A stretch of DNA of 64,000 nucleotides from Erwinia sp. HDF1-3R (GTDB lineage: Bacteria > Pseudomonadota > Gammaproteobacteria > Enterobacterales > Enterobacteriaceae), in contig NZ_CP155071.1 of NCBI RefSeq assembly GCF_039621855.1, positions 930,001-994,000 of the forward strand, written 5' to 3'. The notes below the pieces were generated by a model that saw only the letters and a list, made by a program, of their open reading frames with translations, searched no databases and had not been told where the DNA came from. Position 1 is the stretch's first letter. Each line of letters begins with the position of its first letter. The position numbers and the translations under genes are program-made. Below, piece after piece: positions 1 to 64,000 of the stretch.

Positions 1-334
1 ATTCACCGCTCAGGCAGCCGTCGCAGGCGCGGGCCAGGGTCTCAAGGACGTAGTGGCTGTTATCGGTGCAAAGTTCTCCCGCCCTGACCGGCTGCGCGGT
101 GTGTACCGGCAGTACGGTCAGCGTACCCGCCCGCTGAGGCACGGGCTGGCCCGGCTGGTATTCCCGCAGGGTCAGCGGCAGCCCCAGCGTGGCGGCACGC
201 TGGCGCAGCAGGTGCGGGTCGGCACAGACCACCAGCTCAACCGGCCAGTCGCGCTGGGCCAACTGAAGGGTGACGTCAGGGCCAATCCCGGCGGGTTCGC
301 CGGGAGTGATAACTACGCGGCTGTTACTGAGCAT
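1..334 (-). CDS. pdxA: 4-hydroxythreonine-4-phosphate dehydrogenase PdxA (partial)
   Basis: Only the first 111 codons are present; the gene runs off the left edge. The product oxidises 4-phosphohydroxy-L-threonine in the deoxyxylulose-5-phosphate-dependent pathway to pyridoxal phosphate, in the cytoplasm. The start reads [20 protein letters not shown], and [13 protein letters not shown] is the conserved N-terminal block of PdxA. The ATG lies 11 bases inside the surA stop region, so the two are translationally coupled, as in the enterobacterial lptD-surA-pdxA-rsmA-apaGH operon. Assignment is firm; nothing can be said of the C-terminal half. Confidence 0.95.
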
Positions 335-1619
335 TAGCGTCCAGAATTTTTACGTAGGCCGAAGCACGCTGTTCCTGCATCCAGGTCTGTGCTTCTTCCG
401 CAAACTTGCGGTTGAACAGCAGGCGGTAGGCTCGCTCTTTCTGCGCCGCATCGGTTTTATCAACCTGGCGGGTATCAAGCAGCTGGATCAGGTGCCAGCC
501 AAAGGAGGAGTGCACCGGGGCGCTCATCTGGCCTTTTTTCAGCTTCAGCAGCGCGTCGCGGAACGCCGGGTCATACATCTCCGGCGAGCTCCAGCCGAGA
601 TCGCCACCCTGGTTGGCTGAGCCTGGATCCTGTGAAAGCTGCTTAGCCGCATCGGCAAAGGTGGTTTTGCCGCTGTGAATATCGGCAGCAACCTGGGTCA
701 GCTTCTCACGAGCCTGCGCGTCGGTCATAATTGGCGAAGGCTTAAGCAGGATATGGCGGGCATGCACTTCGGTCACGGAAACGTTCTGCTTGTCGCCGCG
801 AACGTCGTTAACCTTCAGGATGTGAAAGCCAACGCCTGAGCGGATTGGGCCGATGATATCGCCTTTTTTCGCGGTTGCCAGCGCCTGGGCAAACAGGGAA
901 GGGAGCTCCTGAATCCGGCCCCAGCCCATGTTACCGCCTTTCAGCGCCTGAGGGTCGGCTGAATAGGTGATGGCCAGCTTGCCAAAATCGCCGCCGTTTT
1001 TGCTTTCGCTGACCAGCTGCTTCGCCAGCGTTTCCTGATCGTCAACCTGTTGCTGAGTCGGATTTTCCGGCAGCGGCAGCAGGATGTGGCTGAGGTTCAG
1101 CTCGGTCCCGGCATCGTTGGTGGTAGCAACCTGCTTCGCCAGCGAGTCGACTTCCTGCGGCAGAATGGTCACGCGACGACGTACTTCATTATTGCGTACT
1201 TCCGCAATGGTCATCTCTTTGCGGATCTGCTCGCGGTAGGTGGCATAGTTCATGCCATCATAGGCCAGGCGGCTGCGCAGCTGATCGAGACTCATTTTGT
1301 TTTGCGCGGCAATATTGCCAATGGCCTGATCCAGCTGCGCGTCTGAGATCTGGATCCCAGCCTGTTTACCCATCTGTAGCAGGATATTGTCCATAACCAG
1401 ACGCTCAACGATCTGATGGCGCAGGGTTTTATCATCAGGCAGCTGCTGACCCGCCTGCTGGGCCTGACCTTTCACCGACTGCATCATACCGTCGACGTCA
1501 CTTTCCAGTACCACGCCGTTATTCACAACGGCGGCAACTTTATCAACAACCTGCGGGGCTGCAAACGCGGTGCTGGCTGACAGCGCTGCACCGAGGATCA
1601 GCATTCTCCAGTTCTTCAT
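324..1619 (-). CDS. surA: Periplasmic chaperone and peptidyl-prolyl isomerase SurA
   Basis: SurA escorts unfolded outer-membrane proteins, including LptD, through the periplasm to the Bam complex. The 431-residue protein has a signal peptide ([20 protein letters not shown], then APQ), a helical N-terminal chaperone domain, two parvulin-type PPIase domains at roughly residues 174-275 and 285-385, and a C-terminal helix. The parvulin blocks are visible as [11 protein letters not shown]...[14 protein letters not shown] and [12 protein letters not shown]...[14 protein letters not shown]. Length matches the family (428 in E. coli). It lies 54 bases downstream of lptD and overlaps pdxA, so it is probably co-transcribed with both. 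High certainty. Confidence 0.98.
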
Positions 1620-1673
1620 ACTTTTTCCATTCTTCTATCCGCACTGCGGGTTGGCATAGTAATTATTACAACA

Positions 1674-4034
1674 TCAGAAAGAGCGCTGATAAGGCAGTAT
1701 GCCCTGACGCAGCATTTGACCGGTGCCCAGGCTATACGAAGGACTCAGGCCACGAAGCTCAATGTTGAATGAGATTTTATTGTCGTACTTACTGCTATCG
1801 TTTTCCCAACTGGTAATTTTACGCTCGTAGCCCAGACGGATTGCATAGCAGCAGGAGCTGTACTGCACACCCAGCAGCTGATCGGCAGGCTGGCGGGCTT
1901 TAGTATCGTAATACCATGCGCCTACCACTGACCAGGCATCGGCCACCGGCCAGCTGGCCGTTGCCCCAACCTGCGATATGCCCTGCTGATAACCCGGGTT
2001 GGTTATCTGACTTAGCGTCTGCTCGATGTATTCCGGGCTGGTGTAGCGATAGTTCAGCTGCACCATCCGGTCTGCATCCTGGCGGTACTCCAGTACGGCG
2101 TTCCCCTGGGAAACGTTATCGAGGTGGGTGTCATACTGCACACCACCGCGCGCGCCCCAGCGGTCGCTGATCTTCCAGTAGGTATCACCTGCCCAGACCA
2201 GACTGCCGCGATCGTCGCTGTCCGCCGTCTCAAGACCGGTACGAGATGGGGTAAACGAGTAAATTTGACCTATAGAAGCGTTAAAACGTTCAACCAAATC
2301 GTTATCAAAAATTCGCGTGGTGATGCCGCTGGTCATTTGGTTGGCAGACGCGATGCGATCCAGGCCGCTGTAGGTACGGTCACGGAACAGGCCGGTATAG
2401 TCACTTTGCAGCAGCGTGGAGTCGTAGGCGCGAATATCGCTCTGGTCGCGGTACGGGATATAGAGGTACTGAAGGCGCGGTTCCAGGGTCTGGGTATAGC
2501 CCGGAGACCAGTCCATATCGCGATCGAATACCATTTTGCCGTCAACCTTAAACTGCGGCATGGTGCGATTGACGCTGCTTTTAAGCTGGTTGACTTTGGT
2601 GGTATCAATATTTTTATTGTAGTAGTCAATGCCATCCTGCTCGTAGTGGGTCGCCAGCAGTTTCGCTTCGGTGTTCAGGCTGCCCCAACCGTTCGACAGC
2701 GGCAGGTTGATCGTCGGTTCAAGGTGCAGACGCGTAGCGTCAGGGTAGTTTTCGTTGACGTTAGTGAACTTCACCGCCTGGGCGTAGAGATGCGTATCGA
2801 ACGGGCCGACATCGTTCTGATAATAGTTGTAGTCGAACTGCGGTTCAGCGCGATAGACATCGTTATTAGCGTTGGTGGAGAAGATCTGGAACTGTTTGGT
2901 CGACAGGGTGGCATCCCAGTTTTCCTCGGCGTAGCCGACGCTAAACTTCTGCGTCACGTAGCCGTCGGTGGAGCTACCGTAGGTCGAATCCAGATCGGTA
3001 AAGTAGTAGGGATCGCTGACCTTGGTGTAGTCAACGTTAAAGCGCCAGTTCTGATCGTAAACGCCGGAGTGCTTCCAGAAGAAGAGCCAGCGGTTAGAGT
3101 CTTTATCATCAGAGATATTGCGCGCTGCGGCATCCCGGTTGTACTGGTCGTCGGTTGGCAGGTAGTCGAACTCCATCAGGCCTGCACCGGCTTTGGTCAG
3201 ATAGCGGAACTCATTCTGCCACTGCATGCCACGCTTGCTCATGTAGTGCGGCGTGATGGTCGCATCCGCCTGGGGCGCGATGTTCCAGTAGTAGGGGAGA
3301 ATAAATTCAAAGCCGTTTGAACTGCCGTACTTCGCATTAGGGATCAGGAAGCCGGAGCGGCGGCGGTCACCAATAGGCAGTTGCAGATAGGGGCTATAGA
3401 GTACCGGCACTGCGCCAATTTTGAAGCGGGCGTTCCAGATCTCCGCCACCTGTTCTTCGCGATCCTCAATCACCTCGGTTCCTGCTACGCTCCAGCTGTT
3501 ATCGCCGGGCAGACAGGAGGTAAAGGTGCCGTTTTCAAGGATGGTATAGCGGTTTTGTCCGCGAAGCTTCATCTGATCGCCGCTGCCGCGGCCCTGACGA
3601 CCCACCATCTGATAGGTCCCATTCCAGACGTTGGTGTCTTTGGTATTCAGGTTGGACCAGGCTTTCGGACCTTTCAGGATGACCTGATTGTCGTCGTAGT
3701 GCACATTACCCAGTGCGTCCACGGTGCGAACGGGCGTCGGCTGGCCCGGCTGCGGTTTCTGATGCAGCTGTACCTCATCAGACAGCATGCGGCTGTTGCC
3801 CTGCCTGATGTCAACATTGCCGTTGAATACCGCGTTATCCGGGTAGTTACCTTTCGCGTTGTCCGCGTTAATGGTGACCGGCAGCGCGTTGGTATCCTTC
3901 CCCTGCACCAGCGGGCGGTTGTAGCTGGGCACGCCCAGCATACACTGGGAAGCGAGGTCATCGGCCAGGCCTTGCTGGCTGTAAAGCGCTGTGCCGATTA
4001 GCGTGGCCAGCAAAGTAGGTAGTCGTTTTTTCAT
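1674..4034 (-). CDS. lptD: LPS-assembly outer-membrane protein LptD
   Basis: LptD is the beta-barrel that, plugged by LptE, inserts lipopolysaccharide into the outer leaflet. I chose the ATG at 4034 ([14 protein letters not shown]...), giving 786 residues with a signal peptide ending ...QQGLA/DDLA. An in-frame TTG four codons upstream is possible but does not match the family start. An N-terminal beta-jellyroll of the OstA type (about residues 50-180) is followed by the 26-strand barrel. The four cysteines of the essential disulfide network are present: Cys31, one in TSCLPG, and the adjacent pair in SSCCYA near the C-terminus. It is the first gene of the surA-pdxA operon and diverges from djlA. 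Confidence 0.98.
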
Positions 4035-4217
4035 ACGCGGTATCAAAATTCCGTGATAGCTGACATCTTGCCGAAAAACGCTCAGAGACTAACGTACTCA
4101 ACTGCGTTGCGCTAGTGTTAATCCTGGTTGTTTGACCGCGTTGCCGTTAGGCTCTTGAGTAAATGACGGGTATGATAATGCAATTTTTAACCTTCGGCAT
4201 GGCGAATTGAGGAGTAT

Positions 4218-5045
4218 ATGCGCTATTGGGGAAAAGTAATGGGTCTTGTGCTGGGTTTGTTAAGCGGCACCGGCTTTTGGGGACTGGCAATCGGACTGCT
4301 TATCGGCCACCTGGTTGATAAAGTACGAAGTGTACAGGGGCAGGGCTACTTCACCAATCAGCAGACCCGGCAGACGCTGTTTTTCCGTACCACCTTTCAG
4401 GTGATGGGGCATTTGACCAAATCCAAAGGGCGCGTCACCGATGCGGATATCCAGATGGCCTCGCTGCTGATGGACAGAATGCAGCTGCACGGCGAGGCGC
4501 GAACCTCGGCCCAGCGCGCGTTTCGCGAAGGCAAAGAGGGCAACTACCCCTTGCGGGATAAGCTCCGCGAGCTGCGCAGCGCCTGCTTCGGCCGTTTTGA
4601 CCTCATCAGGATGTTCCTTGAAATCCAGATTCAGGCCGCCTTTGCCGATGGGTCACTGCATCCGAACGAGCGTCAGGTGCTGTACGTCATCGCCGAAGAG
4701 CTGGGGATTTCCCGCAGCCAGTTCGATCAGTTCCTGCGCATGATGGCCGGTGGACAGCAGTTTGGCGGCGGCAGCTATTCTGCCGGGGGCGCGGGTGCTC
4801 AGGGTGGTTTCAATCCCGGGCAGCGCGGGCCGACGCTGGAAGATGCCTGTAGCGTGCTGGGTGTAAAAAGCAGCGACGATGCCGCCACCATTAAGCGCGC
4901 CTACCGTAAGCAGATGAGCGAACACCATCCGGATAAGCTGGTCGCGAAGGGGCTGCCGCCGCAGATGATGGAGATGGCCAAGCAGAAAGCGCAGGAAATT
5001 CAGGCCGCTTACGACCTGATTAAACGGGAAAAGGGCTTCCGCTAA
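4218..5045 (+). CDS. djlA: Membrane-anchored DnaJ-like co-chaperone DjlA
   Basis: This is a type III J-protein that stimulates the ATPase of DnaK from the inner membrane; in E. coli it influences colanic acid synthesis through the Rcs system. The ATG is preceded by GAGGAG. One N-terminal transmembrane segment (about residues 7-31, rich in Gly) is followed by a TerB-like central domain. A Gly/Ser/Ala-rich linker around residues 178-200 leads to a C-terminal J-domain with the HPD motif at residues 237-239. The 275-residue length is typical (271 in E. coli). The gene diverges from lptD across a 183-base intergenic region. Confidence 0.97.
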
Positions 5046-5076
5046 CCCTTCTGCTCAGGTTTCACGCCTGCCGCGC

Positions 5077-5730
5077 TTAAAAATCAGCGGGCTGCCGGAA
5101 GGTCATAGGCGAAAGGTATTTAGGGTGAGTGATGGTCAGCATTTCCGCATGCAGCTGCAGGCGCGAGGCCATCGCTCTCGCCTCGTCATGGGCGTAAAAA
5201 TTATCCCCTAAAATCGGGTGGCCCAGCGCCAGCATATGGACCCGCAGCTGGTGAGAGCGGCCGGTGACCGGTTTCAGCTGCACCCGGGCGCTGTTATCCG
5301 CCGCGTACTCCAACACCTGGTACAGGGTTTGCGCCGCCTTCCCGGTCTCAAAACAGACCTTCTGCTTAGGGCGGTTTGGCCAGTCGCAGATCAGCGGTAA
5401 ATCAACCACGCCTTCTTCCGGCTGCGGATGCCCCCAGACGCGCGCCACATAGGTTTTCTGCGGCTCACGCTCGCGAAACTGCCTTTTCAGCTCACGTTCG
5501 GCCTGCTTGGTCATTGCCACCACCATTACGCCGCTGGTGGCCATATCCAGCCGGTGAACCGACTCTGCCGACGGATAATCACGCTGAATACGCGTCATGA
5601 TGCTGTCACGGTGTTCCGGCTGGCGACCCGGCACGGAGAGCAGTCCGCTGGGCTTGTTGACCACCATAATAAAGTCATCCTGATACAGGACGTGTAGCCA
5701 GGGCTCTTGCGGGGGATTGTAGGGTTCCAT
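5077..5730 (-). CDS. rluA: Dual-specificity 23S rRNA/tRNA pseudouridine synthase RluA
   Basis: RluA isomerises U746 of 23S rRNA and U32 of several tRNAs to pseudouridine. The 217-residue protein carries the RluA-family signature HRLDMATSG at residues 59-67, with Asp62 as the catalytic aspartate. Further family blocks are NKPSGLLSVPG and TGRSHQLRVHMLALGHPILGD. It lacks the S4 domain found in RluC and RluD, as expected for RluA. It lies 42 bases downstream of rapA on the same strand, the same order as in E. coli, so it may be read from the rapA transcript. It converges with djlA across 31 bases. Confidence 0.97.
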   Translation of the reverse strand: MEPYNPPQEPWLHVLYQDDFIMVVNKPSGLLSVPGRQPEHRDSIMTRIQRDYPSAESVHRLDMATSGVMVVAMTKQAERELKRQFREREPQKTYVARVWGHPQPEEGVVDLPLICDWPNRPKQKVCFETGKAAQTLYQVLEYAADNSARVQLKPVTGRSHQLRVHMLALGHPILGDNFYAHDEARAMASRLQLHAEMLTITHPKYLSPMTFRQPADF

Positions 5731-5772
5731 TCTGCTGCCTTAGCGGGGCGACCTGTGCCGCCCCATGCGTAA

Positions 5773-8679
5773 TTACTGATGCGTGACGACGATCAGGCGC
5801 AGCGCATCCAGGCGCCAGCCAGCTTCACTCAGCGCCGACAGAACCTGCTCGCGGTTGCTCTCCAGCGCGTCAATCTCATCCTGACGGATGTTAGGATTGA
5901 CGGCGCGCAGGGCATCCAGGCGCGACAGCTCCGCACTCAGCTTCTCGTCGGCTTCCCGGCGGGCAATATCAATCAGCGCGCGGGCTTCTGCGGCTGCCTG
6001 ATCTTCCGCCAGCTTGAGGATCGCATGCACATCCTGCTGCACCGCATTAACCAGCTTGCTGCCGTTATGACGGTTGATGGCGTTCAGCTGGCGGTTAAAG
6101 CTTTCAAACTCCACCTTGCCCGCCAGGTTGGTGCCTTTACGGTCAACCAGCATGCGTACCGGCGTCGGCGGCAGGAAGCGGGTCAGTTGCAGATGCTTCG
6201 GCGCCTGCGCTTCCACCACGTAAATCAGCTCAACCAGTAGCGTTCCCACCGGCAGCGCCTTATTTTTCAGCAGCGACAGCGCGCAGCTGCCGGTATCGCC
6301 GGAGAGGATCAAATCCAGACCGTTGCGCACGATTGGATGCTCCCAGGTGACGTACTGCGCATCTTCACGCGACAGCGCCTGATTGCGATCGAAGGTGATA
6401 GTGCAGCCATCCTCCGGCAGTCCAGGGAAATCCGGCACCAGCATATGGTCGCCCGGCGTCAGGACGATCAGATTATCACTGCGATCTTCCTGATTGATGC
6501 CGACGATATCGAACAGATTGAGTGCAAAGTTAACCAGCTCAATATCATCATCCTGCGCGCTGATCGCCCCGGCCAGCGCCTGAGCCTGCTCGCCGCCGTT
6601 GGAGTTCAGCTCCAGCAGGCGGTCGCGGCCCTGTTCCAGCTGGGATTTCAGCGCATCGTGCTGGCTGCGGCAGTCGGCGATAAACGCATCCAGCCCTTCG
6701 GTGTTATCCGGCGTGGCAAGAAATTCGATCAGCCGTGAATAGACGCTGTCATAGATGGCGCGGCCGGTCGGGCAGGTGTGCTCGAACGCATCCAGCCCTT
6801 CGTTGTACCAGCGTACCAGCACCGCCTGAGCGGTTTTTTCCAGCCACGGCACGTGGATCTGAATATCATGCGCCTGCCCGATACGGTCCAGGCGGCCAAT
6901 ACGCTGCTCCAGAAGGTCCGGGTTAAACGGCAGATCGAACATCACCATCTGGCTGGCAAACTGGAAGTTACGACCTTCAGAGCCAATCTCCGAGCAGAGA
7001 AGTACCTGCGCACCCTCTTCCTCAGAAGCAAACCACGCGGCGGCGCGGTCGCGTTCAATGATTGACAACCCCTCATGGAATACCGCCGCCTTAATGCCTT
7101 CGCGCTCGCGCAGTACCTGCTCAAGCTGAAGCGCCGTGGCGGCCTTGGCGCAGATCACCAGCACTTTGTGCTCGCGATGGCTGGTCAGGAAGCCCATCAG
7201 CCACTCCACGCGCGGATCGAAATTCCACCAGGTGCCGCTGTCGCCCTCGAACTCCTGATAAATTTGCTCGGGATAGAGCATATCGCGAGCGCGTTCATCG
7301 GCCGTTTTCCGCGCGGCCATAATGCCGGAAACCTTGATGGCGGTCTGATACTGCGTCGGCAGCGGCAGACGGATCTGATGCAGCTCGCGCTTCGGAAAGC
7401 CTTTCACCCCGTTACGGGTATTACGGAACAGCACGCGGCTGGTACCGTGGCGATCCATCAGCATGCTGATCAGCTCTTTGCGCGCCTCCAGCTTGCCTTC
7501 GCTGTCGCTGTTGGCGGTTTGCAGCAGCGGCTCGATATCCTGTTCGCCCATCAGATCGTTCAGCATGTTCATCTCCTGCTGGCTGATGGACTTATCGGCC
7601 AGCAGGCCGGTCACCGCGTCGGCGATGGGGCGGAAATGCTGCTGCTCCTCAACAAAGGCGTCAAAGTCGTGGAAGCGATCGGGGTCCAGCAGGCGCAGGC
7701 GGGCAAAGTGGCTTTCCATACCCAGCTGTTCTGGCGTGGCGGTCAGCAGCAGTACGCCGGGGATCTGCTCGGCAAGCTGCTCGATCACCTGATATTCACG
7801 GCTCGGCTGCCCATCTTCCCAGGCCAGGTGGTGGGCCTCATCGACAATCAGCAAATCCCACTCGGCGTCTGCCAGCATCGCCAGACGCTGTTTGTTGCGG
7901 CGGACGAAGTCGAGCGAGCAGATCACCAGCTGCTCGGTTTCAAAGGCGTTGTCGCTGTCCTGCTGGGCCTGGGTGTAGCGTTCGTCGTCAAACAGGGCAA
8001 AGCGCAGATTGAAGCGACGGAGCATCTCCACCAGCCACTGGTGTTGCAGCGTTTCCGGCACCACGATTAACACGCGCTCGGCGCGGCCCGCCAGCAGCTG
8101 CTGGTGGATAATCATCCCGGCTTCGATGGTCTTGCCGAGTCCTACCTCATCCGCCAGCAGCACGCGTGGCGCATGGCGTCGGCCCACATCGTGAGCGATA
8201 TGCAACTGGTGAGGGATCAGGCTGGTGCGCATACCGCGCAGGCCGCTGACCGGCAGGCGGTACTGCTCGCTCTGATATTTACGGGCGCGAAAGCGCAGGG
8301 CGAAACGATCCATGCGGTCGAGCTGGCCGGCAAACAGGCGATCCTGCGGCTTGCTGAACACCAGCTTGCTGTCGAGCATCACCTCGCGCAGCAGCACGCC
8401 GGTTTCGCCCGTGTCCAGCCGCGTCCCGATATAGTCCATCAGCCCGTTTTCGCTGAGGACTTCTTCCACCTCAAGCTGCCAGCCTTCATGGCTGGTAATG
8501 GTGTCACCCGGATTGAACATCACGCGGGTGATAGGAGAATCATTTTTTGCATAAAGACGGTTTTCACCGGTGGCGGAGAAAAGCACAGTCACCATGCGCG
8601 TATCGACCGCGACGATAGTTCCCAGTCCCAGTTCGCTTTCCGTATCGCTGATCCAGCGTTGACCAAGTGTAAAAGGCAT
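5773..8679 (-). CDS. rapA: RNA polymerase-associated Swi2/Snf2 ATPase RapA (HepA)
   Basis: RapA binds core RNA polymerase and promotes its recycling by remodelling post-termination complexes. At 968 residues it matches the E. coli length exactly. Two Tudor-like N-terminal domains (about residues 1-110) precede the helicase core. The Walker A motif is DEVGLGKT at 177-184, the Walker B/DEAH box is at 280-283, and the motif VI region includes [12 protein letters not shown]. The C-terminal third is the RapA-specific region. The gene is followed by rluA and preceded by polB on the same strand, a conserved arrangement. Certainty is high. Confidence 0.98.
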
Positions 8680-8812
8680 AGATATTCGGCTCGATTCTCG
8701 TAGTGATAATTTCAGGCAATAGCACGACCGCCCGGCAGAGTCTGCCCGGCAGAAAAATTCAGATAATCAGGAAGGGCGCTATGGTACTGGAAGGTGGCGC
8801 GTTCGTCACCTG

Positions 8813-11173
8813 TCAAAACAAACCCAACTGACCTGTTACCAGTGTAGCAAAGTCATCCTGAAGGAAAGGAAGGATGCCGTCGGCAACCGGCTGCAGCTGA
8901 CGGGAGAGATAGTGCTCATAGTCCAGCGGCGTGATACGGGCTTCCAGCGGCTCGGGGCCTGAGGTCGCCATCACGTAGCGGATGCGTCCACCGTTCTGAT
9001 AGAGCAGCGGCCGACCCAGCTTCTGATTCTGCTCATCGGCGATCCGCGCCGCGCGCACGTGGGGCGGGACGTTGCGCTGGTAATCGTTAAGCGGGCGACG
9101 CAGGCGCTTGCTATAGGTGAGCTGGTCATCCAGCTCGCCCTCCAGCAGCTGGCGGACGGTTTCGCGGATATAATCCTGGTAGGGTTCACCCTTGAAAATT
9201 TTCAGATAAAGCGCCTGCTGAAAGCGCTGAGCCAGCGGCGTCCAGTCGGTGCGGACCGTCTCCAGCCCCTTAAAGACCATGCGCTCTTCCCGATCGGTGC
9301 GGATCAGCCCGGCATAGCGCTTTTTGCTTCCCTGTTCGGCTCCGCGAATGGTCGGCATCAGGAAGCGGCTGAAGTGCGTCTCATATTCCAGCTCCAGCGC
9401 GCTGTCCAGATTGAACGTCTGCCGCAGATGGTCGCGCCACCAGCCGTTGATATTTTCCACCAGGCGCTGACCAATGGCGGCGGCGCTGGCTTCATCATGG
9501 GGCGTTTTCAGCCAGACGAAAGTTGAGTCGGTATCGCCATAAATTACGGTGTAGCCTTCGGCCTCCACCCGCTCCCGGGTCAGACGCATAATTTCGTGGC
9601 CGCGCAGGGTGATCGACGAGGCGAGGCGGGGGTCGAAAAATCGGCATGCACTGGTGCCGAGTACGCCATAGAAGGCGTTCATAATGATTTTTAGCGCCTG
9701 AGAAAGCGGTTTGTTACCCGCTTTTTTAGCGGCTTCACGCCCCAGCCAGATCTGCCTGACGATTTCCGGCAGGCAGTGGTTGGTGCGGGAAAAGCGCGCC
9801 TCGCGAAAGCCGCTCACCGAGTCTGCCTCATCGGGATGCGCCAGACCCTCTACCAGCCCCACCGGATCGATCAGGAAGGTGCGGATAATCGACGGGTACA
9901 GGCTCTTGTAATCCAGCACCAGCACCGAGTCATACAGACCCGGGCGGGAGTCCATCACGTAGCCGCCAGGGCTGGCTTCCGGAGCCACCTCGCCCATGCC
10001 GGGGGCAACAAAGCCTGCCCGGTGCATGCGGGGCAGGTAGAGATGGCTGAAGGCGGCCACGGAGCCGCCGTGCCTGTCTACCGGCAAACCGTTGACGGTG
10101 GCGCGCTCCAGCAGAAACGGCATCAGCTCGGTATGCTGGAAGATGCGCGTGACCAGTTCGCAGTCCTTCAGGTTATAGTGCGCCAGCGCAGGCTTATCCT
10201 CGGCAAAACGCCGGTTGATCTCCTGCATCCGGTCCCAGGGATTATCAATCGCTTTGCCTTCTCCCAGCAGCTCGCGGGAAACGGACTCCAGGCTGAATGA
10301 GCTGAAGTTCCAGAAGGCGGATTTCAGTGCGTCAATTCCGTCGATCACCAGCCGTCCGCTCATCTGCGCAAAAAATATCCCCGGCTTAAAGCCGTGCTCG
10401 CGCCACTCCAGCGCCTCGCCGTTGCGCCCCAGCCGCAGGGGAATCCCGTAGCGATCGGCGTGTTTTTGCAGCACGCGGAGATCGAACTGCACCACGTTCC
10501 AGCCGATCAGCACGTCCGGGTCGTGCCGGGCAAACCACGCATTGAGCTTTTCCAACAGCTGAGGGCGGCTGGAGACGTATTCCAGCGTAAAGTCCAGCGC
10601 GCTGGCATCGCCATTTTCTGGCCCCAGCATATAGACAACCCGCTCGCCGCAGCCCTCCAGGCCGATGCAGTACAGCTCGCCCTGGCGGGTGGTTTCAATA
10701 TCCAGCGAAACCCATTTAAGCGGTGGACGGTAGTCAGGGTGCGGCTTAAGGCGGGCGTTGACCAGGCTGTCGCCAGCCGGTTCGCCGCTAAACCAGACCG
10801 GGGAGGTAATAAAGCGCTCCATTAAAAAGCGTTCGGGCGGGCGAATATCCGCCTCATACAGGGTGATGCCGTTTTCACGCAGCAGCTTTTCCAGCCTCTG
10901 AAGCTGACGATACTGTGTGCAATAGAGCCCGAAAACCGGGCGCTGGTGAAAATCTTTTAGCGTCAGTGAGGCCAGCCGAAAATGTCGCTCCTGCTTGAGC
11001 AGGGTTTCAACCCGCGAGCGGTATTCCAGCGGAATAAAGGCGACCGATTCCTGTGGCGGTAGCACCACGCGCTGCGGACCCTCGTCCGTGGCCAGCCAAA
11101 ATACCACCTCCGTACCGGCCGACGTATCCCGCCAGTGGCGGGTGAGCAAGAAACCTGCGCGTGCGTTGTTCAC
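8813..11173 (-). CDS. polB: DNA polymerase II
   Basis: This family B DNA polymerase acts in replication restart and bypass at damaged templates. I take the GTG at 11173 ([14 protein letters not shown], preceded by AAGGG) because it aligns with the family start and gives 786 residues against 783 in E. coli. Upstream in-frame codons reach back to 11212 but add residues no homologue has. The 3'-5' exonuclease motif LDIETT is near residue 157. The polymerase motifs [11 protein letters not shown] and YGDTDSTF and the C-terminal beta-clamp-binding tail GQLGLF are all present. In E. coli this gene is SOS-induced; I could not find a convincing LexA box upstream here. Confidence 0.96.
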
Positions 11174-11405
11174 CGGAACCCTTATTATTGCTTTGATGGC
11201 TAATAATAGCATGTTCAGGCATCACAACAGATAGTCAGTCCGGGTTAACGGGTGGGGAGAGTCCGCGAACGTTTGCGGCTAAAGTAAAGGCTGGTAGGTC
11301 CGTAAATTACTAATACGTAAATTAAAAATAAATTTTGATAACTCTGTAATAATCATAATGCCTGCGCCTGAATATGTCTCACCCGCCTCTCTCAGGAGAA
11401 TCACC

Positions 11406-12428
11406 ATGAAGATGAGTCCCCGCTACTTATTCATGCTGTTTGCTTTCTCGCCGGGCGCTTTTGCCCATGTGAAATGGTTTGTGCAGTTTGACACCACTAA
11501 AGAACCTGAGTCGATTATTGACCTGCTCAGCGAACCGCAGATAGGGGTGCTTTTGTTACTGTCGGTGGCGGCTATTTTTGTCACCTCCTGGCTGGATCGC
11601 CGCTGGCCGTCGCCGGTTGACGTTCCTCGCTGGCAAAACCGACTAACGGCGCTGGAAAGGATGGCGCCCTATATCATGCGTTACGGTACCGGCCTTTTCT
11701 TTCTGACGCTGACGGTGCTGTTCCCCTACATTATGCTGACGCCAGAGTTAGTGACGGATAATCCGGCGCTGCGCTACGTGCATTTTCTTATCGCGCTCAC
11801 CGCCTTTCACCGCAGAACCAGTATTATTGCCGGTCTGGGCATACTTTTTCTCTACAGCTATGCCGTGCAGCTGTACGGGACGTTCCACATGCTGGATTAT
11901 CTGGTGTTCGTTGGAACGGCGGTCTACCTGATTATGCAGAGTTTTCGTCAGCCCGGTCAGCAGGGGGGAGAAATTGAGCTGCTGCGTCTGACGCTCTGTT
12001 ACTCCTTCCTGTGGGGGGCCATAGAAAAGTTTATGCAGCCCGCGCTGTTCGACCAGTTGCTTACCGGACACCCCTATCTGACCATGGGTATCGACTGGGA
12101 ATTTTTTGTTCGCGCCGCCGGATTCGTGGAGTTCTGTCTGGCCTGGCATATCCTGACCGGCAGGCTGGCGGGTTATATTTCGCTGGGCGCACTGGCCGTG
12201 CTGGTGCTGGCCGCTATCATCCCGTTTGGTACGGTTGATTTTATCGGGCACTTTTTGTTTGTCGTGCCGCTGATAGCCGTTACCTTTACCCCCAGACGGC
12301 AGCCGGTATTTGCCACACCCCTGACCAATACCCTCGGATTCCTGGCCACGCTGGTGCTGCTGTTCGCCTTTGCCTATATAAGCTATTACATCCTCCATTA
12401 CTCTCTGCATCCGCATCTGTTCCATTAA
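11406..12428 (+). CDS. Polytopic membrane protein of unknown function, predicted mature N-terminus HVKWF
   Basis: I do not recognise a characterised family. The ATG at 11406 follows a good ribosome site (CAGGAG, 6-8 bases upstream); an in-frame ATG at 11358 lacks one. The 340-residue product starts with a signal peptide ending in AFA, so cleavage would expose HVKWFVQFD. Seven or eight hydrophobic segments follow, with a C-terminal His-rich tail (HYSLHPHLFH). The second half (GAIEKF...GFVEF...GRLAGY...GHFLF) vaguely resembles DoxX-like four-helix proteins; that is a weak guess. It occupies the place of araBADC in E. coli, between polB and the dedA gene, and is followed by a strong hairpin, so it is probably monocistronic. 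Confidence 0.8.
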   Translation: MKMSPRYLFMLFAFSPGAFAHVKWFVQFDTTKEPESIIDLLSEPQIGVLLLLSVAAIFVTSWLDRRWPSPVDVPRWQNRLTALERMAPYIMRYGTGLFFLTLTVLFPYIMLTPELVTDNPALRYVHFLIALTAFHRRTSIIAGLGILFLYSYAVQLYGTFHMLDYLVFVGTAVYLIMQSFRQPGQQGGEIELLRLTLCYSFLWGAIEKFMQPALFDQLLTGHPYLTMGIDWEFFVRAAGFVEFCLAWHILTGRLAGYISLGALAVLVLAAIIPFGTVDFIGHFLFVVPLIAVTFTPRRQPVFATPLTNTLGFLATLVLLFAFAYISYYILHYSLHPHLFH

Positions 12429-12447
12429 GCGTATCCGACGGGGGGCC

Positions 12448-12482
12448 ATGCCGACGGGCGAAGGGGGCCCGCCCGTCGGCAT
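12448..12482. terminator. GC-rich hairpin after the unknown membrane protein gene
   Basis: A perfect 13-bp stem (ATGCCGACGGGCG at 12448-12460 and its complement at 12470-12482) closes a 9-base loop, 20 bases past the stop codon at 12428. No T-run follows on either strand, so it may be an RNA 3'-end stabiliser or a Rho-assisted terminator rather than a canonical intrinsic terminator. Confidence 0.55.
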
Positions 12483-12506
12483 CCGCATTCGCATACAAAA
12501 CAGCTC

Positions 12507-12535
12507 TTGACGGATCGGGAGAGGCTCAGGACAAT
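12507..12535 (+). promoter_or_regulatory. Candidate sigma-70 promoter for the dedA-family gene
   Basis: TTGACG at 12507-12512 and GACAAT at 12530-12535 are separated by 17 bases and lie about 30 bases before the start codon. The -35 box matches 5 of 6 consensus bases and the -10 box 4 of 6. An imperfect inverted repeat (GACGGAT...ATCCGTC) spans the promoter and could be an operator or a leader hairpin. Prediction only. Confidence 0.5.
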
Positions 12536-12565
12536 CCGTCCTCAATTAAACAGAACGTGAGTTGT

Positions 12566-13333
12566 ATGGAAGCCTGGCTGCAACACCTTGTTACGCAATC
12601 ACTGGCCTTTTCGCTATTGGCTATTGGGGTGATCACCTTTTTCGAGTCGCTGGCGCTGGTCGGCCTGCTGCTACCCGGCACGGTCCTGATGGCTTCCTTT
12701 GGCGCGCTGATTGGCAGCGGACAGATTGGGCTGTATCCCGCCTGGGCAGTCGGCACGTTGGGCTGCCTGATTGGCGACTGGATTTCGTATCTGATTGGCT
12801 GGCAGTTTAAGGGGCCGCTGCATCGCTGGTCGTTTATCAAAAGGCATCAGAAAATGATGGATAAAACCGAACATGCGCTGCATCAGCACAGTATGTTCAC
12901 CATCATTGTGGGGCGCTTCGTGGGGCCGACGCGGCCGCTGATCCCGCTGGTGGCCGGCATGCTTGAACTGCCGGTTAAGAAGTTTATCCCGCCGAATATC
13001 ATTGGCTGCGTGCTGTGGCCGCCGCTCTATCTGCTGCCGGGTATCCTCGCGGGGGTGGCGATTGACGTTCCTAAAGACGCCAGCAGCGGCAGCTTTAAAT
13101 GGCTGCTGCTGGCGGTTGCAGTGGTGGTCTGGCTGGGCTGCTGGCTGGGATGGCGCTGGATGCGATCGAAAAAGCAGTCCGACTGGGCAACACCCTGGCT
13201 GCCCGCATCCCGCCTGCGCTGGCTGGCACCGCTGATGCTGCTGCTTGCCGTCGCCAGCTTTACCGCTATCCAGTTCCACCCGATGATGCCGGTTTTCCGC
13301 CATCTGCTGTGGCACGTGTTTATCGGCGGCTGA
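12566..13333 (+). CDS. yabI: DedA-family inner-membrane protein (YabI)
   Basis: DedA proteins are membrane transporters implicated in undecaprenyl-phosphate or phospholipid recycling and in envelope homeostasis. The family block LPGTVLMASFGALIGSG and the core motif FVGRFVGPTRPLIPLVAGM are both present and closely match E. coli YabI. I chose the ATG at 12566 (MEAWLQHL...), which aligns with the YabI start, over an in-frame upstream codon at 12557; this gives 255 residues. The last codons and the stop are the first copy of a 38-bp tandem repeat that runs into the intergenic space. It lies just downstream of the thiBPQ operon and converges with it, as in E. coli. Confidence 0.95.
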   Translation: MEAWLQHLVTQSLAFSLLAIGVITFFESLALVGLLLPGTVLMASFGALIGSGQIGLYPAWAVGTLGCLIGDWISYLIGWQFKGPLHRWSFIKRHQKMMDKTEHALHQHSMFTIIVGRFVGPTRPLIPLVAGMLELPVKKFIPPNIIGCVLWPPLYLLPGILAGVAIDVPKDASSGSFKWLLLAVAVVVWLGCWLGWRWMRSKKQSDWATPWLPASRLRWLAPLMLLLAVASFTAIQFHPMMPVFRHLLWHVFIGG

Positions 13334-13457
13334 GTGTGATACCGCTGTGGCACGTGTTTATCGGCGGCTGAGTGTGATGTCGCTGTGGCACGCGTTTATC
13401 GGCGGATGAAGGTGATACCGCTGCGGCAGGGCGTTATTAGTGGCTGAGGGAGATGTC
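13306..13457 (+). repeat. 38-bp tandem repeat built from the 3' end of yabI
   Basis: Four units with period exactly 38 start at 13306, 13344, 13382 and 13420 (marked by GCTGTGGCAC or GCTGCGGCAG). The first unit is the yabI 3' coding end with its TGA. The second is nearly identical, the third has several changes, and the fourth is clearly decayed. Because 38 is not a multiple of 3, the copied C-terminal peptide WHVFIGG cycles through frames downstream. This looks like slippage or unequal crossing-over at the gene end. Confidence 0.93.
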
Positions 13458-13475
13458 GGCATTTCCGGCATCCCG

Positions 13476-14177
13476 TCAGCGCAGAGCAATCCCTAACACC
13501 GCCGCCTCGGCGACCTCGCCGTTGAGCAGCGCACGGGTGCTGCCATCCCAGTAGATTTTCCCGTCCACCACCAGCACGCTGCGGGGGGCGATGCGCGCGG
13601 CGTCCCCGACGCTGTGCGACACCATCAGCAGGGTAATATTACGCTCAAGGCAAACCTCGTCCACCAGCTGGAGCATCTCTTTGCGCAGCGCCGGATCCAG
13701 CGCTGAAAAAGGCTCATCCAGCAGCAGCACCGGCTGCTGACGCACCAGGCACCGCGCCAGCGCCGCACGCTGACGCTGACCGCCGGAAAGCTCGCCGGGC
13801 AGACGTTGCAAATAATCCTGCAAACCGACGCGCTGCGCGATGTTGCGCAGCGTCTGCTTTTGCTGCTCATTCAGCCTCAGCCCCGGATGCAGCCCCAGCC
13901 CGATATTCTGCGCCACCGTCAGGTGGGGAAACAGATTATTTTCCTGAAACAGCATCGAAACCGGGCGTTTCGCGGGGGGCGCAAGGCGCTGTTCCTCGCC
14001 GTTAATCAGCAGGCTGCCTCCGTCCACCTGAAGAAAACCGGCGATCAGGCTGAGCAGGGTACTTTTGCCCGCGCCACTGGGGCCAAGCACCGCCAGCCTT
14101 TCGCCCGCTTTCATGCTGAACGTGAAGCGCATCGGGAGGTGGTCATAGAGATAGGTCAAATCAGTCAGCGTCAGCAT
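13476..14177 (-). CDS. thiQ: Thiamine ABC transporter ATP-binding protein ThiQ
   Basis: ThiQ is the ATPase that powers uptake of thiamine and its phosphates by ThiBPQ. The Walker A motif GPSGAGKST, the Q-loop LFQENNLF, the ABC signature LSGGQRQR and Walker [12 protein letters not shown] with the H-loop VSHS are all visible. The start is taken at the ATG 14177 ([18 protein letters not shown]), which aligns with the E. coli protein and lies 17 bases inside the end of thiP. An in-frame codon seven residues upstream is unlikely. Length is 233 residues. It is the last gene of the operon. Confidence 0.96.
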
Positions 14178-15771
14178 GGCGTCCCGGCAGTTTTTCAATC
14201 AGGGTGAACAGCAAAAAGCACAGCATCAGCAGGAGCAGGGCGGTAACCGCGCCGTCTGCGCTACGGTAAGCGCCAATTTGCTGATAGAGGTAGAACGGCA
14301 GGGTGCGGAAATCGTCGTTGCCGAACAGCGCCACCACGCCAAAATCACCGACGGAGAGTACGCAGGCAAAGGCCAGAGCCTGCGCCAGCGGCACCCTGAG
14401 CGCGCGCAGCTCAATGAGCCGCAGACGATTCCAGCCGCGAATATCCAGCGACAGGCACAGACGGTTATAGCGTTCAGCGATATCGCGTAGCGGGTTTTCC
14501 AACACCTTCATCGCATAGGGGATCGCCATTAGCGCGTTAGTGAAGATAATAATGCCGTCAGCCTGCTGGGGCAGCCCGACCGTTTGGTTCAGCAGCAGAA
14601 AAAAGCCGGTCGCCAGCACGATCCCCGGCATAGCCAGAATCAGCATTCCGCTCAGTTCGAGTGACTCGCCCCATCCCGGATGCTGACGCAGACGTAGCTC
14701 GCGGCTGCTCCACAGCAGCATCACCGTCAGGATCACGCTAAGCATGCCCGCGCCCAGCGCAATACGTACCGAGGTCAGGGTTGCCAGCCACAGCGGCTTT
14801 TGCCGGAGCACGGTCAGCAGGCCGGCGTTCAGCCCGTCCGCCACGATCGCCAGCAGCGGCGGAAGCAGCAGTAGCAGCGCCAGCCCGATAGCCAGCCCGT
14901 CGCCCAGCTTTGCCAGCAGGCTGTCCTCGGGATTGCGCCAGCCCGCAATGCTGTTGCTGCCGGAGGGCAGAGCTTTGCTCAACCGCTGGCTGAGTATCAC
15001 CAGCCCCAGGCAGCAGACCATCTGAATCATCGCCAGCAGCGCCGCCCGGCCAGGATCGTAATCGAAGCTCAGCGCCTGAAAGATCGCCAGCTCGATGGTG
15101 GTCGCTTTTGGCCCGCCGCCCAGCGACAGTACGGTGGCAAAGCTGGCGAAGCAGAGCATAAAAATCAGCGCACCCGCAGGAAGGATCTGCCGACGCAGCC
15201 AGTACCACTCCACGCGATAAAAATGGTTCCAGCCGCGCAGCCCAAGCTGCGCCGCCAGCTGTCGCTGCTCGCCGGGGATAAGCTCCAGCGTTTGTAAAAA
15301 CAGACGGGCTGCCAGCGGCAGGTTGAAGAAGACGTGCGCCAGCAGGATGCCCTGCAGGCCATAGGGGGAGAAGTGGTAATTAATGCCAAGCAGGGCGCAG
15401 AGCTGGGCCAGCCAGCCCGTTCTGCCGTAGACGCTGAGAATGCCAAATACCGCGACCAGGACCGGCAGAACCAGCGTCATGGCGCAAAGGCGCAGCAGCG
15501 TACGTCTGCCGGTAAAGCGGCGGCGGTAGAGCGCACGGGCAAGGGGGATGGCGGGGATAACCGACAGCGCCGCCGACAGTAGCGCCTGCCCGAAGGAGAA
15601 GCGCAGGACGTGCCAGAGATAGTCATCATCCCAGATGTCACGCCAGTTTATCGCCGGAGCATTCTGCCAGAGCGCGGTAAAGGCCAGCAGCGCCGCTGCA
15701 ACCAGCAGCGTGGCGGCCACACCGCCAGGCACCATCCAGCCGGTGATCAGCGGCTGACGGCGCGTTGCCAT
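14161..15771 (-). CDS. thiP: Thiamine ABC transporter permease ThiP
   Basis: ThiP is the double-length permease (536 residues, the expected size) of the thiamine importer. It contains two copies of the binding-protein-dependent permease domain, each with six predicted membrane helices. The EAA-like loops that contact ThiQ are visible: [18 protein letters not shown] in the first half and [17 protein letters not shown] in the second. The start [12 protein letters not shown] is identical in style to E. coli ThiP. It overlaps thiB by 25 bases upstream and thiQ by 17 bases downstream, implying tight translational coupling. Confidence 0.97.
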
Positions 15772-16733
15772 TCACTTATCCATTGGCTGCGCTGGCTGGC
15801 GACCTCTTCCGGCGTGAACGTCAGGGTCTTCGCCGGGATGGTCAGCGTATCAAATCCGGCTGGCAGGGCGGTTTTCACCACCGGATACATCCAGTTGCCG
15901 GTGGGAATGCTCTGCTGGAAGGGTTTATCCAGCATAAACTGCATAAATTTCTGCGCCAGTTCTGGCTGCCTGCTCGACTTTAGCTGCCCGGCCACTTCGA
16001 CCTGAAGGTAGTGCCCCTCCTGGAAGTTCGCCGCCGCGTACTGGCTCTTTTTCTCTTCGATCAGATGATAAGCCGGGGAGGTGGTGTAGCTCAGCACCAT
16101 ATCGCCTTCTCCCTTCAGGAACAGGCCATAGGCTTCGCTCCAGCCTTTGGTGACGGTGACGGTTTTTTGCGCCAGTTTCTGCCATGCCTGCGGCGCGCTG
16201 TCGCCATAGACCTTTTTCATCCACAGCAGCAGCCCGAGGCCCGGCGTACTGGTGCGCGGATCTTCATAGATGACCCTAAGCGGACGATCGCTGTCGACCA
16301 GTTCCCTGAGGCTTTTCGGTGGGTTTTGCAGCCGGGTCTTGTCATACACGAAGGCAAACCAGCCGTAGTCGTAGGGCACAAAAGTGCTGTTATGCCAGCC
16401 GCCAGGCAGGGTTATGCTATGGGTATCGACCTTTGCGGGCGCAAACAGGCCGGTTTTCTGCGCGGCATCCAGCAGGTTGTTATCCAGCCCGAGCACCACG
16501 TCGGCCTTGCTGTTTTTGCCTTCCATCCGCAGTCGGTTGAGCAGCGAGACGCCATCTTCCAGCGCAACATATTTCAGTTCGCAGCCGCAGCGCGCTTCGA
16601 AGGCTTTTTTAATCGCCGGGCCAGGGCCCCATTCGGCGGAAAAAGAGTCGTAGGTATAGACCGTTAGCTGGGGCTTTGCCGCAAGCGCAGGGAGGGAGAT
16701 CAGGACCAGCAGGGGCAGCACTTTTTTTAACAC
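15747..16733 (-). CDS. thiB: Periplasmic thiamine-binding protein ThiB (TbpA)
   Basis: ThiB captures thiamine, thiamine monophosphate and thiamine pyrophosphate in the periplasm and delivers them to ThiPQ. The 328-residue protein has a signal peptide (MLKKVLPLLVLISLPALAA, then KPQ). An extracellular solute-binding fold of the iron/thiamine type follows, with conserved blocks TVYTYDSFSAEWGPG and VLGLDNNLLDAA. It is the first gene of thiBPQ. The TPP riboswitch lies about 50 bases upstream, so expression should fall when thiamine pyrophosphate is plentiful. Confidence 0.97.
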   Translation of the reverse strand: MLKKVLPLLVLISLPALAAKPQLTVYTYDSFSAEWGPGPAIKKAFEARCGCELKYVALEDGVSLLNRLRMEGKNSKADVVLGLDNNLLDAAQKTGLFAPAKVDTHSITLPGGWHNSTFVPYDYGWFAFVYDKTRLQNPPKSLRELVDSDRPLRVIYEDPRTSTPGLGLLLWMKKVYGDSAPQAWQKLAQKTVTVTKGWSEAYGLFLKGEGDMVLSYTTSPAYHLIEEKKSQYAAANFQEGHYLQVEVAGQLKSSRQPELAQKFMQFMLDKPFQQSIPTGNWMYPVVKTALPAGFDTLTIPAKTLTFTPEEVASQRSQWISEWQRAVSR

Positions 16734-16785
16734 TTTGCGTTCCTTAACAGGTTAGGGGGTCGCAAAGGATCTGAGCGGGAGAATA

Positions 16786-16903
16786 CTCTCAAATCCCTAC
16801 GCCGGTACAAGCCGGATCAGGTTCGACGGGTCTGTCTCAGCGAAAAAAAACGGCTGCGCGAGCAGCGTGATAAGAGCGTGGTTTTTCGCACCCCGTTGAG
16901 AAC
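16786..16903 (-). ncRNA. Thiamine pyrophosphate (THI-box) riboswitch
   Basis: On the minus strand the conserved core is read in order: GGGGTGC, then after a variable arm CGCTGAGA, then GAACCTGATCCGGCTTGTAC and GCGTAGGGA. These are the invariant THI-element blocks that form the TPP pocket. The P1 helix closes with CTCAA near 16899 and TTGAG near 16789. The variable P3-side arm is long and includes a run of eight Ts. It sits between the putative promoter and thiB, so it most likely blocks thiB translation when TPP binds. Confidence 0.96.
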
Positions 16904-16908
16904 GGACT

Positions 16909-16937
16909 ATTCTAGTGATTTCCCCGCCCGGGCGAAA
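16909..16937 (-). promoter_or_regulatory. Candidate promoter of the thiBPQ operon
   Basis: On the minus strand TTTCGC (16937-16932) and TAGAAT (16914-16909) are 17 bases apart, placing the transcript start only a few bases before the riboswitch P1 helix. The position is what one expects for a riboswitch leader; the -35 box is weak. Prediction only. Confidence 0.5.
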
Positions 16938-16940
16938 GCG

Positions 16941-18602
16941 TCATGATTCCGGCGGTGCAAACCAGGCAGATTTGAAGTCGAACCAGCCCAGCGTATTCAT
17001 CCGTACGCCGCGCATACTGCGCTGGCCTTCCAGCAGCAGCCAGTGGTGAAAAAGGGGGTGCAAATAACCGCTTGCAAGCAGCTGCTGGCTCCATTCGGCC
17101 AGCGGCAGGCTGTTTTCTCGCCAGCGCCGGACATCCTGCTGCCAGTTAATGGAGATACAGTGGTGCACCAGCGGGATCTCATACAGCAGGGCGAAGACCG
17201 AGAACGCCAGTGGCAGGGTGAAATTAGCACTGCCCAGCCAGATGTCGCTTTCGGCATCTCCCCGGTGCCAGGTGTCGTAATCGACCTGGCGGGTCAGCAG
17301 TTCAACGCCCTGTGCTGCCAGCAGCGGGGCCAGCGTGTTAGCGATGCCCTGGTGCTCAATGTGATCGTTGTACCAGGTGAGCGTCAGTGAGGTCAGCCCA
17401 TCGGGCTTTGCCAGCGGTGCCATGTCGCGGCGATGATGCCAGCGTGGCAGCAGGCCGTAAGCCGGAAACCAGTAGCGCTGGTAGCCCGGCTCCGATCCGT
17501 TGAGCAGGGCGATCGGGTTTAGCACACTGCTCACCCAGCGACGGATCTGCTCATCGCGGCCGTTCGCTGAACGCTGATCGAACAGCAGGAAGTAGCAGCC
17601 CTCCTCGAGGCGGCTCTCCTCAGATTTTTCGTCAAGCGTCGAACCCTGTAGCTTGACCCCTGAGTAGACCAGCTCCTCGCTGATTTCCGGCAGTACCCAG
17701 ATACTGACTTCATCAATCAGCGCCCGGTAGCCAAAGTAGTCGTCAAAGGCCTTAATGCGCAGCCGGGTCTGCTGATTGCCCACCACGGCATAGGGGCCGG
17801 TGCCGACCGGCTGGCGGGAAAAATGGGGCAGGGTGGGCCACTCGTTCGGCAGGATCATGGTACTGACGCTGCCCAGCAGCCAGGGGAGCCAGCTGTCGGG
17901 ATAGGCCAGATGGAGATCGAGCGTCCAGGGCGTAGATGATTCAATCCGCAGGATATGCGAGTAGAGCGGCTGCGGCTGTACCCGTTGCAGGGTGCCGATC
18001 ACGTCCGCCATCTCCAGTTCCCGTCCGTGATGAAAGCGGATGGCGGGACGCAGGAAGAAGCGCCAGTGGGTTGGGGATACCTGTTGCCAGTGATGGGCGA
18101 TATCCGGTTCGATTTCCCCATTTTCCTCATTTATCCGCGTCAGGCTGCTGAAGATCTGTCTTGCAAGGTGCGTTTCAGAACGACGCAGCGGCGTACCCGG
18201 CAATAAATTCAGCAGGGAGCGGTAATAGAGCACGCGCAGGATGTGTTTTCCCTGACGAAAGCTGCGGCCAAGGTGGGAGACAAGCATCTGCCGCACGGTG
18301 TCTTTGTCGCCAACCAGCTGGACAAGCTGGTCGATACGATCCTGCTCCAGCAGCTCTTCTGCCCGCTGCCGCTGAAGCATCAGACCGGTATAGAGAAAAC
18401 TCAGGCGGGCGCGTTTTCCCCGTCCCGGCTCCGCCTGCCAGGCCAGCCAGCCCGCCTGCTGCATTGCATTCAGCAGGTTACGCATATGCCGGCGTGAACA
18501 GCTCAGCTGCTCCGCCAGTTCGCCGAGGGTGGTCGACTGCGGCTGTCCATCGCAGCTCTGCCACAGACGAATAAATTGCTGCTGTAAGCGGGGTGAAGAC
18601 AT
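16941..18602 (-). CDS. sgrR: Transcriptional activator SgrR of the sugar-phosphate stress response
   Basis: SgrR senses the metabolic state under glucose-phosphate stress and activates sgrS. The 553-residue protein has an N-terminal winged-helix domain (about residues 1-110, with [19 protein letters not shown]) and a C-terminal domain of the SBP-5 solute-binding type (from about residue 160), which presumably binds a small molecule. The conserved block [17 protein letters not shown] is nearly identical to E. coli. It diverges from the sgrS sRNA, as in other enterics, where it also represses itself. It sits beside thiBPQ as in E. coli. Confidence 0.96.
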
Positions 18603-18656
18603 AAAAGGGGAACTCTCGCCTGAAAGCTGTCTGTTTTTCGTGCCCTATATTAAAGC

Positions 18657-18781
18657 GATAATGGTAAAAGATGGAAGAGCGGGAGGTATTCTCTGAATGG
18701 CGCTCGACCATCTGTGAAATTTGAATCTGAGTATGGTGCAATTTCACCAGCCAGCGGGCTTTTAAAGCCGCTGGCTTTTTT
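18657..18781 (+). ncRNA. sgrS: SgrS small RNA (short form, no SgrT)
   Basis: The 3' part carries the SgrS hallmark CTGAGTATGGTGCAATTT (pairing region against ptsG mRNA), then TCACC and a terminator hairpin at 18750-18775 with a T-run at 18776-18781. Position between divergent sgrR and downstream setA supports the call. The 5' end is estimated from a TATATT box at 18646-18651, so the RNA would be about 125 nucleotides against 227 in E. coli. No frame resembling SgrT is present in the 5' part. The TATATT lacks a good -35, consistent with dependence on SgrR. Confidence 0.88.
18750..18781 (+). terminator. Intrinsic terminator of SgrS
   Basis: GCCAGCGGGCTTT pairs with AAAGCCGCTGGC with one bulged G, followed by six Ts at 18776-18781. 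The poly-U tail is also the Hfq-binding end expected of SgrS. Confidence 0.9.
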
Positions 18782-18860
18782 CATTAGTGCCACTTTTAAC
18801 CTATGCTTCCTGTTTGTCTGACGCGTGCCGCGTCGACCTTTAGTTGTTGAAGGACCAGGT

Positions 18861-20039
18861 ATGAAATCGCTTCTCACGCGTCGTCGCGGTGTTAACCCCG
18901 TTTATCTTGCCTTTATGGCCGTCTCTTTTATGGTGGGGGTGGCGGGCGCGCTACAGGCACCGACGCTCAGCCTGTTTCTGAGTCGGGAAGTCCACGTCAG
19001 CCCGCTGTGGGTTGGCCTGTTTTATACCATCAATGCCGTGGCCGGTATTGCCGTCAGCCTGCTGCTGGCGAAACGCTCGGACAATCGCGGCGATCGGCGC
19101 AGGCTAATTATGTTCTGCTGCCTGATGGCGGTGGGGAACGCGCTGTTGTTCGCGTTTAACCGCCACTATCTGACGCTGGTCACCTGCGGCGTGCTGCTGT
19201 CGGCGATCGCCAGCGTCTCAATGCCGCAGATTTTTGCTCTCGCCCGCGAGTACGCTGACAGTTCGGCGCGGGAAGTGGTGATGTTCAGCTCGGTAATGCG
19301 TGCGCAGCTGTCGCTGGCATGGGTCGTTGGGCCGCCGCTCTCCTTTGCCCTGGCGCTTAACTATGGCTTTACCACCATGTTTATCATCGCCGCCGGGCTG
19401 TTTGTGCTTTGCCTGGCGCTGATCGCATTTACGCTGCCCTCCGTCCCACGCGTTGAGCAGCCCGCAGAGGTGCCGATCACCCAAACTGGCGGCTGGAAGA
19501 ATCTGGATATCAGGCTGTTGTTTATCGCCTCGCTGCTGATGTGGACCAGCAACACTATGTATATCATTGATATGCCGCTTTATATCAGCAGCGTGCTGGG
19601 GCTGCCGGATCGCCTTGCGGGACTGCTGATGGGCGTCGCGGCCGGGCTGGAGATCCCGGCGATGCTGCTGGCGGGATATTACGTTAAGCGCTTCGGTAAG
19701 CGGAAGATGATGCTGTTTGCGCTGGTGGCCGGTATTGTTTTTTATGGCGGCATGGTGCTGTTTCAGTCGCGCACGGCGCTACTGGTGCTACAGCTGTTCA
19801 ACGCGATATTTATTGGCATCGTGGCCGGGATAGGCATGCTCTGGTTCCAGGACCTGATGCCCGGCAGGCCGGGTGCCGCAACCACGCTGTTTACCAACAG
19901 TATCTCTACCGGGGTGATTATGGCCGGGGTGCTCCAGGGCGTCATGGCTGAAAACTTTGGCCACTACTCGGTCTACTGGGCGGCGCTTGCCCTGCTGCTG
20001 GCGTCGCTGGTGATGTCTGCCAGGGTGAAAGACGTGTAG
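18861..20039 (+). CDS. setA: Sugar efflux transporter SetA (major facilitator)
   Basis: SetA is an inner-membrane MFS exporter of sugars and glucosides, linked to relief of glucose-phosphate stress. The ATG at 18861 follows AAGGACC and gives 392 residues, the E. coli length. Twelve hydrophobic segments are apparent. Conserved blocks include GVAGALQAPTLSLFLSREV, AREVVMFSSVMRAQLSLAWV and GMLWFQDLMPGRPGAATTLF. The gene begins about 80 bases after the SgrS terminator, so it may be read from sgrS by read-through, as in E. coli. It converges with leuD. Confidence 0.96.
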   Translation: MKSLLTRRRGVNPVYLAFMAVSFMVGVAGALQAPTLSLFLSREVHVSPLWVGLFYTINAVAGIAVSLLLAKRSDNRGDRRRLIMFCCLMAVGNALLFAFNRHYLTLVTCGVLLSAIASVSMPQIFALAREYADSSAREVVMFSSVMRAQLSLAWVVGPPLSFALALNYGFTTMFIIAAGLFVLCLALIAFTLPSVPRVEQPAEVPITQTGGWKNLDIRLLFIASLLMWTSNTMYIIDMPLYISSVLGLPDRLAGLLMGVAAGLEIPAMLLAGYYVKRFGKRKMMLFALVAGIVFYGGMVLFQSRTALLVLQLFNAIFIGIVAGIGMLWFQDLMPGRPGAATTLFTNSISTGVIMAGVLQGVMAENFGHYSVYWAALALLLASLVMSARVKDV

Positions 20040-20097
20040 CGCGGCCGGGCGCGCAGAAGCGTACCCGGCTGCGTCATGCGCCAGTGAGTACGGCTAT

Positions 20098-20703
20098 TTA
20101 GCGCAGAAAGGCCGGCTGCTGAGCTTCATAAGCTGAAATTTCCGCGTCGTGCTGTAGCGTCAGGCCAATATTATCCAGCCCGTTGAGCAGGCAGTGGCGG
20201 CGGAAGCCGTCAATGCTGAAGGCATACTGCTGCACCCCGGCAACCACCTGCTGCCGTTCAAGGTCAACGGTAAAGCGGATGCCGGGCTGAGCGGCAACCT
20301 GCTGGAACAGCGCGTCAACCTCTTCTTCCCTGAGCGAAACCAGCAGTAGCTGATTGTTGAAGGCGTTATTAGCGAAAATGTCCGCGAAGTCGCTGCCGAT
20401 AATCGCCCGAATGCCATAGTCCGCCAGCGCCCAGGGGGCGTGTTCCCGCGACGAGCCGCAGCCAAAGTTTTCACGGGTTAGCATAATACTGGCACCGGCA
20501 AACTCAGGCTTGTTCAGCACGAAGTCCGGATTGGGGATTTGCCCGGCGGCATCCGTATAGCGCCAGTCGTAGAAAAGATTACGCCCAAACCCGGTCCGGG
20601 TGACCATTTGCAGAAACTGCTTAGGGATAATGGCATCGGTATCGACATTGGCGATATCGATCGGCACCACGACGCCGGTATGCCGGGTAAATTGAGTGGC
20701 CAC
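20098..20703 (-). CDS. leuD: 3-isopropylmalate dehydratase small subunit LeuD
   Basis: LeuD pairs with LeuC to isomerise 2-isopropylmalate to 3-isopropylmalate in leucine synthesis. The 201-residue length matches E. coli exactly. The aconitase swivel-domain blocks [13 protein letters not shown] and [15 protein letters not shown] are present; the latter is the substrate-binding signature of the small subunit. It begins 11 bases after leuC ends and is the last gene of leuABCD. It converges with setA across 58 bases. Confidence 0.97.
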
Positions 20704-20714
20704 TGCGCTTCTCC

Positions 20715-22154
20715 TTAAGGTAATAACTGCATTGGGATGGTAGCGGTTGCCGCCGAGTCGGGCAGGTCGCGAATATCGGCAAAGTGACCCGCTACCGCTG
20801 CCGCTGCCGCCATGGCCGGACTCAGGAGGTGCGTCCGCCCCCCGCGGCCCTGACGCCCTTCGAAGTTACGATTACTGGTAGAGGCGCAGCGTTCGCCGGG
20901 GCTGAGGCGGTCGTTATTCATCGCCAGACACATCGAACAGCCGGGCAGGCGCCACTCGAAACCGGCAGCCAGAAAAATTTTATCCAGTCCCTCGGCCTCG
21001 GCCCGTTCCTTCACCGGTCCGGATCCGGGGACGACATAGCCCTGTACGCCCGGCGCAATTTTATGACCTTTCACCACCGCGGCCGCCGCGCGCAGATCCT
21101 CAATACGAGAATTGGTGCAGGAACCGATAAAAACCTTATCAATACGCACGTCGCTCAGGCGGATGCCGGGCTTGAGGTCCATATAGGCCAGCGCTTTTTC
21201 CGCCGATGCGCGCTCGATGGGATCGCTAAACGTCGCCGGATCCGGGATGCATTCATTTACGGCAATCACCTGGCCCGGATTGGTTCCCCATGTTACCTGG
21301 GGGGCGATATCCGCCGCGTTGATCGTGACCACCTTGTCGAACGCCACGCCCGGGTCGCTTTTCAGCGTGCGCCAGTAGCTGATGGCCGCGTCCCACTGCT
21401 GTTCATCCGGCGCAAACTGGCGCCCTTTGACGTAGCGAAAGGTGGTTTCATCCGGTGCGACCAGGCCTGCTTTAGCACCCAGCTCAATAGCCATATTACA
21501 CAGCGTCATACGGCCTTCCATGCTGAGCCGCTCAACCGCCTCACCGCAGAACTCCACCACGTGTCCGTTACCGCCGCCGCTGCCGGTTTTGCCAATAATG
21601 GCCAGCGCAATATCCTTCGCGGTAATGCCCGGCGGTGTCTCACCGATCACTTCAATTTTCATTGTCCTGGCGCGCGCCTGCTTCAGCGTTTGCGTCGCCA
21701 GTACATGCTCGACTTCCGAGGTGCCAATACCAAATGCCAGCGCGCCAAAGGCCCCGTGCGTCGAAGTGTGCGAGTCGCCGCAGACAATGGTCATACCCGG
21801 CAGAGACATGCCCTGTTCAGGCCCGATAACGTGAACGATGCCCTGGAAGGGGTGATTCAGGTCGTACAGCCGGACGCCAAATTCATTACAGTTTTTGACC
21901 AGCATCGACATCTGAATACGGGCCATTTCGCCGCTGGCATTAATGTCCCGCGTCTGGGTGGAGACATTATGATCCATTGTCGCAAACGTTTTTGTTGGCT
22001 GGCGGACGGGCCGGCCATGGGCGCGCAGCCCATCAAAGGCCTGCGCGGACGTCACCTCATGCACAAGATGGCGATCAATATAGAGCAGCGGCGTTTCATC
22101 AGGCGCGTCGTACACAACGTGCGCATCAAACAGCTTTTCATAGAGTGTTTTCAT
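20715..22154 (-). CDS. leuC: 3-isopropylmalate dehydratase large subunit LeuC
   Basis: LeuC is the aconitase-type large subunit holding the [4Fe-4S] cluster. The cluster cysteines are visible in GSCTNSR and in the CSMC pair of [13 protein letters not shown]; substrate-site blocks include [20 protein letters not shown]. The core aligns end to end with the 466-residue E. coli protein. A tail of about 15 residues (after [22 protein letters not shown]) extends beyond it, giving 479 residues. The start is 3 bases from the leuB stop, so coupling is tight. High certainty. Confidence 0.97.
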
Positions 22155-22156
22155 CG

Positions 22157-24813
<2,657 letters not shown>

Positions 24814-24857
24814 CGGATAATTCCTTGTCGAATTTGTTTTGCCGTTACTGCGGGCAT

Positions 24858-24889
24858 AAAAAAACCCGCGCTGCGGCGCGGGTTTTTTA
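24858..24889 (-). terminator. leu operon attenuator terminator
   Basis: On the minus strand CCCGCG...CGCGGG forms a GC-rich hairpin (24865-24882) flanked upstream by As and followed by a T-run (the A-run 24858-24864 on the plus strand). It lies between leuL and leuA, in the position of the leucine attenuator. Stalling on the leuL leucine codons would prevent it from forming. Confidence 0.92.
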
Positions 24890-24904
24890 AGTCTGAAGTG
24901 TGAA

Positions 24905-24988
24905 TCAGTGATTGATTCCGCCCACCAGGCTACCGCGCAATAAGGATGCGTTTAGTAGTAGACCGAGTAGGCGGGTTGAATAAATCAT
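24905..24988 (-). CDS. leuL: leu operon leader peptide LeuL
   Basis: A 27-codon frame reads [20 protein letters not shown] and ends LVGGINH. Eight codons are leucine; four are CTA, a rare codon in enterics, including three in a row, which would stall ribosomes when charged Leu-tRNA is scarce. The GLLLNAS block matches E. coli LeuL. An attenuator terminator follows about 16 bases after the stop, then leuA. This gene is too short for standard gene finders but the context makes it secure. Confidence 0.93.
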
Positions 24989-25023
24989 TGAATCAGACCT
25001 CAATAAATTGTGCTGTTGCTTTA

Positions 25024-25053
25024 TTGATACTTGATCGGCGGGGGAGATGTCAA
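25024..25053 (-). promoter_or_regulatory. leuLABCD promoter
   Basis: On the minus strand a perfect TTGACA (25053-25048) is followed after 18 bases by TATCAA (25029-25024), about 35 bases before the leuL ATG. The strong -35 and weak -10 resemble the known leu promoter of enterics. Confidence 0.7.
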
Positions 25054-25158
25054 CCCGGGATCTGAAATAACAGCGTAAAGGCTGGGGGGAAATATTCTGT
25101 CTGCGAGGATATTCGCAGAATAAATGGCAAACTGGTGAAACGCGGTATCTGCGGTGTT

Positions 25159-25328
25159 GGTGGGCAATCCTGGTGGTTGTCGGTTGGTTGTTAGGGCTGC
25201 CATAGCTGCGGTGTCGGTGGATAATTCCAGCGGTGACGGTGGGTTATGCTGGCTGCAATTTCTGCTGTGCCGGTGGATAATCCCAGCGTTTGCCGGTTAG
25301 TTGTTAGGGCTGCCATAGCTGCCGTGTC
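25159..25328. repeat. 57-bp tandem repeat, three units, 5' of element A
   Basis: Units start at 25159, 25216 and 25272 (spacing 57, 56, 57 to the next start at 25329). Each begins with GGTGGRYAATYC, the 5' arm of the adjacent element. It continues with a spacer containing GGTTGGTTGTTAGGGCTGCC or a relative and ends near TGCNGTGYC. The second unit is the most diverged. The fourth start, at 25329, is the first base of element A itself, so the array is a run of arm-plus-spacer copies leading into A. Confidence 0.9.
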
Positions 25329-25533
25329 GGTGGACAATCCCTGCGGTTGCCGGGCGTCCTCGCGCCAGGCTCTGCCTGGTGCCTTTGGCTCCGACTCCGG
25401 GCCGGACGGCCCGGTCGCGAGCGGGCATCCCTGCCCGCCGCTCCCTGAGTGCAGCATCCCTGCTGCCCTCGCCTGGCCCTCCGTCTGCGCCGCAGCGCTG
25501 CGGAATGCCCGTCAACCGCAGGGATTGTCCCCC
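25329..25533 (+). repeat. Structured repeat element A (205 bp, inverted-arm family)
   Basis: The ends are complementary over about 27 bases with two mismatches: GGTGGACAATCCCTGCGG at the left, its complement at 25516-25533. Inside are four further hairpins. They are CCAGGC-TCT-GCCTGG (25365-25379), CCGGGCC-GGAC-GGCCCGG (25397-25414), GCGGGC-ATCCCT-GCCCGC (25421-25438) and GCAGC-ATCCCT-GCTGC (25451-25466). A perfect palindrome CCGCAGCGCTGCGG lies at 25490-25503. The frames open through it are a by-product of high GC. Copy B is about 85-90 percent identical and the same length. Confidence 0.88.
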
Positions 25534-25714
25534 TCTCGGGCTTCTGAGTTGCTTTCAGTGAACCCGTTTATCTGGCCGCAGCTATCTGATCGACTTCCAG
25601 TTAAACGCTGTTCGTGCGCAGGCTTTTGAGCCGCTTTAAGTTAACAACGTCGATTTTTGGTGCCACCCATTAGCGCCCTGCTATGTGGCTGGCGAGCCGC
25701 AATATCCGTTATTT
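25534..25714. other. Spacer between repeat elements A and B
   Basis: This 181-base stretch has no plausible gene. Its first 25 bases (CTCTCGGGCTTCTGAGTTGC and on) are shared with the 25 bases after element B, so the duplicated unit extends past the right arm. The remainder is unique sequence of ordinary composition with no recognised feature. Confidence 0.7.
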
Positions 25715-25771
25715 CGCGGACAATCCCAGCGTTTGCCGGTTAGTTGTTTGGGCTGCCATAGCTGCGGTGCC
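25715..25771. repeat. Single 57-bp arm-plus-spacer unit 5' of element B
   Basis: One unit of the 57-bp repeat (CGCGGACAATCCCAGCG, then GGTTAGTTGTTTGGGCTGCC) directly precedes element B, exactly 57 bases before B's first base. It mirrors the three-unit run before element A. Confidence 0.88.
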
Positions 25772-25976
25772 GGTGGATAATCCCAGCGTTTGCCGGGCGT
25801 CGCAGCTACAGGCTCTGCCTGGTGCCTTTGGCTCCGACGCCAGGCCGGACGGCCCGGTCGCGAGCGGGCATCCCTGCCCGCCACTCCCTGAGTGCCGCGT
25901 CCCTGCTGCCCTCGCCTGGCCTTCCGTCTGCGCCGCAGCGCTGCGGAATGCCCGTTAACCGCTGGGATTATCCACC
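25772..25976 (+). repeat. Structured repeat element B (205 bp, inverted-arm family)
   Basis: It has the same length and layout as element A. The left arm GGTGGATAATCCCAGCG pairs with CGCTGGGATTATCCACC at 25960-25976. Relative to A, two positions in the arm have changed on both sides so that pairing is kept (C/G to T/A and T/A to A/T). The GCGGGC-ATCCCT-GCCCGC hairpin is intact at 25864-25881. The second ATCCCT-type hairpin is degraded (loop GTCCCT, one stem mismatch), and the GGCC hairpin also has a mismatch. About 25 bases after the element are shared with the flank of A. Confidence 0.88.
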
Positions 25977-26027
25977 TCTCTGGCTTTTAAGTTGCTTTTA
26001 CCGCAGCCTGCACAATGCAATAAGCAG

Positions 26028-26225
26028 GCGGGTGGGGCCCGGTGACAGGCATTCCGCAGCGCTGAGCGTAGAGAGGAAGACCCGGATGGGCCAGCAGGGA
26101 TGCTGGCCCAAGGGCATGCCGGGACAGGGATGTCCCGTCATGCCCGGTCCGAAAGGTCGACGAGCGGAGCGAAGGAACCGCGCCACGCGCGGCGCGAGGA
26201 CCGCCAGGCACCGGGCCCCACCCGC
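26028..26225 (-). repeat. Structured repeat element C (198 bp, inverted orientation)
   Basis: Perfect 17-base inverted ends GCGGGTGGGGCCCGGTG (26028-26044) and its complement (26209-26225) bound the element. Read on the minus strand it follows the order of A and B. A TCCTCGCGCC block comes first. A hairpin CGGGAC-ATCCCT-GTCCCG (26137-26120) is next, enclosed by GGGCATG/CATGCCC. Then come GGGCCAGC-ATCCCT-GCTGGCCC (26109-26088) and CAGCGCTGCGGAATGCC. The arms share no obvious sequence with those of A and B, yet are self-complementary. Confidence 0.87.
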
Positions 26226-26631
26226 AGGCGACTCCCCAGGCCTGTGCCGCACCGGGCCCCACCCGCAGGCGACTCCCCAGGCCTGTGCCGCACCGGGCCC
26301 CACCCGCAGGCGACTCCCCAGGCCTGTGCCGCACCGGGCCCCACCCGCAGGCGACTCCCCAGGCCTGTGCCGCACCGGGCCCCACCCGCAGGCGACTCCC
26401 CAGGCCTGTGCCGCACCGGGCCCCACCCGCAGGCGACTCCCCAGGCCTGTGCCGCACCGGGCCCCACCCGCAGGCGACTCCCCATACCTGTGCCGCACCG
26501 GGCCCCACCCGTAGGCGACACCTCCAGCTTTTGCAGCACCGGGCCCCACTCGTTGGCGACCACACGGGCCTGTGCCGCACCGGCCCCCACCCGCAGACGA
26601 CGCCCCCGGCCTTTGCCGCACCGGGCCCCAC
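26209..26631. repeat. 41-bp tandem repeat, ten units, at the end of element C
   Basis: Counting by the CCCGCAGGCG mark, units start at 26221, 26262, 26303, 26344, 26385, 26426, 26467, 26508, 26549 and 26590. The first six are identical, the seventh has two changes, and the last three are increasingly diverged, with the tenth partly re-converging. Each unit holds the 17-base arm of element C plus a 24-base spacer. Because 41 is not a multiple of 3, long open frames on both strands simply cycle the same sequence through all frames. They are not evidence of protein coding. There are no spacers of differing sequence, so it is not CRISPR. Confidence 0.95.
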
Positions 26632-27157
26632 ATTTTACAAAGAGCGATAAACCAGTAGTAAAGGAATAACTTATGGTTAAGGCGCAGTGAAAATAACTAC
26701 CTTTCAGGTGGAATATTTTGTAGAGATAAAATTAAAAAGCAGATAAAACTATAAAGAACGGAGGGTTTGAACAAGACGGCTTTTATTTTGCAACGATTGC
26801 AGATAACAACAAAACGATCGCTCTGAAATTAAAGTCATCGGCAGCGTAAACCACTTTCTTTTAACCCTGACTCCGGTTTAATTAACGTTAGCAACCGCCT
26901 GAAAGCAGTGGGCCAGGGGGAAGATATCCCCTCCGTAATTGGCGTGCTATTTGCCTGCTTACTTTTCTACGGTTATGGTACTTCAACCAATTAAAAGCAA
27001 AATAATAAGGGCTTCGCCCTGTACCCTGGATTTTGGAAATGCATTCCAATGTCTGAGCATAAACACAGGTATTGAGCTTATCCGGCAGGAATGTGAAGTA
27101 TTACCGCTCACGCATACAGCCTGCCGAAAGCTCAGTACCTTAAGCCTGGAGGCAAAA
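26632..27157. other. AT-rich leader region upstream of ilvI
   Basis: This 526-base stretch turns sharply AT-rich after the GC-rich array. No gene is seen in it. The ilvI reading frame happens to stay open back to 26939, but that part has no family resemblance. In E. coli the ilvIH promoter lies in a long AT-rich leader with several Lrp sites; this region is the right place for them, but I cannot delimit sites by eye. No trace of leuO is recognised. Confidence 0.6.
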
Positions 27158-28882
27158 ATGGAGATGTTGTCAGGAGCCGAGATGGTCGTTCGATCGCTGA
27201 TCGACCAGGGCGTTAAACATGTTTTCGGCTATCCCGGCGGCGCGGTGCTGGATATCTATGATGCGCTGCAAACCGTGGGTGGCATTGACCATATCCTGGT
27301 TCGCCACGAACAGGGCGCGGTGCATATGGCCGACGGCTACGCCCGCTCGACCGGCGAAGTTGGCGTGGTGCTGGTTACCTCCGGCCCCGGCGCAACGAAT
27401 GCGATAACCGGTATCGCCACCGCCTATATGGACTCGATCCCGATGGTGGTGCTCTCGGGCCAGGTACCTTCTTCCCTGATCGGCTATGACGCCTTCCAGG
27501 AGTGCGACATGGTCGGTATCTCCCGCCCGGTGGTCAAACACAGCTTTATGGTTAAGCGCGCCGAAGATATTCCCACGGTGATGAAAAAAGCCTTCTGGCT
27601 GGCAGCCAGCGGACGCCCGGGCCCGGTGGTCGTCGACCTGCCAAAAGATATGATGAGTCCGGCCAATAAGCTGCCCTATGCCTGGCCTGACGCCGTTAGC
27701 ATGCGATCCTACAGTCCGACTACGCAGGGCCATAAGGGGCAGATCAAACGCGCCCTGCAAACGCTGCTGGCCGCTAAGCAACCGGTCATTTATGCCGGTG
27801 GTGGCGTAATCAACGCTGAATGTCATGATGAACTCAGGCAAATAGCGGAAACGCTCAACCTGCCGGTTACCGCGTCGCTGATGGGCCTGGGGGCGTTCCC
27901 CGGCACCCATCGCCAGAGCCTGGGCATGCTGGGCATGCACGGTACCTATGAAGCGAACATGACAATGCACAACGCTGACGTTATTTTCGCCGTCGGCGTG
28001 CGCTTTGACGATCGCACCACCAATAACCTGGCTAAATATTGCCCGAATGCCACCGTGCTGCATATTGATATCGATCCGACGTCAATTTCCAAGACCGTGG
28101 CGGCAGATGTGCCGATCGTCGGCGATGCGAAGCAGGTTCTGGCGCAGATCATCGAGCTGTTAAACGCGGGTGACAACAGCCAAAACTTCGACAGCCTGCG
28201 CGACTGGTGGCAGAAAATTGACCAGTGGCGTGCCCGCCAGTGTCTTGAGTTTGATCGCAGCAGCCCGGCCATCAAGCCGCAGGCGGTTATCGAAACCATC
28301 TGGAAGCTGACGCGAGGCGAGGCCTATGTCACCTCTGATGTGGGTCAGCACCAGATGTTTGCCGCGCTCTACTATCCGTTCGACAAACCCCGCCGCTGGA
28401 TCAACTCCGGTGGTCTGGGCACGATGGGCTTTGGCCTGCCTGCCGCGCTGGGCGTCAAGCTGGCGCTGCCGCAGGAAACGGTTATCTGCGTCACCGGCGA
28501 TGGCAGTATCCAGATGAATATCCAGGAATTATCCACCGCGCTACAGTACGATCTGCCGGTGCTGGTGCTCAGCCTGAACAACCGCTTCCTGGGAATGGTT
28601 AAACAGTGGCAGGACATGGTCTATTCCGGTCGCCACTCACAGTCCTATATGCAATCGCTGCCCGACTTTGTGCGCCTGGCTGAGGCTTATGGCCACGTTG
28701 GCATTGGCATTGAGCATCCTGAGGAGCTGGAGTCAAAACTGACCGAGGCGCTGGAGCAGGTCGGGAAAGGTCGCCTGGTCTTTGTGGACGTCAAAATAGA
28801 TGATACCGAACACGTTTACCCGATGCATATTCGCGGCGGTGGGATGGATGAAATGTGGCTGAGCAAAACGGAGAGGACATAA
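27158..28882 (+). CDS. ilvI: Acetolactate synthase III large subunit IlvI
   Basis: IlvI is the catalytic, thiamine pyrophosphate-dependent subunit that makes acetolactate or acetohydroxybutyrate for valine, leucine and isoleucine. The ATG at 27158 follows TGGAGG and gives [18 protein letters not shown] and 574 residues, the E. coli start and length. The ThDP glutamate lies in [15 protein letters not shown], and the ThDP-binding [12 protein letters not shown] is in the C-terminal domain. ilvH follows after two bases. Expression is probably Lrp-controlled by analogy. Confidence 0.98.
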
Positions 28883-28884
28883 TT

Positions 28885-29376
28885 ATGCGTCGTGTGTTAT
28901 CGGTACTGCTGGAAAACGAGTCCGGCGCATTATCCCGCGTGGTAGGGCTTTTTTCTCAGCGCGGTTATAACATCGAAAGTCTGACGGTCGCCCCGACGGA
29001 CGATCCCACGCTGTCGCGCATGACCATTCAAACGGTCGGCGATGAAAAGGTTCTGGAGCAGATTGAAAAGCAGCTGCACAAGCTGGTGGATGTACTGCGG
29101 GTCAGCGAACTGGGGCAGGGCGCCTTCGTTGAGCGCGAAATCATGCTGGTGAAACTTCAGGCCACCGGCTACGGGCGTGAAGAGGTGAGACGCAGCGCGG
29201 AAATCTTTCGTGGGCAGATCGTTGACGTGACGCCCTCGCTTTATACGGTTCAGCTGGCGGGTACCAGCGAGAAGCTGGATGCCTTTCTCAGCGCGGTACG
29301 CGACGTAGCGGAAATTGTTGAAGTGGTGCGTTCCGGCGTCGTTGGCGTGGCGCGCGGCGAGCGGATTATGCGTTAA
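28885..29376 (+). CDS. ilvH: Acetolactate synthase III regulatory subunit IlvH
   Basis: IlvH binds IlvI, raises its activity and confers valine feedback inhibition. The ATG at 28885 ([20 protein letters not shown]) lies two bases past the ilvI stop and gives 163 residues, exactly the E. coli length. Frames starting at 28855 inside ilvI are not needed. An N-terminal ACT domain (about residues 1-78) and a C-terminal ALS small-subunit domain are evident. An intrinsic terminator follows. Confidence 0.97.
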
Positions 29377-29406
29377 TTTTTCTGCGAGCAGAGTGAAAAT
29401 CGAGCT

Positions 29407-29432
29407 AACCCGGCGTAACGCCGGGTTTTTTA
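29407..29432 (+). terminator. Terminator after ilvIH
   Basis: AACCCGGCG and CGCCGGGTT form a strong stem with a very short loop, followed by a run of Ts. It lies about 30 bases past the ilvH stop. Confidence 0.9.
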
Positions 29433-29483
29433 TTTTGTCTGAAAGCGATTGCCTGAGGCTAAAAGCGGTTGCTCGCTGAACTA

Positions 29484-29513
29484 TTCTGCTGTTAGATGTA
29501 ACAAAGTTATAAT
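29484..29513 (+). promoter_or_regulatory. Candidate cra promoter
   Basis: A perfect TATAAT at 29508-29513 lies 59 bases before the cra start codon. The best -35 (TTCTGC, 18 bases upstream) is weak. Prediction only. Confidence 0.45.
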
Positions 29514-29572
29514 CCATAGCTGCGTTGTGGCTATTATCTGCGCCCTGACGGTGCCTGAAGTGTGGAGTTATT

Positions 29573-30583
29573 GTGAAACTGGATGAAATTGCGCGCCTGG
29601 CTGGTGTTTCCCGGACGACGGCCAGCTACGTTATTAACGGTAAAGCGAAGCAGTATCGTGTCAGTGATAAAACCGTTGAGAAGGTTATGGCGGTGGTACG
29701 AGAGCATAATTACCACCCGAATGCCGTTGCGGCAGGCCTGCGCGCCGGAAGGACGCGCTCCATTGGGCTGGTGATCCCCGATCTGGAAAACACCAGCTAC
29801 ACCCGCATCGCGAACTATCTTGAACGCCAGGCGCGTCAGCGCGGCTATCAGCTGCTGATTGCCTGTTCTGAGGATCAGCCGGATAACGAAATGCGCTGCG
29901 TTGAACATCTGCTTCAACGGCAGGTCGATGCCATTATCGTTTCCACCTCGTTACCGCCCGAGCACCCCTTCTATCAGCGCTGGAAAAACGATCCGCTGCC
30001 GATTATTGCGCTGGATCGCGCGCTGGATCGTGAGCATTTCACCAGCGTGGTAGGGGCCGATCAGGATGATGCGGAAATGCTGGCGGCTGAACTGCGCAAG
30101 CAGCCGGTAGAGAAGGTGCTTTATCTGGGCGCACTGCCAGAGCTGTCGGTCAGTTTTCTGCGTGAACTGGGCTTTCGTGATGCCTGGGAAGGAGACGCGC
30201 GTCAGCCAGACTTTATCTACGCCAACAGTTTTGAACGCAGCGCGGCGGCCGCCCTGTTTGAAAACTGGCTGGAAACGCACCCGATGCCGGATGCGCTGTT
30301 CACGACCTCGTTTGGGCTGTTACAGGGTGTGATGGATGTCACCCTCAAGCGTGAAGGTCGCCTGCCGACGGATTTAGTGATCGCCACCTTTGGCGACCAC
30401 GAGCTGCTGGACTTCCTTGAGTGTCCGGTACTGGCTGTCGCTCAGCGGCACCGGGACGTGGCGGAGCGCGTACTGGAGCTGGTGCTGGCAAGCCTGGATG
30501 AACCCCGTAAACCGAAGCCGGGATTAACCCGTATTCGTCGAAATCTTTATCGCCGCGGGCGTTTGAGCCGTAACCTGGTTTAG
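29573..30583 (+). CDS. cra: Catabolite repressor/activator Cra (FruR)
   Basis: Cra is a LacI-family regulator that represses glycolytic and activates gluconeogenic genes, released from DNA by fructose phosphates. The start is a GTG at 29573 (reading [20 protein letters not shown]), as in E. coli, preceded by TGGAG. Residues 1-58 hold the LacI-type helix-turn-helix and hinge ([19 protein letters not shown]). The rest is the periplasmic-binding-protein-like effector domain. Length is 336 residues, and the first 130 are almost identical to E. coli. A terminator follows within 10 bases. Confidence 0.98.
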
Positions 30584-30592
30584 TATTTGCGT

Positions 30593-30620
30593 AAAAGGGC
30601 AGCGTCGCTGCCCTTTTTTA
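30593..30620 (+). terminator. Terminator after cra
   Basis: AAAGGGCAGC and GCTGCCCTTT pair around a 3-base loop and are followed by more Ts, 10 bases past the cra stop codon. Confidence 0.92.
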
Positions 30621-31037
30621 ATCCCACAGCGAACCCGTTCAGATTTAACCAGGTTTTCGCACTCAATACGTAAATAAAATGCGGGTATTCGCCTTTTGGT
30701 AGCCTGATGTAAATAAAGGTAAAGAAGAGGCGCTGGCGCTTTTCTCCTAACATGAGATTTTTCACTGGCGATAAATTACGCTTACCTCCCGTCAGGCACG
30801 CTGGGGCTGGGAGGACAAATTTTAAGAAATACCTTAAAATGCCGCCTGTGTCGCAAACTGATGGATCCCTTAAGTGGACCTTTCAACAGACATATTTTTG
30901 AGCAAATTAAAATGCGGCAGGAAATTTATGACAGTATTCATTGGTTTATTTTTGAATGGTGTAAATATCCGCGATGTTTTAACTCTTACCGCGTTTTTTC
31001 CCTCTAATAAATAATCTCAATCGGCGTCTGCTGCGGC
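30621..31037. other. Gene-free stretch between cra and the mraZ promoter
   Basis: No gene is seen. The stretch is AT-rich with several short stop-broken frames. The only striking structure is a perfect 8-bp inverted repeat with a 6-base spacer, ATTTTAAG...CTTAAAAT at 30819-30840, of the size expected for a dimeric regulator site. The distal end runs into the mraZ promoter. Confidence 0.6.
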
Positions 31038-31067
31038 TTGACAATGTTTTCCTCCGCTCCGTAAACT
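31038..31067 (+). promoter_or_regulatory. Promoter of the mra/dcw division cluster
   Basis: A perfect TTGACA at 31038-31043 and TAAACT at 31062-31067 are 18 bases apart. This corresponds in position to Pmra, the main promoter driving early genes of the division and cell wall cluster. Confidence 0.7.
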
Positions 31068-31074
31068 CCTTTGG

Positions 31075-31119
31075 TGGGAATTTGTGGTGTAAAGTGGTGA
31101 TGAGGGGTAACTGGGGGGT
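31075..31119 (+). promoter_or_regulatory. MraZ-binding direct repeats
   Basis: TGGGA (31075), TGGTG (31085), TGGTG (31095), GGGTA (31105) and GGGGT (31115) recur with exact 10-base spacing between the promoter and mraZ. MraZ is known to bind TGGGN-type repeats separated by five bases in this position and to repress its own operon, so this is the probable autoregulatory site. The later repeats are weaker matches. Confidence 0.7.
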
Positions 31120-31128
31120 GAGGCTGGC

Positions 31129-31587
31129 ATGTTCCGTGGAGCAACGTTAGTCAATCTCGACAGCAAGGGACGGCTTGCCGTGCCGACGCGCTATCGCGAA
31201 ACGCTGATCGGGGAATCACAGGGGCAAATGGTTTGTACCATTGACCTTCACCAGCCATGCCTGCTGCTTTATACCCTGCCCGAATGGGAAATTATTGAAC
31301 GTAAGCTGGCCCGCTTATCGAGTATGAACCCCGCAGAGCGTCGCGTTCAGCGTCTGCTCCTGGGGCATGCCAGCGAATGCCAGATGGATAATGCAGGGCG
31401 ACTGCTGGTGGCAACGACGCTTCGCCAGCATGCGAACCTGACCAAAGAAGTGATGCTGGTTGGACAGTTCAATAAATTTGAACTGTGGGATGAACAGACC
31501 TGGTATCAACAAGTCAGGGAGGATATTGACGCAGAGCAGTCGACTCAGGAACCGCTTTCTGAGCGCCTGCAGGATTTGTCGCTATAG
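31129..31587 (+). CDS. mraZ: Transcriptional regulator MraZ
   Basis: MraZ is a ring-forming DNA-binding protein that represses the division cluster by binding the repeats in its own leader. The 152-residue protein has two tandem SpoVT/AbrB-like (MraZ) domains. Each carries the DxxGR block: [15 protein letters not shown] in the first and [14 protein letters not shown] in the second. The start follows GTGAGG. It is the first gene of the cluster and ends two bases before rsmH. Confidence 0.97.
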
Positions 31588-31589
31588 CT

Positions 31590-32531
31590 ATGCAGGAAAA
31601 TTACAATCATACAACGGTACTGTTGGACGAGGCGGTGAAAGGTCTCAATATCGATCCCAACGGTATCTACATTGATGGCACCTTCGGACGAGGTGGCCAT
31701 TCACGACTGATTCTCTCTCAACTGGGCGAGCACGGACGTCTCTACGCCATCGATCGCGATCCGCAGGCTATTGCCGCCGCAGCCGCGATTACCGATCCAC
31801 GTTTTAACATAATTTATGGTCCTTTTTCCGCGTTGGCAGAGTACGCCGAGGCGCGGGGGCTGACCGGTAAAATCAATGGCATTCTGCTGGATTTGGGCGT
31901 CTCCTCTCCGCAGCTCGATGATGCCGAACGGGGATTTTCCTTTATGCGTGACGGGCCGCTGGATATGCGCATGGACCCGGATAAAGGGCTTTCTGCTGCC
32001 GAGTGGCTGATGAAAGCGGGGGAGAGCGATATTGCTTTTGTCCTGAAAACCTTTGGTGAGGAGCGCTTTGCCAAACGTATTGCCCGCGCCATCGTTGAAC
32101 GAAATCGCGAGCAGCCGATGACGCGCACGAAAGAGCTGGCCGATGTGATTTACGCCGCCACCCCGGTTAAAGATAAATTCAAGCATCCTGCTACCCGCAG
32201 TTTCCAGGCGATCCGCATCTGGGTAAACAGCGAGCTGGAGGAGATCGAACAGGCGCTTAAGGGGGCACTGACCGCGCTGGCCCCAGAGGGCAGGCTTTCT
32301 GTTATCAGCTTCCATTCGCTGGAAGATCGCATTGTTAAGCGTTTTATGCGTGAAAACAGCCGCGGTCCCCAGGTACCTGCGGGTCTGCCTGTGACCGAGG
32401 AGCAGCTGAGCAAGCTGGGCGGACGCCAGCTGAAGGCGCTGGGCAAAATGATGCCGGGCGAGGCTGAAGTGGCAGAAAATCCCAGAGCCCGCAGTTCGGT
32501 ACTGCGTATTGCGGAAAGATCGGCTTCATGA
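31590..32531 (+). CDS. rsmH: 16S rRNA m4C1402 methyltransferase RsmH (MraW)
   Basis: RsmH N4-methylates C1402 of 16S rRNA in the decoding centre, using S-adenosylmethionine. The 313-residue length is the E. coli one. The SAM-binding region shows [16 protein letters not shown] and AIDRDPQAI, and later family blocks include [20 protein letters not shown] and [17 protein letters not shown]. Its stop overlaps the ftsL start by 4 bases (ATGA). Confidence 0.98.
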
Positions 32532-32848
32532 TCGGCAACGAGCGGCACAGTCTGCCAGGCGTGATTGCTGGCGATCTCCTTCGCCACGGTAAGATCCCGG
32601 TGATTCTGGCCGTCGCCGTGGTGGTGTCGGCGATACTGGTGGTGACCACGGCGCATAAAACCCGCCTGCTTACCGCTCAGCGTGAGCAGCTGGTACTGGA
32701 GCGCGACGCGTTAGATATCGAATGGCGTAACCTGATCCTGGAAGAGAATGCTCTCGGCGATCACAGCCGGGTAGAAAGAACGGCAACGGAAAAGCTGCAA
32801 ATGCAGCATGTTGACCCATCGCAGGAAAACATTGTGGTACAGCCATAA
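32528..32848 (+). CDS. ftsL: Cell division protein FtsL
   Basis: FtsL is a bitopic membrane protein that forms the FtsQLB scaffold and activates septal peptidoglycan synthesis. One transmembrane segment (about residues 22-42) is followed by a periplasmic leucine-zipper-like coiled coil ([20 protein letters not shown]). The last 60 residues are nearly identical to E. coli. At 106 residues it is about 15 shorter than the E. coli protein, all at the cytoplasmic N-terminus, and no upstream in-frame start is available. It overlaps rsmH by 4 bases. Confidence 0.96.
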
Positions 32849-32856
32849 GGGACTGA

Positions 32857-34632
32857 ATGAAACCGGCAACCAAGACGCTGAAGTTAAAACGCCCGCACGA
32901 TCAGGCCAGCTTTGTAAGCTGGCGTTTTGTGTTGCTGTGCGGCTGTATTCTTCTCGCACTGCTGGGTTTGATCGCGCGGATGGCCTGGCTACAGGTCATT
33001 AACCCCGATCGGCTGGTGCGCGAAGGCGATATGCGTTCGCTGCGCGTACAGGCGGTGCCTACCGCGCGCGGCATGATTACCGACCGCGCCGGTCGTCCTC
33101 TGGCCGTCAGCGTGCCGGTTAATGCCATATGGGCCGATCCAAAAGTCCTTAACGAGAAGGGCGGCATCACGACTGATAGCCGCTGGAAGGCGCTCTCCGA
33201 GGCGCTGTCCATCCCCCTTGACCAGCTCTCCGCTCGCGTTAACGTTAATCCTAAAGGGCGCTTTGTTTACCTTGCCCGCCAGGTGAATCCCGCCATCGGC
33301 GACTACATCAAAAAACTTAAGCTGCCCGGCATCTTCCTCCGTGAAGAGTCGCGCCGCTACTACCCGGCAGGGCAGGTGACCTCGCATCTGATCGGTTTCA
33401 CCAATATTGACGGTCAGGGCATTGAAGGCGTTGAAAAAAGCTTTGATAAGTGGCTGACCGGTCAGCCGGGCGAGCGCACCGTGCGCAAAGATCGCTATGG
33501 TCGGGTGATTGAAGATATCTCCTCCGTCGACAGCCGTGCCGCGCATAATCTGGCGCTGAGCATCGATGAGCGGCTACAGGCGCTGGTTTATCGCGAGTTA
33601 AACAATGCCGTGGCGTTCAACAAGGCGGAGTCAGGAACGGCGGTGCTGGTGGATGTGAGCACCGGCGAAGTGCTGGCGATGGCCAACAGTCCCGCCTATA
33701 ACCCGAATAATCTGACCGGCGTAACCAAAGACGTGATGCGCAACCGCGCCATTACCGATATTTTCGAGCCGGGGTCCACGGTCAAACCCATGGTGGTCAT
33801 GACGGCACTGCAGCGCGGCGTGGTGAAAGAGAACTCCGTCCTCAATACCGTTCCCTATCGCGTAAACGGCCACGAAATTAAAGATGTGGCGCGCTATAAC
33901 GAGCTGACCCTGACCGGGGTTTTACAGAAATCGAGTAACGTTGGCGTATCAAAGCTGGCGTTAGCGATGCCATCCTCAGCGCTGGTAGATACTTACGCGC
34001 GCTTTGGACTGGGAAAGGCGACCAATTTGGGGTTGGTCGGAGAAAGCAGTGGCTTATATCCTCAAAAACAACGGTGGTCTGACATAGAGAGGGCCACCTT
34101 CTCTTTCGGCTACGGGCTAATGGTAACGCCGTTACAGTTAGCGCGAGTCTATGCAACGATCGGCAGCTACGGCGTTTATCGCCCGCTGTCGATCACCAAA
34201 GTTGACCCGCCGGTAGGCGGGCAGCGTATCTTCCCTGAACCGCTGGTGCGCACCGTGATGCATATGATGGAAAGCGTTGCGCTGCCCGGCGGAGGCGGCG
34301 TTAAGGCGGCGATCAGAGGCTACCGAATTGCCATCAAGACCGGTACGGCTAAAAAGGTCGGGCCGGATGGGAAGTACGTTAACAAATATATCGCCTATAC
34401 CGCTGGCGTCGCGCCAGCCAGTCATCCTCGTTTTGCCCTGGTCGTGTTGATTAACGACCCGCAGGCCGGGAAATACTATGGTGGTGCCATTTCTGCACCC
34501 GTCTTTGGCGCGATCATGGGCGGCGTACTGCGCACCATGAATATCGAGCCCGATGCGCTTCCTTCAGCGGTTCCAGCGGAAAAAAACGAGATGGTAGATA
34601 ACAGAAGTGAGGGATCGAGTGACCGATCGTAA
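32857..34632 (+). CDS. ftsI: Septal peptidoglycan transpeptidase FtsI (PBP3)
   Basis: FtsI cross-links septal peptidoglycan with FtsW and is the target of aztreonam and cephalexin. The 591-residue protein has one N-terminal membrane anchor (about residues 23-42), a pedestal domain and the penicillin-binding transpeptidase domain. The active-site motifs are STVK with Ser307, SSN near residue 359 and KTGT starting at Lys494, the same numbering as E. coli. The C-terminal end overlaps murE by 14 bases. Confidence 0.98.
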
Positions 34633-36106
34633 TCTGTCCGACCTGCTGGCTCCCTGGGTGCCTGGTGCACCTTCGCTGCCGCTACATGAAATGATTCTGG
34701 ACAGCCGCATGGCGGCGTCCGGCGACCTGTTTGTGGCCATTAAGGGTCACGAGGTGGATGGCCGCCGTTTTATCCCGCAGGCCATCGCGCAGGGGGTGGC
34801 GGCCGTCATTGCTGACGCCGACGGCGAAGCGGAAGATGGGCACATCACCGTAATGCACGGCGTACCGGTTATTTACCTGGCGCAGCTTTCGCAGCGGCTC
34901 TCTGCCCTGGCGGGCCGTTTTTATCAGCAGCCGGGCGAGAAACTTAAGCTGACAGGCATAACCGGCACCAATGGCAAAACCACCACCACGCAGCTGCTGG
35001 CGCAGTGGGCGAACCTGCTGGGCGAAACCGGTGCCGTAATGGGCACCGTGGGTAATGGCCTTTATGGTCAGCTTGCGCCAACGGAAAACACCACTGGCTC
35101 AGCGGTTGACGTGCAGCAAACCCTGCACACGCTGGTTGAGAAAGGCGCGACGTTTGCCGCAATGGAAATTTCGTCACACGGACTGGTGCAGCATCGCGTG
35201 GCGGCGCTGCCATTTGCCGCCGCTGCCTTTACCAATCTGAGTCGTGACCATCTGGACTATCACGGTGACATGACCCGCTACGAAGCGGCCAAATGGCTGC
35301 TCTTTTCCGAACATCTGGTGGGTCAGACGATTGTTAACGCCGACGATGAGGTAGGGCGCCGCTGGCTGGCGAAGCTGCCGGATGCCGTCGCGGTTACCAT
35401 GGATAACAATTTGCAGCCGGGATGCCGGGGCCGCTGGCTCAGCGCAACCCGCGTGGACTACCACGATAACGGTGCCCGCGTCAGCTTCGACTCAAGCTGG
35501 GGGCCCGGCGAAATTGAAAGCCGCCTGATGGGCGCGTTCAACGTCAGTAACCTGCTGATTGCCCTGGCTACGCTGCTGGCGCTGGGCTATCCGCTGGCCG
35601 AGCTGGTTGCCACGGGCCACCAGCTGCAACCGGTGGCGGGGCGTATGGAAGTCTTTACCGCGCCGGACAAACCCACGGTGGTGGTTGATTATGCTCATAC
35701 CCCGGATGCGCTGGAAAAAGCGCTCCAGGCCGCGCGGCTCCACTGCAAGGGACAGCTCTGGTGCGTGTTTGGCTGCGGCGGCGATCGTGATAAAGGTAAG
35801 CGCCCACTTATGGGAGCGATTGCCGAGCAGTTCTCTGATGTGGTGGTCATTACCGACGACAATCCGCGCAGTGAAGATCCCGGTGCCATCGTCGCCGATA
35901 TCCTGAGCGGCCTGCTCGATGCCGGACGCGCGCGCGTGATGCCGGGACGTGCGCAAGCGGTCACTAACGCCGTCATGCAGGCGAAAGCGGGCGATATCGT
36001 GCTGGTTGCCGGTAAAGGCCATGAAGATTATCAGATTGTCGGCAACCGTCGGCTGGACTACTCCGACCGTACCACCGTCGCGCGTCTGCTGGGGGTGATG
36101 GCATGA
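34619..36106 (+). CDS. murE: UDP-MurNAc-tripeptide synthetase MurE
   Basis: MurE adds meso-diaminopimelate to UDP-MurNAc-L-Ala-D-Glu. I chose the GTG at 34619 (reading [18 protein letters not shown], after GAGG), which matches the E. coli start and gives 495 residues. A GTG at 34607 would add four residues without support. The ATP-binding GTNGKTTT and the DDNPRSEDP motif, whose DNPR reads out meso-DAP, are present. It overlaps ftsI upstream and murF downstream (ATGA). Confidence 0.97.
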
Positions 36107-37464
36107 TCCCTCTCTCTCTTCAGACGCTGGCAGAAGTCACCAACGGAACGCTGGTGGGCGGCGATCTTACCTTTTCTGAGGCCGTCACCGACACGCGGAA
36201 AGTGAGCGCAGGCTGCCTGTTTATTGCCCTGCGGGGTGAGCGCTTTGATGCTCATGACTTCGTCGGTGAAGCGATTTCTGCCGGTTCGGCAGCTCTGTTG
36301 GTGAGTAAGCACTTACCAGTAGCGGTTCCCCAGGTGGTGGTAGACGATACGCGTATCGCACTCGGCCTGCTGGCCGGATGGGTTCGCCAGCAGGCGACGG
36401 CGCGCATTGTTGCGCTCACCGGCTCCTCGGGCAAAACCTCGGTCAAAGAGATGACCGCCGCCATTCTCCGCCAGTGCGGTGAAACGCTCTATACCGCGGG
36501 CAATCTGAACAACGATATCGGTGTCCCCCTTACGCTGCTGCGCCTGACCGAACAGCATCACTATGCGGTTATCGAGCTGGGCGCAAACCATCAGGGTGAA
36601 ATTGCCTGGACTACCGGCATCGTTCGTCCCGAAAGCGCGCTGGTGAATAACCTGGCCGCCGCCCATCTTGAGGGATTTGGATCGCTTGCGGGTGTGGCAA
36701 AAGCCAAAGGCGAAATCTTCCAGGGGCTGGCGGCCGGGGGCACGGCCATTCTTAATGCCGACAGCAACGACTGGCCTCACTGGCAGACGGCACTGGACGG
36801 TAAAACCGTCTGGCGTTTCTCGGTCGACACACAGGCGGAGAGCGATTTTACTGCCTCGGACGTCACGGTTTCTTCCACCGGTACGCGCTTTGTGATGTCC
36901 ACGCCCGCCGGCGACGTAACCGTCGAACTGCCCCTGCCTGGCCGTCACAATATTGCTAACGCGCTGGCCGCTGCGGCGCTGGCGCTCTCCGTCGGTGCGC
37001 CACTCAGCGCCGTCAGTCAGGGTTTATCAACGCTTAAGGCGGTGCCGGGCCGACTTTTCCCACTGCTGCTGAGCGAGGGTAAGCTGGTGCTGGATGACAG
37101 CTATAACGCTAACGTCGGCTCAATGACCGCCGCTGCGCAGGTCCTGGCCGAAATGCCGGGCTATCGCGTGATGGTGGTCGGCGACATGGCGGAAATGGGT
37201 GATGAGGCCGAGGCGCGTCACCGGGAGGTGGGGCAGGCCGCCCGCCAGGCGGGCATTGATAAAGTGCTCAGCGTGGGCACCTTAAGCAAACTGATTAGCG
37301 ACGCCAGCGAAAGCGGCGAACATTTTACCGATAAGAGTGCCGCCACGACACGCCTGCGGGCGCTGCTGTCGGAGCATCCTCATATCACCATCTTAGTTAA
37401 AGGTTCACGTAGTGCCGCCATGGAGCAGGTAGTGCAGAGCTTACAGGAGAAAGGAACATGCTAG
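36103..37464 (+). CDS. murF: UDP-MurNAc-tripeptide:D-Ala-D-Ala ligase MurF
   Basis: MurF adds the D-Ala-D-Ala dipeptide to finish the soluble UDP-MurNAc-pentapeptide. The 453-residue enzyme shows the three Mur ligase domains, with the P-loop [11 protein letters not shown] near residue 106, and [13 protein letters not shown] and [10 protein letters not shown] in the central domain. The C-terminal domain has [12 protein letters not shown]. It overlaps murE by 4 bases and mraY by 7 bases. Confidence 0.98.
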
Positions 37465-38540
37465 TCTGGCTGGCCGAACATCTGGTCACTTTTTATTCAG
37501 GCTTTAACGTCTTCTCGTATCTGACGTTTCGCGCCATTGTCAGCCTGCTGACGGCCCTGTTTATCTCTCTGTGGATGGGGCCGCGTATGATTGCGCGCCT
37601 GCAGGAAATGTCATTTGGTCAGGTCGTACGTAATGACGGGCCTGAATCGCACTTTAGCAAGCGTGGTACGCCGACCATGGGCGGCATCATGATCCTGTTC
37701 TCGATTACCGTTTCGGTACTGATGTGGGCTTATCCATCCAACCCTTACGTCTGGTGCGTCCTGTTCGTGCTGGTGGGCTATGGGATCGTCGGCTTTATTG
37801 ATGACTACCGCAAAGTAGTGCGCAAAGATACCAAAGGGCTGATTGCCCGCTGGAAATATTTTTGGCAGTCGGTCATTGCGCTGGCGGTAGCCTTTGTCAT
37901 GTACGCCGTTGGCAAGGATACGCCCGCGACCGAGCTGGTGGTGCCTTTCTTCAAGGACATCATGCCGCAGCTTGGGCTGCTCTACATTCTGCTGAGCTAC
38001 TTCGTTATCGTCGGCACCAGCAATGCGGTGAACCTGACCGATGGTCTGGACGGGCTGGCGATTATGCCGACGGTCTTTGTCGCGGCGGGCTTTGCGCTGG
38101 TGGCCTGGGCGACCGGCAACATGAACTTCGCTAACTACCTGCATATCCCGTATCTGCGCCATGCCGGTGAGCTGGTGATTGTCTGCACCGCCATTGTCGG
38201 GGCAGGGCTGGGCTTCCTGTGGTTTAACACCTATCCGGCCCAGGTCTTTATGGGCGATGTGGGATCGCTGGCACTGGGCGGCGCGCTGGGCACCATTGCC
38301 GTGCTGCTGCGCCAGGAGTTCCTGCTGCTAATTATGGGCGGTGTCTTTGTAGTGGAAACGCTGTCGGTGATTTTGCAGGTAGGCTCGTTCAAACTGCGTG
38401 GGCAGCGCATCTTCCGTATGGCGCCGATCCATCACCATTACGAACTGAAAGGCTGGCCGGAACCGCGCGTGATCGTGCGCTTCTGGATTATTTCGCTGAT
38501 GCTGGTGCTGATTGGCCTGGCAACGCTGAAGGTACGCTAA
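37458..38540 (+). CDS. mraY: Phospho-MurNAc-pentapeptide transferase MraY
   Basis: MraY moves phospho-MurNAc-pentapeptide onto undecaprenyl phosphate, making lipid I at the inner membrane. The 360-residue protein has about ten membrane helices and the family catalytic aspartates in FIDDYRK and [13 protein letters not shown], plus the [10 protein letters not shown] loop. Length equals that of E. coli. It overlaps murF by 7 bases and precedes murD by 3. Confidence 0.98.
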
Positions 38541-38543
38541 AAA

Positions 38544-39857
38544 ATGGCAGACTATCTGGGTAAGAAAGTAGTCATTATCGGGCTGGGCCTCACCGGCCAG
38601 TCCTGTGTTGATTTCTTTTTAGCGCGTGGCGTAACGCCGCGCGTGATGGATACCCGTGTCGCGCCGGCCGGCCTGAACAAGCTGCCGGAAACGGTGGCGT
38701 GCTGGCTGGGTTCGCTTAACGACGAGTGGCTGCTTGATGCCGATTTGATCGTTGCCAGCCCGGGAATGCCGCTTGCGCACCCGTCTCTGGTCGCGGCAGC
38801 GGACGCCGGTGTGGAGATCGTTGGCGATATTGAACTGTTCTGCCGGGAAGCGCAGGCGCCGATTGTGGCGATTACCGGCTCCAATGGCAAAAGCACCGTC
38901 ACCTCGCTGGTCGGGGAAATGGCGCAGGCCGCGGGCTGGCAGGTCGGCGTGGGCGGCAATATCGGCCTGCCTGCGCTGATGCTGCTTAATCAGCCTGCAC
39001 AGCTTTACGTGCTTGAGCTGTCGAGCTTTCAGCTTGAAACCACCCACAGCCTGAAGGCCGCCGCCGCGACCGTGCTTAACGTGACGGAAGATCATATGGA
39101 TCGCTATCCGTTCGGCCTTCAGCAGTATCGTGCGGCTAAGCTGCGCGTTTACGAGCAGGCCAGCGTCTGCGTGGTTAACGCAGACGATGCGATGACCATG
39201 CCGGTACGCGGTGCCGATAAGCGCTGCATCAGTTTTGGCGCAGACGTGGGCGATTATCACCTTAACCGTCAGCAGGGGAGCATCTGGCTGCGGGTTAAGG
39301 GGGAGAAAGTGCTCAACACCGATGAAATGTTGCTTACCGGGCAGCATAACTATACCAATGCGCTGGCAGCACTGGCGCTGGCCGATGCGGTTGGCCTGCC
39401 GCGCGCCACCAGCCTGAAGGCGTTAACCACCTTTGGCGGGCTGGCGCACCGGTTTCAGCTGGCCCACAGGCATAACGGCGTGAGCTGGATTAACGACTCG
39501 AAAGCGACCAACGTTGGCAGTACCGAGGCCGCGTTAAACGGACTTAAGCCCGCGGGCACGCTCTGGCTGCTGCTGGGCGGGGATGGCAAGGCCGCCGATT
39601 TCAGCCCGCTGACGCGCTACCTGACCGATAACGTCCGCATTTGCTGCTTTGGCCGCGATCGCGCTGCCCTGGCTGCCCTGCGCCCTGAGAGCGCCATGCA
39701 GACGGAAACCCTGGCTGAGGCGATGGGATATATCGCCGGACAGGTGAAGCCGGGGGATATCGTTCTGCTGTCGCCCGCCTGCGCCAGCCTCGACCAGTTT
39801 AAAAACTTTGAGCAGCGCGGTGATGCGTTTACGCAACTGGCTAAGGAGCTTGGCTGA
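38544..39857 (+). CDS. murD: UDP-MurNAc-L-Ala:D-Glu ligase MurD
   Basis: MurD adds D-glutamate to UDP-MurNAc-L-alanine. The 437-residue protein has the N-terminal UDP-binding Rossmann domain ([13 protein letters not shown]) and the central ATPase with [11 protein letters not shown]. Further Mur ligase blocks are [11 protein letters not shown] and [11 protein letters not shown]. Its stop shares one base with the ftsW start (TGATG). Length is within one residue of E. coli. Confidence 0.98.
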
Positions 39858-41071
39858 TGAATATTCGCGGCTTTGGCCTTGCCACCTTCTTTTCTAATCG
39901 CCTGAAAGAGTGGGTGATGGGCGCGCGCGAAAGCGACGCCAGCTCGATGGTCCTTTACGATCGTACGCTGCTGTGGCTGACCATTGGTATGGCGATCGTT
40001 GGCTTTGTTATGGTGACCTCGGCGTCTATGCCGGTGGGGCAGCGTCTCTCAGACGATCCCTTCTTCTTCGCCAAGCGCGACGCTTTCTATCTGGCGCTGG
40101 CGTTTGGTATGGCGCTGGTCACGCTGCGGGTGCCGATGGATTTCTGGCAGCGCTACAGCAACATCATGCTGCTGGTGACGGTGGTGATGCTGCTGGTTGT
40201 GCTGGTAGTGGGCAGTTCGGTAAACGGTGCCTCGCGCTGGATCGCGCTGGGACCGCTGCGTATACAGCCCGCAGAGCTGTCCAAACTGTCACTGTTTTGC
40301 TACCTGGCCAGCTATCTGGTGCGCAAGGTCGATGAGGTTCGCAATAACTTCTGGGGCTTCTGTAAGCCGATGGGCGTGATGGTGGTGCTGGCGGTCTTAC
40401 TGCTGGCCCAGCCGGACCTCGGTACGGTAGTGGTACTGTTCGTTACCACCCTGGCGATGCTGTTTCTGGCCGGGGCGAAAATGTGGCAATTTCTGGCAAT
40501 TATCGGCTCGGGCGTCTTTGCCGTTTGCCTGCTGATTATTGCTGAACCCTATCGTATGCGCCGCGTGACCTCCTTCTGGAATCCGTGGGAAGATCCGTTC
40601 GGCAGCGGCTATCAGCTGACCCAGTCGCTGATGGCGTTCGGCCGCGGTGAATTCTGGGGGCAGGGCCTGGGCAACTCGGTGCAAAAACTGGAGTATTTGC
40701 CGGAAGCGCATACCGATTTTATCTTCTCGATTATCGGGGAAGAGCTGGGTTATATCGGTGTGGTTTTGGCCCTGTTAATGGTATTCTTCGTCGCTTTTCG
40801 CGCGATGTCGATTGGACGCCGTGCGCTGGAGCTGGATCAGCGTTTTTCCGGCTTCCTCGGCTGTTCGATTGGCGTCTGGTTTAGCTTCCAGGCGCTGGTT
40901 AACGTCGGAGCCGCCGCGGGCATGTTACCGACCAAAGGGCTAACGCTGCCGCTGATCAGCTACGGGGGGTCAAGTTTGATTATTATGTCGACCGCCATCG
41001 TATTTTTGTTACGTATTGATTATGAAACACGTCTGGCCAGAGCCCAGGCGTTTACGCGAGGTAGTCGATGA
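39857..41071 (+). CDS. ftsW: Septal peptidoglycan glycosyltransferase FtsW
   Basis: FtsW is the SEDS-family polymerase that works with FtsI at the septum. The 404-residue protein has ten predicted membrane helices and strong SEDS blocks. These include [32 protein letters not shown], the catalytic-loop region [18 protein letters not shown], and the C-terminal [13 protein letters not shown]. The cytoplasmic N-terminus is about ten residues shorter than in E. coli. It overlaps murG by 4 bases (ATGA). Confidence 0.98.
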
Positions 41072-42126
41072 AAGGGAAGCGACTGATGGTGATGGCTGGC
41101 GGAACCGGTGGGCACGTTTTCCCCGGGCTGGCGGTTGCGCATCATCTGATGGCTCAGGGCTGGCAGGTTCGCTGGCTGGGCACCGCCGACCGTATGGAGG
41201 CCGATTTAGTGCCGAAGCACGGGATTGAAATCGACTTTATCCGCATCAGCGGCCTGCGGGGCAAGGGCCTGAAGGCTCAGCTTAGTGCGCCGCTGCGTAT
41301 CTTTACCGCCGTGCGCCAGGCCAGGGCCATCATGAAGGCTTACCGCCCGGATGTGGTGCTGGGGATGGGCGGCTATGTTTCCGGGCCGGGTGGCCTGGCG
41401 GCATGGAGCTGCGGCATTCCGGTCGTGCTGCATGAACAAAACGGCATTGCCGGGCTGACCAACAAATGGCTGGCGAAAATCGCGAAGAAGGTGATGCAGG
41501 CGTTCCCCGGCGCATTCCCACACGCGGATGTGGTCGGTAACCCGGTCAGAACCGACGTGCTGGCGCTGCCTCTGCCCGAAGCGCGTCTGGCTAACCGCAC
41601 CGGTCCGATTCGCGTGCTGGTGATTGGCGGCAGTCAGGGCGCGCGGGTGCTGAATCAGACCATGCCGCAGGTGGCGGCGAAGGCTGGCGATACTATCACG
41701 CTGTGGCATCAGGTCGGGAAAGGGGCGCTGGAGAGCGTGAATCAGGCTTATCAGCAGGTCAATCAGACGCAGCACCGGGTGACTGAGTTTATTGATGATA
41801 TGGCTGAAGCCTATGCCTGGGCTGACGTGGTGGTGTGCCGTTCCGGGGCGCTGACGGTCAGTGAAGTGGCCGCAGCAGGTCTGCCGGCCATCTTTGTTCC
41901 CTTTCAGCATAAAGATCGTCAGCAGTACTGGAACGCGCTGCCGCTTGAGCGGGCGGGCGCGGCAAAAATTTATGAGCAGCCGCAGTTTACTGCGGATGCG
42001 GTAGCGGAAACGCTGGGTCAGTGGGATCGCCCTGAGCTTTTAAAAATGGCGATAAACGCGCGCAGCGTGGCAATCCCGGATGCGACCGAACGCGTTGCGG
42101 CAGAAGTCAGCGCCGCAGCGTTATAA
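41068..42126 (+). CDS. murG: Lipid II synthase MurG
   Basis: MurG transfers GlcNAc to lipid I, making lipid II on the cytoplasmic face of the inner membrane. The 352-residue GT-B enzyme has the N-terminal glycine-rich [15 protein letters not shown] loop, the second loop [13 protein letters not shown], and the donor-binding [33 protein letters not shown] and [10 protein letters not shown] segments. It is followed by a 73-base gap to murC, one of the few spaces in the cluster. Confidence 0.98.
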
Positions 42127-42199
42127 AACACGATTTTCAGGGGCAGGACGACTCGGCCCGCAACATTAAGGTGCGGTGACGTACCGACAGGCAAAAGAG

Positions 42200-43675
42200 A
42201 TGAATATACAACAACTGGCAAAACTGCGTTCTATCGTGCCCGAGATGCGTCGCGTCCGGCACATCCACTTTGTTGGCATCGGCGGTGCTGGCATGGGCGG
42301 TATTGCCGAAGTGTTGGCCAATGAAGGTTATGAAATCAGCGGCTCGGACCTGGCGCCGAACGCAGTAACCCAGCATCTGAGCACGCTGGGCGCGACTATT
42401 TATTTTAACCATCGCCCGGAAAACGTCAGCGATGCCAGCGTGGTGGTGGTCTCTACCGCCGTATCGCAGGATAACCCGGAGCTGGTTGCCGCGCGCGAAG
42501 CGCGCATCCCGGTGATCCGCCGCGCGGAGATGCTGGCTGAACTGATGCGCTTCCGCCACGGGATTGCCGTTGCAGGCACCCACGGTAAAACCACCACCAC
42601 GGCGATGGTGTCCAGCATTTATGCGGAAGGCGGACTGGATCCTACTTTCGTTAACGGTGGCCTGGTGAAAGCGGCAGGCACCCATGCGCGACTGGGCAGC
42701 AGCCGCTACCTGATTGCGGAGGCGGATGAGAGCGATGCGTCATTCCTCCACCTTCAGCCGATGGTGGCGATTGTGACCAATATCGAAGCCGACCATATGG
42801 ATACATACCAGGGCGACTTTGAAAACCTGAAGCAGACGTTTATTAACTTTCTGCACAACCTGCCGTTCTACGGTCGTGCGGTACTCTGCGTGGACGATCC
42901 GGTGATTCGCGAGCTGATCCCGCGCGTGGGCCGCCAGATAACCACCTACGGCTTCAGTGAAGATGCCGACGTGCGCATCGCCAGCTACGAGCAGCACGGT
43001 GCACAGGGGCATTTCACCCTGGCCCGGCTGGATAAGCCGCTGATGCGGGTGACGCTTAACGCGCCTGGCCGGCATAACGCACTCAACGCCGCTGCGGCGG
43101 TGGCCGTAGCCACGGAAGAGGGTATTGAGGACGAAGAGATCCTCAGCGCCCTGGAGAGTTTCCAGGGAACCGGTCGCCGTTTCGACTCGCTGGGGGAATT
43201 CCCCATTATTGCCGCAGACGGTACAGCAGGTACGGCGATGCTGGTGGATGACTACGGTCATCATCCGACGGAGGTTGATGCGACCATTAAAGCCGCCCGT
43301 GCGGGCTGGCCGGATAAGCAGCTGGTGATGATTTTCCAGCCGCATCGCTATACGCGCACCCGCGATCTGTACGACGATTTTGCTAACGTGCTGTCGCAGG
43401 TTGACGTGCTGTTGATGCTCGACGTCTATTCCGCGGGCGAGACGGCCATTCCGGGCGCTGACAGCCGCTCGCTGTGCCGGACCATTCGCGGTCGCGGCAA
43501 GGTTGATCCTATTCTGATCGCGGACCATGACGCAGTGCTGGAAATGCTGGCACCTAAACTCTCCGGCAACGATCTGATTCTGGTTCAGGGTGCCGGGAAC
43601 GTCGGGCGCATTGCGCGTCATCTGGCCGATCAAAAGTTACAACTACAGAATAAAGAAGGTGATCATCATGGCTGA
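42200..43675 (+). CDS. murC: UDP-N-acetylmuramate:L-alanine ligase MurC
   Basis: MurC adds the first residue, L-alanine, to UDP-MurNAc. The ATG at 42200 ([20 protein letters not shown]), after AAAGAG, matches the E. coli start and gives 491 residues. An in-frame codon at 42176 is not supported. The Rossmann loop [14 protein letters not shown], the ATP site [11 protein letters not shown] and the [10 protein letters not shown] block are present. The last codons overlap ddlB by 8 bases. Confidence 0.98.
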
Positions 43676-44588
43676 GAAAGTCGCCGTATTACTGGGTGGC
43701 ACGTCGGCAGAGCGTGAAGTGTCGTTGATGTCCGGTCGCGCCGTTCTGGACGGGCTGAAAGAGGCCGGTATAGATGCCCATGCCGTTGATATCCGTGACT
43801 TCCCGGTGATGCGCCTGAAAGAAGAGGGCTTCGACAAAGCCTTTATCGCCCTGCACGGTCGCGGCGGTGAAGACGGCACGCTGCAGGGCGTACTGGAATT
43901 TCTCTCTATTCCCTACACCGGCAGCAGCGTAATGGCGTCGGCCATTACCATGGATAAGCTGAGAACCAAATTTCTCTGGCAGGGTTGCGGCCTGCCCATC
44001 GCCCCTTACGTGGCGATTACCCGTCGGGAGCAAGAAGCTGGCCTGACGCCGGAAACGGAAGCGCGCATCGCGGCGCTGGGCCTGCCGGTTTTCGTCAAAC
44101 CCAGCTGCGAAGGGTCGAGCGTCGGCATCAGCCGGGTGAACGACGTGGGGGCGCTACAGGCTGCGCTGGATGAGGCTTTCCGTCACGATGATGATGTGCT
44201 GGTCGAGGCCTTTCTGAGCGGCCCGGAGTATACCGTGGCGGTCATCGGCGACGAGATCCTGCCATCGATCCGCATTCAGGTCAGGTCGGAATTCTACGAC
44301 TATGAAGCGAAATACTTCTCTGACGAAACGGAATATTTCTGCCCAAGCGGGCTGTCGGCCATACAGGAAGCGGAGCTGAGCGAGATCGTGATCAAAGCCT
44401 GGCGCGCACTGGGCTGCAGCGGCTGGGGACGCGTGGACGTGATGATGGGCGGTGACGGTCGTTTTTATCTGCTGGAGGTCAACACCTCACCGGGTATGAC
44501 CGGGCACAGCCTGGTTCCGATGGCGGCGAAGCAGGCTGGGATGAGCTTCTCTCAGCTGGTCGCCCGTATTCTGGAGCTTGCCGACTGA
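43668..44588 (+). CDS. ddlB: D-alanine:D-alanine ligase DdlB
   Basis: DdlB makes D-Ala-D-Ala for MurF and is a cycloserine target. The ATG at 43668 ([20 protein letters not shown]) gives 306 residues, the E. coli length. An upstream in-frame codon inside murC is not needed. The ATP-grasp fold shows [14 protein letters not shown], and the metal-binding [17 protein letters not shown] lies near the C-terminus. It overlaps murC by 8 bases and is followed after one base by ftsQ. Confidence 0.98.
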
Positions 44589-44589
44589 T

Positions 44590-45426
44590 ATGTCCCAGGC
44601 GGCTCTGAATATTCGTAACCGTGAAGCGCAGGAGAAGGCGCGGTCCGGCCGCAGTAATGGTTCGCGGCTGGCCGGCATCATTTTTTTGCTGATGGTGCTT
44701 GGCGTGATAGTGGCCGCTGGGTTCGTGGTGGTGAAGTGGATGAACGATGCTTCCCGCCAGCCGCTCTCAAGGTTGGTGGTGACAGGCCAGACCCACTACA
44801 CCACCCATGACGATATTCGCCAGGCGATTTTATCGCTGGGCGCACCGGGGACCTTTATGTCCCAGGATGTGGATGTGATTCAACAGCAGATTGAGCGTCT
44901 GCCGTGGATCCAGCAGGTGAGCGTCCGTAAGCAGTGGCCTGATGAGTTAAAAATTCATCTGGTGGAGTATGTTCCGGTCGCGCGCTGGAACGATCTGCAT
45001 ATGGTGGACGCCACGGGTAAGTCGTTTAGCGTGCCGGCCAGCCACCTCGGTAAAGCAGTGATGCCGATGCTGTATGGCCCGGAGGGTAGCGAGTCAGAAG
45101 TACTGACCGGCTACCACCAAATGAGCGATGTGCTGGCTGCCAGCAAATTTAAGTTGAAAGTGGCTTCGATGACCGCCCGCCGGTCCTGGCAACTGGTGTT
45201 GGACGATGATATTCGGCTTGAGTTAGGGCGCAATGAGGATATGAAACGGCTTCAGCGCTTTATCCAGCTTTACCCAACGCTACAGCAGCAGGCGCAGGCG
45301 GGAAACAAACGTATCAGCTATGTCGATCTGCGATATGACTCTGGCGCGGCAGTAGGATGGGCACCGGCGGTTGAGAGCACTGACAGTAAACAGCAACAGA
45401 ATCAGGCACAGGTTAAACAACAATGA
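44590..45426 (+). CDS. ftsQ: Cell division protein FtsQ
   Basis: FtsQ is the bitopic hub of the FtsQLB complex that links early and late division proteins. The ATG at 44590 ([20 protein letters not shown]) aligns with E. coli FtsQ and gives 278 residues. A short cytoplasmic tail is followed by one membrane segment (about residues 29-50), a POTRA domain beginning [20 protein letters not shown], and the beta domain with [15 protein letters not shown] Gln-rich end is shared with E. coli. It overlaps ftsA by 4 bases. Confidence 0.97.
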
Positions 45427-46679
45427 TCAAAGCGACGGACAGAAAACTGGTAGTTGGACTTGAAATCGGCACCGCTAAGGTCGCCGCTTTGGTAGGTGAA
45501 ATTCTGCCCGACGGCATGGTTAACATCATCGGCGTCGGTAGCTGCCCTTCCCGGGGGATGGATAAAGGCGGCGTAAACGATCTTGAATCCGTCGTGAAAT
45601 GCGTCCAGCGCGCCATTGATCAGGCTGAGCTGATGGCAGACTGCCAGATCTCCTCCGTTTACCTTGCATTATCGGGTAAACATATCAGCTGCCAGAACGA
45701 AATAGGGATGGTTCCTATTTCCGAAGAGGAAGTGACTCAGGAAGATGTGGAAAATGTGGTACATACCGCTAAATCGGTTCGCGTTCGGGATGAACACCGC
45801 ATCCTCCATGTGATCCCGCAGGAGTACGCCATCGACTACCAGGAAGGGATCAAAAACCCCGTGGGACTGTCTGGCGTACGTATGCAGGCAAAAGTGCATT
45901 TGATTACCTGCCACAACGATATGGCGAAAAACATTGTTAAAGCCGTTGAACGTTGTGGACTGAAAGTTGACCAACTGATCTTCGCCGGGCTGGCTTCCAG
46001 CTTTGCCGTGCTCACCGAAGATGAGCGTGAGCTTGGCGTGTGCGTCGTGGATGTCGGCGGCGGCACGATGGATATTGCGGTTTATACCGGTGGTGCACTG
46101 CGCCACACCAAGGTTATTCCCTATGCGGGCAACGTGGTGACCAGCGATATCGCCTACGCGTTTGGCACGCCGCCAACCGATGCCGAAGCCATTAAAGTGC
46201 GTCACGGCTGCGCGCTGGGCTCCATCGTCGGCAAGGATGAAAATGTTGAGGTGCCGAGCGTGGGCGGACGTCCACCCCGTAGCCTGCAGCGCCAGACGCT
46301 GGCAGAGGTGATCGAACCGCGTTATACCGAACTGCTGAATCTGGTTAACGACGAGATCCTGCAATTGCAGGAACAGCTGCGCCAGCAGGGCGTGAAGCAT
46401 CACCTGGCAGCAGGCATCGTCCTGACCGGCGGTGCGGCACAGATTGAGGGATTAGCGGCCTGCGCCCAGCGCGTTTTCCACACGCAGGTGCGTATTGGAC
46501 AGCCGTTAAACATTACGGGATTAACGGATTACGCGCAGGAGCCATACTACTCTACGGCAGTCGGCTTACTGCACTACGGAAAAGAGTCTCACCTTAACGG
46601 TGAGGCAGATGTAGAAAAAAGAGCCTCAGTGGGCAACTGGTTTAAACGAATCAACAGCTGGCTGAGAAAAGAGTTTTAA
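45423..46679 (+). CDS. ftsA: Cell division protein FtsA
   Basis: FtsA is the actin-like ATPase that tethers FtsZ to the membrane and recruits later division proteins. The 418-residue protein has the phosphate-1 region [19 protein letters not shown], the phosphate-2 region [18 protein letters not shown], and a C-terminal amphipathic membrane-targeting helix ([15 protein letters not shown]). It overlaps ftsQ by 4 bases. In E. coli ftsZ promoters lie inside ftsQ and ftsA; I cannot place them here by eye. Confidence 0.98.
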
Positions 46680-46750
46680 TTTTGATAAAAGGGGATCATG
46701 CTAGACTTATTTATGATCTCCAGGCGACAGGCACATAACGGAGAGAAATT

Positions 46751-47908
46751 ATGTTTGAACCAATGGAATTAACCAATGACGCGGTGATTAAAGTCATCGG
46801 CGTCGGCGGCGGCGGCGGTAACGCCGTAGAACATATGGTGCGTGAGCGCATCGAAGGTGTCGAGTTCTTTGCCGTTAACACTGATGCACAGGCGTTGCGT
46901 AAAACGGCTGTCGGTCAGACTATCCAGATTGGTAATGGTATTACTAAAGGTCTGGGTGCGGGGGCGAACCCGGAAGTGGGTCGTAACTCTGCTGAAGAAG
47001 ATCGCGAAGCGCTGCGTCAGGCACTGGAAGGTGCAGACATGGTGTTTATCGCCGCAGGTATGGGCGGTGGTACCGGAACAGGCGCAGCACCGGTTGTAGC
47101 CGAAGTGGCAAAAGACCTGGGTATCCTGACGGTAGCCGTGGTTACCAAGCCTTTTAATTTTGAAGGCAAAAAACGCATGGCATTTGCCGAGCAGGGTATC
47201 GCTGAGCTGTCTAAGCACGTCGATTCTCTGATCACCATTCCTAACGACAAGCTGTTGAAAGTGCTGGGTCGCGGCATCTCCCTGCTGGACGCATTTGGCG
47301 CGGCTAATGACGTGCTGAAAGGCGCGGTACAGGGCATTGCTGAACTGATCACCCGTCCTGGCCTGATGAACGTCGACTTTGCTGACGTGCGCACCGTGAT
47401 GTCCGAAATGGGCTATGCGATGATGGGCTCTGGCGTGGCGTGCGGTGAAGACCGTGCGGAAGAAGCTGCTGAAATGGCGATCTCCAGCCCACTGCTGGAA
47501 GATATCGACCTTTCCGGTGCGCGTGGCGTGCTGGTCAACATTACGGCGGGCTTTGACCTGCGTCTGGACGAATTTGAAACGGTGGGTAACACCATCCGCG
47601 CCTTCGCTTCCGACAATGCGACCGTGGTTATCGGTACGTCACTGGATCCTGAAATGAACGACGAACTGCGTGTGACCGTTGTCGCTACAGGTATCGGTAT
47701 GGATAAGCGTCCGGAGATCACCCTGGTCACTAACCAGAAGCAGCAGACGCAGCCTGTGATGGATCACCGCTATCAGCAGCACGGCATGGCCCCACTGCCT
47801 CAGGAGCAGAAACCTGCGGCGAAAGTGGTCAACGATCCGACTGCGCAAACTAACAAAGAGCCCGACTATCTTGATATCCCTGCCTTCCTGCGTAAGCAGG
47901 CAGACTAG
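46751..47908 (+). CDS. ftsZ: Cell division GTPase FtsZ
   Basis: FtsZ is the tubulin homologue that polymerises into the division ring. The 385-residue protein carries the tubulin signature GGGTGTG at residues 105-111 and the T7 catalytic loop [12 protein letters not shown] variable linker ends in the C-terminal peptide [14 protein letters not shown], which binds FtsA and ZipA. Its first 320 residues are nearly identical to E. coli. A 71-base gap separates it from ftsA, and a ribosome site GGAGAG precedes the start. Confidence 0.99.
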
Positions 47909-47992
47909 GAATAACCTGAGAATTGGGATTCTCCGCTCTTTGTGCTAAAGTATTCGCCCGTCAGTAATTTATACTGGCGGTCGGATGAGTAA

Positions 47993-48928
<936 letters not shown>

Positions 48929-48935
48929 CGCCGGG

Positions 48936-49451
48936 CTACTTATTACGACTGGTTGAGCTGGTACTCTCTCCGGCCAGTGAGGCCAGTCGTTCTATAATCC
49001 TTTTCAGTTTCTCCGGGCTACGGCTCGCCACCCCCCTTAAAATTTCCGCGCTCTGCTGACTCAGCTCACGCCCGCCCGTTTTTTCTTCTTTTGTCGCCCG
49101 ACTGCTGTTTTCCTGTACGCTTTCCTGTCCTTTTGCCGCCAGTGATGGATTTATCCTGATGTCGATTGCGGTCAATGATGGTAATATTTGCGCACGTAAA
49201 GCTGACAGCAGGCTGGATTGTTCATAGCGGAGACGCATCATCCAGCTGGCGTTAGCCGTTTCGAGCACCAGAATGCCCTGGCGAAAGTTCGCCACGCGGC
49301 ACCAGGGATGAAGCTGAGCGGGAAGAACGCCCCGTACGGCGCTATTCAGTTTGTTCAGGGCGATAGCACGCTGCTGAATGGATTGCAGCACCCCCTGACC
49401 CTCGGTGGCATCGAGTAAATGTTCAATTGATTGCGGGCGACTATCACGCAT
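48936..49451 (-). CDS. DUF721 family protein, DciA-like
   Basis: This 171-residue protein has an N-terminal DUF721 (KH-like) domain, roughly residues 8-100: [20 protein letters not shown], then [20 protein letters not shown] and [14 protein letters not shown] low-complexity Ser/Glu/Arg-rich tail follows. DUF721 includes DciA, the replicative-helicase operator of bacteria that lack DnaC, but enterics usually rely on DnaC, so a DciA role is an inference. It converges on lpxC (7 bases) and diverges from secM (21 bases between start codons), so its promoter must lie inside or against secM. As far as I recall E. coli K-12 has no such gene here. Confidence 0.8.
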
Positions 49452-49472
49452 AGCGGGCTCCGGCGGAAAACA

Positions 49473-49976
49473 GTGATCGGTATTTTAAATTGTTGGCGAC
49501 AATTTGGCAGACGTTACTTCTGGCCGCATCTCCTCTTGGGGATGGTCGCGGCAAGCTTTGGCCTGCCTCACGCGTCAGCCTGCGATCGTACAACTTTATC
49601 AGAATCCTCTTCCAGAAGCCTGAATATCAGCAACGGGGTGCGCGGTGACCACCTCGCGCTGCTCCAGGAGAGCGTTCGCCGCACTAATTTTAACGTCGAC
49701 TACTGGCATCAGCACGCCATTCGCACCGTTATTCGCCATCTCTCCTTCACGCTGACGCCAGCCAGTCTCCCTGCTACCGAGCAGGTATTGCCGCTTGAGG
49801 TCCACAAGCTGGCGCTGCTGGACACGCTTAATGCGCTACTGACGCATGAGGCCCGGCCACCGGTTATTATCCGGCAGATGGCGCGGCCTGCCCTGGCCTC
49901 CGCGCCCGGCTATCATCCCGGCCTCTGGCTGTCGCGGGTACAGGGTATTCGTGCCGGACCCGCTTCTCTCGCCTGA
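49473..49976 (+). CDS. secM: Secretion monitor SecM (translation-arrest regulator of secA)
   Basis: SecM stalls its own ribosome until pulled by the Sec machinery, exposing the secA ribosome site. I chose the GTG at 49473 (reading [20 protein letters not shown]), which aligns with the E. coli start and gives 167 residues. A signal peptide of the long SecM type ([18 protein letters not shown]) is followed by a conserved [16 protein letters not shown]. The arrest sequence at the end is [17 protein letters not shown] (147-163). The essential W, GI, R, A, G and P are kept, with Tyr for Phe and Leu for Ile at the other two key positions. secA follows 76 bases later. Confidence 0.93.
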
Positions 49977-50052
49977 TATCTGACGCATACCCATTACATT
50001 AGAAGCTAAATGCTAAACCGCAGATCGCGGTGGCTGAGAGAAATTATTTATT

Positions 50053-52758
50053 ATGTTAATCAAATTATTGACCAAGGTTTTTGGTAGCAGCAACGATCGT
50101 ACCCTGCGCCGCATGCGTAAAGTCGTTGAGCAAATCAGCAAAATGGAGCCTGATTTCGAGAAGCTGTCTGACGACGAGCTGAAAGCGAAAACCGTTGAGT
50201 TCCGGGCCCGTCTGGCAAAGGGCGAAGTGCTGGAGAATCTGATCCCGGAAGCCTTCGCCACCGTGCGTGAGGCCAGTAAGCGCGTGTTTGGCATGCGTCA
50301 CTTTGACGTCCAGCTGCTGGGCGGTATGGTGCTGAATAATCGCTGCATCGCTGAAATGCGTACCGGTGAGGGTAAAACCCTGACCGCAACGCTGCCGGCC
50401 TACCTTAACGCCCTGAGCGGTGAAGGCGTGCACGTGGTTACCGTGAACGACTATCTGGCCCAGCGTGACGCCGAAAATAACCGTGCGCTGTTTGAATTCC
50501 TCGGTCTGAGCATCGGCATCAACCTGCCGGGTATGCCTGCACCCGCCAAGCGTGAAGCCTATGCGGCCGATATCACCTACGGCACCAATAACGAATATGG
50601 CTTTGACTATCTGCGCGACAACATGGCGTTCAGCCCCGAGGACCGCGTACAGCGTAAGCTGAACTATGCGCTGGTGGATGAGGTTGACTCCATCCTGATC
50701 GATGAAGCGCGTACGCCGCTGATTATCTCCGGACCCGCAGAGGACAGCTCTGAGCTTTACATCAGGGTGAACAAAATTATTCCTAACCTGATCCGTCAGG
50801 AAAAAGAGGACTCAGACAGCTTCCAGGGTGAAGGTCACTTCTCGGTGGACGAGAAATCCCGCCAGGTGCATCTCACCGAGCGCGGTCTGGTGGCGATTGA
50901 AGAGCTGATGGTCAGCGAGGGCATCATGCAGGAGGGCGAATCGCTTTATTCGCCGGGCAATATCATGATGATGCACCACGTAACGGCTGCGCTGCGCGCG
51001 CACGTACTGTTTACCCGCGACGTGGATTACATTGTAAAAGATGGCGAAGTCATCATTGTCGATGAGCATACTGGCCGTACGATGCAGGGCCGTCGCTGGT
51101 CTGATGGGCTTCATCAGGCTATTGAGGCGAAAGAAAGCGTCGACATCCAGAACGAGAATCAGACGCTGGCCTCCATCACTTTCCAGAACTACTTCCGTCT
51201 GTATAACAAGCTGGCCGGTATGACCGGTACGGCAGATACGGAAGCCTTCGAGTTCAGCTCGATCTATAAGCTGGAAACCATCGTCGTTCCAACCAACCGT
51301 CCGATGGTGCGTAAGGATCTGTCGGATCTGGTCTATATGACCGAGAAAGAAAAAATTGATGCCATCATCGAGGATATCCGTGAGCGTACCGCTAACGGTC
51401 AGCCGGTGCTGGTCGGTACCATTTCTATCGAAAAATCGGAAGTGGTGTCGGAGGAACTGACCCGTGCCGGTATCCAACATGCCGTGCTAAACGCCAAATT
51501 CCACGCCCGCGAGGCAGATATCGTGGCACAGGCCGGGCAGCCGGGTGCGGTGACGATTGCAACAAACATGGCAGGCCGTGGTACGGATATCGTGCTGGGC
51601 GGCAGCTGGCAGGCCGAGATTGCTGAACTGACCGACCCCACCGCCGAACAGATTGATGCGATCAAATCCGCCTGGAAGATCCGTCACGATGCGGTACTGA
51701 CTTCCGGCGGTCTGCATATTATCGGTACAGAGCGCCACGAATCGCGCCGTATTGATAACCAGCTGCGTGGTCGTTCAGGCCGTCAGGGGGACAACGGTTC
51801 GTCCCGCTTCTACCTGTCCATGGAAGATGCGCTGATGCGTATTTTCGCCTCGGATCGCGTAACGAATATGATGCGTAAGCTGGGTATGAAGCCTGGTGAA
51901 GCGATTGAACATCCCTGGGTGACCAAAGCGATTGCTAACGCCCAGCGCAAGGTGGAAAGCCGCAACTTCGACATCCGTAAGCAGCTGCTGGAATATGATG
52001 ATGTCGCCAACGATCAGCGTCGGGCTATCTACAGCCAGCGTAACGAACTGCTGGACGTGTCCGACGTGTCTGAAACCATCGCCAGCATCCGTGACGATGT
52101 CTTCAAAACCACCATCGACACCTTTATTCCCCCTCAGTCGCTTGAAGAGATGTGGGACGTCACCGGTCTGGAAGAGCGTCTGAAAAATGACTTCGACCTG
52201 CACATGCCAGTGGCAGAGTGGCTGGATAAAGAGCCTGAGCTGCATGAAGAGACCCTGCGCGAGCGGATCATGGAGCAGGCTAAAGCGCAGTACCTGCTGA
52301 AAGAAGAGGTTGTCGGTCTTGAAATGATGCGCAGCTTTGAAAAAGGGGTGATGTTGCAGACGCTGGATTCCCTGTGGAAAGAGCATCTGGCCGCGATGGA
52401 CTATCTGCGTCAGGGTATTCATCTGCGTGGCTACGCCCAGAAGGATCCTAAGCAGGAGTACAAGCGCGAATCCTTTGCGATGTTTGCCGCGATGCTGGAA
52501 TCACTGAAATATGAAGTGATCAGCACCCTCTGCAAGGTTCAGGTGCGCATGCCGGAAGAAGTGGAAGCGATGGAGGAGCAACGCCGTGAAGAAGCGGAGC
52601 GTCTTGCTCAGCAGCAGCAGTTAAGCCACGTTGAAACCGAAACCGAGGCCGCGATTGAACTGGCCGATCAGACAGGCGACCGCAAAGTAGGGCGTAACGA
52701 TCTTTGCCCGTGCGGATCGGGTAAAAAATACAAACAGTGTCATGGCCGTCTTGCCTGA
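50053..52758 (+). CDS. secA: Protein translocase ATPase SecA
   Basis: SecA is the motor that drives preproteins through SecYEG. The 901-residue protein equals the E. coli length. The Walker A motif MRTGEGKT lies near residue 102, the DEAD-type Walker [17 protein letters not shown] near 207, and the helicase motif VI is [13 protein letters not shown]-terminal linker leads to the zinc-binding SecB interaction tail [13 protein letters not shown]. It is translationally controlled by secM. A short CCGC-loop-GCGG structure lies in the intergenic leader. Confidence 0.99.
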
Positions 52759-52774
52759 TCCTGATTGAATATAA

Positions 52775-52810
52775 ATGGCACCCAGCCTTTAGGTGGGTGC
52801 CATTTTTTTT
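52775..52810 (+). terminator. Terminator after secA
   Basis: A perfect 10-bp stem (ATGGCACCCA with TGGGTGCCAT) closes a 9-base loop and is followed by seven or more Ts. It ends the secM-secA transcript, so mutT does not share it here. Confidence 0.95.
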
Positions 52811-52834
52811 ACTTTTTTACGCGGGCTATGACAG

Positions 52835-54511
52835 CTATTTGCAGGGAGCCGCTTCCGTTAATGAACGTTCGCCAATATATGTCCAGTAACTGTTACTTTG
52901 TTTACCACGAGGGAAATTTGTATTTCTCCAGGAATCACTCTTTGCTGCTTTAAAATAGCGTACGTTTTCCAGAAAATAGCCTCTTTCATCGCGTATCTGC
53001 CAGGTCTGGTAATTATTCTGCAAATCCAAAGGACGAAATGAACCATTTACCTTACGTGCGCGATTTGCATCTAAAATTTTCTTTGTACCCAGACTAACTA
53101 GTTGAACCTTACTGCCACTGTCAAATTTGTCTATCCGCCAGAATTGATAGGCACCGTTGTTCCACCCTTTAGTATAGATGTCGCCATTTGATGAGCCATC
53201 TAATACTTTTCCAGTTTTATTATGCGTTATTTTGTAATGAGCATGCCCAACTTTATTTGTATAGAGGTATTGGATACGCCAGCGTTGCCATGGATTAAAG
53301 ATATTGGTTGAATTGGTGTATACCTCACCCTTAGCGTTAGCGTCCAGCGCATTACCTGTAGCAAGCTGTTCCAGATAATAGACTTTATCTTTATCGCCGA
53401 GAAAATTGGTTTTAACAATTTTCCCTACGGGGACTTTTTGTCCCGGCGAGTAACATTTCTCAGGCGCTGCAGGTACGGCCATTTTCTGACGCTTAACGAA
53501 TTCTTTAGCTACTCTGTTTTCAACTTTATAGGAGGTAACCTGAAACTCTGTAGGTGATGCTTTGAGCAAATCGAAATAGCCTGCATATAATGCACCCGTA
53601 GTATAAACCGGGATATCCCCAAAAACAGGGTGCTTTTCAACATGGGGGGAATGCGTATGGCCGACAAATATGGCAGAAACTTTATATTCCTTCATCATGG
53701 CTTTCAACATCGCTTTTTCATGATCGTAAGCCTTATCAATCCACTCCAGCGCATGAAAGTTAATGAATATATTGTCTACTCCACGTTTCCGGGCCAGCTC
53801 CAAATCATGACGTAGCCAGGTGAAAGATTTGGTAACGTTAGTAACATTTGTATTCATTAAATCGTTTAGCCAGACTCGATAGTTTGGTGCAAGGTGGAGC
53901 TGGACGAAATGGTTAATGACCCTGGAGTCGCCGCCTGAGTCCCATGAGTAGGCAAGACTGCCATAAGTGGTATATTTGTCAAAACCTACAAGATCCCGGC
54001 TAAAATTTTTCAGTTTTTTGGCGTAATTACCCTGCTCACGTTTTATGGTATCCGCCATAAAGTGAGCACACTCATTAGGATTAAGCCACGCGTCCCTTGC
54101 CCCACGGCAGTCATTATAATTCCTTTCATAATCGTGATTCCCCAGACCAAGATAAAAGGGGAATTTTAATCCGTTATAAACCTTACGAAAGGAATTAAGC
54201 TGGTTATGTCGGCCAAACTCTGTAATGTCACCATTGATGATTCCGAATTGTGGCCTTACCGTTGCCGATAGCGTGTTAATACCATAAACAACATTATGAT
54301 TAAAACTTTCCCATTTTGGTGTTGTATTTGAACTATTAGGATCGGGGGAGCCGGGTCCCTGGCCCATTCGCCATGCCTGTGGATCGGCCATAACAATATA
54401 ATTTGATTCTTTTAACTCGGCCGTTCCAAAACTTGCATGGGCACTCATGTGAAATGAGGCTGCTGATACTAATATAGCTAATATCATTTTTTGTGATTTA
54501 ATTAAATGCAT
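52835..54511 (-). CDS. Secreted metallophosphoesterase with C-terminal lectin-like (beta-trefoil) domain
   Basis: The ATG at 54511 (MHLIKSQKMILAILVSAASF, then HMSAHASFG) gives a signal peptide and 558 residues. A start at 54616 would only bury the signal. Calcineurin-like metal motifs are in order: ADPQ near residue 43, NGDIT, GNHDYE, FHALEW and GHTHSPH, so a phosphoesterase core (about 35-345) is secure. From about residue 355 three weak repeats each end in W-R-I or W-Q-I (WQRWRI, YQFWRI, YQTWQI), as in ricin-type beta-trefoil lectins. The gene is clearly more AT-rich than its neighbours and splits secA from mutT, which are adjacent in E. coli. Acquisition by transfer is likely. Substrate unknown. 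Confidence 0.85.
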   Translation of the reverse strand: MHLIKSQKMILAILVSAASFHMSAHASFGTAELKESNYIVMADPQAWRMGQGPGSPDPNSSNTTPKWESFNHNVVYGINTLSATVRPQFGIINGDITEFGRHNQLNSFRKVYNGLKFPFYLGLGNHDYERNYNDCRGARDAWLNPNECAHFMADTIKREQGNYAKKLKNFSRDLVGFDKYTTYGSLAYSWDSGGDSRVINHFVQLHLAPNYRVWLNDLMNTNVTNVTKSFTWLRHDLELARKRGVDNIFINFHALEWIDKAYDHEKAMLKAMMKEYKVSAIFVGHTHSPHVEKHPVFGDIPVYTTGALYAGYFDLLKASPTEFQVTSYKVENRVAKEFVKRQKMAVPAAPEKCYSPGQKVPVGKIVKTNFLGDKDKVYYLEQLATGNALDANAKGEVYTNSTNIFNPWQRWRIQYLYTNKVGHAHYKITHNKTGKVLDGSSNGDIYTKGWNNGAYQFWRIDKFDSGSKVQLVSLGTKKILDANRARKVNGSFRPLDLQNNYQTWQIRDERGYFLENVRYFKAAKSDSWRNTNFPRGKQSNSYWTYIGERSLTEAAPCK

Positions 54512-54861
54512 ACTGATATGTCCAAAGGTTAGTTTGAATAAATTTGAAGTTTTTTTGAATTTATAAAACGACAGGCTACTGGTGAAATTAAAACAATCAG
54601 GGCTGTGTTTTCTCATTCATTTTTTTAAAAACCTGATGCAGATGTATTTTTACTTTTGTAGGGGTGTATGACAATGATAATCGCCTTAAGTTACTTAAGC
54701 TGCTCTATGGTGCGTAATGATTGATTTATTTCGGGGAGGACTGCGGGGTTAAGTCAGAATTTCTATCTATTTTCTTAAGTGAGCTGGACTATAAGAAGTG
54801 GTAGTGATGAAAATAATGGGTTATCCTTTATGTGTTAGTTAAATTGAGGGGAGTAATGAAA

Positions 54862-55269
54862 ATGAAATATTTACAGGTTGTTGTGGGAATTATTAAAGAT
54901 AAGGCCGGCATGATATTTATTGCTCAGCGTTCAGCGGATTCACACATGGCCAATATGTGGGAGTTTCCCGGAGGGAAAATAGAGGTGGGCGAGACGCCTG
55001 AACAGGCGCTAAGCCGTGAACTGATGGAAGAAACGGGTATTTGCGTGGAAAATGCTACCGCCTATGATACTGCCGTTCATGCGGACAATAATCTGCATGT
55101 CACTCTGCATTTCTATATTGTCGATCGGTGGCAGGGAACCCCTTATGGCCGTGAAGGTCAGCCGGTTCGCTGGCTGACAGCCGATAAATTACAGGCAGAT
55201 GAATTTCCACCGGCCAATAAGCCCATTGTTACCCGCCTGCAGGCGGAGGCTATTCAGCAAACTGAATAA
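54862..55269 (+). CDS. mutT: 8-oxo-dGTP diphosphatase MutT
   Basis: MutT hydrolyses 8-oxo-dGTP and prevents A:T to C:G transversions. The start is taken at the ATG 54862 (MKYLQVVVGIIKDKAGMIF), 8 bases after GGGGAG and aligned with E. coli MKKLQIAVG. The ATG at 54856 is too close to the ribosome site. The Nudix box GGKIEVGETPEQALSREL followed by MEETGI is intact. The C-terminal half (GREGQPVRWL...DEFPPANKPIV) matches the family. At 135 residues it is slightly longer than E. coli (129). Separated from secA by the phosphoesterase gene, it must have its own promoter in the AT-rich region upstream. Confidence 0.93.
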   Translation: MKYLQVVVGIIKDKAGMIFIAQRSADSHMANMWEFPGGKIEVGETPEQALSRELMEETGICVENATAYDTAVHADNNLHVTLHFYIVDRWQGTPYGREGQPVRWLTADKLQADEFPPANKPIVTRLQAEAIQQTE

Positions 55270-55318
55270 CCTCATCAGTTATCATGGACCTTAAGTGAAA
55301 ACCCTGCGTTTTCGGCCC

Positions 55319-55534
55319 TTAATGTTCATACGGTGGAAGCGAGTCTTCGCTCCAGTCTTCACTTTCGGAGATGCCACCGCCGCTGGCGATACGTTTCTCT
55401 TCTGCCGCCCACTCACCCAGATCAATGAGCTGGCAGCGCTTGCTGCAGAAGGGGCGCCACGGGCTTAAATCGTCCCAGATCACCTCTTTGGCACAGGTCG
55501 GACAGTTAACGCTGATAACTTCATCTTTATTCAT
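55319..55534 (-). CDS. yacG: DNA gyrase inhibitor YacG
   Basis: YacG is a small zinc protein that binds GyrB and blocks DNA binding by gyrase. The 71-residue product has the four zinc cysteines Cys11, Cys14, Cys30 and Cys34 (CPTC and CSKRC) and the acidic tail typical of the family. It lies 11 bases after zapD on the same strand, as in E. coli, and converges with mutT. Confidence 0.96.
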
Positions 55535-55545
55535 TTGTCAGAACC

Positions 55546-56289
55546 TCAACAACAGGCGAGTTCAAAATCGAGCCGTGCCGGAACTTCGCCATTTTCACTG
55601 TCGAGCGGCAGGAAGCGGATTGCGAAACGACTTTTATGGCCGGAAACCTGAGGATAGAGCGACTCCTCTAACGCCAGCTGCAGACGCAACAGTTCAGCGC
55701 CTTCCGCGTTATCCTGGTAAAAACCGTTCAGGCTGGTTTGATTACGGAAACTGCCCGACTGACGAATCAGATCGAGTATCAGCATAAGCGCATCGCGGAT
55801 CGGACTCAGCGATGCCATCCATATCCCCACCTGAGCATCACGCACAGGTTGTTCCAGGTGCAGCCAGATATGCAGAGTAGGAAGATCAAAGCTACAGCAG
55901 CCGCCCGGTATGCTCTGGCGTTGGCGAATCAGCCCGATAAGCCGGTCGTCGCGCAGCAGCTGACCCATTCGTGGCGCAGCCATCAGCACGGTTGACCGCA
56001 TCTTCAGACGCTCGCGCAGCGCGTTGACCCGCTCCATATCAACGCCGGGAACGTCGGCCCAGGCCTGTAGCTTTTGCTGCTGCTTTTCCAGCTCCTTGAT
56101 GATTTCGGTGCGCAGCTCTCCGCGCTCAAAGACGTCCAGCAGCTCCGACGCATTGCGAAAGAACGTCAGGGCGCCATGATGATCGGTAATGGTCTGACTT
56201 TGCTCCAGCTGCTGGATGAGAAACTCTATACGCAGCCACGTGCGCATTTTTTCGTTTAACGGATACTCAAATAAAACGGTTGTGCTCAT
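55546..56289 (-). CDS. zapD: Z-ring associated protein ZapD
   Basis: ZapD bundles FtsZ filaments by binding the FtsZ C-terminal tail. The ATG at 56289 ([20 protein letters not shown]) gives 247 residues, the E. coli length. An upstream in-frame start would run into coaE. The family blocks [18 protein letters not shown] and [16 protein letters not shown] are present. It begins 4 bases after the coaE stop, in the conserved coaE-zapD-yacG unit. Confidence 0.97.
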
Positions 56290-56293
56290 ACTG

Positions 56294-56905
56294 TTAATCC
56301 TGGTGTGTTGCCTGTGCCAGCTGCCTGTAGCGCCGATCGAGAAGGGCAACGCGGGCGGCCACTGCATCGGGCGAACCGCCGTTATCTATAATGTCATCTG
56401 CCACGGCAAGCCGCATGTCGCGAGTCGCCTGAGCAGCAAGAATATGTTCAGCCTGTTCACGGGTAATCCCGTCTCTGTGCATGGTGCGTGCAAGCTGAGT
56501 GTCGCGATCGACGTCCACGACCAGCACCCGGTTTGCCAGGTGCTGCAAATTATTTTCGACCAGAAGCGGTACCACCCACAGGCACCATTCTGACTGAGCT
56601 TCGCCAAGCTGGCGGCGGGTCTCAGCCTGAATAAGCGGGTGCAGCAGCGCGTTAAGCCAGGCTTTATCACCGGGTGTGCTGAAAATACGTTCGCGCAGCG
56701 CGGCACGGTTAAGTGAACCGTCCTGCTGAATCACTTCCCCACCAAATTTCTGCTGGATGGCCACCAGTGCCGCCTGTCCGGGTTCGACGACCTGCCGGGC
56801 AATGACGTCAGCATCCACGATATCCACTCCCCTTGCGGCAAACGCATGGGCAACGGTCGATTTGCCACTGCCAATCCCACCGGTAAGGGCAACAGTATAG
56901 CGCAT
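56294..56905 (-). CDS. coaE: Dephospho-CoA kinase CoaE
   Basis: CoaE phosphorylates dephospho-CoA, the last step of coenzyme A synthesis. The 203-residue protein has the P-loop GGIGSGKST at residues 9-17, the [13 protein letters not shown] substrate block and the lid-domain [11 protein letters not shown] motif. It is the first gene of coaE-zapD-yacG. In E. coli the same unit follows the pilus genes across guaC, as here. Confidence 0.97.
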
Positions 56906-57055
56906 AAGGCTTACCTCCCATGGCTTCAGCGTCGCGGGCTGCTAATGCATTAGAAACTCAACGCGACGCCGGGCCAAAACTGCGGCACGGATCACATGAC
57001 GGGGTTTTGGATAAATTTAGGGGATTGTAGCGTAAATAAAGCTGTTTTCGCAGTC

Positions 57056-57083
57056 TTGTCGTGGCGTTTTTAGCGCGTATGAT
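57056..57083 (+). promoter_or_regulatory. Candidate guaC promoter
   Basis: TTGTCG at 57056-57061 and TATGAT at 57078-57083 are 16 bases apart and lie about 65 bases before the guaC start codon. Each box matches consensus at most positions. In E. coli guaC responds to purines; no PurR site is obvious. Confidence 0.5.
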
Positions 57084-57147
57084 AGCGTCACTGGAGCTGG
57101 TAGCAGCACCCAATCGACAGATTGCGCCATCAACCAGGAAACATCTC

Positions 57148-58188
57148 ATGCGTATTGAAGAAGATATCAAGTTAGGCTTTAAGGATGTGCTGATCCGTCC
57201 TAAACGATCCACCCTCAAAAGCCGCTCTCAGGTCGAGCTAACCCGTCAGTTTACCTTTAAACATTCCGGTGTTGCCTGGTCGGGCGTGCCGATTATCGCT
57301 GCGAATATGGATACCGTTGGTACCTTCAGCATGGCGGAAGCGCTGGCATCCTTTGACGTTCTGACCGCGGTTCATAAGCATTACAGCGTGGAGCAGTGGC
57401 AGGCGTTTGTCTCTCGCGTGCCTGATAACGTACTACGCCATGTGATGGTTTCAACAGGCACCTCTGATGCGGATTTTCTCAAGCTACAGCAGATTCTGGC
57501 GCTTTCACCGCTGCTGAACTTTATCTGTATTGATGTCGCGAACGGCTACTCAGAGCATTTTGTTGAGTTCCTGAAGCGTGCGCGTGAAGCCTGCCCCGAT
57601 AAAACTATCTGTGCGGGTAACGTTGTTACCGGTGAAATGGTTGAGGAACTTATCCTCTCCGGTGCGGATATCGTCAAGGTGGGCATCGGGCCAGGGTCCG
57701 TCTGTACCACGCGGGTCAAAACGGGCGTGGGCTATCCTCAACTCTCCGCCGTGATTGAGTGTGCGGATGCGGCGCACGGCCTGGGCGGACAGATCGTCAG
57801 CGATGGCGGCTGTTCCGTTCCGGGAGACGTCGCTAAGGCGTTTGGCGGCGGAGCCGATTTTGTGATGCTCGGTGGCATGCTGGCCGCGCACGATGAGTGT
57901 GAAGGCACGGTTGTCGAAGAGAATGGCGAGCAGTTTATGCTGTTCTACGGCATGAGCTCCGAGTCGGCGATGAAACGCCACGTAGGCGGTGTGGCAGGTT
58001 ACCGCGCAGCAGAGGGTAAAACCGTCAGGCTCCCGGTGCGAGGCCCGGTTGAGTACACCGCCCGGGATATCCTGGGGGGGCTGCGCTCCGCCTGTACCTA
58101 TGTAGGGGCTGAACGTCTGAAGGAACTGACTAAGCGCACGACCTTTATCCGCGTCGCCGAGCAGGAAAACCAGGTGTTTAACCGCTAA
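57148..58188 (+). CDS. guaC: GMP reductase GuaC
   Basis: GuaC reductively deaminates GMP to IMP with NADPH, in purine salvage. The ATG at 57148 ([20 protein letters not shown]) gives 346 residues against 347 in E. coli. In-frame codons back to 57061 have no family match. The catalytic cysteine Cys186 sits in GPGSVCTTR, and the phosphate-binding [25 protein letters not shown] region follows (split here as SDGGCSVPG and [12 protein letters not shown]). It is monocistronic, with a strong hairpin 55 bases after the stop. Confidence 0.97.
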
Positions 58189-58242
58189 ATCTGGTGGGCA
58201 ATCCAGCCACTGCTGATATAGCCGTTACCTCTGGCCTGTCTG

Positions 58243-58273
58243 ATATTCCCGCCGCCGACGGCGGCGGGAATAT
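58243..58273. terminator. Perfect 14-bp hairpin after guaC
   Basis: ATATTCCCGCCGCC at 58243-58256 pairs perfectly with its complement at 58260-58273 around a GAC loop. No T-run follows in either direction. It could stabilise the guaC mRNA end or terminate with help; an intrinsic terminator in the strict sense is not supported. Confidence 0.6.
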
Positions 58274-58329
58274 GGTTTATCTGCTCGCCTTAGCCGTATT
58301 TTACGTTCACTCACGTCCTACGCCCTACG

Positions 58330-58483
58330 CCCCACGTCTTACGCCCCACGTCTTACGCTCCATTCCTTACACCCCATGCCTTACACCTCACGCCTCATGC
58401 TCCATGCCTTACACCCCATGCCTTACACCTCACGCCTCATGCTCCATGCCTTACACCCCACACTATATGCCTCACACCCATGC
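58330..58483. repeat. 14-bp tandem repeat, eleven units, between guaC and hofC
   Basis: Eleven consecutive 14-base units follow the pattern CCYCAYGCCTTACA (for example CCCCACGTCTTACG at 58330 and 58344, CCCCATGCCTTACA at 58372 and 58414). Three of them form a 42-bp higher-order unit, at 58358-58399 and 58400-58441, with a partial third. The plus strand is very poor in G and rich in C, T and A. The array fills the convergent space between guaC and hofC; the rest of that space holds the hairpin at 58243. Frames through it are artefacts of periodicity. Confidence 0.94.
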
Positions 58484-58505
58484 CCACCCTCATTCTGACC
58501 CTGTA

Positions 58506-59705
58506 CTATCCCAACGCATCCCCGAGATTAAACACGGGCAGATACATGGCAATAACCAGCGTCCCCACTATCGCGCCGGTTACGATCATCATCAGGGGTT
58601 CAAGTGAAGCAGCCAGCGTATCTGCCAGCTCCTGAGTCGACTGTTCATGAAAATTCGCCAGCCGGGTCAACAGGCTGTCCAGCGATCCTGCTTCTTCGCC
58701 TACCTTAATAAGCTGGTAACAGAGCGGAGTGAAGAGAGAGTGCTGCTGTAATGCCTGATTGAGCGGCAGTCCTGAGGAGATATGCTGTTGGATGCCGATG
58801 ATAGCCTCGCGCCAGAGACGGTGATTCAGGGAGTGTTCCACCGCCTGCAGGCTTTGCAGTAGCGTCAGGCCAGCCTGCTGGGTGAGCGACAGGATGGTAA
58901 ATATTTTACTGAGCTGGCCGCCCCGATAGAGCCTGCCGGTCAGCGGAATTTTCAGGAGGATCCGCTGAAGGCCCGTCTGCAAGGCAGGCGAGCGGCGGCT
59001 GTACCACTTCCAGCAAGCCGCGCCTAACAGGGGCAGGGGGATAAACAGCGCCCCAAAATGTCGGAGCCAGTCCGAAAGCGCGATTACCGCAGCGGTGAAC
59101 CCCGGCAGCGGCGCATCAAATGCCTGGTAGACGGAGACGAACTCAGGCAGTACCCACACCAGCATTCCCAGGCTGACCAGTAGCGCAACGGCAAGAATAA
59201 ACAGCGGATAGCGCAGTGCTTTAGCCACTTTTTTTTGCAGCTGCTGCTGCCTCTCCTGTTGCAGTGCCAGCTGGAGACAACACTCGTCCAGCTGGCCGGT
59301 CATCTCTCCCACTTTCATCAGGGCAGGGCAGAGCGCGGGAAACACGTCCGGCCAGAGCGCCAGTACGTCCGAAAAGGGCATCCCTTCTGATACGCGCTGC
59401 CGTATATGAACGAGCAGCGCGCACCACCCGGCCTCGGCATGGCCGTCCGCAATCAGATTCAGACTGTCCGACAGCGTCAGCCCTGCTTTCAGCAGCGTAG
59501 CAAGCTGCCGGTAAAAGCTGGTTTTATGCTGCCACTTCCAGTCTCTGGCACGATAACGACGCCCGGAGGAGAGCCAGAACGGCTGATAGTTTTTTGCGAC
59601 CAGCAAATCCATCACCTCCTGTCTGGAGTGACAGAAGAAAGCGCCGCGCGTCATTTTTCCCTCTTCATCCAGCGCCTGCCAGCGAAACAGCTGTCGATCA
59701 GCCAT
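58506..59705 (-). CDS. hofC: Type IV pilus assembly inner-membrane protein HofC (PilC/GspF family)
   Basis: HofC is the platform protein of a type IV pilus or type II secretion-like assembly machine. The 399-residue protein has two T2SF domains (about residues 62-185 and 265-385), each ending in hydrophobic segments, with three predicted membrane helices. Typical blocks are RQLATLLKAGLTLSDSLNLI and FTILSLTQQAGLTLLQSLQAV. It overlaps hofB by 8 bases and is last in ppdD-hofB-hofC. Confidence 0.94.
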   Translation of the reverse strand: MADRQLFRWQALDEEGKMTRGAFFCHSRQEVMDLLVAKNYQPFWLSSGRRYRARDWKWQHKTSFYRQLATLLKAGLTLSDSLNLIADGHAEAGWCALLVHIRQRVSEGMPFSDVLALWPDVFPALCPALMKVGEMTGQLDECCLQLALQQERQQQLQKKVAKALRYPLFILAVALLVSLGMLVWVLPEFVSVYQAFDAPLPGFTAAVIALSDWLRHFGALFIPLPLLGAACWKWYSRRSPALQTGLQRILLKIPLTGRLYRGGQLSKIFTILSLTQQAGLTLLQSLQAVEHSLNHRLWREAIIGIQQHISSGLPLNQALQQHSLFTPLCYQLIKVGEEAGSLDSLLTRLANFHEQSTQELADTLAASLEPLMMIVTGAIVGTLVIAMYLPVFNLGDALG

Positions 59706-61101
59706 TTTCCGGCCCTACCACGCGGTTAAGCTCCTCCAGGGTGGTTTCTCCACGATTAACGCAGTGTAATCCTTCCACAAACAGTGAGTTCATCCCCTGT
59801 TGTTTTGCTATGGCGGCCAGCTCGTCAGGCCCCTGCTCATTTGCGATCGCGTTCTGCAGGCGGGCAGAAACAGGCAACAGTTCAAACAGCGCAAGGCGGC
59901 CATAGAAGCCGGAGCAGCAGTGTTCGCACCCGACTGCCCGCCAGTTTCGCACCGTACCCGGCCATATGGTCTGAGGGAAATGCCCTATGGCTTCAGCGGG
60001 TTCCCGGCAGTGAGGGCAGAGACGGCGCACCAGCCGTTGTGCGATAACCAGCTTGAGGGCGGAGGCCACCAAATAGCCCGGAATGCCCATTTGACCAAGC
60101 CGCGTCAGCGTCTCCGTTGTTGAATTAGTGTGCAGCGTCGACAGCACCAGATGGCCCGTCTGGGCTGCCTTAATGGCAATTTCTGCCGTTTCAGCGTCAC
60201 GTATTTCTCCGAGCATGATAACGTCAGGATCCTGTCGCAGCAGGGCGCGCAAAATACGGCCAAAATCGAGGCCAGCCCTGGGGTGGATCTGCGTCTGATT
60301 TACGCCGGACAGCGGGATTTCGATAGGATCTTCTACGCTGCATAAATTCCGCTGAGGGTGGTTAAGCCAGCTCAGGCCACTGTAAAGCGTGAAGGTCTTG
60401 CCGCTTCCGGTCGGGCCGGTAACCAGAATCAGCCCCTGCGGGCGCGAGAGTATTTCGCGAAAGCGCCGCAGGGATGCTGCAGGCATACCGAGATTTTCCA
60501 GCATCACGGACTGACGGCTCCCCTGGAGCAGTCTGATCACGGCTTTTTCACCATATCGCGTAGGCAGGGTCGAGAGCCTGAATGACTCGGCACTGTCATT
60601 AAGCTCAAGGGTAAACTGCCCGTCCTGAGGCATGCGACGCTCGGCGATATCCAGACCGGCAAGGATCTTCAGACGTGCGATTAGCGATGCACCCACATCC
60701 GCCGGGTGGGTGGGGAGGCTTTGCAGCACGCCATCGACCCTGAGGCGAATGCGGATTTGGTGCGACTGTGGCTCAATGTGAATATCGGATGCCCGCCGCT
60801 GAATCGCCAGCTGCAGGAGCTGATCGATACGTTCCGGGGCGGCATCAGCAGGGCCAGCCCGCGCCGATTTTTCATCCTGCGTCCCGGACTCCTGTGCCTG
60901 AACATATTGGTCCAGCCGCGCAGGTGGCCAGCTTTCAACCTCAATAGCGGCATGGGTGGCAAAACGCAGGGCTTCCATCATCTCCACCGAAGGATTTTCG
61001 GCGACGGCGATGTGCAGGCGTTCGGCGCTCAGCGCTAAAATGACCGCCTGATGCTGGCGACAAAGGGCTTCAATGGCGCTGCGGGAAGAGAGCGCCGTCA
61101 T
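59698..61101 (-). CDS. hofB: Type IV pilus assembly ATPase HofB (PilB/GspE family)
   Basis: HofB is the cytoplasmic extension ATPase of the PpdD pilus. The 467-residue protein has the Walker A VTGPTGSGKTFTLY and the Asp box SVEDPIEIPLSGVNQTQI. The Walker B region is PDVIMLGEIRDAETAEIAIK, and the His box is GHLVLSTLHTNS. A tetracysteine zinc site (CPHC and CEHC) lies near the C-terminus. The N-terminal MshEN-like domain is reduced. It overlaps ppdD by 4 bases and hofC by 8. Confidence 0.95.
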   Translation of the reverse strand: MTALSSRSAIEALCRQHQAVILALSAERLHIAVAENPSVEMMEALRFATHAAIEVESWPPARLDQYVQAQESGTQDEKSARAGPADAAPERIDQLLQLAIQRRASDIHIEPQSHQIRIRLRVDGVLQSLPTHPADVGASLIARLKILAGLDIAERRMPQDGQFTLELNDSAESFRLSTLPTRYGEKAVIRLLQGSRQSVMLENLGMPAASLRRFREILSRPQGLILVTGPTGSGKTFTLYSGLSWLNHPQRNLCSVEDPIEIPLSGVNQTQIHPRAGLDFGRILRALLRQDPDVIMLGEIRDAETAEIAIKAAQTGHLVLSTLHTNSTTETLTRLGQMGIPGYLVASALKLVIAQRLVRRLCPHCREPAEAIGHFPQTIWPGTVRNWRAVGCEHCCSGFYGRLALFELLPVSARLQNAIANEQGPDELAAIAKQQGMNSLFVEGLHCVNRGETTLEELNRVVGPENG

Positions 61102-61550
61102 TTCAGCTCTCCCGCATCCTCATCATGAAAGCGGAACAGGCTTTCACAGGCTTCTTTGAGGGCTGACTGCTGACTGGTGCAGCTGCGACGCCAGTTCATT
61201 AGCCCTTCGGACTCCAGCCACCGTGGGGTCATTACCACGTTCAGACTGGAAAGGCTCTCCTGCCCGGTAAGGGTGATTGTACCCGCCTGGACCGCAACCT
61301 TAGCAACATAGCGCGAGCCTTTACCCGCGGGCACGCCATTAACGCCCTCCGCACAGTTAACGGGCCCGCCATGCTCAAGCGCGCACAGCTCGACGGCGGT
61401 TTTATAAGGCATGGCGGTTTGCAGCATGTCGGTTAGCGCGGCTTTTTGCAGGTAGTTCTGATAAGCCGGTATGCCGATGGCACTTAAAATAGCGACGATA
61501 GCGATGACAATCATCAATTCTATCAGGGTAAATCCTTGTTGCTGTTCCAT
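61098..61550 (-). CDS. ppdD: Type IV major prepilin PpdD
   Basis: PpdD is the major pilin subunit of the enterobacterial type IV pilus. The ATG at 61550 (MEQQQGFTLIELMIVIAIV), preceded by GGAGAG, is chosen because it gives a short class IVa leader. Cleavage by prepilin peptidase is expected between Gly6 and Phe7, followed by the conserved hydrophobic helix with Glu5 of the mature protein. Four cysteines in the globular part could form two disulfides. The 150-residue length is close to E. coli (146). In-frame codons up to 61595 are not needed. Confidence 0.95.
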   Translation of the reverse strand: MEQQQGFTLIELMIVIAIVAILSAIGIPAYQNYLQKAALTDMLQTAMPYKTAVELCALEHGGPVNCAEGVNGVPAGKGSRYVAKVAVQAGTITLTGQESLSSLNVVMTPRWLESEGLMNWRRSCTSQQSALKEACESLFRFHDEDAGELK

Positions 61551-61716
61551 TGCATCTCTCCTTCGGTGGTGTGGAGGGAAGCGTAATACCGGCAAAAAAG
61601 CCTGACTACCTAAAGGTCCTGGATCCTGAAAGCGGGTCTGGATATGTTTTCGACGTTACATGAGGGTTCAAAAAAAAGGGAAGGCAGCGCGCAAAGAGGA
61701 GATTAAAGAGGGTGCC

Positions 61717-61742
61717 CCCCTCTTCGGCGGCCCGAAGAGGGG
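61717..61742 (-). terminator. Hairpin after nadC
   Basis: CCCCTCTTCGG and CCGAAGAGGGG (11 bp, perfect) close a 4-base loop, 16 bases past the nadC stop on the minus strand. Only a weak CTCTTT tract follows, so termination may be partial. Confidence 0.55.
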
Positions 61743-61757
61743 TAGAATGCAGGAGGA

Positions 61758-62816
<1,059 letters not shown>

Positions 62817-62853
62817 CTAATCTGGGCGTTACTGGATTAAAGGAGAGTCAGGT

Positions 62854-63423
62854 ATGCAGCTGCAAGCGGGCTGGATCGCCGGAGTGAAGCGGGTTCCCTC
62901 GCCACATTTCAATGAACGGCCAGACCAGGAGGTGCCAACGCTGCTGGTTATCCATAATATCAGCCTGCCGCCGGGGGAATTCGGTGGCCCGTGGATAGAT
63001 GCCTTATTTACCGGTACGCTTGATGCGGATGCACATCCTTATTTTGCCGGGATTGCCGCACTGAAGGTGTCGGCACACTGCCTGATCCGCCGGGACGGTG
63101 AGATCGTGCAGTACGTTCCCTTTCACCTTCGCGCCTGGCATGCAGGGGTCTCATGCTATCAGGGACGGGAGGCCTGCAATGATTTCTCTATTGGTATTGA
63201 ACTGGAAGGAACTGACGTTCAGCCCTATACCGACGAACAGTATGCGTCACTGCAGGCGGTGACGGCGCTGCTGATTGAACGCTACCCGGCCATTGCTGAA
63301 AATATTACCGGGCACAGCAATATCGCACCCGAGCGGAAAACCGATCCCGGTCCTGCGTTTGACTGGGCCAGATTCCATGCGACGCAGGTTAAGCGTTCCA
63401 GACATTTCCCTGTGGAGGAGTAA
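62854..63423 (+). CDS. ampD: 1,6-anhydro-N-acetylmuramyl-L-alanine amidase AmpD
   Basis: AmpD is the cytoplasmic zinc amidase that recycles anhydro-muropeptides, keeping AmpR-dependent beta-lactamase induction off. The 189-residue protein has the zinc ligands His34 (VIHN), His154 region ([15 protein letters not shown]) and the following Asp, plus the catalytic glutamate in GIELEGTD. The start follows AGGAGAG. ampE begins 5 bases after its stop, as in other enterics. Confidence 0.97.
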
Positions 63424-63428
63424 CGGGC

Positions 63429-64000
63429 ATGACGCTGTTTAGTTTGCTGTTGGTGCTGGGATGGGAGCGCATTTTCAAGATGGGCGAACACTGGCAGCTG
63501 GATCATTATCTTGCGGCGCTGTTCCGCGGGCGGCAGCGTTTTTCTCTGCTGCGAACGCTGCTGATGACTGTAGTTGCGATGGCGATTATCGTCGTCTGTT
63601 TGCTGGGGCTGAAAGGACTGTTTTTTGGCGTGCCGCAGCTGCTGTTCTGGATAGCGGTTGGGCTGCTTTGCATTGGTGCCGGTTCGGTGCGCCTGCATTA
63701 TCATGCTTACCTCAAAGCCGCCAGCCGCAACGACACCCGCGCGCACAACGCGATGGCCGAAGAGCTGACGCTCATCCACGGTATCCCGATTGATTGCGAT
63801 GAGCGCGAATATCTTCGCGAACTCCAGAACGCGCTGCTGTGGATTAACTTTCGCTATTATCTGGCCCCGCTGTTCTGGTTTGTAGTAGGCGGCCCCTGGG
63901 GGCCGGTGCTGCTGGTCGGCTATGCGTTTCTCCGCGCCTGGCAAAGCTGGCTGGCCCGCCATCACTCGCCCCTGGAGCGATCCCAGTCGGGTGTAGATGC
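63429..64000 (+). CDS. ampE: Inner-membrane protein AmpE (partial)
   Basis: The first 190 codons are present; the gene runs off the right edge. AmpE is an inner-membrane protein of the CobD/AmpE-like family linked to beta-lactamase regulation through its operon with ampD; its own role is unclear. The start [20 protein letters not shown] and the blocks [20 protein letters not shown] and [20 protein letters not shown] match E. coli AmpE closely. Several membrane segments are apparent. It starts 5 bases after ampD. Confidence 0.95.

Follow-up and report, generated by a model that had tools for sequence, protein, structure and literature searches.

Three inverted-repeat elements between leuL and ilvI

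The window analysed here, a stretch of 64,000 nucleotides from Erwinia sp. HDF1-3R (contig NZ_CP155071.1, positions 930,001 to 994,000), carries between the divergent genes leuL and ilvI three inverted-repeat elements of about 200 nt, A, B and C, which have their internal hairpins in common (Table 1). The coordinates of the original prediction are correct, and the perfect complementarity that it noted over 17 bases of the C arms was reproduced; the arms of A and B match at 25 and 24 of 27 positions, respectively. Its description of the differences between the A and B arms holds for positions 7 and 14 (counted from the outer end), which are altered on both arms, but leaves out three more that are one-sided, at positions 3 and 21 on one arm and 18 on the other. 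In single-strand folds, the folding energies of B and C lie far below those of shuffled sequences (z −8.4 and −9.3). Two alternative 3' core ends occur among the subtype-1 copies of this genome, exemplified by GCGCGAGGAC in A (25356-25369) and TAGCTGCGAC in B (25799-25812); by eye, both could pair with one and the same 5' core segment, each in its own register.

Table 1. Features of the leuL-ilvI locus (window coordinates; R1, covariance model of the core)
Feature	Position	Strand	Score or remark
Segment with no BLAST match in the leu-ilvI spacers of relatives	25037..26949	.	
57-bp tandem array beyond A	25149..25353	-	units contain copies of the A 3' arm; the A arm is the last in-phase unit
Element A (subtype 1), arm-core-arm	25329..25533	- (RNA sense)	R1 126.6 bits
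A, 3' arm of RNA	25329..25355	-	
A, 5' arm of RNA	25507..25533	-	
Single 57-bp-type unit directly beyond the B 3' arm	25716..25771	-	
Element B (subtype 1)	25772..25976	- (RNA sense)	R1 105.2 bits
B, 3' arm of RNA	25772..25798	-	
B, 5' arm of RNA	25950..25976	-	
51-bp spacer from 5' end of B to 5' end of C (head-to-head junction)	25977..26027	.	
Element C (subtype 2), head to head with B	26028..26225	+ (RNA sense)	R1 136.4 bits
Part of C matching Rfam RF01731 (TwoAYGGAY)	26084..26150	+	61.8 bits (cut-off 43), model positions 46-112 of 168
C, first GGA-loop hairpin	26088..26109	+	GGA at 26098-26100
C, second GGA-loop hairpin	26112..26145	+	GGA at 26128-26130
41-bp tandem array beyond C	26208..26631	+	units contain the C 3' arm; the arm of C itself is the first unit

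The leu-ilvI spacer measures about 1.9 kb here and 230-488 bp in six same-genus genomes that align on both sides; seven genomes of the genus with leuA were compared, and the seventh aligns on one side only. Three features of the locus and its genome had been overlooked: the recurrence of the arms in adjacent tandem arrays, the presence of about 100 copies in the genome and the Rfam match within C. Across the arm arrays of the genome, a weak sign of polar growth is seen for subtype 1, with a mean mismatch of 0.14 at unit 1 (33 arrays) and 0.29 at unit 4 (4 arrays), and no clear trend for subtype 2. Elsewhere, the window contains an array of about four 38-bp units (13306-13458) with no visible kinship to the arm arrays, a C-rich array of 14-bp/42-bp units (58320-58470) and a match to the TPP riboswitch (16776-16905, minus strand, 68.2 bits).

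A covarying core with invariant GGA loops

The cores of the elements were compared in an alignment (A1) of 35 arm-free sequences, drawn from this genome and three others of the genus, which is also the basis of the covariance model R1. Paired cells make up 90.7% of this alignment, as opposed to 72.0% after shuffling; double-change cells number 241 (81.3 shuffled), at least one double change is found in 26 of the 42 core pairs (20.3 shuffled), and the covariation score is 0.423 (0.121 shuffled). While the stems covary in this way, all 35 cores keep an unchanged GGA in both loops. In the wider set from the genome of the window (G000) and its same-genus relative G013, counted without the G000 elements whose arms are shorter than 14 nt, at least two GGA-loop hairpins are present in 221 of 227 elements (27 of 227 when shuffled), with two or three per copy in 206.

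The base of the arms has a regular feature of its own: mismatches in G013 cluster 7-9 nt before the core motif (41/119, 51/120 and 43/120 elements), the commonest being A-G or G-A. The core helices of that genome contain 24 G-U and only 9 A-C cells. The proposal that these elements are under selection for folding is thus backed by the covariation of the core, for which maintenance by selection on an RNA fold is the most likely explanation.

Kinship with TwoAYGGAY and with the CsrB clan

Element C matches Rfam family RF01731 over 67 of the 168 model positions, above the gathering cut-off, and RF01731 belongs to the same Rfam clan as CsrB (CL00106). TwoAYGGAY was listed in 2010 by Weinberg and colleagues as a probable RNA with probably no cis-regulatory role (PMC2864571); Gardner and Eldai (2014) proposed from motif matches that it binds CsrA, and remarked on a tandem G-A in one of its stems (PMC4333381). 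Neither the statement that no named repeat family has this layout nor the label of an undescribed system can therefore be upheld, since the core had already been described as TwoAYGGAY, by way of C and its homologues.

The other elements are linked to the family less directly. No match of A or B to RF01731 is obtained even at E values up to 1, nor do three Pantoea loci (L257, L266 and L272) match at the cut-off, the latter matching R1 at 84-111 bits. On the other hand, the RF01731 cut-off is passed by six of ten loci with R1 homologues, over the full model in L105, L108 and L129, as well as by six G013 elements in L181 and L205; among these are subtype-1 relatives (L205, 1320-1388 and 7356-7461). 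Through R1 and these passing subtype-1 relatives, A and B are homologues of members rather than formal members of RF01731.

Like TwoAYGGAY, the elements have two adjacent GGA-loop hairpins closed by common stems; unlike TwoAYGGAY as described in these sources, they occur in about 100 copies per genome, as two head-to-head subtypes, with a long hypervariable basal helix, arrays and mobile units. High-copy or mobile TwoAYGGAY is not described in the open-access titles and abstract openings that were searched, and what is new is the high copy number, the two near-obligate head-to-head subtypes, the hypervariable self-complementary arms and the Pantoea mobile unit. With CsrB/CsrC and RsmX/Y/Z the elements have GGA in hairpin loops in common, and with CsrB the clan, but they are short, dispersed repeats that usually offer two or three such hairpins each. 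Replacement of csrB by the repeats was considered and rejected, csrB being present in all 22 same-genus genomes searched; a sponge based on the repeats would therefore add to a resident system. One genome (G003) has three matches above the CsrB cut-off.

Copy number and distribution

R1 finds 102 matches in G000 and 143 in G013, of which 99 and 132, respectively, score at least 97 bits; by BLAST, the former genome contains at least 40 full-length copies of the A/B type and at least 40 of the C type. A search with a covariance model made from the repeats was thus followed by the predicted outcome of many copies with covarying arms. In a sample of 60 relatives, R1 matches 17 genomes, of which 16 (G000 included) belong to the genus; matches extend to 43 of 394 genomes (16 of 114 genera) in a sample of the order and to 10 of 369 in a sample of the class. 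Only 7-51 candidates were scored per genome in these two large samples, which makes the copy numbers in them minimum values; the R1 E-values are rough. Several R1 matches each were observed in G584, G694 and G787, genomes of 2.4-2.5 Mb from family f184 of the same class, one pair in G584 being apparently head to head. As for a phage origin, neither C nor L129 matches the phage collection; L129 also has no match in the E. coli collection.

Several classes of dispersed repeat resemble these elements in part. REP/BIME sequences are intergenic palindromes, often clustered, and retron-like and REP/RAYT-like elements have, in outline, complementary arms around a structured core. This likeness raises the idea that the arms are used in reverse transcription or by a Y1 transposase, and reverse-transcriptase domains are matched four times in genome G006 and once in genome G011; none, however, is matched in G000 or G013, and Y1 transposase domains are absent from the matches of G000, G006 and G011, with a single 24-bit match (cut-off 23) in G013. 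Such a role is highly improbable overall, and for the genome of the window it is close to refuted. The elements resemble REP/BIME as intergenic palindromes, but differ in their host genome having no Y1 transposase domain and in having units of about 200 nt whose internal fold is conserved. They are also short, dispersed and intergenic like the enterobacterial repeats ERIC/RU-1, RU-2 and RU-3, which differ from them in their described sizes of 127, 168 and 103 bp (PMC2759123) and are set apart here by descriptions alone.

Two subtypes arranged head to head

The cores split into subtype 1 (A and B) and subtype 2 (C), both of which also occur in relatives; the labels are motif-based and were given to 128 of 133 R1 matches, the five weakest being left out. 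At 25 of 29 G000 loci, counted without elements whose arms are shorter than 14 nt, all copies of one subtype lie on the left on the minus strand and all copies of the other on the right on the plus strand, the exceptions being L149, L153, L161 and L171. In G013, where 129 elements were found by motif among the 143 model matches and subtypes were reassigned for this count by alignment to references, 47 of the 48 divergent pairs of neighbouring elements consist of one copy of each subtype, with spacers of 41 to 1318 bp. All six complete units from Pantoea likewise have one R1 match per strand, head to head. The spacers between the paired subtypes are unconserved. Complementarity between the subtype-1 and subtype-2 arms of the same locus was considered and rejected: among 47 G013 pairs the mean score is 5.22 for the same and 5.35 for different loci, and 15922 of 20000 permutations score at least as high.

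The orientation of the flanking genes was taken from a rough gene model based on open frames. By this measure, convergent genes flank 19 of the 29 G000 loci, as against 9 of the 91 remaining pairs of neighbours within those stretches; the corresponding G013 count, made without a background and with L183 left out, is 25 of 56 clusters. The window locus, lying between divergent genes, is an exception. A location between convergent genes is what would be expected of transcription terminators or 3'-end stabilisers that replace an interrupted terminator. This is a rather improbable account of the elements, since their conservation lies in the GGA loops and internal motifs, no T-run follows the arms, and a terminator scan of the window gives 3 matches where 2.3 are expected; the divergent genes at the window locus also speak against it.

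Hypervariable but self-complementary outer arms

Whereas the cores are conserved, the outer arms of G013 are nearly all different, with 56 distinct 5' arms among 61 subtype-1 elements and 68 among 68 of subtype 2. Each arm nevertheless matches its own partner. Over 24 positions, own and swapped partners match on average at 21.15 and 12.96 positions in subtype 1 and at 20.44 and 12.44 in subtype 2, figures in which the location of arms by maximal complementarity favours the own-partner score and swapped partners were permitted to shift in register by 4. Among the close-kin copies of G000, counted without elements whose arms are 18 nt or shorter, own and swapped arms differ little (20.96 versus 20.01 and 19.64 versus 18.36).

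Arm complementarity could be the product of ordinary compensatory selection on RNA, with no copying of one arm onto the other. The covariation of the core is in line with such selection, as is the excess of G-U over A-C cells in the inner arms of G013 (36 versus 17) and in the arms of G000 (64 versus 15 in outer and 10 versus 2 in inner arms, again without arms of 18 nt or less, and representing few independent changes among close kin); for these two sets, RNA-level selection is favoured. The outer arms of G013 behave differently: 2037 of their 2174 cells are Watson-Crick, and G-U (30) and A-C (37) are about equally frequent, with no sign of a strand preference. Moreover, in 32 orthologue pairs from G006, G011 and G013, 483 of 544 arm positions are unchanged and 19 have changed on both sides yet remain paired, where simple arithmetic on the same counts gives about one by chance; differences on a single side comprise 13 G-U, 15 A-C and 12 other mismatches. 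This tally is based on BLAST, not all of its pairs are independent, and 10 more were skipped for a differing or weak register; it supersedes a stricter one of five usable pairs, with 5 A-C, 3 G-U and 1 other difference and zero coupled changes.

The absence of a G-U bias in the G013 outer arms, together with the coupled changes between orthologues, favours copying at the level of DNA there, so that the mechanism put forward in the original prediction, by which one arm is copied onto the other, gains ground for these arms and loses it for those of G000 with their G-U excess. Selection alone is accordingly a possible but unlikely explanation of arm complementarity. That DNA-level copying keeps the outer arms complementary while the core behaves like an RNA is suggested, though not proven, by these counts.

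Mobile units in Pantoea

On plasmids of Pantoea agglomerans, the head-to-head pair sits in a discrete unit of 557-567 bp whose 18-bp terminal inverted repeats resemble those of IS4 from E. coli K-12, one unit end being identical to an E. coli IS4 end. Repeats of this type are found at both ends of the units in L264, L265, L266 and L272, and in L257, L258 and L269 only the right end is intact. The flanking duplications are longest in L266 (12 bp) and L265 (11 bp), with 9 identical bp in L272 and 7 in L264; IS4 itself is flanked in E. coli K-12 by one of 12 bp.

Filled and empty versions exist of two insertion sites. At the first, between genes for an ABC substrate-binding protein and an MFS protein, the best 60 of 68 records comprise 9 full sites (98-100% query cover), 2 that are partly deleted, 12 that span only 1018 bp and 14 with nudI instead; a base-by-base comparison shows filled sites in L257 and L269 and empty ones in L262 and L263. 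At the second, between MCP and ugpC, the best 60 of 63 records include 10 full and 9 partial sites and 10 that span about 630 bp, with L272 filled and both L275 and L276 (P. vagans) empty. The empty sites and the IS4 stretch have no R1 match, while L258, L268 and L278 retain one element and L279 a fragment. In L268, L278 and L279 it is subtype 2 that has been deleted from the unit, with end points that lie, by eye, in or beside arms. In L277 (P. agglomerans L15 plasmid, ~310-450) and, judged by span, in a dozen other records, the MCP-ugpC site holds another insert, of about 90 bp.

In Pantoea, the pair has thus been inserted by a transposition-type event. These units share terminal repeats, target duplications and empty sites with IS4-type MITEs, but are unusual in that their cargo is a pair of predicted structured RNAs. 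The empty MCP-ugpC site in L275 is a terminator-like hairpin on both strands, and by eye the flanks in L264, L265 and L266 look like split terminators and a hairpin with a T-run lies just inside the left end of the unit. These details would suit the replacement of terminators discussed above; against it, the hairpin at the left end is missing from the terminator scan of L272, and the empty ABC-MFS site, again by eye, is devoid of a hairpin of that kind.

The picture is different in Erwinia. No IS4-type end, allowing up to 4 mismatches, was found in window positions 22001-30000, and among 86 stretches from the window, G000, G006, G011 and G013, 15 contain one isolated 4-mismatch match and none a pair; in G013, no conserved sequence is visible outside the arms among the matches listed. 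The Erwinia-type copies are therefore without a demonstrated mobility signal, and mobility of the window copies, by a mechanism comparable to that in Pantoea, is inferred. The notion of a mobile element is in this way borne out for the Pantoea units by their ends, duplications and empty sites, and not for the window locus, where no such ends were found. At 4 of 30 G000 loci (counting L177 with its weak match), both flanks are shared with an element-bearing locus among 56 stretches from relatives; the flanks included in these stretches are short, mostly about 1.2 kb. Derivation of the arms from the target site was also considered and is unlikely, since within each subtype nearly all G000 copies, whatever their site, belong to a single arm family; variants of these families occur in L153 and L161.

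Regulatory RNA or selfish DNA

The pair could also be purely selfish, the cargo or internal sequence of a miniature transposon whose fold serves the DNA, as hairpins or cruciforms in transposition or as a tolerated insertion. The Pantoea unit with its terminal repeats, the G013 outer arms, the losses of subtype 2 and the spacers devoid of a consensus promoter would all be compatible with this. What it accounts for poorly are the features pointing to RNA, namely the surplus of G-U in the core helices, the unchanging GGA of both loops, the G-A mismatches at a fixed place near the base of the arms and the kinship with the CsrB clan; in addition, most members of another family have only 1-3 matches per genome (7 candidates scored in each). 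On balance, selfish DNA is an improbable reading, though less so than that of terminators.

It is instead fairly probable that A, B and C represent a mobile head-to-head pair of CsrA-binding RNAs of the TwoAYGGAY type; the family kinship and the mobility in Pantoea can be held with more confidence than this reading as a whole, and CsrA binding in vivo, as predicted from the motif, has about an even chance. The two-subtype pair would spread as DNA, carried by mobile units that are small and non-autonomous, and would settle in intergenic spaces, often those of convergent genes, where copies may be transcribed by read-through from the flanking genes. Each transcribed copy would then offer at least two GGA-loop hairpins that bind and titrate CsrA or, in an alternative role, would place a CsrA site on a read-through 3' end. 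Selection at the RNA level would keep the fold of the core; the outer arms would probably be kept complementary by arm-to-arm copying during replication, through template switching in the inverted repeat, with or without added selection. Expression is uncertain, as no consensus promoter is listed in the B-C spacer or in L272 from Pantoea; two promoter-like sites in the window stretch (0.5 expected) lie in or beside the 57-bp units and read antisense to A and B.

A more far-reaching view would be that of an undescribed class of mobile regulatory element, in which CsrA-binding RNAs always come as a head-to-head pair. The pair would reach more than 100 copies per genome and be carried in Pantoea by an IS4-type MITE able to insert into terminators, and its hypervariable arms would be matched by DNA-level copying so that each copy is a distinct self-complementary hairpin. 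We put this forward tentatively, as a combination that is rather less likely than its alternatives taken together. If it is true, genomes with many copies would constitute a dispersed, heritable CsrA sponge. The arms, for their part, amount to hundreds of inverted repeats at one structural position and offer a natural test of compensatory selection on RNA versus template-switch correction. TwoAYGGAY has so far been without a known function; its strain-polymorphic mobile relatives make both that function and the effect on the Csr network testable, and natural strains that differ by single insertions provide a direct comparison.
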